From positions 1 through 43,745 of the IMG/VR virus record IMGVR_UViG_3300036814_001086: DNA of 43,745 nucleotides, one strand, 5' to 3'. Of the stretch, positions 1 through 43,745 are shown in pieces. Position numbers and translations under genes: made by a program. Under the pieces are notes generated by a model. That model saw only the letters and a program-made list of their open reading frames with translations. It did not search any database and had not been told where the DNA came from. Origin of the DNA: a virus. Numbering within the stretch: the first letter of the stretch is position 1; each line of letters begins with the position of its first letter.

Positions 1-3
1 TTT

Positions 4-102
4 ATGGTTTTGTTAGTAATATGGATGGCATCAGCTTGGGGTGATCCCGATTTGATTGATGCCCTTATCTATTATATTTCAGACGGATATTATAAAACCT
101 AA
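4..102 (+). CDS. small membrane protein, possibly 5'-partial
   Basis: A 32-residue reading frame beginning MVLLVIWMASAWG and ending two bases before the ClpS start. The frame is open to the window edge, so the true start may lie outside. The first 13 residues are hydrophobic and could form a membrane segment or signal sequence; the rest (PDLIDALIYYISDGYYKT) is amphipathic. I do not recognise a family. Tight spacing to clpS suggests co-transcription. Confidence 0.45.
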   Translation: MVLLVIWMASAWGDPDLIDALIYYISDGYYKT

Positions 103-103
103 A

Positions 104-424
104 ATGGACACAGGGGAACTGGACGATCAGGGAACGACGATAACGGAAAAGAAGCCGAAACAAAAGCTGAAACCTCCGAATAGATATCAAGTAGTTTTCC
201 ACAATGATAATTTTACCCCAATGGAATTTGTAGTATATCTACTACAAATGGTTTTTAATCATTCAGAGGCAGCAGCTGAATCAATAATGTTGAATGTTCA
301 TCAACAAGGAAAAGGTGTAGCAGGCATTTACTCATCTGAGATAGCAGAAACAAAAGTATATGAATCAATGATGCATGCAAAAGAAAATCAATTTCCTTTA
401 ATGGTAACATCGGAAGAAATATAA
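104..424 (+). CDS. clpS: ClpS, adaptor of the ClpAP protease (N-end rule)
   Basis: ClpS docks on the ClpA N-domain, delivers N-degron substrates to ClpAP and blocks other substrates. From the ATG at 104 the protein is 106 residues, the usual length. Family landmarks are present: Y28QVVFHND35, then NFTPMEF, VHQQGKG (residues 65-71) and AETKV. The N-degron pocket residues known from E. coli, N34, D35 and H66, fall at the same numbers here. An upstream in-frame ATG at 56 would add 16 residues overlapping the previous ORF and is less likely. The gene abuts the oxygenase at 425. The pocket looks intact, so I infer a working adaptor rather than a decayed copy. A ClpP-like gene lies at 6907. Confidence 0.93.
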   Translation: MDTGELDDQGTTITEKKPKQKLKPPNRYQVVFHNDNFTPMEFVVYLLQMVFNHSEAAAESIMLNVHQQGKGVAGIYSSEIAETKVYESMMHAKENQFPLMVTSEEI

Positions 425-979
425 ATGACTTTACGAACAGACATGGGGGATGATCGCGTAATGCCCCTTATGCACGATATTGATGTTGATAAAATCCTTG
501 AAGAGATAAAGGTTGTTGGTGAAGACTGGAAAACAGATGGTATATGTCAAATTATGTTACAGGGAGTAGAAGGAAAAGAAAATGATTATTATTTTGGTTC
601 CAGAGAGTTTAAGGAATTAGAAGGAGCAGGATATAAAGAAAAGGATTTTACTATTGAATTATTTCCGGAAATGATCTATACTAATAGTTTACTTAAAGAA
701 TTAAAATTGCATCGTTCGCGATTAATGTTATTAAAACCTAAAGCATGCTTGTCATGGCATTTTGATCCCGGTATGAGAATTCACATTCCTTTAACTGGCG
801 ATATCAATAGTTTTCATCTTATAGAAAATATAGAAGGAAAAAGAGAAGTATATCATATAGCTCCTGGTGAAGTTCATTTAATGAATACAGAAGTACATCA
901 CTCAGGGATTAATTTATCGAGAAAGGTTGATAGAATACATATTGTGGGATGTATTGATGTAGATGATGAAAATTATTAA
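425..979 (+). CDS. aspartyl/asparaginyl beta-hydroxylase-like Fe(II)/2OG oxygenase
   Basis: 184 residues with a double-stranded beta-helix pattern: SWH112FD114PG supplies the HxD iron ligands, the EVHH region (158/159) the distal histidine, and R170 in VDRIHIVGC the likely 2-oxoglutarate-binding arginine. The arrangement recalls Asp/Asn beta-hydroxylases, which hydroxylate protein side chains; small phage and bacterial members mostly have unknown substrates. It starts directly after the clpS stop and overlaps the next gene by 17 bp, so it is probably in one operon with clpS. Fold assignment is good; the substrate is unknown. Confidence 0.72.
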   Translation: MTLRTDMGDDRVMPLMHDIDVDKILEEIKVVGEDWKTDGICQIMLQGVEGKENDYYFGSREFKELEGAGYKEKDFTIELFPEMIYTNSLLKELKLHRSRLMLLKPKACLSWHFDPGMRIHIPLTGDINSFHLIENIEGKREVYHIAPGEVHLMNTEVHHSGINLSRKVDRIHIVGCIDVDDENY

Positions 980-1673
980 TAAATTTTGGACTCATAGGGG
1001 ATTTGGTACTGGTTTTGGTGATATAATAAATCATTTATCATATGAATATCAACAAGCCAAAGAATCGACTATTATAAAATGGCATTTACAACCACGCACA
1101 CATAGACAAGTACAAAGAGTTATTAAACTTTTTAAACCTAATTCTTTAATTGAACATGAGTTCGGTGAGTTCATAGAAAGAAAAGAAGCTCCATATAGTC
1201 AACAGGACCATGAGTATTGGCCTGCTAAAATGTTACATAGTTCCTGCGATGAAAAGTTTTGCGCTATATGGTTATATACTAAACATCATTCACATTCACC
1301 CCATCATCAAGATAAAGTTGTAAGTCATTATATCTTACAGAGATTATTTAAAGATCTCAAAGAAGGGGGATATAAAATTGTTTTGATTCCTAGTTTCAAA
1401 ACATCTGCTGGTAGAACATTATATGATATAGATTATGATTTTGAACAATATAGTTATTTGGTACAGTCTATATTAAAGAATTGTTCTTTTAGTATTTGCT
1501 CCGAAGGTGGTTTAGCTCATTTATCTAGATTAATGAAAGTTCCTACCATATGTTATTTTAATCAAACAATGCCGTGGAAAGGACATGATTTTGATCTTAG
1601 AGATTTTTGGACAGGTGATTTATATAGACCCTGCAATGATTTAACACAGATTAAAGAATGCTACATGTATTAA
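963..1673 (+). CDS. glycosyltransferase family 9-like protein
   Basis: 236 residues. The C-terminal part contains CSFSICSEGGLAHLSRLMKV followed by PTICYF (about residues 174-200), like the nucleotide-sugar-binding segment of GT9/GT-B enzymes ('...GG..HLA....P....F'). The N-terminal half is His-rich and not recognisable. It overlaps both flanking oxygenase genes. A glycosyltransferase between two hydroxylases could suggest hydroxylation-linked glycosylation, but no substrate can be read. At 236 residues it is shorter than typical GT9 enzymes (around 320-350), so it may be a reduced version. Confidence 0.45.
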   Translation: MMKIINKFWTHRGFGTGFGDIINHLSYEYQQAKESTIIKWHLQPRTHRQVQRVIKLFKPNSLIEHEFGEFIERKEAPYSQQDHEYWPAKMLHSSCDEKFCAIWLYTKHHSHSPHHQDKVVSHYILQRLFKDLKEGGYKIVLIPSFKTSAGRTLYDIDYDFEQYSYLVQSILKNCSFSICSEGGLAHLSRLMKVPTICYFNQTMPWKGHDFDLRDFWTGDLYRPCNDLTQIKECYMY

Positions 1674-2191
1674 AGGGGTTTCTTGGTGAAGATTTATGTC
1701 AAAGTTTTACAACTTATGCGCTGAGAGAACGATTTGATAATTTTAAATCATATGGAAAAGAACTTCCAGACACTCATGGTGTTTATAAAGATTCATTCGC
1801 AGAAGCTTGTTTATATAGTTTCCAGGATAGAGTACAAAAATATTTTAAAGAAGAGATTCATCCATCATATTCGTTCTATATTGTTTATGAGAACGGTCAC
1901 AACTTACACAAACACATAGATACCGATGCTTGCGAAATTTCTATTACTATACATACAGGTCACCTTTACGGTGATAGCTATCAAGGGACTACTTGGCCTT
2001 TATATATCGACAATTCACCCATTCATTGCGATGTAGGGGATGCTTTACTCTATGATCAAAAAGAAAAAAAGTATGAACATTGGCGAGAAACCTTTGAAGG
2101 CATCTATCAAATCCAGTTGCTTTTTCATTATATCACCGGATCTGTTGATAAAATTCCGGTTCCTATTAAAAATTTAACCACAAACGTTTGA
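1658..2191 (+). CDS. prolyl-4-hydroxylase-like Fe(II)/2OG oxygenase
   Basis: 177 residues. The facial triad is visible: H86-I-D88 in LHKHIDTD and H141 in YEHWRE, with FYIVYENGHN before it and YQIQLLFHYI after it, as in 2OG-Fe(II) oxygenases of P4H type. It overlaps the glycosyltransferase by 16 bp and is last in the operon; the following 170 bp hold a new promoter. The substrate is unknown; phage members are thought to modify proteins. Good confidence for the fold, low for the role. Confidence 0.7.
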   Translation: MLHVLKGFLGEDLCQSFTTYALRERFDNFKSYGKELPDTHGVYKDSFAEACLYSFQDRVQKYFKEEIHPSYSFYIVYENGHNLHKHIDTDACEISITIHTGHLYGDSYQGTTWPLYIDNSPIHCDVGDALLYDQKEKKYEHWRETFEGIYQIQLLFHYITGSVDKIPVPIKNLTTNV

Positions 2192-2255
2192 TCGCCCAAT
2201 TATTTTCAATTATTTTCAATTTTGTTTACCAATGATATCAACGAACTCTTGGTAA

Positions 2256-2277
2256 CTTATTGAGATTATTGCGAAAC
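2256..2277 (+). promoter_or_regulatory. 22-bp motif upstream of strong promoter (copy A)
   Basis: The bases CTTATTGAGATTATTG begin a 22-bp element lying 7 bp upstream of the -35 at 2285. Related copies occur upstream of the promoters at 17133 (two inverted copies) and 20047. Possible operator or UP-like activator site; function inferred from position only. The surrounding 2192-2280 also has a short tandem repeat (CAATTATTTT twice). Confidence 0.45.
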
Positions 2278-2284
2278 AAAAACG

Positions 2285-2313
2285 TTGACATGTTGAGCTA
2301 GATATGTTATAAT
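2285..2313 (+). promoter_or_regulatory. strong sigma70-type promoter P1
   Basis: TTGACA (2285-2290), 17-bp spacer, TATAAT (2308-2313): a consensus host sigma70 promoter. The sequence after the -10 continues ATAAGTAGAGAATAAA, closely matching the promoters at 17133 and 20047. It would drive the run of small genes from 2362 onwards, early after infection. Confidence 0.85.
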
Positions 2314-2361
2314 ATAAGTAGAGAATAAAATAATAACCTAAACAAGGAGAGAAATAAGCGG

Positions 2362-2541
2362 ATGAAAAAGAAAACAGCAACAATTGAAATTTTAGAAAAA
2401 GATGAAAAGGTTTTAGGATCTCGTACTAGAGGTGAATACATGGTACGAAGATATGAAGATGGGATCGAAATGAGTGGTGAATTTTTTTACACTCTTGCAG
2501 AAGCAGGAGGAGCAATAAGAGAATGGGAAGGAATAGTATGA
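2362..2541 (+). CDS. small early protein, KTATIEIL family
   Basis: 59 residues, first gene after promoter P1, with the ribosome site AAGGAGAG 11 bp upstream of the ATG. It begins MKKKTATIEILEKDEKVLG. The N-terminal pattern KTATIxIL....G....Y.V.....I.M reappears in the protein at 4115, so the two look like distant paralogues. No known family recognised. Probably cytoplasmic and mixed alpha/beta. It overlaps the next gene by ATGA. Confidence 0.7.
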   Translation: MKKKTATIEILEKDEKVLGSRTRGEYMVRRYEDGIEMSGEFFYTLAEAGGAIREWEGIV

Positions 2542-2624
2542 AAATGTGGATAGAAGAAATCGCAACAGCTATATTGTTATTTGGTATATTGTACCTTACA
2601 ATAGTTGTTATGTTTACAATATAA
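2538..2624 (+). CDS. 28-residue single-span membrane peptide
   Basis: Begins with ATGA overlap on the previous gene and encodes MKMWIEEIATAILLFGILYL followed by TIVVMFTI. Residues 9-28 form one hydrophobic helix. Too short for family assignment; its place in the translationally coupled early operon supports it being real. It may be an early membrane-acting peptide, but that is inference. Confidence 0.55.
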   Translation: MKMWIEEIATAILLFGILYLTIVVMFTI

Positions 2625-2643
2625 ATTATAGAGAGAGAATATC

Positions 2644-3075
2644 ATGAAAAAAATAACCTTACTATTTTTATCAGCAGCACTTGGAGCGAGTGTCTTTGCT
2701 GCGACATTTAAAGTAGGTGATGAAGTAAAGCTTGGCGGAAAAGTCCTAGTAGTTGTAAGCCTGGATGATAATGGTGATCCACTATTTAAAACTAAAGCTG
2801 ACTTAAAGCCGGAAAAGAAAGAACCCAGTTTCTTAGCGACTTTGGGTGCATGGGCATTTTCGTCCGAACCTGAAAGACATGACACAGACAATCCAGCCGA
2901 TGATATAGCAGAGGATTTTCTTGCTTCCCTAAGGGCTACGTTGAAGAGACAAGGGAAAGAACCATGTGGACATTGTTATTCGATGATGGAACCAGGAGAT
3001 CCTAGGATCCCCAAGGACCATTTCAATTATAGATCCCCGGAAGAAAAATGCACCAGCTTGCTTGGATGTAAATAA
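2644..3075 (+). CDS. exported protein with C-terminal cysteine motif
   Basis: 143 residues with a clear Sec signal peptide: MKK, hydrophobic ITLLFLSAALGASV, then FA|AT cleavage near residue 19-20. The mature part opens with a small beta-type segment (FKVGDEVKLGGKVLVVVS) resembling an SH3-like fold. The C-terminus has CGHC plus two further cysteines (KCTSLLGC), suggesting disulfides or metal binding in the periplasm. The ribosome site GAGAGAG lies 6 bp before the ATG. No family recognised. An exported phage early protein suggests a role at the host envelope, for example blocking other phages, but nothing proves this. Confidence 0.75.
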   Translation: MKKITLLFLSAALGASVFAATFKVGDEVKLGGKVLVVVSLDDNGDPLFKTKADLKPEKKEPSFLATLGAWAFSSEPERHDTDNPADDIAEDFLASLRATLKRQGKEPCGHCYSMMEPGDPRIPKDHFNYRSPEEKCTSLLGCK

Positions 3076-3076
3076 T

Positions 3077-3211
3077 ATGGAAAATGATAACCCCTTTAAA
3101 CCTAATACTAGCAGAGTTGATAGATTGGAAAATCAAATATTAATACTCATGGAGAGAATTGCTATATTAGAAAGAGATTTAACATATCATATAAAAGAAT
3201 GTCAAGTATGA
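3077..3211 (+). CDS. small coiled-coil protein (44 aa)
   Basis: Starts 1 bp after the previous stop: MENDNPFKPNTSRVDRLENQ, then a leucine/isoleucine heptad segment (ILILMERIAILERDL) typical of a short coiled coil. It overlaps the next gene start by ATGA at 3208. No family recognised. Confidence 0.6.
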   Translation: MENDNPFKPNTSRVDRLENQILILMERIAILERDLTYHIKECQV

Positions 3212-3381
3212 AACAACACGGAAAGCGCGCGCGCCAAGAAGGTGCAATCGAACGAACAGAAGCATCTATTCTTGTATACGAAAAGAATCTAAAATCTAGT
3301 AAAGATGATGATGAGAAAAAACTATTAAAGAAAAAAATAGAAAGAGCACAAACAACAATTAAAAATACAAAAATAATATGA
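3208..3381 (+). CDS. basic helical small protein (57 aa)
   Basis: Chosen start is the ATG at 3208, coupled by ATGA to the previous gene; an in-frame ATG at 3199 is also possible. It begins MKQHGKRARQEGAIERTEAS and is rich in lysine with heptad-like leucines (KNLKSSKDDDEKKLLKKKIE). Probably a helical hairpin or a nucleic-acid-binding peptide; unknown function. Confidence 0.6.
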   Translation: MKQHGKRARQEGAIERTEASILVYEKNLKSSKDDDEKKLLKKKIERAQTTIKNTKII

Positions 3382-3584
3382 GTAATTTAACCTATCTTTG
3401 GGGTGATGGAATGGTAGATAATATAGCAAGAAAGGTTGCGGAAGAACCTATGGAGGATATGCCGTCTTCCGAAGAAGAGTTTCAAGCAGATTTGGATGCA
3501 CAGGATATGAGATATTATCATTACTGTCGTGAACAAGAAGAAATGTATAGTGACCCAGTAATGAATTGGTCAGGATTGAGGTAA
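3378..3584 (+). CDS. acidic small protein (68 aa)
   Basis: Starts MSNLTYLWGDGMVDNIARKV, followed by an acidic stretch (EEPMEDMPSSEEEFQADLDA) and the aromatic RYYHYCREQEEMY. Coupled to the previous gene by a 4-bp overlap. Unknown; part of the early small-gene run. Confidence 0.65.
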   Translation: MSNLTYLWGDGMVDNIARKVAEEPMEDMPSSEEEFQADLDAQDMRYYHYCREQEEMYSDPVMNWSGLR

Positions 3585-3585
3585 T

Positions 3586-3681
3586 ATGGTTTATGATGTA
3601 TTATATTTTTTGGGTGGTGTAGCAGCTTACCTTGGTTTTATCTTTATGATAGTAGCCTGGACTTGGATAGTTTTAAAATAG
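3586..3681 (+). CDS. 31-residue membrane peptide
   Basis: MVYDVLYFLGGVAAYLGFIF plus MIVAWTWIVLK: a single hydrophobic span starting 1 bp after the previous stop. Unrecognised. It is one of several tiny membrane proteins in this operon. Confidence 0.5.
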   Translation: MVYDVLYFLGGVAAYLGFIFMIVAWTWIVLK

Positions 3682-3684
3682 CTT

Positions 3685-3855
3685 ATGTTTAAATATATCT
3701 TTTTAGGATTTATATTAGGATACGGTTTTAGTTTTGTTAGCGCAGAGTGGTATTATTTTGTTAATAGTAACTTTATAGATTTTTGTAGGTGGGTAGAGTT
3801 ACCAGACTATCTTTGGGCGATGATGGACAAATATATTTTTTTCGGGGCATTATGA
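3685..3855 (+). CDS. 56-residue protein with N-terminal membrane span
   Basis: MFKYIFLGFILGYGFSFVSA looks like a signal anchor or cleavable signal; the rest is aromatic (EWYYFVNSNFIDFCRWVELP). Its stop overlaps the next ATG as ATGA (3852-3855), supporting translational coupling. Unrecognised. Confidence 0.5.
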   Translation: MFKYIFLGFILGYGFSFVSAEWYYFVNSNFIDFCRWVELPDYLWAMMDKYIFFGAL

Positions 3856-4130
3856 TAAACGGTTGTGATTTATTAGGTGTAGAAAAACACGCAAGCTTAT
3901 TTTGTCATAAAGTGGGTGAAGCGACCGGAGGCGTTGTTGAAGCTTTTAATCCGCCAATACTTTATCAAATGAATATGATCACCGGCGATCCAGAAGTTGT
4001 AATATATGCCGGAATGGCTTTAATGTGTACCACATGGCCTGTAGGTTTCGCTCATGTGTGTATCCCGATAGCTGCTGCACTTACTTATAATTGGTTTGAA
4101 CAAGTATTTCATTTATGGGGTTTCATTTGA
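3852..4130 (+). CDS. membrane protein (92 aa), unknown
   Basis: Start chosen at 3852 because of the ATGA coupling; a longer in-frame start at 3789 would lie inside the previous gene. Contains MINGCDLLGVEKHASLFCHK, then two hydrophobic stretches (VVIYAGMALMCTTWPVGFAH and VCIPIAAALTYNWF). Probably one or two membrane spans. No family recognised. Confidence 0.6.
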   Translation: MINGCDLLGVEKHASLFCHKVGEATGGVVEAFNPPILYQMNMITGDPEVVIYAGMALMCTTWPVGFAHVCIPIAAALTYNWFEQVFHLWGFI

Positions 4131-4399
4131 AAACCGCAACCATTCAAATTTTAAAAAGCAGTGGTAAAAAGAAATTTGGTAAACACAAATATGTAGTAAC
4201 AGAATTTGATGAAGAATGTATTGGTATGAAAGAAGTTGCTAGCTCACTAATTTCTCCTAAAGAATATTCTGAGAGAAAGAAAACAAAAAGAGTATTCTTA
4301 TATGATACCTCAGATGAAGCATCGAAACATGTGAAAGAATATTATGATATGGATAGCAATAGTCATGACATGGAACCCAGTCATTTATACAATAGATAA
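4115..4399 (+). CDS. small protein with KTATIQIL N-terminus
   Basis: 94 residues from the ATG at 4115, which overlaps the previous gene by 16 bp. A TTG at 4127 would give a start (KTATIQIL) aligning with the start of the protein at 2362, so the shorter form is possible. Shared pattern: KTATIxIL...GKxxxGxxxYxV.....I.M. Likely a cytoplasmic paralogue. Function unknown. Confidence 0.6.
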   Translation: MGFHLKTATIQILKSSGKKKFGKHKYVVTEFDEECIGMKEVASSLISPKEYSERKKTKRVFLYDTSDEASKHVKEYYDMDSNSHDMEPSHLYNR

Positions 4400-4637
4400 A
4401 GAATTTTCATCTGAAGTAGCTTGTTGGAACTACTACGATAATGGTGCGGGAGAAACTAAAATGCTCAATAACTACGGCATACAAGTTCTAGATCACCAAG
4501 ACAATAAGCCGAACAAAGACTACATGAAAAAACATCGCCCAGCACACCGGATATACCCAACTAGAATGTATAAGAATTTCGGAGGATCTTTAGTCTGGTT
4601 AACCTGCGACATAAAAGGAAGAAACGAAGGACTATGA
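4344..4637 (+). CDS. unknown protein (up to 97 aa)
   Basis: The first ATG (4344) lies 56 bp inside the previous gene; the in-frame ATG at 4365 (MTWNPVIYTIDKEFSSEVAC) is an alternative that reduces the overlap. Contains a basic middle (KKHRPAHRIYPTRMYKN) and ends with a 4-bp overlap on the next gene. Unrecognised. Confidence 0.55.
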   Translation: MIWIAIVMTWNPVIYTIDKEFSSEVACWNYYDNGAGETKMLNNYGIQVLDHQDNKPNKDYMKKHRPAHRIYPTRMYKNFGGSLVWLTCDIKGRNEGL

Positions 4638-4912
4638 AAAACGGAGATGTTTTAGTATTAACACCTAGATCAAGGTATGGAAGAAATCTAGTTAAAAAAA
4701 CTGGGAATATTGTTAAGGTTAAATATATACAACCAGGAAAGTTTTGCGTGGAACATTGGAATCAAAGTTGTCGTTGGATCGATAATCAATACGATAAAGA
4801 TTTTGATTGGCAATTTAAAGAGGTACGAGATAACTTTTTGGATCAAACAGAAGAATTGGAAATGAGAAGAGCCATAGGATATCCAATGGACCTTTTAGGG
4901 AAAAATTTATGA
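4634..4912 (+). CDS. unknown protein (92 aa), SH3-like start
   Basis: Begins MKNGDVLVLTPRSRYGRNLV and NIVKVKYIQPGKFCVEHW, a beta-rich pattern like small SH3 or KOW barrels; the C-terminus is helical and acidic. Coupled by ATGA overlaps on both sides. Function unknown. Confidence 0.6.
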   Translation: MKNGDVLVLTPRSRYGRNLVKKTGNIVKVKYIQPGKFCVEHWNQSCRWIDNQYDKDFDWQFKEVRDNFLDQTEELEMRRAIGYPMDLLGKNL

Positions 4913-5121
4913 AAGCAATATTAGAATTTGATTTACCAGAAGATGAAGAACTATTTCAGGCGGCTGATAAAGGTATGGATTGGGCATTACTTGTTTGGCA
5001 CATAGATCAATTTATCCAAAACAAGATCAAATATGAACAAGACAGAGAAGGAGTATTAGAACTTGTTCGGAAAGAACTAAATTTTCAGATGGAAGAAAAA
5101 GGATTAGTATACCCTCCATAA
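4909..5121 (+). CDS. conserved phage protein, MKAILEFDLPED type
   Basis: 70 residues beginning MKAILEFDLPEDEELFQAAD with DWALLVWHIDQFIQNKIKYE following. This N-terminus is common in small phage proteins of tailed phages (seen as MKAILEFxLPEdxexF...). No function is established that I can name. Coupled to the previous gene by ATGA. Confidence 0.65.
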   Translation: MKAILEFDLPEDEELFQAADKGMDWALLVWHIDQFIQNKIKYEQDREGVLELVRKELNFQMEEKGLVYPP

Positions 5122-5131
5122 AAAATAAAAT

Positions 5132-5647
5132 ATGTTTGTGAGACTCGGAAACCCAGCCAGAAAAAATAGGGCAGAAAAAATTGAAATACATGATTACGAT
5201 ACTTGGAACGTTGATGTGACACTTGCACATATTATTGTGCCGCTACTAAAGAGGCTCAAAGAAGTTAAGCAAGGCGCGCCCTTTGTAGAAAATGAAGATG
5301 TACCAAAGTTTCTTCGGGCAACAGAAGAAGAAATAAAAGAACATTGGGACGGTGGTGAATCTGATAAACATTATTTTATTCGTTGGGATTATGTAATGGA
5401 TGAAATGATCCACGCGTTTCAATCTAAATTGGAAGATTGGGAAGACGAATTTGCGTCAGGAGAAAATGATGTCGATTTTAAAGAGATTCCTGATAAGAAA
5501 GATGACAACGGTGAGCCGCTGTTTGAAATGGTATATGGCCCAAATCATACTCGTGAATATGATGTAGAAGGTAGGGAAAAATATCAAACTCGGATAACTA
5601 AAGGATTTAAGTTGTTCGGAAAATATTATAACGGACTTTGGAATTAA
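5132..5647 (+). CDS. conserved T4-like phage protein, DTWNVDxTLA type
   Basis: 171 residues. The motif DYDTWNVDVTLAHIIVPLLK near residue 22 and the later FIRWDYVMDEMIHAFQ match a conserved protein of unknown function found across tailed phages. Acidic C-terminal half. No catalytic motif seen. Cytoplasmic. Confidence 0.65.
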   Translation: MFVRLGNPARKNRAEKIEIHDYDTWNVDVTLAHIIVPLLKRLKEVKQGAPFVENEDVPKFLRATEEEIKEHWDGGESDKHYFIRWDYVMDEMIHAFQSKLEDWEDEFASGENDVDFKEIPDKKDDNGEPLFEMVYGPNHTREYDVEGREKYQTRITKGFKLFGKYYNGLWN

Positions 5648-5923
5648 ATGGAATACGATAGATTTAATCTAGAAGCAGAAATCATGAGAGTCTGGAATAC
5701 GAAAGATGATCTGGAATCAATAACTAGTCGCATGATGGATGACCCAGACAAAATGTCAGAAGATGATATTGCGAATGTTTTAATTGGATTAAGCGAATTA
5801 CATGAAACAAGAATGAAAAAATTATGGAAGGTTTTTGAATCAATGGTGAGAGAAAAATCTTTTGTTATGAAAAAAGAATCTCTTGATTATAGGGGTGTAC
5901 CATTGACAGAAGAGGATAAATGA
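5648..5923 (+). CDS. conserved phage protein (91 aa), helical
   Basis: Begins MEYDRFNLEAEIMRVWNTKD, then helical segments (ITSRMMDDPDKMSEDDIANV). The 'E.xIMxxWxTxDDL' start recalls small conserved proteins in T4-like phages next to the gene type seen at 5132. Starts right after the previous stop. Function unknown. Confidence 0.6.
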   Translation: MEYDRFNLEAEIMRVWNTKDDLESITSRMMDDPDKMSEDDIANVLIGLSELHETRMKKLWKVFESMVREKSFVMKKESLDYRGVPLTEEDK

Positions 5924-6012
5924 TTGAAGTTTGGTTATGGAAGAATTTAATATATATTCTATGGGTCAATGCTATCATACAACATTGGGGACAACCTCAC
6001 GGGTTTCATTAG
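5920..6012 (+). CDS. 30-residue membrane peptide
   Basis: ATGA-coupled to the previous gene: MIEVWLWKNLIYILWVNAII followed by QHWGQPHGFH. A single hydrophobic, Trp-rich span. It fits the tight packing and fills the space before the lipoprotein-like ORF at 6018. Unrecognised. Confidence 0.45.
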   Translation: MIEVWLWKNLIYILWVNAIIQHWGQPHGFH

Positions 6013-6017
6013 GCGCA

Positions 6018-6161
6018 GTGATTTTTTTGTTAATTACATCTTGTGCTTACCATACAGAAATACCTTGTCCGTTTGGTTTAGCCATGAAACAGTTAGACGA
6101 AAAATGTGATTATATTCAGCACGGGAGTACAACGAAATGGATATTAAAAAAGAAAAAATAA
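6018..6161 (+). CDS. small lipoprotein-like protein, GTG start
   Basis: A GTG at 6018 gives (M)IFLLITSCAYHTEIPCPFGL: a short hydrophobic stretch and a lipobox-like ITS|C, typical of small outer-membrane lipoproteins. An in-frame ATG at 5931 would place the lipobox at residue 38 and overlap the 5920 peptide, so I prefer the GTG. 47 residues, basic C-terminus. Together with the preceding membrane peptide it faintly recalls a spanin pair, but the inner-membrane partner lacks a periplasmic coiled coil, so this is only a thought. Confidence 0.45.
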   Translation: MIFLLITSCAYHTEIPCPFGLAMKQLDEKCDYIQHGSTTKWILKKKK

Positions 6162-6370
6162 CCGCAACTAGAATGCCTATGCAGGCACCGTTTAAACTAG
6201 TTGAAGAAAATGATGAAACTGAATATTGCGTTCGCTGTGGAACAGCTACTCGATATAAGAAAACAGATAATGTAACTTTTAGAGCCGGCTACGTTGAAGG
6301 AGCAGGCCAACTTTGTTTTAAGTGTTCTCATCAACGAAAATTACATAGACAAGGAAGTTATGATATATAA
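6137..6370 (+). CDS. zinc-ribbon protein (77 aa)
   Basis: Two CxxC knuckles: YC-VR-CGT (about residue 31-34) and LC-FK-CSH (about 59-62), spaced 24 residues apart, as in small zinc ribbons. The N-terminus is basic (MDIKKEKITATRM). Could bind nucleic acid or act as a protein adaptor; no family named. Its stop overlaps the late-promoter octamer at 6366. Confidence 0.6.
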   Translation: MDIKKEKITATRMPMQAPFKLVEENDETEYCVRCGTATRYKKTDNVTFRAGYVEGAGQLCFKCSHQRKLHRQGSYDI

Positions 6371-6373
6371 ATA
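6366..6373 (+). promoter_or_regulatory. T4-type late promoter octamer
   Basis: TATAAATA, the T4 late promoter -10 element recognised by gp55-type sigma, 17 bp upstream of the ATG at 6391. No -35 is needed for this class. In an AT-rich genome single octamers can occur by chance; position in front of a gene start supports it. Confidence 0.55.
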
Positions 6374-6390
6374 CCTTTGTGAGAGAGAAA

Positions 6391-6555
6391 ATGAGTTTTA
6401 GAGAAATATGGAACGGTCCAAGTTTTTTAGAACGTGGAGATGCCGCTTACAGAATGAGGGCGAGAGATAACGCTGGTAAAAAAACAAAGAAAACTAATAA
6501 ACATATTACCCACGAACATTTTAATAAAGAATGGGATAAAGATTTGTGGGATTAA
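6391..6555 (+). CDS. small basic protein (54 aa), possible late gene
   Basis: MSFREIWNGPSFLERGDAAY then a Lys-rich stretch (AGKKTKKTNKH). The ribosome site GAGAGA lies just before the ATG and TATAAATA 17 bp upstream, suggesting late expression. Unrecognised; a small basic late protein could be head-associated. Confidence 0.55.
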   Translation: MSFREIWNGPSFLERGDAAYRMRARDNAGKKTKKTNKHITHEHFNKEWDKDLWD

Positions 6556-6571
6556 CATATAGGAGAAAATT

Positions 6572-6730
6572 ATGGCTTGTACAAACGAACATTGCGATTC
6601 ACAAGACAATTGTAGCTGCGACCCATGTGAATGTTCGCCAACCGTTCAGTGTGGATGCACTGAATATTCCACAGTAGCAGAACGCGATAGTGAAAATGGA
6701 CCATTGCCACCTTATCAAATTTTAAGGTAA
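6572..6730 (+). CDS. cysteine-rich metallothionein-like mini-protein
   Basis: 52 residues with eight cysteines in the first 29 (C3, C8, C14, C16, C19, C21, C27, C29), in CxC and CxxC spacings as in metallothioneins. The ribosome site AGGAGAAA lies upstream. The stop TAA (6728-6730) is followed in the same frame by an open 59-codon stretch (see 6734), so it may be the N-terminal part of a longer protein. Metal binding is inferred from cysteine spacing only. Confidence 0.55.
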   Translation: MACTNEHCDSQDNCSCDPCECSPTVQCGCTEYSTVAERDSENGPLPPYQILR

Positions 6731-6733
6731 TCA

Positions 6734-6910
6734 ATTAAAGAAAAAAAGATTATACCTCAGCTGCTATATAGAGATTATGAATTTGAAACTTTTTTAACAA
6801 TTAGATATGATAATCATGGACAAGTAATAGGTCTGCACGATCCCAATCAAAAGAGAAGAACAAAGGGGGGGTGGACGACAACCTTTACGCGAGTTAGGAA
6901 AAGAAAATGA
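6734..6910 (+). CDS. coding-like frame without ATG, in frame after TAA
   Basis: Continues the frame of the Cys-rich gene after its TAA: 59 sense codons up to a TGA that overlaps the ClpP start as ATGA. The peptide (KEKKIIPQLLYRDYEFETFL, then TIRYDNHGQVIGLHDPNQKR) looks like real protein but has no ATG, GTG or TTG at its head; ATT at 6734 is the only near-cognate start near the beginning. Options: ATT start, readthrough of TAA, or a nonsense mutation splitting one gene. No homologue recognised. Confidence 0.4.
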   Translation: MKEKKIIPQLLYRDYEFETFLTIRYDNHGQVIGLHDPNQKRRTKGGWTTTFTRVRKRK

Positions 6911-7494
6911 CAGATGAGGAAAAGGGGCAAAAGCCACAAAGTACAGAAGCACCAGATGCAGAATTATTTCAAAAAGGGTTTCACATATTCATGGGTGAAG
7001 TCTCAATGGAAACAATGAGTCCAATAATTAATTGGATTATTGCAGCCAATTTTGTTAAAGAAAAACAACACAAAGAATTGACTTTGGGGATTTGTTCTCC
7101 TGGTGGTGATTTGAATGCATGTTTTGCTCTTCTAGATGTTATGATGGGTTCTAAAATTCCGATACGTACAATCGGAATGGGGATGATTGCATCGTGTGGT
7201 TTGTTGATGTTTATTACTGGAACCAGAGGTAAACGAATTCTTACACCAAATACGTCGATTTTATCTCATCAATATACGTGGGGATCGTTTGGAAAAGAAC
7301 ATGAGTTGTTTGCGACAGTAAAAGAATTTGATTTAACTACAAAGCGGTTGTTGGCACATTACAAAAAATGTACTGGATTGTCTGAAAAGGTGATTCGTGA
7401 AAAGTTGCTTCCACCACATGATGTTTGGCTGGAAGCAGAACAAGCTAAGAAATTGGGATTGTGTGATACAGTACAAGAGATGAAAATGTCATGA
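6907..7494 (+). CDS. clpP: ClpP-like serine protease
   Basis: 195 residues, the size of ClpP. The catalytic triad can be placed: S96 in GMIAS-CG, H121 in LSHQYTWG and D172 in PPHDVW, followed by the usual EAEQAKKLGLCD end (family: SAEEAKEYGLID). GICSPGGDLNACFALLDVM corresponds to the ClpP 'NSPGG....A..IYD.M' region. ClpP forms tetradecamers working with ClpA/ClpX. Phage ClpP-like enzymes also serve as prohead proteases in some phages, although T4-like phages normally use gp21. ATGA overlap with the upstream frame and the downstream HAD gene. With ClpS at 104 this suggests interference with host Clp proteolysis. Confidence 0.85.
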   Translation: MTDEEKGQKPQSTEAPDAELFQKGFHIFMGEVSMETMSPIINWIIAANFVKEKQHKELTLGICSPGGDLNACFALLDVMMGSKIPIRTIGMGMIASCGLLMFITGTRGKRILTPNTSILSHQYTWGSFGKEHELFATVKEFDLTTKRLLAHYKKCTGLSEKVIREKLLPPHDVWLEAEQAKKLGLCDTVQEMKMS

Positions 7495-7853
7495 GATATG
7501 CTTTTGATATAGATGGTACTATTTGTACCAATCGTGAAGATGTTAGGAAAGAAAAGAAAGATGATACTTTAACGTATCTAGATATGAAACCATATCCGGA
7601 TCGAATTCAAATAGTAAATAGTCTTTATGATCAAGGACATGAGATTGTATATTGGTCTGGTAGAGGTGGCGATTCATATAAAAACGATCCACAATATTGG
7701 TATAATGATACAGAAAAACAATTACAGGAATGGGGCGCCAAGTTTCATTCTCTTGTTATAGGCGGCAAACCTTTCTTTGATATGTATATTTGTGATAAAT
7801 CTTATAATTCGGAAGCATGGTTTCCCATAGCAGATAAAATTGTAGATTACTAA
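7491..7853 (+). CDS. HAD-family phosphatase-like protein
   Basis: 120 residues. Motif I at the N-terminus: F5-D6-I-D8-G-T; motif II-like YWSGRG around residue 56; a lysine in GGKPFFD; then the acidic ICDK near the end. Length and layout match short phage/bacterial HAD phosphatases acting on small phosphorylated substrates, such as sugar phosphates or nucleotides. Coupled to ClpP by ATGA; late promoters follow its stop. Substrate unknown. Confidence 0.7.
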   Translation: MRYAFDIDGTICTNREDVRKEKKDDTLTYLDMKPYPDRIQIVNSLYDQGHEIVYWSGRGGDSYKNDPQYWYNDTEKQLQEWGAKFHSLVIGGKPFFDMYICDKSYNSEAWFPIADKIVDY

Positions 7854-7856
7854 ATG

Positions 7857-7876
7857 TATAAATATATCTATAAATA
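7857..7876 (+). promoter_or_regulatory. two tandem T4-type late promoter octamers
   Basis: TATAAATA occurs twice, at 7857-7864 and 7869-7876 (the second as CTATAAATAA), 40-60 bp before the ATG at 7916. The doubling in front of a virion-type gene makes this the most convincing late promoter of the window. The ribosome site AACGGAGTG lies upstream of 7916. Confidence 0.7.
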
Positions 7877-7915
7877 ACCAGATTATAACTGACAAATATT
7901 TAACGGAGTGTAACA

Positions 7916-9298
7916 ATGTCGGAAGTAGAAGGAACAGAAGAATTAAATGATGAAAATACAGTGAAAGCTCCCGCGGAAGAATTGGTAGAGTTGATCCTTA
8001 CCGGTGAGTTGCACGCGGCTAATGAGAAGTTTAATTCGATTATTGAAGATAAAGTAGTCGAAACTATTGAAGAAGAAAAGCATAAAATTTCTCAAACATT
8101 ATTTGCTGAAGATGAAGAAGAAACCGATGAAGGAAAAATCCCACCTCAGTTTCTAAAAGGAAAAGATAAAGATGATGACGACGATGATTCAGATGACGAT
8201 GATTCAGATGACGATGATTCGGATGATGATTCAGATGATGACGATGACGATGACGATGATGACAAACCCAAAAAAGGTAAAGTTCCGCCTCAGTTTATGA
8301 AGAAAGAAGACATGAGTGCCTTTGACAAGGATGATGCATTCCAAAAAAGGCGCAAGGAAGCAGACAATGAAAGGCACAAAGAGGCCCAGTCCAAAGGTTA
8401 TGATTCTTATATGCATATGCAGCAAGGTAAAAAATCCACGGTACAAAGAGTAAAGAATGCGGTTGGTTCATTAGTGAATAAAGCCACCGGTAACAAGAAC
8501 GAAGGGGTCACTGGTGATCCAGAAGCGAATGAAAAAGCGTTAGCTAAAAATCGAGCAATGGCAAAGAAGTATGGTCAAGTTCGACAGGGTATTCCTCCTG
8601 AAAAAAAAACTGAAGCAGTAGAACCTGTCGATGAAATAAGTTCAGCAACTGCTGATAGGGCATCACAAAAAGCTTATAATGATATCCGCGATAATCCAAG
8701 CTCCCAGAAACCAACGCTAGGAACAACCAAAACAGCACAATCAGACGCTAAGCGAAAAAGACAAACTGACAAATTTGATGCCTATCGTGATAAAAAAGAC
8801 TTTGACAAGAAGGGTAGCAAAAAAGGTGGTGCCGCAAAGGCTGCAGGTAAAATGGGTCAGAAAAGCGATCAGCAGAGACATACCGACTGGCGCGATAACC
8901 CAGACGACCAGAACCAAGGTCACTATGTATCAAATTCCTTTGATCCAGGTGAAGCAAGTTCAAATGTAGAACTTCCTGAAGATTCTTTCGTTGCACAAGT
9001 AGCAGCACATTTAAGTGGGCAACGTAAAGGTGTTGTCACTGAACTTTCAACTGATCTTTTAAAGCGAGCCGCAAGTACAGCTCACAAAGATATGGAGAAA
9101 CAAAAAGACTACCATGATTTGGCAGCGCATGACGGAGGAAGTACAGAAAGGGAAAAGTGGACGAAGAAGAGGGCAGAGAAGAGAGAGAAACAAGCCACAA
9201 AATTCAGTGCGGCAGCCGGCGAAAAGTCGCCCAAGCCCGAAAGCCAAGATTCCCGTGATAAGAGATTAAGAAAGACGAAGAGAGATATGTATTCTTAG
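7916..9298 (+). CDS. acidic, low-complexity virion-type protein
   Basis: 460 residues. The N-terminal 80 residues are acidic and helical; about residues 83-117 is an almost pure Asp/Ser tract, flanked by two copies of a K(I/V)PPQF(L/M)K motif (GKIPPQFLKGKDK and GKVPPQFMKKED). The remainder is Lys/Ala/Gln-rich. Two segments share a pattern with the 39082 protein: 'RA...A......R......KR..Q..KF.A' (for example LLKRAASTAHKDMEKQ...KREKQATKF). Such repeats are typical of T4-like marine phage head or core proteins. Driven by tandem late promoters and closed by a terminator, hence a single-gene late unit. A scaffold/core or internal head role is inference. Confidence 0.7.
   Translation: MSEVEGTEELNDENTVKAPAEELVELILTGELHAANEKFNSIIEDKVVETIEEEKHKISQTLFAEDEEETDEGKIPPQFLKGKDKDDDDDDSDDDDSDDDDSDDDSDDDDDDDDDDKPKKGKVPPQFMKKEDMSAFDKDDAFQKRRKEADNERHKEAQSKGYDSYMHMQQGKKSTVQRVKNAVGSLVNKATGNKNEGVTGDPEANEKALAKNRAMAKKYGQVRQGIPPEKKTEAVEPVDEISSATADRASQKAYNDIRDNPSSQKPTLGTTKTAQSDAKRKRQTDKFDAYRDKKDFDKKGSKKGGAAKAAGKMGQKSDQQRHTDWRDNPDDQNQGHYVSNSFDPGEASSNVELPEDSFVAQVAAHLSGQRKGVVTELSTDLLKRAASTAHKDMEKQKDYHDLAAHDGGSTEREKWTKKRAEKREKQATKFSAAAGEKSPKPESQDSRDKRLRKTKRDMYS
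8168..8262 (+). repeat. tandem 15-bp repeat coding DDDDS
   Basis: Copies of GATGACGATGATTCA and degraded forms encode the Asp-Ser tract of the acidic protein. Copy number would be expected to vary by slippage; it is coding and in frame (unit length divisible by 3). Confidence 0.8.
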
Positions 9299-9324
9299 TA
9301 GCCAATTCATCAGGTTGACAGTAT

Positions 9325-9349
9325 AACCCGGACGGATATTGTCCGGGTT
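9325..9349 (+). terminator. hairpin terminator
   Basis: Perfect 9-bp stem AACCCGGAC (9325-9333) / GTCCGGGTT (9341-9349) with a 7-base loop, GC-rich in AT-rich surroundings, 27 bp after the stop of the acidic protein and before glutaredoxin. The T tract after it is short, so efficiency is uncertain. Confidence 0.75.
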
Positions 9350-9373
9350 TATATATAAAAGAAGTATAAAATA

Positions 9374-9616
9374 ATGAATATAGAATTAAATAATGTTCTA
9401 GTGAGACATCAATCAGTTCCCGAATGTGATTGGTGTGATAAATCAAAAGACTTATTAGATCAAAAAGGTATTAAATATACAATTATAGATAGCGATAAAA
9501 AGTTTTTTTGGAATTTAATGCAAGTCACTCACAGTAAAAAAGTTCCCCAGATAATTTTAAATGGAGAATTTGTCGGTGATTATAATGATCTAGTAGAACA
9601 TTTTAACGGAACGTGA
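9374..9616 (+). CDS. glutaredoxin
   Basis: 80 residues. Dithiol active site C18-D-W-C21, cis-proline segment KKVP58QI and a C-terminal GEFVGDYNDLVEHF helix as in glutaredoxins (thioredoxin fold). Glutaredoxins reduce ribonucleotide reductase and other disulfides using glutathione; T4-like phages often encode one (T4 nrdC) to feed dNTP synthesis. The usual Tyr/Phe of CPYC is replaced by Asp-Trp. The next gene starts on its stop (GTGA). Confidence 0.85.
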   Translation: MNIELNNVLVRHQSVPECDWCDKSKDLLDQKGIKYTIIDSDKKFFWNLMQVTHSKKVPQIILNGEFVGDYNDLVEHFNGT

Positions 9617-10332
9617 TTTCAATCATATGTGGTCTCTTTAAAGGAACCGGAAGAGGCTTGCCTCATTCAGTAGACATTTATTCCCCTGAATGGGTAGATA
9701 AATTATATCGGGGGTTAAAAAGGAATATCACAATTGATTGGGAATTGTTTTGTTTAGTTGACGAAGATTATAATTTTAAAGAACCAATTAAACCAATCCC
9801 CTTCTTAGATCCAACTGTTCCAGGTTGGTCCCTCTTAGCAGAATTTTATAGACCAGATATTACAACAAATCGTAGAATGACTATTGGTCTGGATACTATC
9901 ATTTGTTCTAATATAGATGATATTCTTTCTTTCCCTTTAGATGTTGGTCTTGTCACAGATCCAATGTCCGGAATAGGAATAATAAAGAAAGATGAAGTAT
10001 GTAATGCTATTAGTATTGTTAGTAATAAAACAGTAAATGATATCTGGAATGTTTGGACAAACCAAAAAGAATGGGTACTGAAAGAGTGTACTTTGCCGCC
10101 ATGGAATACACCATCAGAATTAGCGATGATGAGGAAGTTATTTAATGCAGATGGAAAAGTTCCCAGAATAGATATTGGATTCCCTGATAGAATTCATAGT
10201 TATAAAATGCATATAATGAATTCCCCGGAACTTTTGAAAACTACAAGTATCGTATATTTTCATGGTATACCCAAAATACAACAACTTTATAATAAAAGTT
10301 TTAACATAGAATTATTAAAAAATTGGATATGA
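9613..10332 (+). CDS. GT-A type glycosyltransferase-like protein
   Basis: 239 residues from a GTG overlapping the glutaredoxin stop. Segment NRRMTIGLDTIICSNIDDIL (about residues 90-109) resembles the 'lDlDxvixxNidDLf' metal/nucleotide-sugar region of GT8-like and related phage glycosyltransferases, and FYRPDI before it is typical. It probably transfers a sugar; acceptor unknown. First gene of the presumed sugar/surface cassette. Confidence 0.6.
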   Translation: MISIICGLFKGTGRGLPHSVDIYSPEWVDKLYRGLKRNITIDWELFCLVDEDYNFKEPIKPIPFLDPTVPGWSLLAEFYRPDITTNRRMTIGLDTIICSNIDDILSFPLDVGLVTDPMSGIGIIKKDEVCNAISIVSNKTVNDIWNVWTNQKEWVLKECTLPPWNTPSELAMMRKLFNADGKVPRIDIGFPDRIHSYKMHIMNSPELLKTTSIVYFHGIPKIQQLYNKSFNIELLKNWI

Positions 10333-10356
10333 ACCCTTATATGTAAAAGGAACGAA

Positions 10357-10983
10357 ATGAGTTTAAATGGATTTACACAACAATGGCATGATGATGGAGA
10401 GGGAAATAAGATACATGAATCAGCAGTAATAAATTGGGAAAGAGTTTCTATAGGTTCTGGTAATGAAATAGGGCCGGGAGTTTGTATTGGTACAGACGCA
10501 CAACATCGAAATGAAGATTCTGTTGGAGAAATTATTATAGGTGATAATAATATTATTAGAGAATATACAACAATAAATTTACCTACTAGATGGTCTAAAA
10601 AAACGATCATAGGAAATAATTGTTACTTAATGGTTCTTTCTCATGTAGGCCATGATTGTGTTATAGAAGATGATGTTACTTTTACCAACAACGTAGTGTT
10701 GGGTGGTCATGTTTATATAATGAAAGGATGTCAATTAGGTTTTGGAACTGTTATTCATCAATATCAAACTCTAGGTTCTTATTGTATGTTTGGAATGGGA
10801 ACAATTATAACAAGTAAACAAACTGTTGTGCCAGGCGGATTATGGTATGGTAATCCGGGAAAATTTTCTAAAAATAATATAATAGGTTTAAATAGAAATA
10901 AAGTTGATGAGATTATATTAAATAATGAATATCAAAGATATAGGGCAATTAAAAATGAAAGATCTAAATATAGATATGAATGA
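10357..10983 (+). CDS. LpxA-like left-handed beta-helix acyltransferase
   Basis: 208 residues of hexapeptide repeats. The LpxA signature is present: IIREYTTINLPT (residues 66-77), then SH96VGH99DC, where H99 corresponds to the catalytic His125 of E. coli LpxA, and FGFGTVIHQ-type segments further on (LGFGTVIHQY). Bacterial LpxA transfers a 3-hydroxyacyl chain to UDP-GlcNAc for lipid A. This copy lacks most of the C-terminal helical domain (208 versus about 260 residues), so substrate specificity may differ. It could alter host lipid A or make a modified sugar for the virion. Confidence 0.8.
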   Translation: MSLNGFTQQWHDDGEGNKIHESAVINWERVSIGSGNEIGPGVCIGTDAQHRNEDSVGEIIIGDNNIIREYTTINLPTRWSKKTIIGNNCYLMVLSHVGHDCVIEDDVTFTNNVVLGGHVYIMKGCQLGFGTVIHQYQTLGSYCMFGMGTIITSKQTVVPGGLWYGNPGKFSKNNIIGLNRNKVDEIILNNEYQRYRAIKNERSKYRYE

Positions 10984-11230
10984 CTCACTCCCGCTCGCAG
11001 AAGCTTTTATTTCTATTGTAGATGGTAAATTGTGTGTGGATAGAACTGTGTTCGAATTACATGAGCTTAGAGAAGTGAAACAATACTTTCAAGAAAATGG
11101 ATATATATCATCTCAATTTTATCCACAAGGTGATGAAGATGTAGATAATCTTCATGCTATAATTGAAAAAATGGCAGAACTGTCTCCTGAATGTCATGAC
11201 GATAATGTAGAAAGTTATTTTTTAAATTAA
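10976..11230 (+). CDS. small acidic protein (84 aa)
   Basis: I chose the ATG at 10976 (MNDSLPLAEAFISIVDGKLC) because it overlaps the LpxA-like stop by only 8 bp; in-frame ATGs at 10925 and 10955 lie deeper inside. Helical, acidic; LREVKQYFQENGYISSQFYP in the middle. Not recognised. Confidence 0.6.
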   Translation: MNDSLPLAEAFISIVDGKLCVDRTVFELHELREVKQYFQENGYISSQFYPQGDEDVDNLHAIIEKMAELSPECHDDNVESYFLN

Positions 11231-11959
11231 ATGGAAATTTTTCTTAGCGGTCCAGGCGGCACAGTATCAACCTGGGAATTAACTGAAGCGGCTTATAATT
11301 ATTGGAAAGATAAACCCAGAAAATTATTATTTGATTTTTCTTGGAACATACCCGACCTTAGAAGTGATAATGTTTTTGATGAAGAACATCCACCTAGAAA
11401 TAAACTAGGTATACCCGACCAAGCATATTTTTTTAAACCTTTCGATGTAATATGGCGAAATGAAGAAAGATGGATAAGAAGCGATCCTTTTAAAGGAAAA
11501 GGTTGGTGCATAGATGTTTGCGAATACGATAAATCAACGATTTATGTTGAAGAAGATAATGTAGTAACCCAATATCATCCAGATGAATTTCCTACTATAA
11601 GATTTGAGAAAATATATAAACCACCATCTGAATTATTCTATTCAGCAGTTTCTACAGAAATAGGTAATTGGCAACATAAGGTATATAATAAATCTGTACC
11701 GTTGCGCAAATTTAGATTACATATAATACATATTAATGATAAGAAATGGATCTTTGATCTTGCTCCACCTCAAAAAGAAAATTGGGATATGTATAGATGG
11801 ACCAGAACTGATTGGTCTTATAGGCTCCATGTTAGAAATAAACCATTTGTTGATGGTATGAGTTTATTTACAGGTATTGATTTATCATATGATATGAATA
11901 CCGGAAACCACGAACAAGATAGCTCACACTTTAAAGTTCATGATACACGTATTCGGTGA
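11231..11959 (+). CDS. unknown protein of the sugar cassette (242 aa)
   Basis: Begins MEIFLSGPGGTVSTWELTEA, a Rossmann-like beta-strand/Gly loop, followed by Trp/Tyr-rich sequence (FDFSWNIPDL, KKWIFDLAPPQKENWDMYRW). Could be a nucleotide-sugar or glycan-handling enzyme given neighbours, but I cannot place it in a family. It starts right after the previous stop and overlaps the SGNH gene by 20 bp. Confidence 0.55.
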   Translation: MEIFLSGPGGTVSTWELTEAAYNYWKDKPRKLLFDFSWNIPDLRSDNVFDEEHPPRNKLGIPDQAYFFKPFDVIWRNEERWIRSDPFKGKGWCIDVCEYDKSTIYVEEDNVVTQYHPDEFPTIRFEKIYKPPSELFYSAVSTEIGNWQHKVYNKSVPLRKFRLHIIHINDKKWIFDLAPPQKENWDMYRWTRTDWSYRLHVRNKPFVDGMSLFTGIDLSYDMNTGNHEQDSSHFKVHDTRIR

Positions 11960-12617
11960 TTCATATTGTGATCCTTGTAGCGGTCAATTAGATCAAAGTA
12001 AAAGATGGTATAATAATCTCGGGGAACCAACTTTTATTTACGGATTAGCTGGATCAAGTATAGATTGGTCTTTAGATAATTTTATTAATGGCCATGCGGA
12101 AAGATCTGGTAAAATAATTTTTATAGAATCCATACCTCGCCGATTTCATTTTGAATTTTTAAAAACCCCAAGACATGATGCTGCTGTAATGTGGGGCCAT
12201 GATTGGGAAAATGATAAATGGCTTTCTGAACCTGGTATGAAATATGTTCATAAACATAAGCAATTTGTTAAACACTTTCATAACAACTATAAAGATTATC
12301 ATAAGGCAACAAAAGCAAGATGCGTTCTAAAAGCTTTGTCCGATCAATATGAAAAAGTATTATATTTTTCTACATCGCGCAATCGTAATAATTATGCAAC
12401 CCTTGAAATACAAGCAATTGATAAATTCGAAATAGTCGATATAATATTGATGGATGCTTCCAGAGGTGAAATTATAAATGATTATGATCCTGAATTTAGA
12501 GACCAGAGATCAAATCATTTTTGCGAATCTAATCATGAAATATTATCAACATATATAAAGAGGAAGTTTAATAACGAAAGTGTTGAAGATATAATTTTTG
12601 AAAAGAATTTAATATGA
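11940..12617 (+). CDS. SGNH/GDSL-hydrolase-like protein
   Basis: 225 residues. Block I is at the N-terminus: F-G7-D8-S9-Y, with the nucleophile serine; GLAGSSIDW (about residue 35-43) may be block II; the C-terminal NHFCESNHEILSTYI provides the catalytic histidine position. SGNH enzymes are esterases or acetyltransferase partners that trim or add acyl groups on glycans. It overlaps the carbamoyltransferase start by 4 bp. Good fold call, substrate unknown. Confidence 0.6.
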   Translation: MIHVFGDSYCDPCSGQLDQSKRWYNNLGEPTFIYGLAGSSIDWSLDNFINGHAERSGKIIFIESIPRRFHFEFLKTPRHDAAVMWGHDWENDKWLSEPGMKYVHKHKQFVKHFHNNYKDYHKATKARCVLKALSDQYEKVLYFSTSRNRNNYATLEIQAIDKFEIVDIILMDASRGEIINDYDPEFRDQRSNHFCESNHEILSTYIKRKFNNESVEDIIFEKNLI

Positions 12618-14041
12618 TTTATTGGGGATTAACTTGTGGTTCACATGATGGTGCTCTAGCAGTATATCATGATGGAGATATAGTATTTGCAACTGATGCG
12701 GAAAGATTTTCCAGAAAGAAAAATGATCCAAATATTCCTAAGGAACTTCTTGATTATGTTTTAGAAGAATATGGGGAACCATCCAAAGTTTATTTTTATG
12801 AAAATCCATTTGTAAAAACGTCGCGACGTTGGTATGCCGGACAAAAACCATTTTATAAACCACCAGAGTTTCCTTATAATCATAAACTGAAATATACTTC
12901 ACATCATTTATCTCATGCAGCGTATGGTTATTATACTTCTCCCTTTGATAATACTATGGTTTTGGTTATTGATGCGATAGGAGAATGGGAGACATTGACC
13001 GTATGGAAAGCCAAAGGTAAAAAGTTAAAGAAGTTATGGAATTGGAAATATCCTAAATCTTTAGGTTTGATGTATTCAGCATTAACTCAATATGCTGGAT
13101 GGAAACCTAATGAAGAAGAATATATTATGATGGGAGCCGCGGCCCGACAGATGTATCCATATGAGCCAGTTTATAAAAGAATATTTGAACTCTGGAATAA
13201 TGGAACGAACTGGCATAAAGGTTTACTCAAATTAGAAGAATGGACAAAAAGACCAGAAGTTTATCCTGAAGATGTTCCTACTGCCGCCCAAGCGGTATAT
13301 GAAGATATTTTTAGAGACATAATAAAAAGAGTTAGTATTCATAAATTAAATGAAACAGGTAATATAGTTTTTGTGGGAGGATGTGCTTTAAATGTTAGTG
13401 CCAATAGATTTTTATCAGATTATTTTTCTCGTATCCATATTCCATCTAATCCAGGTGACTCTGGTTCTGCTGTGGGATGCATTCTGGCAAGAACAAGAAA
13501 CCACATTGATCCTTCTCCTTATCTTGGTTATGATATTCAAGGACCGTTTCCGTTTCAAGAAATAATAGATGAATTAATGATTAAAAGAGTGGTTGGAGTT
13601 GCCAATGGTAGATGTGAATTTGGGCCGAGAGCTTTAGGTAATAGAACTTTATTTGGGGATCCAAGAGATCCTAAAATTAAAGATAAAATTAATGAAATAA
13701 AAGGTAGAGAACCTTTTAGACCTTTTGCACCAATGATATTAGAAGAAGATGTTTCAAAATATTTTAATGGAGGATTTTTTTCGCCGTATATGAGTTGTGC
13801 TCTTCAAGCAACGGAAGAATTTAAAATTAAATATCCAGGAGTTGTTCATTTAGATGGAACTTCTAGATTACAAGTAGTTACGCACGAGCCTCATAAAACG
13901 TTATTACAAATTTGGAAAGATATTACAAAATGTCCAGTATTATTAAATACGTCTTTAAATATTAAAGGAGAACCAATTGTCAACACCAAAGAAGATGCTA
14001 AAGCCTTCACTAAGAAAACGGGTGTCAACGTATATTCTTAA
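12614..14041 (+). CDS. NodU/CmcH-family O-carbamoyltransferase
   Basis: 475 residues. N-terminal Kae1-like domain: GSHDGA (9-14), TSH97H98LSH101AAYGYY and VID120AIGEWE; GGCALNVSANRFL and PSNPGDSGSAVG follow. C-terminal YrdC-like region: GRCEFGPRALGNRTLFGDPR and PFRPFAPMI. The family transfers a carbamoyl group from carbamoyl phosphate (via carbamoyl-AMP) to a sugar hydroxyl. It is shorter than many bacterial members (about 570-600), mostly at insertions. T4-like marine phages often carry one; possible roles are virion, host-surface or DNA-base modification. Confidence 0.9.
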   Translation: MIYWGLTCGSHDGALAVYHDGDIVFATDAERFSRKKNDPNIPKELLDYVLEEYGEPSKVYFYENPFVKTSRRWYAGQKPFYKPPEFPYNHKLKYTSHHLSHAAYGYYTSPFDNTMVLVIDAIGEWETLTVWKAKGKKLKKLWNWKYPKSLGLMYSALTQYAGWKPNEEEYIMMGAAARQMYPYEPVYKRIFELWNNGTNWHKGLLKLEEWTKRPEVYPEDVPTAAQAVYEDIFRDIIKRVSIHKLNETGNIVFVGGCALNVSANRFLSDYFSRIHIPSNPGDSGSAVGCILARTRNHIDPSPYLGYDIQGPFPFQEIIDELMIKRVVGVANGRCEFGPRALGNRTLFGDPRDPKIKDKINEIKGREPFRPFAPMILEEDVSKYFNGGFFSPYMSCALQATEEFKIKYPGVVHLDGTSRLQVVTHEPHKTLLQIWKDITKCPVLLNTSLNIKGEPIVNTKEDAKAFTKKTGVNVYS

Positions 14042-14111
14042 ACATTATTTGAGAATTAAATATAAATTTGTTAAAGAAAAAGAAGATTTAGATCCATTTA
14101 TATATGATTGA
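13995..14111 (+). CDS. 38-residue basic peptide overlapping the carbamoyltransferase end
   Basis: An ATG inside the 3' end of the carbamoyltransferase, in the +1 frame, opens MLKPSLRKRVSTYILKHYLR then IKYKFVKEKEDLDPFIYD, ending at a TGA that overlaps the next start. The basic amphipathic helix and the DPFIYD tail resemble small proteins I associate with the position downstream of phage carbamoyltransferases. Without it, 14042-14103 would be an unexplained gap. Probably a membrane-surface or partner peptide. Confidence 0.6.
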   Translation: MLKPSLRKRVSTYILKHYLRIKYKFVKEKEDLDPFIYD

Positions 14112-14583
14112 TTTACCGCATGTAATGATAGCGCCGAAGAATAAATTATCTGATCCTTCAATATCAAACTTAAAAATTTTTGATGATAAAAGTTATGGAT
14201 TTGATTATCAAGAACATTTAATCCGAAAGGTTTTTAATGAAGAGGGGCCCGATATATATCTATTTTTAATATATGAAGATTATCAAAAGAGTGCCGGTTT
14301 TGAACGGACTAAAATATTTCCAAATGATTCAGCTGAAGGATATAAAACAGAAACAACATGTTCTACAGATAATCTTAATAATACAAGGAAAAAAAAATAT
14401 GGAAAGGGAACCGTTTTTAAAAATTGTCATTGGACTCCTTTTTTACAATTTTATATTGATAATCAATTTTGGAAAATAGAATATGAAAAATATTTAAAGA
14501 CTCTGGAACATTATAAAAAAGTATTTTATAGTTTTAGTTATTGTCATTTAGAAGATTATGAAAATTGGAATAATTGGTTGTAG
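14104..14583 (+). CDS. unknown protein (159 aa)
   Basis: Begins MIDLPHVMIAPKNKLSDPSI; rich in Tyr/Phe/Lys, with CHWTPFLQFYIDNQFWKIEY near the C-terminus. No motif recognised. It overlaps the 38-residue peptide upstream and the SGNH-like gene downstream by 26 bp, so it belongs to the same transcript. Confidence 0.55.
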   Translation: MIDLPHVMIAPKNKLSDPSISNLKIFDDKSYGFDYQEHLIRKVFNEEGPDIYLFLIYEDYQKSAGFERTKIFPNDSAEGYKTETTCSTDNLNNTRKKKYGKGTVFKNCHWTPFLQFYIDNQFWKIEYEKYLKTLEHYKKVFYSFSYCHLEDYENWNNWL

Positions 14584-15460
14584 TCATAGTTCCGGATTGT
14601 CCGAAGGAGGACTTTTAAAAAAATCCGGTGGTTTTAACGCTTGGAAGGGTTGGCCGAGAGAATTGGCTAAAGCTTATCCCCAACATGATGTTCATTTATT
14701 TGCATCTCCGGGAGGAGGTCAAAATAATATGGAGTCAGCTTTAAGAACATGTCTTATTGAAAACTTTGATGTTGTGCTTCTCCAATTTACAACGCAGCGA
14801 CAATTATATCCAACACAATTGGATAGAGTTTCAAAAAAGTCTGATGGGACACTTGATTCTTGGTACAATACTCAGCGAAGAGATAATTTTATTTTACAAC
14901 AACAAAAAATAAGAGCTCTTTCCATAAAGAATTATGTAGTTGAACGCAAATGCGTTATGGTAGGCGGACATTGGGATGCTAGGAATCGAATAAAAGAATT
15001 AGGTATGGAACTTAATGCATATGAATTGCCTCAAGTCTTGTTAGATATATTCATCGATAATGATTATTTTAATGAAATGGCGGAGACTTTTTATAATTGT
15101 AATGCGCTATATAAAAAATTATTTAAACATTTTTATTCTATGCTGTGGGTTCCGACCCATAGTCATGGGCCTACTAATAGTGATCAATCTGTAGTAGAGA
15201 TAAAAGATAAAGTTCCTCTTTTTATGTCTGAGTTTTTAACAGGAAAAAATCTTAGAGATAAGGTTGACTGGTCTAAAACAATATACGATTGGCTAGTAGA
15301 GCATTGGACAACGTCTCTTAATGTGACTCCTTTAGAAGCGGGAAGGTTAGTGTATCATGAGTATAAAAAATATAAAGGGCATTTGGGAGAAGATGCTCAA
15401 CGAGAAGTTTTATTTGAATATATTTTAGGAAACAAAGAATTGAAGGAAGCATTAGGATAA
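14558..15460 (+). CDS. SGNH-like protein of the sugar cassette (300 aa)
   Basis: Starts MKIGIIGCSHSSGLSEGG: the position of the GDS block I is filled by GCSHS, keeping the serine; LFASPGGGQNNMESAL looks like the following Gly/Asn block, and THSHGPTN could carry the His. Many phage proteins of this sort sit in glycan clusters. The family link is tentative because Asp of GDS is absent. The helical C-terminus (LFEYILGNKELKEALG) is unassigned. Confidence 0.45.
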   Translation: MKIGIIGCSHSSGLSEGGLLKKSGGFNAWKGWPRELAKAYPQHDVHLFASPGGGQNNMESALRTCLIENFDVVLLQFTTQRQLYPTQLDRVSKKSDGTLDSWYNTQRRDNFILQQQKIRALSIKNYVVERKCVMVGGHWDARNRIKELGMELNAYELPQVLLDIFIDNDYFNEMAETFYNCNALYKKLFKHFYSMLWVPTHSHGPTNSDQSVVEIKDKVPLFMSEFLTGKNLRDKVDWSKTIYDWLVEHWTTSLNVTPLEAGRLVYHEYKKYKGHLGEDAQREVLFEYILGNKELKEALG

Positions 15461-15461
15461 A

Positions 15462-15956
15462 ATGAAAAAGAAAGATAGAAAACTTTATGATTCGTGGAAA
15501 TATAAAAAAGGAAATTATATGGAATTTAATAATCCAGTTTTTCAGACCTTACTGGGTCTTGTCATATTTTACATTGGCTTGAAAATGTTCACAGGTGGAA
15601 TGAAATCAATGAGCCATTTAGAACAACTTGAATGGTTTCTAGGAAATCCTTATTGGATGTTCTCGGGAGCAATTGTATGTACTCTTCTTTGGCAATCTTC
15701 ATCACTTACTACAACTGCGGTTATTGGTCTTGTTGCTTCTGGCTCATTACCCTTACCGTCTGCAATCGCCGCTATATTAGGTGCAAATGTGGGAACAACA
15801 GGAACTATATGGATAGCAGGAATGTTAGTGAGCGATGGATTACCTACGGGCATTACGCGGCAGGTAGCTCTTGTACATACAGGAGTAAATACTTTTATGG
15901 CAATTGCCTTACTTCCGTTTGTGCATCACATTTCGCGATATGTTTCTCGCTTTTAA
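15462..15956 (+). CDS. half-size Na+/phosphate cotransporter-like membrane protein
   Basis: 164 residues with about four hydrophobic spans. The NptA/Na-Pi cotransporter signature occurs once: WQ78SSSLTTTAVIGLVASG and AILGANVGTTGT (105-115). Full-length transporters carry two such inverted repeats, so this is one repeat only and would need to dimerise or pair with a host protein. A second start at 15519 (MEFNNPVFQT) drops a basic 19-residue leader. Phosphate uptake genes are recurrent auxiliary genes in marine phages. Last gene before the minus-strand tRNA. Confidence 0.75.
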   Translation: MKKKDRKLYDSWKYKKGNYMEFNNPVFQTLLGLVIFYIGLKMFTGGMKSMSHLEQLEWFLGNPYWMFSGAIVCTLLWQSSSLTTTAVIGLVASGSLPLPSAIAAILGANVGTTGTIWIAGMLVSDGLPTGITRQVALVHTGVNTFMAIALLPFVHHISRYVSRF

Positions 15957-15982
15957 AAATGATATAAATATATTTTTACAAT

Positions 15983-16092
15983 TGGCTCTGGGGGTTGGGT
16001 TCGAACCAACACATCTTTGATCTAGATTATACGATCAAACCAAAGATAATACGCTAACAACGTACCGCGTCTTCCTGTTTCGCCACCCCAGA
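15983..16092 (-). tRNA. tRNA with anticodon GUU (Asn) and giant variable arm
   Basis: Read on the minus strand from 16092. Acceptor TCTGGGG pairs perfectly with CCCCAGA, then G73 and encoded CCA (15983-15985). D arm GCG/CGC with loop AAACAGGAAGA; anticodon stem GTACG/CGTAT with loop TTGTTAG (U33, anticodon GUU, A37); T arm GTTGG-TTCGAAC-CCAAC. Between anticodon and T stems are 38 nt, folding as a 7-bp perfect stem (ATCTTTG/CAAAGAT) extendable to about 12 bp with wobbles. Ordinary tRNA-Asn has a 5-nt variable loop; the D arm here looks Leu-like. It lies 18 bp after the synthetase-like gene on the same strand. Confidence 0.88.
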
Positions 16093-16110
16093 GTATCACG
16101 TATTATTATA

Positions 16111-16968
16111 TCAGAATTCGAATTTTACATTCAGGGCACTTATAAGTCTGGTAAGACCTATTCCACCACCATATCTTGGAAAAAATTTATGACTTAAGAA
16201 TTCTTTCAATTCTTTTTCTACTCGCGCTTCGCCGAATAATTTAAATAATAATTCAGCATATTCTCCATCGGAAATTGTATGAAACTGTTCTCTCATCTCT
16301 TCCGGATCAGCAGACCTTTCAGCGGAACCGATAGTTTCCATGCCACCCATAATTACATCACATTTGTTAGCAAGATCACCTACTTTTTTCATATTCCAAA
16401 AGGGGGAAGTATGATAAGGAAATTGAGTTATAAATCCAACACCGGAAGGATGAGAATCAGATATCATTTGTTCGTGCTCATGATCTAATTCTTCACAATC
16501 AAATTCCTGACACCACATACCATAACTTTTTTCAGGAAATGGTTCGGCAACGCGATCAGGAGGTATGAAACCTAAGTGGTAAATTAAATCTCTTTCCATA
16601 TTAAGTAAGTCCTGAAAGTCACCAGGTGCTTCAAACTCAAACATGGGAAATATAACTTCATGTCTGCCTTCGACAGGATTCTGTTCTTGTCTATAAGATG
16701 TTGAAACACAGAATACACCTTTTAAATCCGGATTATTTAATAGCTCGTATTCCAACCACATTTGACCGGTTTGGGGTAAAGGCCATATGATGTCATTATA
16801 ATTATATGTTGCGACAGTTGTAGGATCTTCGCAAGCAGCTAATATGGATAATCTGTTTTGGGTGTGAACTTCGAGAAAACCACGGGAATGAAAAAAATTA
16901 CGAAGACGGGTAACGGCATTGTCAAAATCTGCGGGTATAATTAAGCTAGTCAGTTTGTTCCTTTCCAA
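16111..16968 (-). CDS. class II aminoacyl-tRNA synthetase core, AsnRS/AspRS-like, no anticodon domain
   Basis: 285 residues from TTG at 16968. Motif 1-like RGFLEVHTQ (29-37); motif 2 SYR93QE95 followed by GRHEVIFPMFEFE; GGME211TIGSAER218 matching the 'E...G..R' of Asp/Asn/Lys synthetases; motif 3 GGGIGLTR274. The whole active site is present but the N-terminal OB-fold anticodon-binding domain (about 100 residues in AsnRS) is absent. The size resembles archaeal AS-AR, an AsnRS-derived asparagine synthetase, so either free asparagine synthesis or tRNA charging is possible. The adjacent GUU tRNA on the same strand favours a link to tRNA-Asn. A better ribosome site (GGAGAG) and ATG (16978) lie 10 nt upstream but one base out of frame across a T7 run. 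Confidence 0.82.
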   Translation of the reverse strand: MERNKLTSLIIPADFDNAVTRLRNFFHSRGFLEVHTQNRLSILAACEDPTTVATYNYNDIIWPLPQTGQMWLEYELLNNPDLKGVFCVSTSYRQEQNPVEGRHEVIFPMFEFEAPGDFQDLLNMERDLIYHLGFIPPDRVAEPFPEKSYGMWCQEFDCEELDHEHEQMISDSHPSGVGFITQFPYHTSPFWNMKKVGDLANKCDVIMGGMETIGSAERSADPEEMREQFHTISDGEYAELLFKLFGEARVEKELKEFLSHKFFPRYGGGIGLTRLISALNVKFEF

Positions 16969-17000
16969 AAAAATTCATTAAATATTCTCTCCAATTCAAT

Positions 17001-17008
17001 TATTTATC
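17001..17008 (-). promoter_or_regulatory. possible late-type promoter for synthetase-tRNA unit
   Basis: GATAAATA on the minus strand, one mismatch from TATAAATA, 23 bp upstream of the ATG at 16978. It is the only promoter-like element seen in front of the minus-strand unit. Weak. Confidence 0.3.
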
Positions 17009-17014
17009 AAAAAA

Positions 17015-17093
17015 GATTATCAACGATTTTAATGAGATACAGGTAACCGGTCGCAATCATTGATGATAAAAGATTATCAATAATTTCAATAAG
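17015..17093 (-). promoter_or_regulatory. two inverted copies of the 22-bp promoter-associated motif (B, C)
   Basis: On the minus strand, 17036-17015 (CTCATTAAAATCGTTG...) and 17093-17072 (CTTATTGAAATTATTG...), both ending GATAATC, spaced 57 bp. They lie between the divergent synthetase-like gene and promoter P2, so a bound factor could affect both. Compare copies at 2256 and 20018. Nothing else is visible in the 247-bp intergenic region apart from the promoters. Confidence 0.45.
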
Positions 17094-17132
17094 GTACTAG
17101 TAACCTCTTGATATTACAAGAAATCAAATATG

Positions 17133-17161
17133 TTGACATGTTGCGCTATAAATGGTATAAT
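17133..17161 (+). promoter_or_regulatory. strong sigma70-type promoter P2
   Basis: TTGACA (17133-17138), 17-bp spacer TGTTGCGCTATAAATGG, TATAAT (17156-17161), then ATATATAGAGAATAAA. The spacer is identical to that of P3 at 20047. Drives 17216 and probably the CobT-like gene. Confidence 0.85.
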
Positions 17162-17215
17162 ATATATAGAGAATAAAGAAAGGGAATAATCCCATAACCA
17201 AATGAGAGAGAAATA

Positions 17216-17461
17216 ATGGCAGTCACAATCAAAAATACAAAAGCAACCAAAGAAATAAAGCACATGACTAAAAATCAGACGTATCAGGTATGGATGCGTA
17301 CTTGGGATACCATGGAATATGTATCACCTTTATATCTGACGGCAGAAAGCTTTGATGATGCTTTTAACAAGATGGAGATCTTTAGAGATAAGTATCAGGT
17401 CAAATCATGTCTTGCAGAGGGAGATCATATAACTGAAGATCCTAGATTTAACATCGTATAA
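17216..17461 (+). CDS. small early protein (81 aa)
   Basis: First gene after promoter P2; ribosome site GAGAGA before the ATG. MAVTIKNTKATKEIKHMTKN then YQVWMRTWDTMEYVSPLYLT and ESFDDAFNKMEIF. Basic N-terminus, mixed fold. Not recognised. It precedes the CobT-like gene by 7 bp. Confidence 0.65.
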   Translation: MAVTIKNTKATKEIKHMTKNQTYQVWMRTWDTMEYVSPLYLTAESFDDAFNKMEIFRDKYQVKSCLAEGDHITEDPRFNIV

Positions 17462-17468
17462 GAGGAAC

Positions 17469-19976
17469 ATGGCTGAATTAATAGAACAAAAAGGAATTTT
17501 AGCAAAACTCATGGCGTCAGAAAATATTACTGTGCGCCACGCTAAAGTTCCAACCGCCGGATTCGACCCGAAAGGCAGAACATTAATTTTACCGATTCTC
17601 AAAGAGATGGAAGGTGAGGTTTATGACTTGTTTGTTTGTCACGAAGTCGGACACGCTTTAAATACACCAGCTAATGGTTGGCACAAGGTTATTGCAAAAG
17701 AAGGACCAAATTATAAAGGTTTTCTGAACGTTGTGGAAGATGCCAGGATCGAAAAATTAATCAAAAGAAAGTTTGCAGGTGCCGGAAAGGCGATGAGCAA
17801 GGGATATAAAGTCTTGGTACATGATAGAGATTTTTTCGGGCTCAAGCAATACAATATAGATATCAATTCTGCCTCACTAATTGATAAACTCAATATTCAT
17901 TTTAAAGGTGGTCCCTTGGAGAATGTTCAATTCACCGAAGCAGAGAAACCATTTGTTGATAAGATGGCAGAACTTGAGACTTGGGAAGATGTTGAACAGC
18001 TGACCAAGGAACTTTGGGACTATGCAGAAGAAAACGAACAAGAACAACAAACACAGCCAGATGATTCTTTTATGGATCAATATTATCAAGAAGACGAAGA
18101 TGAAGAAGATAGTGATGATGAAGAAGGTGATTACGAATTTAATGAAACAGATTTTCAGGATCAGTCTAAAGAGGAAACAGAGAAAGATGATTGTGACAAG
18201 CCGGTAGATAAATGTGATAATGAAGGAACTGATGGAGATCAGGAAGAGGATCAAAAAGAAGAAGGTGATGGAGATCAAGAATCTTCTCAGTCTGAATCAG
18301 ATGAAGAAAAAGAGGAAGAAGGAGAAAAGCTGGGTGCCGGAACAGCAGGAGGATATGATAAGTGGTATAAAGATGATCCGTGGAAATGGAAACATGAACC
18401 GAAATCCTTAACCGATCAGAATTTTCGTGAACATGAGGATCAGCTAGTTCATGAAGATGCACTAGATTTGAAATATTATAATTCACCAACAATTGATTTA
18501 AAAAGTGAAAATTTGATTATTAATTATAAAGAACTTTTAAAAAGAACTCAGGAGGCAATAGATGAACGCAGGAATTATTTGATAGAGACGAAGAGAGAAG
18601 CAGAAGCCGAAAGAGAAGAATCATTAGCATTTGGATATGCCCGCGAATATTTGAAATATATTGATAAAGAAAATAAACCAGTTGTTAATTATCTTGTTAA
18701 AGAATTTGAAATGAAAAAGAAAGCAGCTGAATATAAAAGGTCGATGACTGCAAACACAGGTGCCATATCTCTTTCAGATATTCATAAGTACAAATATTGT
18801 GATAATATTTTTAAGAAAATTACGATTGTTCCTGAAGGTAAGAGTCACGGACTTTATTTTTTAATGGATTGGTCAGGTTCTATGAGTGATAAAATGATTC
18901 CAACTTTGAATCAATTATTTCAATTAATAGATTTCTGCAGGAAATGTAATATCGCTCATGAGGCATATGCTTTTGTTGATTACAGTTTTGATGAAGAAGG
19001 AAAAGAAAAAGAAACTTTTGGGCATCCTTATAAAGAACAATTAGGCGATTTGGCAATAGGAGATAAATCTACTCAATTAATTGAAATATTTTCTAATAAA
19101 ATGTCCAGTAGGGAATTTAAGTCTCAACGTGAAAATCTTCTTTTATCCATACTTCGATGTGATAGAGATTTTGCAAATGCGTACTGGTTAGAAGAAAGAA
19201 AAAATAAAGTAATTTATAGAAATAAAATGACTGGTAGAAATACCAAAATTCCGAAAGATACAATCCCTTCTTTAATTTTTGACACTTGGGGGGTGGAAAA
19301 AGGATGTCGAACATCTTGGGAATGGAATTCAATAGCACGAGCGATTAATTTTCCGCTACATCGTCTTTGCGGAACTCCTTTGAATGATGCAATCATGATA
19401 AGTTCAGTAAATGTTAAAAGATTCCAAAGAGAAAATAATTTAGATATTGTTAACACAATTATTCTTTCAGACGGAGAATCTAATTCATCTCATAAAACTT
19501 TCGTGACAAGAGAAGGTAGCGGAGATGAACTTTTTACAGAACGAATTGAAACTCGTGATTCTAACATCAGGTTGGTTGATAAAGAAACAAAAAAAGTTTT
19601 TGAATGGACCGCCTGTCATGGATTTCGTCAAACAGAAAATTTTATAAATTATTTTAAATATAAGACTGGTTCAAACGTTTTAGGATTTTTTCTTACAACT
19701 TCTTCTGATGATGCAGGACGCATGGTCGGTTGGAACCAATGGCAAGATAGAAAATCGGATTACAATCGAAACGGATACATGATCGTAGATGATCATGGAT
19801 ATGATGAACTTTATGTAATCAAACAACATGCCTCCGTTTTGATGGAGGATGAAATAAATATTGATACTAATAAAGTTAATTCAACAGCTTCTTTGACTAA
19901 GGCATTCAAAAAATTTCAGAAAGGAAAATTAGAAAAAAGGATAATGCTTCAAAGATTTGCGGAAATGGTTGCTTAA
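17469..19976 (+). CDS. cobT-like: CobT-like protein: HEVGH motif, acidic linker, VWA domain
   Basis: 835 residues. N-terminal part carries VCH58EVGH62ALNTP, a zincin-type HExxH. Residues about 195-300 are extremely acidic (Glu/Asp/Ser/Gln). The C-terminal von Willebrand A domain has the MIDAS motif D467WSGSMS. CobT (VWA) and CobS (AAA) are the partner subunits of aerobic cobaltochelatase; MoxR-VWA pairs otherwise remodel or activate metalloenzymes. The phage set lacks the CobN catalytic subunit here, so a host partner or a different target is likely. Transcribed from P2; its CobS-like partner follows from P3. Confidence 0.75.
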   Translation: MAELIEQKGILAKLMASENITVRHAKVPTAGFDPKGRTLILPILKEMEGEVYDLFVCHEVGHALNTPANGWHKVIAKEGPNYKGFLNVVEDARIEKLIKRKFAGAGKAMSKGYKVLVHDRDFFGLKQYNIDINSASLIDKLNIHFKGGPLENVQFTEAEKPFVDKMAELETWEDVEQLTKELWDYAEENEQEQQTQPDDSFMDQYYQEDEDEEDSDDEEGDYEFNETDFQDQSKEETEKDDCDKPVDKCDNEGTDGDQEEDQKEEGDGDQESSQSESDEEKEEEGEKLGAGTAGGYDKWYKDDPWKWKHEPKSLTDQNFREHEDQLVHEDALDLKYYNSPTIDLKSENLIINYKELLKRTQEAIDERRNYLIETKREAEAEREESLAFGYAREYLKYIDKENKPVVNYLVKEFEMKKKAAEYKRSMTANTGAISLSDIHKYKYCDNIFKKITIVPEGKSHGLYFLMDWSGSMSDKMIPTLNQLFQLIDFCRKCNIAHEAYAFVDYSFDEEGKEKETFGHPYKEQLGDLAIGDKSTQLIEIFSNKMSSREFKSQRENLLLSILRCDRDFANAYWLEERKNKVIYRNKMTGRNTKIPKDTIPSLIFDTWGVEKGCRTSWEWNSIARAINFPLHRLCGTPLNDAIMISSVNVKRFQRENNLDIVNTIILSDGESNSSHKTFVTREGSGDELFTERIETRDSNIRLVDKETKKVFEWTACHGFRQTENFINYFKYKTGSNVLGFFLTTSSDDAGRMVGWNQWQDRKSDYNRNGYMIVDDHGYDELYVIKQHASVLMEDEINIDTNKVNSTASLTKAFKKFQKGKLEKRIMLQRFAEMVA

Positions 19977-20017
19977 TGCAAGTTTGTTTTACAACAATTT
20001 CAACTGGTTATAAGGAA

Positions 20018-20039
20018 CACATTGATATTATTGATAATC
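20018..20039 (+). promoter_or_regulatory. 22-bp promoter-associated motif (copy D)
   Basis: CACATTGATATTATTGATAA... on the plus strand, ending 7 bp before the -35 of P3, the same distance as copy A to P1. Shared core TATTATTGATAATC with copy C. Confidence 0.45.
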
Positions 20040-20046
20040 AAATATG

Positions 20047-20075
20047 TTGCCATGTTGCGCTATAAATGGTATAAT
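20047..20075 (+). promoter_or_regulatory. sigma70-type promoter P3
   Basis: TTGCCA (20047-20052), spacer TGTTGCGCTATAAATGG (17 bp, identical to P2), TATAAT (20070-20075), then ATATATAGAGAATAAA. One -35 mismatch compared with P2 may make it weaker. The 97-bp leader to 20173 holds a small hairpin (CAACT 20105-20109 / AGTTG 20122-20126) and a six-codon ORF at 20134. Confidence 0.82.
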
Positions 20076-20172
20076 ATATATAGAGAATAAAAAAAGACCA
20101 GCGACAACTGCTGAAGCGAAGAGTTGGGTGGGATGGCGGTAAACAAACAATAATAATAACGAGAGAGGTTAT

Positions 20173-21351
20173 ATGATGAATAAGGAAGAATTAGTAGAAA
20201 CTTGGAAATCCAAGCACGGTGTACAAACGATTTTAGATCGTTCACAAGTAAATGTAGTAGCTGATGAAAGTGGTAATCCAGAACCAAATCAGAATTTTCT
20301 GGGAAAACTTAGAGTAGGTCGAAATCAGTTTTCAATTGCAAATTATGGAAAGAACATGACAGCTCCTGTAGCAAAATGGGGAGATAAATATCGCAAACCG
20401 AAAGCGCTTAAAGATGTGAAGATCGTCCAGCACGATACCACAATCAAGAAAGTAGATGAAAACATCTCTTTCGTTCCAGAAAAAGATCCCAATTATATTA
20501 AAGCAGGATATTACAAAGAACTAGTTCAGATATTTAAATCTGGAATGTTCGTGCCTTCTTTTATTACCGGCTTGTCCGGAATGGGTAAAACCAAGGAAGT
20601 TTTTGAAGCCGCGGCTAGTACAAAGCGCGAATTAATTCGTGTCAATATTACAATTGAAACAGATGAAGATGACCTTCTCGGTCATTATATTTTAAAAGAC
20701 GGGGAAACCATCTGGGAAGACGGGCCAGTTATTGTCGCAATGGAAAGAGGCGCACTGCTTCTTCTTGATGAAATTGATCTTGCATCTAATAAGATTATGT
20801 GTCTCCAACCTGTACTTGAAGGCGGAAGTATTTTCTTGAAAAAGATTAATCGTCTTGTAAAGCCTGAAGCTGGATTCAACATTGTCGCAACTGCCAATAC
20901 AAAAGGTAAGGGTAATGACGATGGCCGGTTTATCGGAGCCAACATTCTTAATGAAGCTTTTCTTGATCGTTTTCCAATTACATTCGAACAAGATTATCCC
21001 CCTACCGCCGTTGAAAAGAAAATTGTTTCTAGAATTCTTAAAAACCACGGTGTTGTAGATTCAGACTTTGTTAATCATCTTTGTCAGTGGACAGATGTTA
21101 TCCGCCGGACCTTTGCTGACGGGGGAATAGATGAAATTATTTCTACTCGTCGTTTGATAAACATTGTTACTTCTTATATGATATTTCAAAATAAAGAAAA
21201 AGCGATCGAATTTTCGATCAACCGGTTTGATGATGATACCAAAACAGGATTTATGGATCTCTGGACTAAAGTAGACCCTAATGCAGTTCCTGATGAACCT
21301 GAAGCATCTGGTGAAGGTGAATCAGAAGCGTCGGGAGATATGCCATATTGA
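20173..21351 (+). CDS. cobS: CobS-like MoxR-type AAA+ ATPase
   Basis: 392 residues (ATGATG start, ribosome site GAGAGAGG). Walker A GLSGMGKT near residue 133-140; GHYILKDGETIWEDGPVIVA and Walker B ALLLLDEIDLA; sensor-like FNIVATANTKGKG; arginine-finger region NEAFLDRFPITFEQ. This layout is that of CobS, the AAA subunit that with CobT drives cobalt insertion; cobS is one of the commonest auxiliary genes of T4-like marine phages. The C-terminal tail is acidic and Ser/Gly-rich (PDEPEASGEGESEASGD). Partner of the VWA gene just upstream. Confidence 0.88.
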   Translation: MMNKEELVETWKSKHGVQTILDRSQVNVVADESGNPEPNQNFLGKLRVGRNQFSIANYGKNMTAPVAKWGDKYRKPKALKDVKIVQHDTTIKKVDENISFVPEKDPNYIKAGYYKELVQIFKSGMFVPSFITGLSGMGKTKEVFEAAASTKRELIRVNITIETDEDDLLGHYILKDGETIWEDGPVIVAMERGALLLLDEIDLASNKIMCLQPVLEGGSIFLKKINRLVKPEAGFNIVATANTKGKGNDDGRFIGANILNEAFLDRFPITFEQDYPPTAVEKKIVSRILKNHGVVDSDFVNHLCQWTDVIRRTFADGGIDEIISTRRLINIVTSYMIFQNKEKAIEFSINRFDDDTKTGFMDLWTKVDPNAVPDEPEASGEGESEASGDMPY

Positions 21352-21394
21352 TTGTCTACATAACCATTATTCACAAAATAAAATAATTTAATCC

Positions 21395-21423
21395 TTGACA
21401 TTATTTACATTATCAGCTATAAT
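21395..21423 (+). promoter_or_regulatory. sigma70-type promoter P4
   Basis: TTGACA (21395-21400), 17-bp spacer, TATAAT (21418-21423), between the CobS-like gene and the glycosyltransferase. Spacer and downstream sequence differ from P1-P3, and the 22-bp motif is not seen. Confidence 0.78.
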
Positions 21424-21476
21424 TATTAAATAGTTGATAATGTTTTTTGTATTTTGTTAATGATGAGAAAAAGGAA

Positions 21477-22478
21477 ATGATGCAAATTGAAGTACCTATA
21501 GCAGATTTAAGAAAGAAAAAAATATTTGTTGCTACACCAATGTATGCGGGCATGTGTAGTGGAATGTATACAAAAGCTTGTTGCGACTTAGCAACCACCG
21601 CTACCAAATATCAAATAGATTTAAAGTTCTTTTATCTTTTTAACGAATCCCTAATTACAAGAGCGCGAAATTATTGTGTCGATGAATTTTTGAGATCAGA
21701 TTATACTCATCTCATGTTCATTGATGCAGATATTTGTTTCGATCCGAATTATGTTTTAACATTAGCTGCTCTATGTGATGAAACTAAACCAATTGTTGGA
21801 GGAATATATCCTAAGAAGTGTATTGCTTGGGAAAAAGTTCGTAATGCTGTTGATAAAGGTTTAGCTGATGATAATCCTATGCTTCTTGAAAAGTTTACAG
21901 GAGATTTTGTTTTCAATCCAACTGGTGGAACTCAAACAATATCTTTATCTGAGCCAGTTGAAGCATTAGAAATAGGAACAGGATTTATGATGATACGTAG
22001 AGAAGCGTTAGATGAATTCGCAAAAGCTTATCCTAAATTTCGATATAAACCCGATCATAATCGATCAGACCATTTCGATGGTTCCAGATATATTCATGCT
22101 TTTTTTGATACCATTATTGATAATGATCAATGGATGGGCGAAGGAAATTCTGAAAACTCAGATCGTTATCTATCTGAAGATTATATGTTCTGTCAATTAG
22201 CACATAAAATTGGAATTAAAACCTTTCTATGTCCTTGGATGAAATTACAACATATTGGAACATATGTGTTTAATGGTAATCTTCCTGATATGGGAGCCTT
22301 AGAATACGCAGCCCATGGATATGATACTGAAAGTCGACCTTTTCTTGAGGACCGAAAAAAGAAATTAGAATCAAAAGGAATGAGCAGAAAAGACAGAAGA
22401 GCTCTTGCCAAAGAAAAACGGAAGGATTCTAAAAAGAAGGACAAACCTGATCATACGGAGAGTCCTAATCACCTATAG
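21477..22478 (+). CDS. GT2-like glycosyltransferase
   Basis: 333 residues from the ATG at 21477 (or 21480, slightly better spaced from AAGGA). MFIDADICFDPNYVLTLAAL contains the DxD metal motif; ALEIGTGFMMIRREALDEF and YLSEDYMFCQLAHKIGIKTF match the acceptor/catalytic end of GT-A enzymes ('G..M..R...' and 'SEDxxFC'). The C-terminal 40 residues are Lys-rich and disordered. Related proteins are encoded beside the replication genes in several T4-like marine phages. Sugar and acceptor unknown. Confidence 0.75.
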   Translation: MMQIEVPIADLRKKKIFVATPMYAGMCSGMYTKACCDLATTATKYQIDLKFFYLFNESLITRARNYCVDEFLRSDYTHLMFIDADICFDPNYVLTLAALCDETKPIVGGIYPKKCIAWEKVRNAVDKGLADDNPMLLEKFTGDFVFNPTGGTQTISLSEPVEALEIGTGFMMIRREALDEFAKAYPKFRYKPDHNRSDHFDGSRYIHAFFDTIIDNDQWMGEGNSENSDRYLSEDYMFCQLAHKIGIKTFLCPWMKLQHIGTYVFNGNLPDMGALEYAAHGYDTESRPFLEDRKKKLESKGMSRKDRRALAKEKRKDSKKKDKPDHTESPNHL

Positions 22479-22486
22479 GAAATATA

Positions 22487-23173
22487 ATGATTATACATAA
22501 TGATACTATTGAAACATTAAAAAACTTCGCTGAGATTAATCAGAGCTTGATTATTGAAGCAGGAGATACGATAAAGACAGTTAGTGAACAAACAAACGTT
22601 TTAGCAAAGGCTAAACTTGGTCAAAGCTTTCCTCAGGATTTTGCTATATATGATTTGAATAAATTTTTAGGAGTTCTTTCATTATTTGCAGAACCTCAAT
22701 TTGATTTCAGTGAAAAATCAATAAAAATACAATCAAGTGTTGACGCTAATAATTTCGTCGCAGGTGATTCCGTAGCTGAATATCAATTTGCAAATATGAG
22801 TTTATTTGAAAACGAGAGAAAGATCCTAGCAAAAGATATAAATTTACCGTCTGAAGAAGCTGTTTTTAGATTAGAAGAAAAATATCTTAGTTCCATAATG
22901 AGAGCAGCAGCGGTAATGAGTCTCCCAGAAATTGCAGTTGTAGCAAATGACGGGAAACTTAAAATACAAGCAATAGAAGCTAAAACATCTATTGATAGTT
23001 ATGCAGTTGAATTAGGAGTTTCAACTTCTAATTTCAAAATGATTTTTAAAATAGAAAATCTTAAACTTATGAGGGGGTCTTATGATGTTAAGATATCAGA
23101 CAAAGGATTAGGGCATTTTAAAAATATAGATCGAGATCTAGAATATTGGATTGCAACTGAACAAACATCTTGA
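22487..23173 (+). CDS. 45: DNA polymerase sliding clamp (gp45)
   Basis: 228 residues, the length of T4 gp45. The order clamp - gp44 - gp62 - RegA is the T4 order. Sequence features of the family: MIIHNDTIETLKNFAEINQS at the start, FAIYDLNKFLGVLSLF near 60-75 and a terminal EYWIATEQ. It forms a trimeric ring that tethers the polymerase; in T4 it also activates late transcription with gp33/gp55, which fits the late octamers in this window. Confidence 0.92.
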   Translation: MIIHNDTIETLKNFAEINQSLIIEAGDTIKTVSEQTNVLAKAKLGQSFPQDFAIYDLNKFLGVLSLFAEPQFDFSEKSIKIQSSVDANNFVAGDSVAEYQFANMSLFENERKILAKDINLPSEEAVFRLEEKYLSSIMRAAAVMSLPEIAVVANDGKLKIQAIEAKTSIDSYAVELGVSTSNFKMIFKIENLKLMRGSYDVKISDKGLGHFKNIDRDLEYWIATEQTS

Positions 23174-23177
23174 AATT

Positions 23178-24116
23178 ATGACAAAAAATATATTATGGGT
23201 TGAAGCTTATAGGCCTCAAACAGTATCGGAATGTATTCTACCAGATCATTTGAAAGAACCGTTTGAATCTTATGTGACTACAGGCAATATACCAAATCTT
23301 CTTTTATGCGGTGGTCCCGGCATGGGTAAAACCACAATTGCGAAAGCAATGTGTAAAGAGATTGGCTTAGACTATTTGGTTATTAATGGTTCTCAAGAAT
23401 CCGGTATTGATTTATTAAGAGTTAAGTTAGAAAATTATTGTAGTAGCGTTTCTTTAATTGGTGGTCGTAAAGTCGTTATTATAGATGAAGCTGATTATTT
23501 AAATCCTCAATCTACTCAGCCCGCAATGAGAGGATTTATTGAAAGATTTGCAGATAACTGTAGTTTCATTTTTACTTGTAATTATCTTAATAGAATTATC
23601 GATCCTATTCATTCTCGATGTTCGGTAGTTGAATTTAAGGTAGATAAAAAAGAATCTCCTAAAATAGCACAGCAGTTATTAGATAGGATTAAAGTAATTC
23701 TTAATGAAAATAATGTAAAGTTCAACGAAAAGGTTATTGTTGAACTTATTATGAAATATTATCCTGATTTTAGAAGAACTCTAAATGAATTACAACGATA
23801 TAGCACCAGCGGAAGTATTGATAGCGGTATCCTTAGTTTACTTTCCGATTCTGATTTTAACGCTCTTATTAATGCATTAAAGGAAAAGAACTTTACAAAG
23901 GTTCGTAAATGGGTTGTTGATACAAGTCATACAGATGCTAGAACAGTATATAGAAAGTTATATGATAATTTGCATGACCATTTGACGCCAGCAGGATTAC
24001 CACCAATAATTCTTTTATTGGCAGATTATCAATATAAGAGTGCATTCGCTGCCGATCAAGACATAAATCTTACAGCATGTTTAATTGAGATCATGATAGA
24101 AGGCCAATGGCAATAA
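23178..24116 (+). CDS. 44: clamp-loader ATPase large subunit (gp44)
   Basis: 312 residues from the ATG at 23178; an earlier TTG at 23151 lies inside the clamp gene and is unlikely. VEAYRPQTVSECILP, Walker A GGPGMGKTT (about 45-53), Walker B VVIIDEADYL and SRC motif IHSRCSVVEF, all as in RFC/gp44. It opens the clamp with gp62 at primer ends. It overlaps gp62 by 10 bp, which suggests translational coupling as in T4. Confidence 0.93.
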   Translation: MTKNILWVEAYRPQTVSECILPDHLKEPFESYVTTGNIPNLLLCGGPGMGKTTIAKAMCKEIGLDYLVINGSQESGIDLLRVKLENYCSSVSLIGGRKVVIIDEADYLNPQSTQPAMRGFIERFADNCSFIFTCNYLNRIIDPIHSRCSVVEFKVDKKESPKIAQQLLDRIKVILNENNVKFNEKVIVELIMKYYPDFRRTLNELQRYSTSGSIDSGILSLLSDSDFNALINALKEKNFTKVRKWVVDTSHTDARTVYRKLYDNLHDHLTPAGLPPIILLLADYQYKSAFAADQDINLTACLIEIMIEGQWQ

Positions 24117-24532
24117 ATCCGTTTGATTTTGTAAATGATATTAATTATAAGAAAAAAGATATACTAAGTGACGACTATGATAATCAATTAGAAGGACAAT
24201 ATAAAGCGTTTCTGGTAAATCGATCTTTAAGCTTTAATTTCGATACTATCCTTCAAGCCAATGAAATGAATACCAGAACTCATCTGGATAATAAACTTCA
24301 ATACCACTATTTGCTAAATATTATCAGACCCAAGAATAGATTTGGTCGATGGTTGAAAGCTGAGAAGTATGAAGCCATAGATTTAATTGTTGAATATTAT
24401 GGATACAGCCTTCAAAAAGCAAGAGAGGTTGTAGATATCTTCAGTGATGAGGATCTGAATACTCTTAGGCAAGAATTATTTACAGGTGGTTTGAAGGAGA
24501 ACAATGAGCGCAGAGATAGATTCTCTCGTTGA
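24107..24532 (+). CDS. 62: clamp-loader small subunit (gp62)
   Basis: 141 residues, shorter than T4 gp62 (187). Begins MAINPFDFVNDINYKKKDIL; the central YLLNIIRPKNRFGRWLK is family-like. It is assigned as much by position between gp44 and RegA as by sequence. Overlaps regA by 29 bp. Confidence 0.82.
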   Translation: MAINPFDFVNDINYKKKDILSDDYDNQLEGQYKAFLVNRSLSFNFDTILQANEMNTRTHLDNKLQYHYLLNIIRPKNRFGRWLKAEKYEAIDLIVEYYGYSLQKAREVVDIFSDEDLNTLRQELFTGGLKENNERRDRFSR

Positions 24533-24932
24533 AATTAAGTTAAAGCAACCCGACGATTTTTTAAAAGTAAAAGAAACATTAACGAGAATAGGTGTAGCAT
24601 CTAAGAAGGATAAGACTTTATATCAATCTTGTCATATTCTTCATAAGCAAGCTAGATATTATATTGTACATTTTAAAGAATTGTTTATGTTGGACGGTAA
24701 ACCTTCCAATTTTTCGGATAATGACGCCGCGAGGCGAAATACAATAGTAAATTTATTAGCCGAATGGGATCTGGTACAAAAAGTTAATAATGATGAAATC
24801 GATGAAGATAACATAGTTCCAATTAATCAATTAAAGATTATATCTTTTAAGAAAAAAGATGAATGGGAACTAGTTGCGAAATATAATATAGGTAATAAAA
24901 AAAATGACGACACTAAGTCTGAAAGCTCATAA
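24504..24932 (+). CDS. regA: RegA translational repressor
   Basis: 142 residues, near T4 RegA (122) with an extra C-terminal tail. Highly characteristic stretches: DDFLKVKETLTRIG, LYQSCHILHKQARYYIVHFK and ISFKKKDEWELVAKYNIGN. RegA binds start regions of early mRNAs (including clamp and loader) and blocks translation. The ribosome site AAGGAGAAC lies before its start, inside gp62. Strong T4-family marker. Confidence 0.95.
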   Translation: MSAEIDSLVEIKLKQPDDFLKVKETLTRIGVASKKDKTLYQSCHILHKQARYYIVHFKELFMLDGKPSNFSDNDAARRNTIVNLLAEWDLVQKVNNDEIDEDNIVPINQLKIISFKKKDEWELVAKYNIGNKKNDDTKSESS

Positions 24933-25413
24933 ATTATATCCCGACGTAACCCTTCCAACATTTTCAACACGAGGCTCCGCATGTTTTGATATACATGCAT
25001 ATTATACTCCTGAAATAGGATGTAAATTTTGGAATGACGATAGGAAAAAATTTATTGAAAGACATGATAAGAATATAGTAATACATCCTTTTCAAAGAGT
25101 CCTAGTTCCTACAGGGATAATTTTAGATATTCCATCGGGATATTCAGTAAGAATACATCCAAGATCTGGTACAGCGATTAAACAAGGTATGAGTTTTATT
25201 AATTGTGAAGGAGTGATCGATTTTGATTATATCGATCCGCTAATGATTCCTGTAATAAACTTATCAGACGTTCAATCAATTGTTATAAATAACAATGATA
25301 GAATTGCTCAGGGCGAACTTGTGAGATTACAACAATATAATATTGAAGAAATTAGCTCACCTCCTAAACAAAAAACCAGCCGAACAGGTGGTTTTGGGAG
25401 TACTGGCAAATGA
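24904..25413 (+). CDS. dut: dUTP diphosphatase
   Basis: 169 residues, trimeric dUTPase type. Motif 1 GSACFDIHAY, motif 2 HPRSGTAIKQG, motif 3 NCEGVIDFDY, motif 4 NDRIAQGELV, motif 5 RTGGFGSTG at the C-terminus: all five in order. It hydrolyses dUTP to dUMP, protecting DNA from uracil and feeding thymidylate synthesis. An insertion around residues 40-58 (KFWNDDRKKFIERHDKN) is longer than usual. Overlaps regA by 29 bp and the next gene by 4 bp. Confidence 0.95.
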   Translation: MTTLSLKAHKLYPDVTLPTFSTRGSACFDIHAYYTPEIGCKFWNDDRKKFIERHDKNIVIHPFQRVLVPTGIILDIPSGYSVRIHPRSGTAIKQGMSFINCEGVIDFDYIDPLMIPVINLSDVQSIVINNNDRIAQGELVRLQQYNIEEISSPPKQKTSRTGGFGSTGK

Positions 25414-25604
25414 GTAAATTTAAAGTTTTAGGGCACAGTTACGACTTAGAAGTATACGAAGAAGTTTTAACTGATCCCGAAAAAGGTACTATTGAATTCG
25501 ACGAGGTCGGAGTGTATAGTGCCAATTCCATATTATATTTAATATGGATAGTGCTCAAACACAGATTTGGGCATTTAATAGCCGGAGAAGGTTGGAGAGA
25601 TTAA
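25410..25604 (+). CDS. unknown small protein (64 aa)
   Basis: MSKFKVLGHSYDLEVYEEVL, then a hydrophobic SANSILYLIWIVLKHRFGHL that could be a single membrane span. ATGA overlap with dut. Unrecognised. Confidence 0.55.
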   Translation: MSKFKVLGHSYDLEVYEEVLTDPEKGTIEFDEVGVYSANSILYLIWIVLKHRFGHLIAGEGWRD

Positions 25605-25696
25605 TTCTTGACCTTTTCTTTTCATATCATTAGGAATTGCTTGCGTAAGGGTTCTTAATGTTTTACTAAACGTCTTTGCTTAAAGAAGGAGGACAT

Positions 25697-26140
25697 ATGT
25701 TAACGACTAACGCACTTTCTGTATTCCCCACCCACAAACAATTTGAACAAGCATTAGGATTATCCGTTGGATTTGAAACAATGTTTGATAGACTTTTCGA
25801 GTGTAATCAACAAAACCAATCTTCTGGTTATCCACCTTATAACTTGAAAAGAGATGGAGAACACTATATAATAGAGTTAGCAGTTGCAGGACTCAGCGAA
25901 AAAGATATTATGGTGCATGTTGAGGATCGGGTATTAACTGTCAGCAGTGAAACAGAGAAAACCGATGAATCTTATATTCATCAAGGTATTGCTAAGCGCT
26001 CATTTAAAAGATCTTGGACTTTAACTGATGATATGATAGTTAACGACGCGGTTATGACCAGTGGAATGTTAATTATCACCTTAGAAAGAATTGTTCCTGA
26101 GGATAAGAAATCTAGACGGATCCCAATTGTAACTAAATAA
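25697..26140 (+). CDS. hsp20: Hsp20/alpha-crystallin small heat-shock protein
   Basis: 147 residues from the ATG at 25697, which has the strong site AAGGAGGA; a TTG 21 bp earlier is ignored. NALSVFPTHKQF, GFETMFDRLFEC, then the alpha-crystallin core YNLKRDGEHYIIELAVAGLS...VHVEDRVLTVSSE and AKRSFKRSWTL, finally GMLIITLER: the IbpA type. It holds unfolded proteins. Common in T4-like marine phages, where it may help virion assembly. The 92-bp gap upstream has a weak TTGACC -35-like element at 25608. Confidence 0.92.
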   Translation: MLTTNALSVFPTHKQFEQALGLSVGFETMFDRLFECNQQNQSSGYPPYNLKRDGEHYIIELAVAGLSEKDIMVHVEDRVLTVSSETEKTDESYIHQGIAKRSFKRSWTLTDDMIVNDAVMTSGMLIITLERIVPEDKKSRRIPIVTK

Positions 26141-26173
26141 TTTATTTTTCGTAAATTATACAGGAGGGGGCGT

Positions 26174-26181
26174 TATAAATA
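26174..26181 (+). promoter_or_regulatory. T4-type late promoter octamer
   Basis: TATAAATA preceded by GAGGGGGCGT, 49 bp before the endolysin start, consistent with late expression of a lysis gene. Confidence 0.6.
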
Positions 26182-26229
26182 TGTTATATAGAAATGTGGT
26201 CATAACAAACCCTCTTTTAGGATTATACA

Positions 26230-26727
26230 GTGATAGATTTATTAAATACAGATGAAGATATTAGAGTAGCACAAAATTTTACTCTTCCCGAACTTGTGAA
26301 AAGTTCAACGGCGGCTAGATTGGGAATATCCAATATGCCTGATACCGCACAAATTTTAGTTAACCTTACTAACGTTGCAAATCATATTTTACAACCGGTA
26401 AGAAATGAAGTTGGACCACTTCGAGTTAATAGTGGTTATAGAGGATTGGCTCTGAATAAGGCAGTCGGCGGATCTAAAACTAGTCAACATTGTTGGGGAG
26501 AAGCAGCTGATTTTGAAAGTTCCAGAATAGGTAATTATAAATTAGCGTGCTGGATTAAAGAAAATTTAGAATTTGATCAATTAATTTTAGAATTTTATAC
26601 TCAAGGTCAACCTAGTAGCGGATGGGTCCACTGCTCTTTTAAAACAAATGGTCAGAATCGCGGAAAAATTAATACAGCTCTGAGAGTAAAAGGAAAAACA
26701 GTATATAAAAATGGGCTGATTCAATGA
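26230..26727 (+). CDS. M15-family peptidase endolysin
   Basis: 165 residues from a GTG with AGGA 9 bp upstream. Zinc ligands of the M15 (D-Ala-D-Ala carboxypeptidase/L-Ala-D-Glu endopeptidase) fold: SQH87, AAD94F and GWVH134CSF; also VNSGYRGLALNKAVGGS, the typical substrate groove. It cleaves peptidoglycan stem peptides at the end of infection. No export signal, so a holin is needed; the hydrophobic gene at 29497 or the peptide at 26724 could serve. Preceded by a late octamer. Confidence 0.9.
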   Translation: MIDLLNTDEDIRVAQNFTLPELVKSSTAARLGISNMPDTAQILVNLTNVANHILQPVRNEVGPLRVNSGYRGLALNKAVGGSKTSQHCWGEAADFESSRIGNYKLACWIKENLEFDQLILEFYTQGQPSSGWVHCSFKTNGQNRGKINTALRVKGKTVYKNGLIQ

Positions 26728-26888
26728 ACCGATTATTAATATTTCCTCTTTTGGTATATCTCCAATTTCTATATTTAATTGGGGCATATAAGACTAAAAG
26801 AAGTTGGGTTGATGATCATATATTATGGTGTTATAAGAAATTAAAATCTTATGGACACAAAGTGGAATATAATTATTTTGATAAATGA
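26724..26888 (+). CDS. small protein with N-terminal membrane span (54 aa)
   Basis: MNRLLIFPLLVYLQFLYLIG anchors the protein; the tail is basic (KTKRSWVDDHILWCYKKLKS). ATGA-coupled on both sides, to the endolysin and the polymerase. Directly after an endolysin, an N-anchored basic protein could take part in lysis, but it lacks a family match. Confidence 0.55.
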   Translation: MNRLLIFPLLVYLQFLYLIGAYKTKRSWVDDHILWCYKKLKSYGHKVEYNYFDK

Positions 26889-29389
26889 AATTTTATACAA
26901 ACGTACACCAAATCGGTGATCATGTTTTAGTTAGGGGTTATGAAAACGGCCAACGTTTTGATGATCGCATTGAATATCACCCCACAGTTTTTATTCCTTC
27001 CAACGAAAAATCAAAATATTCAACTATTGATGGAAAATCATTATCTCCTATTAAGCCCGGTACAATTAAAGAAACAAGAGAATTTATTCGAAAATATGAT
27101 GGAGTAGAAAATTTTCAGATTTATGGAATGACTGCTTGGAGATATAATTATATTTACGAAGAGTTTCCCAAAGACAAAGGTATTGATTATGATTTTTCAC
27201 AACTCATAGTTGCGAGTATTGATATTGAGGTTGGTTCAGAACATGGTTTTCCGGATCCAATTTCTGCCTCAGAAGAAATACAAGCAGTTACTGTTGGAGC
27301 AAAAGGAAAATATTTTGTATTTGGATGTGGTGAATATAATAATACTAATCCAGATGTTGAATATTTTCACTGCGCCGATGAAAATCATTTAGTTCAAGAA
27401 TTTCTTTCTTTTTGGGAAAAGTTGGCACCTGATATTATTACAGGGTGGAATATTCAAGGCTTTGATATCCCATATTTAGTTAATAGGATTTCTAGATTAT
27501 TTGATAAAAAGAATGTTAAGAGATTATCTCCATGGAGAATAGTTAATGAAAGAACAACAAATTTTAGAGGCAGAGAAACAATCTTTCATGATCTCATCGG
27601 CATTGCTGTTATTGATTATATTGATGTTTATAGAAGGAATTCTCCTCCAGCGGAAAGTTATAGGTTAGATTATATTGCTTCTATTGAATTAGGAGAAAGA
27701 AAATTATCGTTTGAGGAATATGGAAATCTTTATACATTATATAAAGAAAATTTTCAGCTGTTTATCGATTATAATATTAAAGATGCGCAGCTCGTAGAAC
27801 GATTAGAGGAAAAGAAAAAATTGATAGAAATGGTGGTTGCTTTGGCATATGAAGCAAAGGTAAACTATCAAGACACATTTGGAATGGTGATGATGTGGGA
27901 AGTTATTCTTGCGAATGATTTAATGAATAGAAATATAATAGTTCCACCCAAGAAAGATAATATAAAAAATGCCGCATATGTTGGAGCATATGTAAAAGAA
28001 GTACAAGCGGGCCTACATAATTGGGTTGTCAGCTTTGATTTAAATAGTCTATATCCTCATTTAATTATGCAATACAATGTTAGCCCTGATACTATTTTAA
28101 CGGGCGTTACAGAGACATGTCGGGTTGATTCTTTATTAAATAAGCAAGTTGATTTAAACAAATATTATGATAAAGATATTATCATTGCTCCTAACGGACA
28201 AGGGTTCAAAAAAGATGAACAAGGATTCTTACCAAGAATAATGCAGGAAAAATATGATAATAGAGTTATCTTTAAAAAGAAGGAAATCGCGGCTAAGAAA
28301 AAATTAGAAAAAGAAAAAGATCCAATCGAGATAGAAAAATTAAAAAAGGAAGCAGATTCATTTGGTAATAAACAAACCGCTATGAAATTAATGCTTAATA
28401 GTGTTTACGGTGCTTTTGGAAATCCGTATTTTAGATTTTTTGATTTGAGAATATCAGAAGCTATTACATTGGGAGGACAGCTCAGTATTCGCTGGGCAGA
28501 AACTGTGGTCAATAATTATCTCAACAAAATTTTAGAAACAGAAGAGGTTGATTATGTATTGGCATCAGACACTGATTCCCTCTATATTACATTAGATGCA
28601 TTAGTTCAAAAAGTATTTCCTGAAAATCCGGATACAACTAAAGTAATAAATTTTTTAGATAAAGTATGTGAGGAAAAACTTCAAGGAGTAATTGATAGCG
28701 GATATTCAGAACTTGCAAGCTATATGAATGCTTACGGTCAGAAGATGTTTATGAAAAGAGAGTGTATTGCTGATAAAGGTATTTGGACGGGAAAGAAACA
28801 TTATATTCTTAATGTTCATGATAACGAAGGAGTTAGATATGCGAACCCACGAATCAAGGTTATGGGAATTGAATCTGTCAAATCATCAACTCCCACATCT
28901 TGTAGAGATAAATTAAAAAAGTCTTTTGATATTATCATCAATCACGATGAAGAAGCTATACAGAAGTTCATTGCAGATTTTAGAGAACAGTTCGAAAAAG
29001 AACCTATTGAAAATATTGCATTCCCCAGATCAGTTAAGGGAATTGAAAAATATAATGGTGGTACAAAATTGTATGCTAAAGGAACACCCGTTCATGTAAA
29101 AGCAACACGCTTGTATAATCATTTTCTGAAACAAAATAAATTGCAAAATAAGTATCCTCTTATTCAAGAGGGGGAAAAGATTAAATTTATTTATTTGAAA
29201 CAGCCTAATCCTATTAGAGATGGTGTCATAGCCATGATGGAAGGCTTGCCTGAAGAGTTCGGGCTTCATGATTATATTGATTATGATAAACAATTTGAAA
29301 AGTCTTTTAGGGGACCCTTGAATGAAATATTAAAAGTCATTGGATGGTCTCCTGAAAAAACAAGTTCTCTAGAAGCTTTTTTAGTATAG
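26885..29389 (+). CDS. 43: family B DNA polymerase (gp43)
   Basis: 834 residues (T4 gp43: 898). 3'-5' exonuclease: SIDIEVGSE (about 111), WNIQGFDIPYLVNR and the later YNIKDAQLV. Polymerase: motif A SFDLNSLYPHLIMQYN (about 383), motif B KLMLNSVYGAFGNPYF (about 501), motif C LASDTDSLYIT (about 560). All catalytic carboxylates are present. The C-terminal KTSSLEAFLV resembles the clamp-binding tail of T4-type polymerases (hydrophobic last residues). Uninterrupted: no intein or intron seen, though motif C is a common insertion site. Confidence 0.97.
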   Translation: MKFYTNVHQIGDHVLVRGYENGQRFDDRIEYHPTVFIPSNEKSKYSTIDGKSLSPIKPGTIKETREFIRKYDGVENFQIYGMTAWRYNYIYEEFPKDKGIDYDFSQLIVASIDIEVGSEHGFPDPISASEEIQAVTVGAKGKYFVFGCGEYNNTNPDVEYFHCADENHLVQEFLSFWEKLAPDIITGWNIQGFDIPYLVNRISRLFDKKNVKRLSPWRIVNERTTNFRGRETIFHDLIGIAVIDYIDVYRRNSPPAESYRLDYIASIELGERKLSFEEYGNLYTLYKENFQLFIDYNIKDAQLVERLEEKKKLIEMVVALAYEAKVNYQDTFGMVMMWEVILANDLMNRNIIVPPKKDNIKNAAYVGAYVKEVQAGLHNWVVSFDLNSLYPHLIMQYNVSPDTILTGVTETCRVDSLLNKQVDLNKYYDKDIIIAPNGQGFKKDEQGFLPRIMQEKYDNRVIFKKKEIAAKKKLEKEKDPIEIEKLKKEADSFGNKQTAMKLMLNSVYGAFGNPYFRFFDLRISEAITLGGQLSIRWAETVVNNYLNKILETEEVDYVLASDTDSLYITLDALVQKVFPENPDTTKVINFLDKVCEEKLQGVIDSGYSELASYMNAYGQKMFMKRECIADKGIWTGKKHYILNVHDNEGVRYANPRIKVMGIESVKSSTPTSCRDKLKKSFDIIINHDEEAIQKFIADFREQFEKEPIENIAFPRSVKGIEKYNGGTKLYAKGTPVHVKATRLYNHFLKQNKLQNKYPLIQEGEKIKFIYLKQPNPIRDGVIAMMEGLPEEFGLHDYIDYDKQFEKSFRGPLNEILKVIGWSPEKTSSLEAFLV

Positions 29390-29496
29390 AGAATTTGATA
29401 AATATGCATAGTAAGGTAGTTCGGAATGAGCTGAGTTACCAGAAATTATGTTTAACCGTGGTGAGAGAATAATATAAAATAAAAGGAGAACAATAT

Positions 29497-29718
29497 ATGG
29501 TAGATAAAGTACTTGGATGGATTCGTTCCATCACTGAACTTGGTTTAGCAGTTATTGCTCTTGGCGTAGTTCTTCAGATTATTTTTGGTGCAGCTTTACC
29601 GTTTATCGGAATTGATATCGTGGGTTCTGTTGTAGCACTTGTAAAACAATTAGGACAAGAAGGTTTTGTCGGTTTAATTGCGATATGGGTACTCTGGGGA
29701 ATTTATTCCAAGTCATAA
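29497..29718 (+). CDS. two-span hydrophobic protein, holin candidate
   Basis: 73 residues with two hydrophobic helices: LGLAVIALGVVLQIIFGAAL (16-35) and FVGLIAIWVLWGIYSKS (57-73), separated by a polar loop; a small hydrophobic gene of this kind recurs in marine T4-like phages. The ribosome site AAGGAGAAC is strong. A weak late octamer (GATAAATA, 29397-29404) lies 93 bp upstream. Holin-like by size and topology only; an early membrane protein is an alternative. Confidence 0.6.
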   Translation: MVDKVLGWIRSITELGLAVIALGVVLQIIFGAALPFIGIDIVGSVVALVKQLGQEGFVGLIAIWVLWGIYSKS

Positions 29719-29727
29719 CTAGAAATT

Positions 29728-29813
29728 GTGGCGCATCGGCAGACTTGGGTTAAACCCCGAGGCGTAGCCATCCTGCTGTCCCTGCTTCGGCGTTGGGCTT
29801 AGGTGTGCGCCAC
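29728..29813 (+). ncRNA. GC-rich structured RNA, unknown class
   Basis: 86 nt closing with a perfect 8-bp stem GTGGCGCA (29728-29735) / TGCGCCAC (29806-29813). Inside: hairpin CTTGGG (29744-29749) / CCCGAG (29756-29761); a small GGC-GTA-GCC hairpin (29761-29769), sharing base 29761 with the previous stem; and a hairpin with UUCG loop (29786-29789) inside CCC...GGG. Much richer in GC than its surroundings, with no reading frame. It is followed by a palindrome and a rho-independent terminator, so it is probably the 3' end of a transcript or an independent sRNA. Not a tRNA: no T loop, no CCA. Confidence 0.65.
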
Positions 29814-29822
29814 TTTGCATGC

Positions 29823-29856
29823 AAAAGGGGGAGCCGAATATTGCCCCCCTTTTTTT
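29823..29856 (+). terminator. rho-independent terminator
   Basis: Stem AAAAGGGGG (29823-29831) / CCCCCTTTT (29845-29853) with 13-base loop and a run of seven T (29850-29856). The strongest terminator in the window. The preceding palindrome TTTGCATGCAAA (29814-29825) abuts it. It separates the polymerase unit from uvsX. Confidence 0.9.
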
Positions 29857-29888
29857 GAAAAATATAATGATTAATTGAAAAAGGTTTT

Positions 29889-30959
29889 ATGAGTGATTAT
29901 TTTGGAGAAATGCTACAAGTAGCTAATAATGAATATGGCGCAGTAGTAAGTGATGGTGTTGAAGCAGGCGATGTAGAAAGTTTTATTGATACCGGATCGT
30001 ATATTTTAAATGCTCAATTGTCTGGTAGCATCTATGGTGGATTACCATCTAATAAAATTACAGCATTTGCCGGAGAAAGTTCAACAGGCAAAACTTTTTT
30101 CGTTTTAGGTTGTGTCAGACAATTTCTCGTAGATAATCCTACTGGTGGAGTTATATATTTTGAAAGTGAATCTGCCATAACCAAAGATATGATAGAATCA
30201 AGAGGAATCGATTCTAAACGAATGATTATCCTACCTGTTGCTACGGTTCAAGAATTCAGAACACAAGCAACTAAAATTCTAGAAAAACATTTAGAAGAAC
30301 CCATCAAGTCTCGTCCGCCAATGATGATATGTTTAGATTCATTAGGTAATCTTTCTACTACTAAAGAAATGGAAGATGTTAGTGACGGTAAAGAGACCAG
30401 GGATATGACCAGAGCACAAATGGTTAAAGGCACATTTAGGGTTTTAACTTTATTAGGTGGTAAAGCTAAAGTACCTCTTGTTGTTACTAATCACACATAC
30501 GATCAAATAGGAACATTATTTCCTCAAAAAATTATGGGTGGAGGAACAGGCTTACATTATGCCGCATCTAGTATCGTATTTCTATCTAAAAAGAAAGAAA
30601 AGGATGGTACTGAAGTAATTGGTAATATAGTTCATTGTAGAACTTATAAATCTAGGCTCACAAAAGAACATAAAATGGTAGATGTTCTTCTTACCTTTAA
30701 AGAAGGATTGAATAGATATTATGGATTAGCAGAATTAGCAGAGAAGTATGGAATCTTTAAAAAAGTTTCTACCAGATTAGAAATGCCTGATGGAGAAAAG
30801 GTTTTTCTAAAAACCATGCTTAAAAATCCTACCAAGTATTTTACTAAAGAAATTTTAGACAAGTTAGACGTTGCAGCTGGGAAAGAATTTTTATATGGTG
30901 AAATGGAAATAGAAGAATTGGCTGTAGAAGAAGAATCAGCACCCAAAGAGGCAAGATAG
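29889..30959 (+). CDS. uvsX: UvsX, RecA-like recombinase
   Basis: 356 residues. Walker A G62ESSTGKT69 in [28 protein letters not shown]; Walker B-like [33 protein letters not shown] and [11 protein letters not shown] as in T4-like UvsX. It forms filaments on ssDNA for recombination-dependent replication. The acidic C-terminus ([19 protein letters not shown]) resembles the regulatory tail of RecA proteins. Follows the terminator; no clear sigma70 promoter seen in the 35-bp gap, so the promoter may be weak or transcription may read through. Confidence 0.95.
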
Positions 30960-30969
30960 GAGTATACAT

Positions 30970-31296
30970 ATGTGTCCTATATGCTGGATTAGTGGTTTTA
31001 TTGCCGTACTATTTGGCGGCAGTTTTGTCGCCACCGTTAACCATCCTATAAGTTGGATTATAGGAGGATTTGTTGTTGCTTATGGCCTTTATAAATTTTA
31101 TGATGGTTATAAACGTGGTAAATCAATGGAAGAAGACACAAAAGCCAAAAATAGAAAAACAATTTATAGATTTGTCCAAGGGATTGTTATCGGAAGTTTT
31201 GTTACCGGAGTACTTTTTTACAAATACACGGCGGACGAACATCAACGAATGCATGATTTGTTAGATCAACATGGAATAGAACAACATGTCGACTGA
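30970..31296 (+). CDS. membrane protein (108 aa)
   Basis: Ribosome site AGGAG before the ATG. Hydrophobic segments: ICWISGFIAVLFGGSFVATV (4-23), WIIGGFVVAYGLYKF (29-43) and FVQGIVIGSFVTGVLFYKY (68-86): three spans. C-tail His-rich (HQRMHDLLDQHGIEQH). Unrecognised; sits between uvsX and helicase. Confidence 0.6.
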   Translation: MCPICWISGFIAVLFGGSFVATVNHPISWIIGGFVVAYGLYKFYDGYKRGKSMEEDTKAKNRKTIYRFVQGIVIGSFVTGVLFYKYTADEHQRMHDLLDQHGIEQHVD

Positions 31297-31495
31297 TAAT
31301 ATGATAATAGAGAAAGTTAAAGTAGTGGAATTAACGTTTGAAGATGGAACAAAAAAAATATGTCGAGGGGGAGAAGCTGCTGTGGAAAGAGCCTGGGGAA
31401 CTTATCCAATAGTATCTGCTAGGTGGACTGGCGAAGAAGAAACAATGCAATGGATTCCTCTAGAAGATAATCGAACAGAGATAACGGGCTGGTAA
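31286..31495 (+). CDS. unknown small protein (69 aa)
   Basis: Overlaps the previous gene by 11 bp; an ATG at 31301 would avoid overlap. VKVVELTFEDGTKKICRGGE and AWGTYPIVSARW suggest a compact beta-rich fold. No family recognised. Confidence 0.55.
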   Translation: MSTDNMIIEKVKVVELTFEDGTKKICRGGEAAVERAWGTYPIVSARWTGEEETMQWIPLEDNRTEITGW

Positions 31496-31500
31496 AAAGA

Positions 31501-31896
31501 ATGAATGAATTAACAAAAAAAGATTACGATAGAATTAATAGTTATTTTAATTTAGTTCCTCATCCGGAACATATCGAAGATGTTTCTCAAATGTGTGTTG
31601 AATTAAACACGGGCCCTTTTAAAGGAACTGTTATAAAATATGGTAAGTTTCAAGTTGCTCCACCGGATGAAATGGGAGAAAGTAATGCGAAATATGAATA
31701 CGATGTTATTCTTGTTCCACCAGAATTACAGGGAGTAGAACATTCTGATGAAGAAGGTGTAGAATTTGAATATATGATTGGAGAAATTTTAGTTAAATTA
31801 TTATGGGACAGATATAAAGAAGAGAGTGAAAAGGAAGGAGTAAAAACAAATGATGCCACGGATAGAACAGCTGATACTATCACATTTAATACATAA
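31501..31896 (+). CDS. conserved phage protein of unknown function (131 aa)
   Basis: MNELTKKDYDRINSYFNLVP; GPFKGTVIKYGKFQVAPPDE and KYEYDVILVPPELQ give a beta-rich middle. Proteins of this look occur upstream of the gp41-type helicase in related phages as I recall, with no assigned role. Overlaps the helicase gene by 47 bp. Confidence 0.55.
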   Translation: MNELTKKDYDRINSYFNLVPHPEHIEDVSQMCVELNTGPFKGTVIKYGKFQVAPPDEMGESNAKYEYDVILVPPELQGVEHSDEEGVEFEYMIGEILVKLLWDRYKEESEKEGVKTNDATDRTADTITFNT

Positions 31897-33259
31897 TGAA
31901 AATTTTACGAGGAAAGTTGTTCCTTACGTAAAATCTGAATATTTTGAAGATCCTCCGGAAAAAATAGTTTTCAAATTAATTCAAGAATATATTTTAAAGC
32001 ATAATGACCTACCAACCAAACAAAGTTTATTAATAGATTTAGATCAATTAGATGGTATACATGAATCAGAATATACTAAATCTAGTGAAATAATTAATAC
32101 TTTAGAAAAGCCTAGTGATTCTAAAGACATCACACCCTGGCTTTTAGAACAATCAGAAACATTTTGTCAAGATAAAGCAATATATAATGCTGTAGTGAAT
32201 GCTATCGCAATTCTTGAAGGTAATGAAAAGACTCATTTATCTAAAGGAGCAATTCCCACCGTTTTATCAGAAGCTTTAGCTGTTTCTTTTGATCCTCATG
32301 TAGGACACGATTTTATTGACGACGCGGACAAAAGATTTGATTTTTATCATAGAGTAGAAGAAAAACTTGAATTCGATCTCGAGTTGTTTAATAAAATTAC
32401 AAAAGGGGGTTTACCTAAGAAGACTTTAAATATTTGTTTAGCAGGAACTGGAGTTGGTAAATCTTTATTCATGTGTCATCAAGCCGCTAGTTGTCTTTCT
32501 ATTAATAAAAATGTTCTTTACATCACCATGGAGATGGCGGAAGAAAGGATCGCTGAAAGAATTGATGCGAATCTTTTAGATATTCCTATGAGTCAATTAG
32601 AAGAAATTCCTAGAGATATGTATAAAAAGAAAATAGATAAACTCAAAGGAAAAACCAATGGTAAAATAATTATTAAAGAATATCCTACTGCATCTGCCGG
32701 CGCAATGCATTTTAAAAATTTATTAGGTGAATTAAACTTGAAACGTAATTTTGTTCCCGATATAATATTCATAGATTATTTAAACATTTGTACATCTTCT
32801 AGAATAAAGGCAGGAGCCAATGTTAATTCATACACATATATTAAATCTATTGCTGAAGAATTAAGGGGCTTAGCTGTAGAATATAATGTTCCGATTATGT
32901 CTGCAACACAAACAACCAGATCAGGGTTTACAAGTACAGATATTGGTTTAGAAGATACATCTGAGAGTTTTGGTTTACCAGCAACCGCTGACTTTATGTT
33001 CGCACTTATATCTTCTGAAGAAATGGAAGAATTAAATCAAATGCTTGTAAAACAATTGAAAAACAGATATAATGATCCTACATCTTATAGAAAGTTTATT
33101 ATTGGAGTAGATAGAAGTAAAATGAGACTTTATGATGTCGACCAAAAAGCTCAAGAAGATATATCGGACAGCGGACAAGATGATGAACCATTGTTTGATA
33201 TCTCCACCGATAATAGACACAGAAATAAAGCTGATTTCGGGAATTTTCAATATGAATGA
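31850..33259 (+). CDS. 41: replicative DNA helicase (gp41, DnaB family)
   Basis: 469 residues; ribosome site AAGGAG before ATGATG. N-terminal primase-interaction domain, then RecA-like core: NICLAGTGVGKSLFMCHQAA (Walker A, about 195-210), VLYITMEMAEERIAERI, Walker B DIIFIDYLNIC, and SATQTTRSG. T4 gp41 is a hexameric 5'-3' helicase working with gp61 primase and loaded by gp59; neither partner is in this window. Overlaps the metalloprotease-like gene by 8 bp. Confidence 0.95.
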   Translation: MMPRIEQLILSHLIHNENFTRKVVPYVKSEYFEDPPEKIVFKLIQEYILKHNDLPTKQSLLIDLDQLDGIHESEYTKSSEIINTLEKPSDSKDITPWLLEQSETFCQDKAIYNAVVNAIAILEGNEKTHLSKGAIPTVLSEALAVSFDPHVGHDFIDDADKRFDFYHRVEEKLEFDLELFNKITKGGLPKKTLNICLAGTGVGKSLFMCHQAASCLSINKNVLYITMEMAEERIAERIDANLLDIPMSQLEEIPRDMYKKKIDKLKGKTNGKIIIKEYPTASAGAMHFKNLLGELNLKRNFVPDIIFIDYLNICTSSRIKAGANVNSYTYIKSIAEELRGLAVEYNVPIMSATQTTRSGFTSTDIGLEDTSESFGLPATADFMFALISSEEMEELNQMLVKQLKNRYNDPTSYRKFIIGVDRSKMRLYDVDQKAQEDISDSGQDDEPLFDISTDNRHRNKADFGNFQYE

Positions 33260-33887
33260 TGCCGCCACTCCAAATGGATTAGAATTTATTAAAGATTCAT
33301 TAGGATGTATAGATTTAGCTTTTAAAGAATTTGAAAATTCATATAATACAAAAACAAATCGTTATATTAAGCTTTGGCATGAATGTGCTAATAGAACGGA
33401 AGAAATATTAGAAGATGAACTAGGATTTTCTTGCTATGTTAATATACGAAAAGATTTGGGTCATGCTTTATATGAAATGACTTTCGATGGAGCTGCTAAT
33501 GTTCCCGAAGAACATTTTTCAGAATCAGAATTAGAAATAACAATTAATTTATCACCAGAATTATATACACAGCAATTATTTGTGCCAGAATCTGCTTGGG
33601 AAAAATATAGACAACAATTTACTCTCACCTACATTCATGAATTAACACATTCTTTACAATTTGATGATCAACAAACCGCGCAACCCGCATATGATGATTA
33701 TTTTTCAAACCCATTTGAAATAGATGCGTATAGTTCTGAACTCGCCTTTGATATGTATCTCCACGATAAGCCAAAAACAAGTTGTGAAGCTTTTATGAGA
33801 TATTCTACAATAAAAGAACAAAATATTTTTAAACAATTCATACATCTTACCGAAAAGAAATATGAGTATCTTAAAAACAATAAATAA
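33252..33887 (+). CDS. zinc metalloprotease-like protein (HELTH)
   Basis: 211 residues from the ATG at 33252, coupled to gp41; the longer open frame from 33132 lies inside gp41. YIH129ELTH133SLQF is a clear zincin HExxH motif, followed by NPFE156IDAYSSELA, which offers a third ligand Glu, as in minimal gluzincins. The rest is unassigned. It could be a protease acting on host or head proteins; substrate unknown. Its conserved place after gp41 may reflect operon history only. Confidence 0.65.
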   Translation: MNDAATPNGLEFIKDSLGCIDLAFKEFENSYNTKTNRYIKLWHECANRTEEILEDELGFSCYVNIRKDLGHALYEMTFDGAANVPEEHFSESELEITINLSPELYTQQLFVPESAWEKYRQQFTLTYIHELTHSLQFDDQQTAQPAYDDYFSNPFEIDAYSSELAFDMYLHDKPKTSCEAFMRYSTIKEQNIFKQFIHLTEKKYEYLKNNK

Positions 33888-33915
33888 GATTATACTACTA
33901 TTTTGAAGGGAAAAC

Positions 33916-34158
33916 ATGGAAAAAATTCAAGACCTGCATGAAGCAGTTAAGGAAGTTCTAGAGGAAGCTGCTATAAGTAAATTGGCAGTGAAAAGTATGG
34001 AAGAAGTTGCTTCGCGTGCAAATAGAATAGCGAGATGGGCTCGTAATGCTGCTGAAATGGATTCAGCTGATGCTAAGTCGGTTAAAGCCCTAGCTAAAGA
34101 TATTCAGAAGACTATGGATAAATGGGCAAAAGGTTCCTGGGAGGGGAAATCACTTTGA
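33916..34158 (+). CDS. helical small protein (80 aa)
   Basis: MEKIQDLHEAVKEVLEEAAI and Ala/Lys-rich helices (ASRANRIARWARNAAEMDSA). Probably an all-helical bundle. The ribosome site GAAGGGAA is plausible. Its stop lies at the first base pairs of a decayed capsid-targeting copy (34155). Possible head-associated protein by context. Confidence 0.6.
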   Translation: MEKIQDLHEAVKEVLEEAAISKLAVKSMEEVASRANRIARWARNAAEMDSADAKSVKALAKDIQKTMDKWAKGSWEGKSL

Positions 34159-34185
34159 AAACATATAAATCTTTTCACTGAAAAA
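34155..34185 (+). pseudogene. decayed copy of a capsid-targeting start
   Basis: TTG AAA ACA TAT AAA TCT TTT CAC TGA encodes (M)KTYKSFH-stop. The 31 bases align with the real start 37 bp downstream (ATG AAA ACA TAT AAA AAT TTT ATG ACT GAA). It looks like a duplicated and inactivated start of an MKTYK-type gene, left by gene gain or loss at this spot. Confidence 0.5.
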
Positions 34186-34191
34186 ATTAAT

Positions 34192-35721
34192 ATGAAAACA
34201 TATAAAAATTTTATGACTGAATCTGCCGAACATATAATAGAGCTTCTTCTGGAAAAAGATCTAAGAAATCTTAATGCTCCAGAACTGGCTCCTCTTTTGA
34301 GAATTTTAAAGCAATCTCCTCAGGCGACTATTGATAGAGCATACGAAGCAGTATTTGTTCCCAATATGGAAGCGAGAATCAGTCAATTATTTGATAATAG
34401 GGGCATGACAACAGGTAAAGTAGAAGTGGCTAAAGAAGCTCTGATGTCAAAAATTATTAAAATAAATGCAAAAGTAGAAGAAAAGTTAGATTTTATAAAC
34501 AAATTAATAGGCGGAAAATTAGTTGATGCGAAAGCTATAGTAACTAAAGCTCTAGAAGGCGAAACTAATATTGGTAGCAAAGAATATATTATAGATTCTA
34601 ATCCTATAATTAATAATTCAGCGTTTTATAATTGGTTTGTTAATTGGGAACCCCAAATAGATAAAAGAAATATGGGTGGCGGTGAGATTTTTTTAATTTT
34701 AAACCATCCTAGTGGGCGTAAAGGTAAAGATGGAAAAGGTGATGTTTGGTTTGAAGGTGGAGTCGCCGGCACACCAGGTGTTATCGAATTAAAAAAAGGC
34801 GGTAAAGATTTAGAATCGGATGATCCAGAAGCAAAAAAGGGCAGTGGTGCAGCATTTGGTAAAAAAGATGGATTCAGAGATGGAAAGAAAGTCTTTGATG
34901 ACTTTTGGAAAAAAACAACGCGTTCCAAAAAAGTTCCCGATAATGTTGGATTGGGAGTAGTTGATTCATCTAGGGGCGGTGGAGTTATAAAGAAAGAAAA
35001 ATTTTCAGCGGCAATGAATGAAGCATCAATAAGGTTGCACGAATATGGCGCCTCTGTTACTCAAATTGCGGATATGTGGAAAAAAGTGTGTACTGCATGC
35101 CAAGGAATGGATGGTGGAATTAAATTTGATGATGCTATTTACATAGAAGGTAATATGTGCGTGACAGAGCCTAATACGTTTATGCATATTTGGGTTGCGA
35201 ACGGTATGAATGCATATGCAAAGAAAGAAAATCATGATATTATTTTATATTATAATCCAATAAACTTAAAAGCATATGCATTTAAAACTGGCATAGATTA
35301 TCTTAATGTTGCCGGCAAGGTTAAGATTGATTATGACTGGGCTTTAAATTGGAAAGAAGGCGGTTATGGAAATTTTGTACCAAGATTAAAAGTAGAAAAA
35401 TTTGAACCGGCAAAATTGGTTAAAGGGGAATCAGGATACGGTGATATCCTGGGCGATGTATTCGCGAATGCTTTAACAGCCGATAGGTATGATCCCAAAG
35501 GTGCAGAGAAAAAATATAAGAAAGCAACAGATAAGAATACATCTTTAAAAGATACTATAAATTCCTATTTGAGAGATAAAGCTCCGGAAGACGGCAAACT
35601 GAGAACATTTTCTGATTTTACGAATTGGAAGAGGCTCAAATTACCCAATATTATATCAGGAAAACCAAACGCAGGTAATCGCTCAGAACTATCAGTTGCA
35701 ATTAAGAAGCACTTATCATGA
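34192..35721 (+). CDS. putative head-targeted protein with PD-(D/E)xK-like motif
   Basis: 509 residues. MKTYKNFMTE|S matches the T4 capsid-targeting sequence (MKTYQEFIAE|A in internal proteins, cut by gp21 after a (I/L)xE site). Residues about 162-203 show a nuclease-like arrangement: GGGE165IFLIL, GKGD184VWF and GVIE199LK201, i.e. E...D...ExK. The C-terminal half is unassigned, with two Cys (VCTACQ). If right, a nuclease-type enzyme delivered with the DNA. The motif could be coincidental; I hold the targeting signal as better supported than the nuclease call. Confidence 0.5.
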   Translation: MKTYKNFMTESAEHIIELLLEKDLRNLNAPELAPLLRILKQSPQATIDRAYEAVFVPNMEARISQLFDNRGMTTGKVEVAKEALMSKIIKINAKVEEKLDFINKLIGGKLVDAKAIVTKALEGETNIGSKEYIIDSNPIINNSAFYNWFVNWEPQIDKRNMGGGEIFLILNHPSGRKGKDGKGDVWFEGGVAGTPGVIELKKGGKDLESDDPEAKKGSGAAFGKKDGFRDGKKVFDDFWKKTTRSKKVPDNVGLGVVDSSRGGGVIKKEKFSAAMNEASIRLHEYGASVTQIADMWKKVCTACQGMDGGIKFDDAIYIEGNMCVTEPNTFMHIWVANGMNAYAKKENHDIILYYNPINLKAYAFKTGIDYLNVAGKVKIDYDWALNWKEGGYGNFVPRLKVEKFEPAKLVKGESGYGDILGDVFANALTADRYDPKGAEKKYKKATDKNTSLKDTINSYLRDKAPEDGKLRTFSDFTNWKRLKLPNIISGKPNAGNRSELSVAIKKHLS

Positions 35722-36950
35722 AATCTTATAAACAGTTTCTCGTAGAAGCATCGGGTAAGAATCTTCATATGGAACATCTCGAAGACGAGGTGTTGAATGG
35801 AGGAGTTAATGGTACTAGAGGTGCTATTAATTTTCTGAGATCGCTAAGAGATATGTTAGCAGGAAATAATAAAGAAGCAGTTAATGTTACAGTTAAATGG
35901 GATGGCGCTCCGGCGGCGGTAGCAGGAATTCATCCTAATGGAAAATTTTTCGTTGATTATAAATCAATGAGGAAACCTTGCTTTACACAATCAGATGTAG
36001 ATGAACATTTTGGTGGCGGACCTTTACATCCAAAAATGTCTGCTCTTTTAGAACATTTGCCCAAATTAAATATACCAGGAAATATATTTCACGGAGATGT
36101 TCTTTGGACAGATAATAAAGATAAAAAAATTAAAACAATTGATAAAGAAAAGTATGTTACTTTTACTCCTAACACTATAACATATGCTGTACCATTAAAT
36201 ACTGAATTAGCTAAAAAAATTATTACTGCCAAAGTCGGGATTGTTTTTCATACAACATATAAAACAGCCGGTGCGGATGATTTAAATGATCTTAAAGCAG
36301 AGTTTGGAGCAGATATAAATTTATGGTCTTCTCATAGGGATGTTTGGGCCGTAAATGCAGATTTTACCGATTTAAGTGGATCTGCAACATTTACTCAAGC
36401 AGATACCACCAAAGTAACCGGAATGCTTTCTGAATTAGGAAAAGATTTTAATAAAATTAATGGAAGATTTTTAGATAATATATCAAAAGATAATATTATT
36501 AGAACGCACATTAAAACATTCATGAACACAAAAGTTAGAGAAGGTGAATTTGTTGATAACTATAAAAGATCGGCAAAAGATTGTGTTAAGTGGATTGAGA
36601 ATAAAATGCAGAACGAAGTTGGGAAGTTAAAGTCTGAAAGAGGTAGGCAAAGAAAACAAATGACTGTTGATGGATATATGAAAACTTTAAATGGTTCCAT
36701 GGATCAAATAGAGATCATATTTCGATTAATATCATTAATAAATAATATCAAACTTTTTATAGTTGAAAAATTAGAAGAAGTAAAAGGAATAACAAATACT
36801 TTTATAAAAACCCCTTCAGGGTATAGAGTAACTAAACCAGAAGGTTTTGTTGCTATAGATACTTTTGATAATCAAAAAGGTTTAAAATTAGTTAACAGGA
36901 TGGAATTTAGTAGAATAAATTTCACCGCAGAAAAGGAATGGGACCAATGA
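35718..36950 (+). CDS. ligase-type nucleotidyltransferase with capsid-targeting N-terminus
   Basis: 410 residues. MKSYKQFLVE|A fits the T4 capsid-targeting/gp21 cleavage pattern (L-V-E). Nucleotidyltransferase motifs in ligase order: motif I TVK60WDGAP (KxDG, lysine that takes AMP), a motif III-like NIFHGDVLW (about 113), motif IV-like E375GFVAI and motif V-like K387GLK390LVNR. Similar phage proteins are known as conserved hypotheticals; I infer covalent AMP transfer to RNA or DNA ends. Starts 4 bp inside the previous gene, so both are co-translated. Confidence 0.6.
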   Translation: MKSYKQFLVEASGKNLHMEHLEDEVLNGGVNGTRGAINFLRSLRDMLAGNNKEAVNVTVKWDGAPAAVAGIHPNGKFFVDYKSMRKPCFTQSDVDEHFGGGPLHPKMSALLEHLPKLNIPGNIFHGDVLWTDNKDKKIKTIDKEKYVTFTPNTITYAVPLNTELAKKIITAKVGIVFHTTYKTAGADDLNDLKAEFGADINLWSSHRDVWAVNADFTDLSGSATFTQADTTKVTGMLSELGKDFNKINGRFLDNISKDNIIRTHIKTFMNTKVREGEFVDNYKRSAKDCVKWIENKMQNEVGKLKSERGRQRKQMTVDGYMKTLNGSMDQIEIIFRLISLINNIKLFIVEKLEEVKGITNTFIKTPSGYRVTKPEGFVAIDTFDNQKGLKLVNRMEFSRINFTAEKEWDQ

Positions 36951-37141
36951 GAACTTATAAGGAATTTTCATTTAACATTGCAGAAGATGGACTAAATAAT
37001 AGTAGAGATGGAAAGAAAGTCATGCAAGCTATAGCAAAAAAGAAACTGTGGGTTGACAGAGACTCTTTTGGTGATTCCATTATTGGTACTGGACCAGACA
37101 AAAGAAAACTAAGAACAGCTTTAATAGATTACAGAGATTAG
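36947..37141 (+). CDS. small protein with capsid-targeting-like N-terminus (64 aa)
   Basis: From the ATG at 36947 (ATGA overlap) the protein begins MRTYKEFSFNIAE|DG, again MxTYKxF with an I-A-E site. The rest is basic (KKVMQAIAKKKLWVDRDSFG), like the small basic internal proteins of T4. Third consecutive gene with this signature. Confidence 0.55.
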   Translation: MRTYKEFSFNIAEDGLNNSRDGKKVMQAIAKKKLWVDRDSFGDSIIGTGPDKRKLRTALIDYRD

Positions 37142-37148
37142 GAGTTCA

Positions 37149-37406
37149 ATGAGACCCATTTTTACAAAAGAAACTGAAGCATTGAAAGAAGGTTCTCAAT
37201 GGTCAGTAAAAATAACAGACGCTTTGAGAGAATGTATCGAGGCTGCACCGGCGAGGCCCAAAAATAAATTAGCCCAGATTTATGAAGAGTATATGGAAAA
37301 ATTTGGCAGGGGACACAAACTGGGAAGAGTTCCTCCAATGCTAAAAGATATGCTTAATGCAATAGAAGAAGGATCGGACGCAAGAGTAGATCGCGAAAAC
37401 TGGTAA
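37149..37406 (+). CDS. small helical protein (85 aa)
   Basis: Ribosome site AGGAG. MRPIFTKETEALKEGSQWSV then helices (LAQIYEEYMEKFGRGHKLGR). The N-terminus has E-A-L-K-E, a possible (L)xE cleavage site, but no MKTYxxF. Unknown; likely in the same head-protein unit. Confidence 0.55.
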   Translation: MRPIFTKETEALKEGSQWSVKITDALRECIEAAPARPKNKLAQIYEEYMEKFGRGHKLGRVPPMLKDMLNAIEEGSDARVDRENW

Positions 37407-37442
37407 TTCGATTTTTAAATTATAAATTAGGAGAAGAATATA

Positions 37443-37691
37443 ATGGCTGATAAACATAATTATTTCGGAGAGAGCCCTTTCTCAAACGATGATTATACCG
37501 ATCTAGCAAATTCTGTAAAAAGAATTGTAGATAAAAAGTCTAAAGGGTTTAAATATACTAAGGAACAAATTCGGGATATGTCAGAACAGAACGCAAATAA
37601 ATCTGTTCAAAATACCTACATGTCAATGGTTCAAAAAGAAGCGGAACACAAAATTGTAAGACCCGGAGAAGAGGATAAAGAGGATAAATGA
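37443..37691 (+). CDS. small protein (82 aa), unknown
   Basis: Strong ribosome site AGGAGAAG. MADKHNYFGESPFSNDDYTD then YTKEQIRDMSEQNANKSVQN; basic/acidic tail. No family recognised. Coupled by ATGA to the adenylyltransferase-like gene. Confidence 0.55.
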   Translation: MADKHNYFGESPFSNDDYTDLANSVKRIVDKKSKGFKYTKEQIRDMSEQNANKSVQNTYMSMVQKEAEHKIVRPGEEDKEDK

Positions 37692-39082
37692 CAACATTCA
37701 TCGAATTACGTGAAGGAACGTTAAAAACTGCTATATTTACATTTGGACGGTTTAATCCGCCCACAACCGGGCATGAGATTTTAGTTAATAAAATTGTAAC
37801 AGCGGCTTCTCGAAGTCGGGCCGATGCATTTGTTTTTTTAAGTTCCTCACAAGATTCGAAAAAAAATCCATTAGACTATAAAAATAAAGTCAAATGGATG
37901 AAGAAAATGTTTAAGCCAAGAGGCCAAAATATTTTTAAATATTCCAAGGAGCAGCCTGGAGATGTTTTGAAAGTTGCTTCTTTATTGCACGATGAAGGAT
38001 ATAAACAAATCATTATGGTTGTTGGAAGTGATAGAATAAATGACTTTAAAAAACTCTTGACTCAATATAACGGCGTTAAAGATAAGCCGCATGGTTTTTA
38101 TGATTTTAAAAAAATAGATATAGAAAGTGCAGGAGAAAGAGATCCTGATGCTGATGATGCGACTGGTATGTCTGCATCTAAATTAAGATCTCTCGCTATA
38201 GACGGCGATTTCGAAGCGTTTAAAACGGGTTTACCCGATACTTTAAGTGAAAGAGACAGTAGAAGTTTATATCAATTATTAAGAAAACAAATGAAACTCA
38301 GTGTAATGGAAAAACAAATAAAAGAAAAACTTAGTACTACGGAAGTGCTTAATACGAGCATAAAACGGCCGCAGAGTTTACCACCAAGAAAAAACAAGGC
38401 CACAACCCCAAAACAACAAAAAAAGGCCGCGGATAGTTTTATTTCTGCTAATATGCCCAAAATGCGTCCAGTGAAGTATCCACCCATGCCCGATGATGAT
38501 GTTAAAGAGAGTTTATGGATGGAACATGTTGAATTTGAAGGAGAGACATTTTGTGTAGATAAGAGAGCCGCTACAATATTTAACTATATAAAATCTTTAC
38601 CATATAATTATCAAGAAATATCCTATATTAAAGGATGTTTAAAAGAATGTCAAGAATTTTTTGGAAGGTATGAATTAATAACGGAAAAAGTAAAACTTTG
38701 GGAACTTTCAGCATTAAGAGGACTTATTAAAAAGACATCTGATTATATAACAATATTAGATGAAGGGTCCGGGATGGTTGATTTTAATAAGACAGATTTT
38801 ACATATTTACAAGAAATGGTAGATATTCTTCCTGTAGATGAAGTTGACTTTAAAGATCCAGTTAGTAATAAATTGCAAAAACTTCTCGGTTTAAAAGAAT
38901 GGAATAAGAATCGAACTTCCGAAGGTAGACAGTTAGAATTAGGAACAGATAAATATAGACAATATATTGTGAATTTGACTCCCGAAGAGGAGTTTAAACT
39001 CGAACAAGATAAAAAAAGATTAAATCAAACCGAAAGACATAATAAAATTCTTTCGAAAATAATTGCAAGTAGGAGCAACTGA
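37688..39082 (+). CDS. NMN-adenylyltransferase-like protein with C-terminal extension
   Basis: 464 residues. The HxGH-superfamily motif is FTFG20RFNPPTTGH29EILV, followed by AFVFLSSSQDSKKNPL and MVVGSDRINDFKKLL; the second signature is ATGMSASKLRSLA (ISxSxxR-like). Such enzymes join AMP to NMN or nicotinate mononucleotide, or CMP to phospho-alcohols. Residues about 205-464 are an unassigned extension. The start MTTFIELREG resembles a capsid-targeting sequence with an L-R-E site. T4-like phages such as KVP40 encode NAD-salvage enzymes; here the role may be NAD supply or counter-defence. Confidence 0.7.
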   Translation: MTTFIELREGTLKTAIFTFGRFNPPTTGHEILVNKIVTAASRSRADAFVFLSSSQDSKKNPLDYKNKVKWMKKMFKPRGQNIFKYSKEQPGDVLKVASLLHDEGYKQIIMVVGSDRINDFKKLLTQYNGVKDKPHGFYDFKKIDIESAGERDPDADDATGMSASKLRSLAIDGDFEAFKTGLPDTLSERDSRSLYQLLRKQMKLSVMEKQIKEKLSTTEVLNTSIKRPQSLPPRKNKATTPKQQKKAADSFISANMPKMRPVKYPPMPDDDVKESLWMEHVEFEGETFCVDKRAATIFNYIKSLPYNYQEISYIKGCLKECQEFFGRYELITEKVKLWELSALRGLIKKTSDYITILDEGSGMVDFNKTDFTYLQEMVDILPVDEVDFKDPVSNKLQKLLGLKEWNKNRTSEGRQLELGTDKYRQYIVNLTPEEEFKLEQDKKRLNQTERHNKILSKIIASRSN

Positions 39083-41991
39083 TGGACTGGTCAAAATATT
39101 ATCCCGCAAAATGGAGCGCGGTAACCGCAGAAGATGTTAGAATGATCAGAGAGAAAAAACTCGCTCCTGTAGACAAAGATGCAGTTAAACAAGATTGGAA
39201 AGATCGTTCAGATGATGATCATGTTGATATAGACGCTGATGGAGATGAAGACAATTCTGATAAGTTTTTACATAAGAAAAGAAAAGCAATTACTAAGGCT
39301 GTAGATGCAGATGAAGCAATGGATCCAGCTATAGCACGAGTAAAAGCAGCCGCGGCAGCAAAGAAAAAACAACTTCAAACTCAGCAAGGCGGAGTAAGGA
39401 AATTTTCTATTGCTAGCAATCCTGCAGCACACGACACGGCGATGTCCCAGATGTCAAAGAAGCAGAATGATGTCAACGAAGTTTCGAAAGAACTGTTACA
39501 ACGCGCAAGAAACACAGCCTATAATAAAGCAGCAGACGCAAGAGACGCACAAAAGAAGAGGGTTGTCGACAACCCCACACCAAGGAAAAGAGAAGGTGAG
39601 TTGGCAGCAAAGAGAGAGAAACAAGGCAATAAATTCGCCGCGGCATTTCAGGCATCGGAAGATTATCAAGATGATGTCAAGGCTGCCTGGTATAAAGGAG
39701 ATGATGCTTATGCAGCTCACAAAGACGCAAATCCTCAAATGCACAAAAAAGCACCTGTAAAGAAAAAAGTTTCATTGCCGGCTCCAAAAAGCGACCAAGA
39801 GAGGAGAAAGGACGACTGGTACGCTAAAAAAGAAAGTTGGATGCCAGTTGATGAAAAAAGACTGAAGCAGAAAAAAAGCGAGAATAAAAAAGATTACAGG
39901 GATGACAATTTGAAGAAGAAGATTAAAGGAATAGAAGAGCCAGATTTTTCCAAGAAACAAGATACAGTAACAAATATGGAATGGGCTAAAAGGGTAATTA
40001 ATAATTATCATGATATTGAAGAACATTGTGGGTGGTGTGATCTAGAAATGGAAATAGAATCAAAAGAATTACCTACATCAAAAGGAATAGCTAAACAAAT
40101 TAAAGAATTAGCCAAAGCCGTTAGAGGAAAAGATAGACTCTCAATCGAAGGAGCTGCTTCGTTAGTATCTAAAAAAGATTATGATAAATTAGCACCTTAT
40201 CTAGATAAGATGTCAGAAGAAGCACGACAAAGTGTTTTGATGGTATTAATGACCGATCAAAAAGTTGCTAATTCGGTTATGAAAAAAATGAAAACAGAGC
40301 AATATGATGAATGCGAAATTCCTTCTCATAAATTTATTCTTGAAGGGATGTATAAAAAATATCATGAATTAACATGGGGAGAAATTGGCGAGAGGTTAAT
40401 TAAAAATACAGAGCGCAGATTAGTTTCTCTTGCTTATGCTACTAAAATGGGAACAATTGATGCTCCTTCACCCGAAGTTCAAAAATTAGCAGATGAATGT
40501 GAATTAGAAGATTTAGAAAAAGCTTGCGGTCAAATGATTACGGATGATTCAGATATAACCGAAAGAGTTGTTGACGAAGTCATCGAAATGTATAATTCTC
40601 TTAATGAAGATGAACAAACTTCATTCGCGTCTTTTGTAAATCAATTAGAAGATGAGGAAGTGTTAGCAGAATTACCGAACTTCATGACGGCAGCTGGCAG
40701 AACACAAAACAAAAAAGATAAACTGGTACGTAAAAACGATGCAATGCAGACACATCAGGATAATTTAGATGATATTGAGTCAGAGAAAGAAAGATCAGTA
40801 GAACTGAAAGCTAAACAAAAACCGGGCCTATTGAAAAAAATTGGATCCGCTGTAAAGAGGGGCGTAAAGGATCTCGCGCGCGGGCCCTCACAAGCAGTCA
40901 AAACTGCCGGAGTTCGGACTGTGAGATCAGATGCAGATCGAATTTCAGATAAAGCCGTAAAAGATCAAAAAGCTTCAGCTGCCGCTCAAACTCAAAAGAC
41001 TGCCGGAGTTCAAACTAAAGCCGATCAACAACGAGGTGCCACTGCATCAACCGCAGATAAAGCCCAACAGAAAAGAATGGATGCGGAAGGCAAAGAAAGA
41101 GCCAGAAAGAAACTGGCTCAGGCAAGGTTATCAGATGATCCTTCCATGAAAAAAGCTGTGGCGACCTCTACAAAAGGAAAAGTAATGGGTGCTGTTGGTT
41201 CAGCTCTCGGTGCCATGGCCGGTAGTTATGAACCAGTCGGTCAAATGATTGAAGGAGACGAAGAACATACCACTGAAAGAATTGATGCCAGACGTAGAAT
41301 TTTTAAAGAAAAAATTAAAAAATTAGCTTATGAAAAAGCCAAAGAAATTCTAGGTAAGAGGCAACCAGTAGAACCGATAATAACTAAAGAAACTAATAAG
41401 AATGATAAGGATGATGATGGCGAAGGATTAGATGCTGTTCAACCGGATGCTGTTCAAAAGAAGTTTAAAAATCGCAAAGATAAAGATATTGATAATGATG
41501 GTGATGCAGATGATTCTGATAAATTTTTACATAAAAAAAGGAAAGCAGTTTCTAAAGCAATGAAGAAAGAAGATGATGAAGATGAATCCAAAGTAAAAGA
41601 AAATGGTAAAATTAATAATAAAATAAAAATGGAACCAGAACAGGAGAAAATGAAAGAAAGTACAGGAGTAGCATTTGTTCGAAAATTTAAGAACAAAATA
41701 TCTGAAACAAATGAAGATACTTCGTTACAAGATCAAGTTTTAGAATTGTTCCGAAGTTCTTATGCTAGTATTGATGGTGAACCAGTTGGCGCTGAATTTG
41801 CTGTTTCCGATGAACCCGCCTCAGCTTCAACTATTGCCAGAACATTAAGATGTAGCCCAGCAAAAGTACAAAAATTGTTGGACGATATGGCAGAAGCAGG
41901 AACAATTACTAGGGATAAAGCAGGGCATTTTACATATGCTTCACCCAAACCAGCAGAGCCTATGGGAACTAAGGAAAATTCGGCTGCATAA
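39082..41991 (+). CDS. large repeat-containing virion-type protein with Ca-binding motifs
   Basis: 969 residues. Two calcium-loop motifs, HVDIDADGDEDNSDKFLHKK (48-67) and DIDNDGDADDSDKFLHKKRK (about 798-817), are near-identical and each followed by a basic helix KRKA(I/V). The segment SKELLQRARNTAYNKAADAR with KREKQGNKFAAAF matches the repeat of the 7916 protein. Ala/Lys/Gln-rich linkers (about 620-700) are disordered. The C-terminal 70 residues (SASTIARTLRCSPAKVQKLL) look like a winged helix. Probably a head/core or internal protein; order on the map (after capsid-targeted genes) agrees. Confidence 0.65.
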   Translation: MDWSKYYPAKWSAVTAEDVRMIREKKLAPVDKDAVKQDWKDRSDDDHVDIDADGDEDNSDKFLHKKRKAITKAVDADEAMDPAIARVKAAAAAKKKQLQTQQGGVRKFSIASNPAAHDTAMSQMSKKQNDVNEVSKELLQRARNTAYNKAADARDAQKKRVVDNPTPRKREGELAAKREKQGNKFAAAFQASEDYQDDVKAAWYKGDDAYAAHKDANPQMHKKAPVKKKVSLPAPKSDQERRKDDWYAKKESWMPVDEKRLKQKKSENKKDYRDDNLKKKIKGIEEPDFSKKQDTVTNMEWAKRVINNYHDIEEHCGWCDLEMEIESKELPTSKGIAKQIKELAKAVRGKDRLSIEGAASLVSKKDYDKLAPYLDKMSEEARQSVLMVLMTDQKVANSVMKKMKTEQYDECEIPSHKFILEGMYKKYHELTWGEIGERLIKNTERRLVSLAYATKMGTIDAPSPEVQKLADECELEDLEKACGQMITDDSDITERVVDEVIEMYNSLNEDEQTSFASFVNQLEDEEVLAELPNFMTAAGRTQNKKDKLVRKNDAMQTHQDNLDDIESEKERSVELKAKQKPGLLKKIGSAVKRGVKDLARGPSQAVKTAGVRTVRSDADRISDKAVKDQKASAAAQTQKTAGVQTKADQQRGATASTADKAQQKRMDAEGKERARKKLAQARLSDDPSMKKAVATSTKGKVMGAVGSALGAMAGSYEPVGQMIEGDEEHTTERIDARRRIFKEKIKKLAYEKAKEILGKRQPVEPIITKETNKNDKDDDGEGLDAVQPDAVQKKFKNRKDKDIDNDGDADDSDKFLHKKRKAVSKAMKKEDDEDESKVKENGKINNKIKMEPEQEKMKESTGVAFVRKFKNKISETNEDTSLQDQVLELFRSSYASIDGEPVGAEFAVSDEPASASTIARTLRCSPAKVQKLLDDMAEAGTITRDKAGHFTYASPKPAEPMGTKENSAA

Positions 41992-42000
41992 CAATCAAAT

Positions 42001-42744
42001 ATGTTTATAGTGATTGGGAATGGTGAAAGTCGTAAAGATTTTGACCTTAATTTGTTATTAGATCATACAACATATGGATGCAATGCGATGTATAGGGATT
42101 GGACACCAACCAATCTTATATGTATTGATAATAAAATGTTACATGAGTTGGTGGAATCACAATATCCTAAATTAAATCAATGTTGGTTTAGGAATTTTCA
42201 GTTACTGGATCCTGATATGTATCCTGTTTTTCGGTCAACGTTAGAGCCCGGAATAAAAGTAATAGAGAATAAAAAAACAGATTTTAAATTCGCTCATTAC
42301 GGCCAAGAAATTAGTAGAGTTTTTCACGATGATACACATACAATGGATTTACAAACAAATCCTTGCTATTGGTTCACATGGATAACAGAAGAAGATAAGA
42401 TAAACGTAGTAGATGATTTTAAACATATACCTTTGTTAGATTCAGGACCTCTTGCAACCTGGTTGTGTTGTGAGAATGAAAAACCCGACAAGGTTTATTT
42501 AATGGGTTTTGATTTTAACATAAATAATGGAAAAGTAAACAATATATATAAAGACACAGACTGCTATGCCCCTAGTTATGCATTACCGGTGAAAGCAGCA
42601 GGGTGGATTCAAAATTTTGAAGTAATGTTTACTGATTATTTTCCTGAAGTTGATTTTATACATGTTCAGGAAGAACAATGTTTTAATAAAGAGATTTCTA
42701 ATATAGATAATATTTCTATACGCGAATTTAAAAAGTTGTTATAA
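42001..42744 (+). CDS. GNGESR-type protein, glycan-related (MptE/DUF115-like)
   Basis: 247 residues beginning MFIVIGNGESRKDFDLNLLL and TTYGCNAMYRDWTPTNLICI, a Rossmann-like nucleotide-binding start seen in phage and bacterial proteins near glycan genes and resembling 6-hydroxymethylpterin pyrophosphokinase MptE-like/DUF115 proteins. Later PDKVYLMGFDFNINNG. I infer a nucleotide(-sugar) enzyme; exact activity unknown. Confidence 0.55.
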   Translation: MFIVIGNGESRKDFDLNLLLDHTTYGCNAMYRDWTPTNLICIDNKMLHELVESQYPKLNQCWFRNFQLLDPDMYPVFRSTLEPGIKVIENKKTDFKFAHYGQEISRVFHDDTHTMDLQTNPCYWFTWITEEDKINVVDDFKHIPLLDSGPLATWLCCENEKPDKVYLMGFDFNINNGKVNNIYKDTDCYAPSYALPVKAAGWIQNFEVMFTDYFPEVDFIHVQEEQCFNKEISNIDNISIREFKKLL

Positions 42745-42747
42745 ATA
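42740..42747 (+). promoter_or_regulatory. T4-type late promoter octamer
   Basis: TATAAATA overlapping the previous stop codon, 23 bp before the structural gene at 42771, whose ribosome site is AAGGAGAC. Confidence 0.7.
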
Positions 42748-42770
42748 TTTTAAACAAACAAGGAGACATA

Positions 42771-43340
42771 ATGCCTTTATGGGGAAAAGCAGCTGCCGGT
42801 ACACAGGCGCAAAAACCAAAATACATAGGTACTACAGAAGGTGCTACATATAACAAACAAGACGTCTTTGCGACTGATCAAGGGTGGGCTATTAATACTA
42901 AAGCGAGTAAAAACGCTTCAGCATCCCCCGAAATTTTAGTTGCCATGGGCGGTCTCGGTACAACACTTGCAGCACCATCTATTACATCAATGAGATTTAC
43001 TGCTGCAGCAATCACAGGCGGATCAAAAGCAGTATCCGTTCAGGTTACTTACGATGAAAGAGTGACAGTTACCGGAGCACCTTCAGTTTCCATTGCAAAT
43101 GGTAACGAGGGAGCTGGTTCTGGTCGTGGACCACACGTTGCTGTATATGCATCAGGAACAGGAACAAACAGACTTACCTTTTCAGTTGCGGCTCAGACAG
43201 TCGTAACAGGCGATGTTCTTACATTAGGCGGATCTAATGTCGTACTAAATAGTGGTACAATGAAAGATACAACCGATGGAACAACAGTTGCTTTGTTGGT
43301 ACTTTCAGGTTTAACAGCACAAACGTTAACCATAACATAA
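42771..43340 (+). CDS. virion structural protein with Ig-like domain
   Basis: 189 residues. MPLWGKAAAGTQAQKPKYIG is the start of a structural protein family common in marine T4-like phages. The second half (VSVQVTYDERVTVTGAPSVS, then TFSVAAQTVVTGDVLTL) is an Ig-like beta-sandwich as on virion surface decorations. Ser/Thr/Gly-rich and GC-richer than its neighbours. Late promoter upstream. Possibly tail- or head-decorating. Confidence 0.72.
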   Translation: MPLWGKAAAGTQAQKPKYIGTTEGATYNKQDVFATDQGWAINTKASKNASASPEILVAMGGLGTTLAAPSITSMRFTAAAITGGSKAVSVQVTYDERVTVTGAPSVSIANGNEGAGSGRGPHVAVYASGTGTNRLTFSVAAQTVVTGDVLTLGGSNVVLNSGTMKDTTDGTTVALLVLSGLTAQTLTIT

Positions 43341-43355
43341 ATATTAAATTAAATT

Positions 43356-43595
43356 ATGGAATATATTGAAAATATAAATGTGAGCACAATTGTTGAAAAA
43401 CGCAATCAACATGTCGCAGCGAAAGCCGAGCTCGAAAATCGGCTTTCGGTGCAGCTCCGAGAAATTGAGAAAATAAAAGCTAATATACAAGCTTACGCGG
43501 GTGCAATTAGTGCTTGCGATGATATTTTAACGACAGCCGAATCCGTGGACGTTGAAGTACCTGAACTGAAAGAACTTGAAACAGAAAATTTTTGA
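43356..43595 (+). CDS. coiled-coil protein (79 aa)
   Basis: MEYIENINVSTIVEKRNQHV, then a long heptad helix (AKAELENRLSVQLREIEKIK) and an acidic tail. Likely a trimeric coiled coil of a structural accessory protein. A weak late octamer variant (CATAAATA, 43336-43343) precedes it. Confidence 0.6.
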   Translation: MEYIENINVSTIVEKRNQHVAAKAELENRLSVQLREIEKIKANIQAYAGAISACDDILTTAESVDVEVPELKELETENF

Positions 43596-43602
43596 GAAAT
43601 AA

Positions 43603-43745
43603 ATGGCAGATAAATCAATTCCAGCACTGAATACCCATGAATCTCCTACCTCCGAAGATTTATTAATCATAGTAGATGATCCAATTGGGAATCCGGTTAA
43701 TAAAAAGATAAGAATAGATAATTTATTATCAGCTTTATCTACGGA
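43603..43745 (+). CDS. structural protein, truncated by window end
   Basis: MADKSIPALNTHESPTSEDL then LIIVDDPIGNPVNKKIRIDN continues past the edge. The 'ADxSIPAL....T..DLLIIVDDP.G.P..KKI....L' start is typical of phage tail-fibre or baseplate-associated proteins. Partial at the 3' end. Confidence 0.65.
   Translation, partial: MADKSIPALNTHESPTSEDLLIIVDDPIGNPVNKKIRIDNLLSALST

Follow-up and report, generated by a model that had tools for sequence, protein, structure and literature searches.

The window analyzed here is a 43,745-nt stretch of viral DNA, the DNA polymerase of which is ~49% identical to the polymerases of cyanophages. Downstream of the polB-uvsX-gp41 replication cluster, an open reading frame (ORF) on the plus strand (positions 35718 to 36950) encodes a 410-aa protein that is a full-length member of Pfam family PF19782 (DUF6267; E = 3.3e-87; 293.7 bits against a gathering cut-off of 27, with positions 1 to 376 of the 376-position profile covered) and of PHROG 455, annotated as 'unknown function' (E = 6.5e-77, full length). 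An earlier note, made from the sequence alone, had placed this protein in an unassigned family, and indeed neither DUF6267 nor PHROG 455 carries a function; we propose one here. The gene begins with a putative capsid-targeting leader, MKSYKQFLVE (35718 to 35747), and its start shares the sequence ATGA with the end of the upstream gene (34192 to 35721, plus strand), which encodes a hypervariable 509-aa partner with a leader of its own, MKTYKNFMTE, and a PD-(D/E)XK-like pattern. At the other end, the DUF6267 stop overlaps, again in ATGA, with a small plus-strand ORF (67 aa as listed from 36938, with a likely start at 36947; 36947 to 37141). Further downstream lies a gene (37688 to 39082, plus strand) identified by profile searches as a nucleotidylyltransferase of the HIGH superfamily ('cytidyltransferase'; motif GRFNPPTTGH), which has homologues among virion proteins (PMC3037559, PMC10665884).

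With tblastn, some 400-470 phage records proved to contain DUF6267 relatives; almost all are from T4-like cyanophages, joined by pelagiphage HTVC008M, Methylophilales phage Melnitz, Stenotrophomonas phage DLP6, and a few more. DUF6267 was found in 369 Synechococcus-phage records versus 376 for the polymerase, and in 61 versus 61 'Cyanophage' records; the assignment developed below provides a testable enzyme identity for a gene that almost every sequenced T4-like phage of marine cyanobacteria carries. One family member, S-PM2_138 (T4-GC 71), is listed in a review as a conserved unknown (PMC2984593). In the literature searched, no mention of DUF6267 by name was found, and the PF19782 and PHROG 455 numbers lead solely to this review, via S-PM2_138. 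In the first S-PM2 record (L247, AJ630128), DUF6267 is split over two frames (p138/p139), and in the later one (L381, LN828717), there is a single 591-aa DUF6267-cytidyltransferase fusion.

The earlier note had described KWDGAP, FHGDVLW, EGFVAI, and KGLKLV as a complete set of ligase-type nucleotidyltransferase motifs, and all four are present in the 410-aa ORF in the claimed order. In the alignments, motif I (K60-W-D-G-A-P, residues 60 to 65; 35895 to 35912), with the predicted nucleotidyl-lysine K60, is followed on the same plus strand by a motif III-like segment (F-H-G126-D127-V-L-W, residues 124 to 130; 36087 to 36107), an invariant motif IIIa-like block (F149-x-P-N-T-I-x-Y156; 36162 to 36185), motif IV (E375-G-F-V-A-I, residues 375 to 380; 36840 to 36857), which reads EGYVAV in T4 Rnl1, and motif V (K387-G-L-K390-L-V, residues 387 to 392; 36876 to 36893). 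The spacing of the motifs is ligase-like, with K390 at +15 from motif IV, the same as K242 of Rnl1. When KEDGS...EGYVAVMKDGSHFKIK of T4 Rnl1 is set against EGYVAVDKSGKAVKLV of HTVC008M, the EGYVAV...K segments are strikingly alike. Nevertheless, 'complete' was an overstatement. Known ligases have Glu in motif III and usually K-x-K in motif V, whereas the window protein has Asp in the former and a single Lys in the latter, and because only about 20 residues are left beyond motif V, the OB domain and motif VI are absent. Thus, with respect to the KxDG superfamily, motifs III, IV, and V occur in order, with substitutions (Glu to Asp in III and one Lys in V).

These residues are strongly conserved, well beyond what chance would give. 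K60, D62, G63, G126, D127, E375, G376, K390, and R394 are invariant in the 48-row alignment, as are, in 10- and 48-sequence alignments, P65, K82, P151-T153, and F397; among the distinct homologues, KxDGxP and [QH][GA]D are found in 181 of 181, EG[FYW]V in 180 of 181, and K[LI]V[DN]R in 176 of 181. In addition, H17, H20, and D23 are invariant within an H17-x-E-H20-x-E-D23 segment that runs into the first helix (35766 to 35786, plus strand). Between IIIa and IV, alignments and the model place a helical stretch (residues 227 to 353; 36396 to 36776, plus strand), most of which is missing from cyanophage members of ~300 aa. These members nevertheless retain KxDG, the Asp of motif III (which reads Q-A-D in S-RIM8), EG, and K390. 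Thus, the core is about as large as the nucleotidyltransferase domain of RNA ligases, and the helices represent an insertion.

An AlphaFold2 model built from the 48-sequence alignment (mean pLDDT 82, with 58-78 around motifs IV-V; pTM 0.78) was compared with known structures by running VIA-align 2 on Foldseek's top 1000 PDB matches. Among the best 50 matches listed, 49 are ligase-superfamily chains, the remaining one being an Hsp70 helical piece. The best match is the Naegleria RNA ligase (Z 8.5, 3.6 Å, 179 residues), followed by REL1 (Z 7.4), Trl1 (7.2), T4 Rnl2 (7.1), T4 Rnl1 (6.7), and DNA ligases (about 6). The structural comparison with Rnl1, Rnl2, and DNA ligases proposed in the earlier note therefore came out in favor of its ligase-type reading, which draws support from both the invariant motifs and the predicted fold. 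Foldseek alone, run against the PDB with the nucleotidyltransferase model, yielded nothing significant (best ligase E 0.1). Sequence methods established no link either: the Pfam ligase profiles matched none of the 48 DUF6267 members, phmmer and hmmsearch against PDB sequences recovered no ligase, the window protein matched neither the Rnl1 profile (PF09511, a search with which was also empty for record G000), the Rnl2-type RNA_ligase profile (PF09414), nor that of ATP-dependent DNA ligases (PF01068), and hhalign gave DUF6267 probabilities of 0.3% with Rnl1 and 0.2% with Rnl2. However, the Rnl1-Rnl2 control, a pair of true homologues, scored only 14% in hhalign, so these failed links carry little weight; the ligase assignment rests on the invariant motifs plus the predicted fold rather than on sequence statistics. 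Weak Pfam matches to Mlp lipoprotein, SWI2_SNF2, and similar families were dismissed as helix or composition effects. Taken together, the motifs and the model make it very probable that DUF6267 is a ligase-type nucleotidyltransferase, and it is predicted to constitute a new family within the KxDG superfamily of covalent nucleotidyltransferases (ligases and capping enzymes).

Within this superfamily, the predicted protein combines features of several groups. It shares with T4 Rnl1 and fungal Trl1 the KxDG signature, an EGYVA-type motif IV, the Lys at +15, the nucleotidyltransferase fold (Z 6.7-7.2), and the lack of an OB domain, but differs in that a helical module inserted ahead of motif IV takes the place of a C-terminal domain, motif V has a single Lys, motif III has Asp, and no sequence profile matches; ending ~20 residues past motif V, it has no equivalent of the C-terminal tRNA-specificity domain of Rnl1. 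Its nucleotidyltransferase core is structurally closest to the Rnl2/REL and Naegleria (Rnl5-like) RNA ligases (Z 7.1-8.5), although it possesses neither the C-terminal domain of Rnl2 nor an N-terminal OB module, and again matches no profile. With ATP-dependent DNA ligases, such as T4 gp30, of which it might be a functional counterpart, it has in common the motif order and the core (Z about 6), but not the OB domain with motif VI, for which there is no room beyond motif V, the insert being helical in the model.

The start of the window protein, MKSYKQFLVE-AS, closely parallels that of T4 IPIII, MKTYQEFIAEAS (MKTYQEFIAE-AS), and has the layout of a T4 capsid-targeting sequence (CTS), namely, 10 residues with aromatic residues at positions 4 and 7, an aliphatic one at 8, and Glu at 10, after which the prohead protease is predicted to cut. 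The first 10 residues of IPIII are enough for head targeting, and in the T4 CTS, residues 4 and 7 contribute to targeting and residues 8 and 10 to processing (PMC9026906). The head-targeting start suggested in the earlier note thus has the exact T4-type layout, and the pattern M..[FYLI]..[FYHVIL][LIMV].E recurs, with varying residues, in 30 of the 39 non-redundant DUF6267 members. The same kind of leader is present on proteins known from virions: the S-SM1 cytidyltransferase (SSM1_190; T4-GC190), which adjoins DUF6267, starts with MKKFSAFLNE-A and was detected in virions (PMC3037559), as was that of S-CREM2 (PMC10665884, Table 3), which starts with MKNFSSFLTE-A. The DUF6267 protein of S-CREM2 itself is leaderless, and the table of 52 virion proteins lists none at its position (PMC10665884). 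Most cyanophage members are likewise leaderless (MSKNT/MAKNT starts), and because of these members and the one missing from the virion list, packaging does not appear to be ancestral to the whole family; packaging in all members was rejected, given that in 57 of the 166 members that contain the HxEHxED segment, fewer than eight residues precede it. Packaging is, then, likely a lineage trait, and the exact leader match together with the virion-proven neighbors makes packaging of DUF6267 in this phage, as predicted in the earlier note, a distinctly probable outcome. Like the T4 internal proteins IPI-III and Alt, the module would combine a 10-residue leader, laid out as in IPIII and predicted to be cut after Glu10, with fast-changing cargo, here in the partner gene. 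The T4 cargo includes a small inhibitor (IPI) and an ADP-ribosyltransferase (Alt), whereas here it would consist of an enzyme resembling ligases and a protein resembling restriction enzymes.

In 205 of 222 loci, an ORF of >150 aa ends close to the 5' side of DUF6267, and in 153 of these 205, it overlaps DUF6267, a count that is based on the first in-frame start and may therefore be too high. The encoded proteins, which often bear a leader, fall into 24 BLAST-unrelated groups, and identity to the window's partner can drop to 22-28% in loci where DUF6267 is 91-97% identical and the helicase and cytidyltransferase are 69-97% identical. Consistent with such a variable, head-targeted slot, the T4 internal proteins vary greatly but share a conserved targeting sequence, and restriction systems have shaped them in an arms race (PMC3012670). 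The partner group of the window conserves G162-x-G-E165, G183-D184, and E199-x-K201, a PD-(D/E)XK nuclease pattern in which the acidic E165 is followed by D184, E199, and K201, matching D...(E/S)xK. In relaxed form, the latter occurs in 61 of the 83 non-redundant proteins encoded upstream; among other ORFs, 68 of 352 contain it (Fisher p = 1.5e-20), and after shuffling of the upstream sequences, about 26 of 83 do. Furthermore, slot homologues in DLP6 and loci L125, L185, L195, and L227 match the PADLOC REase_II (type II restriction-enzyme) profile (1e-10 to 1e-20), those of L185 and L227 starting with a leader, and leaders on the partner and on DUF6267 co-occur (p = 0.004, with related loci counted as independent). 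The window's own partner had no counterpart in the named phages searched. It matched no nuclease or REase_II profile, and the model built for it (pLDDT 78) gave no significant fold match, with HinP1I alone aligning in the motif region (Z 2.7, rmsd 5.5, 145 residues); for these reasons, it is at most likely to be a nuclease. Slot homologues that overlap DUF6267 or lie directly 5' of it include those at L185:4042-4998, L227:4005-4961, and L083:7079-7993. Some slots are occupied by other proteins, among them an HD hydrolase, an HAD phosphatase that bears a leader (L204), and a P-loop kinase (L229).

These observations suggest the following scenario. The DUF6267 protein would be made with a T4-type leader and packed into the prohead, where the leader would be removed by a cut after Glu10; injection would then take place together with the DNA and with the leader-bearing, hypervariable, restriction-enzyme-like partner. 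In the predicted chemistry, Lys60 would attack the alpha-phosphate of ATP to form Lys60-AMP, with D127 and E375 helping to position metal and nucleotide and K390 touching the phosphates; the AMP would then be handed to a 5'-phosphate end, which would be sealed. The enzyme would thereby most likely serve to seal broken strands of phage nucleic acid, starting in the first minutes of an infection, and the pairing of a constant nucleotidyltransferase with a variable restriction-like protein suggests that general repair is combined with an attack or defense function of shifting specificity. As a whole, we consider this explanation reasonably probable; sealing of nucleic-acid ends, rather than some other AMP transfer, is a candidate activity that we favor with slightly more confidence, and the preference for DNA over RNA as the candidate substrate is slight. 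Among the cargoes packaged by T4-like phages, a ligase-like enzyme tied by gene overlap to a fast-changing restriction-enzyme-like partner would be of a new type.

Alternatively, DUF6267 might be the missing replication and repair DNA ligase of T4-like marine phages, doing the work of T4 gp30 in the sealing of Okazaki and repair nicks, with packaging being secondary and lineage-specific. Its location next to the replication cluster, its near-universality, and conservation matching that of the gp41 helicase (97/97% and 93/89%) all fit this possibility. In a survey of 22 DUF6267 records (some of them fragments), for which T4 served as a control positive for PF01068, PF09414, and PF09511, PF01068 was found in four (DLP6, S-CRM01, G006, and G007) and absent from 18, the NAD-ligase PF01653 was found in none, PF09414 in one, and PF09511 in two. 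Homologues of g30 were not found in cyanomyoviruses, for which undetected distant homologues were considered one option and true absence more probable (PMC2984593). Given that most of the searched DUF6267 phages have no recognizable DNA or RNA ligase, DUF6267 is a natural and concrete candidate for the DNA ligase that cyanomyoviruses are reported to lack, even though four phages have both proteins, which led us to reject strict replacement of gp30. However, DNA ligases clamp DNA with the OB domain that DUF6267 lacks, and the top structural matches are RNA ligases. Moreover, the host ligase may suffice (PMC2984593), and we regard this alternative as possible but doubtful. Still more tentative is a combined version, in which the hypervariable restriction-type nuclease of a packaged and injected two-enzyme module would attack host or rival DNA, the constant ligase of the new family would protect the incoming genome, and the same ligase would be the missing replicative enzyme in leaderless cyanophages.

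A tRNA or RNA repair ligase that is delivered at infection and that, like T4 Pnkp and Rnl1, would reverse the damage done by anticodon nucleases of the host appears unlikely: the closest predicted folds are indeed RNA ligases, the EGYVA...K segment is Rnl1-like, and the phosphatase and kinase of the L204 and L229 slots belong to types known in end-healing enzymes, but such neighbors are rare next to the usual restriction-enzyme-like ones, the tRNA domain of Rnl1 is absent, no tRNA-specific feature was found in DUF6267, and PrrC-type pressure is not documented here for the hosts concerned. Somewhat less probable again is a non-sealing covalent nucleotidyltransferase, with RNA capping or the adenylation of a protein or small molecule as its activity; the departures in motifs III and V, the missing OB domain, the unusual insert, and the invariant HxEHxED segment would suit such an enzyme, but to our knowledge, the characterized KxDG-superfamily enzymes all act on nucleic-acid ends. 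The HIGH-family nucleotidylyltransferase, which is encoded 3' of DUF6267 in 125 of the 143 loci with enough sequence and fused to it in S-PM2, may act in the same pathway. An NAD+-linked pair, in which DUF6267 would use NAD+ and release NMN, and this neighbor would remake NAD+ from NMN and ATP, is nevertheless highly improbable because the weak NMNAT profile matches fall far under the cut-off and a LigA Ia-type signature was not recognized. Least credible is a degenerate ligase fold serving as an inert internal head protein, for which the leader and the motif III and V departures might speak, given that the catalytic motifs are invariant across ~30-50% identity and in leaderless members.

Several other ORFs of the window deserve mention next to the sealing enzyme proposed here. 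The likely start of the small ORF at 36947 to 37141, MRTYKEFSFNIAE, appears leader-like, and the start of the HIGH-superfamily protein, MTTFIELRE-G, also resembles a head-targeting leader, its C-terminal part being long and variable. The ORF at 33132 to 33887, with a listed start within the helicase gene, contains an HExxH motif (YIHELTHSLQ) and is a possible zinc metallopeptidase. The rest of the window being plus-strand, the ORF at 16111 to 16968 lies on the minus strand and, judged by eye, is similar to class II aminoacyl-tRNA synthetases or to asparagine synthetase A. Finally, positions 39082 to 41991 encode a lysine-rich, low-complexity ORF of 969 aa with a repeated 'DxDGDxDxSDKFLHKKRKA' and a winged-helix-like C-terminal part.
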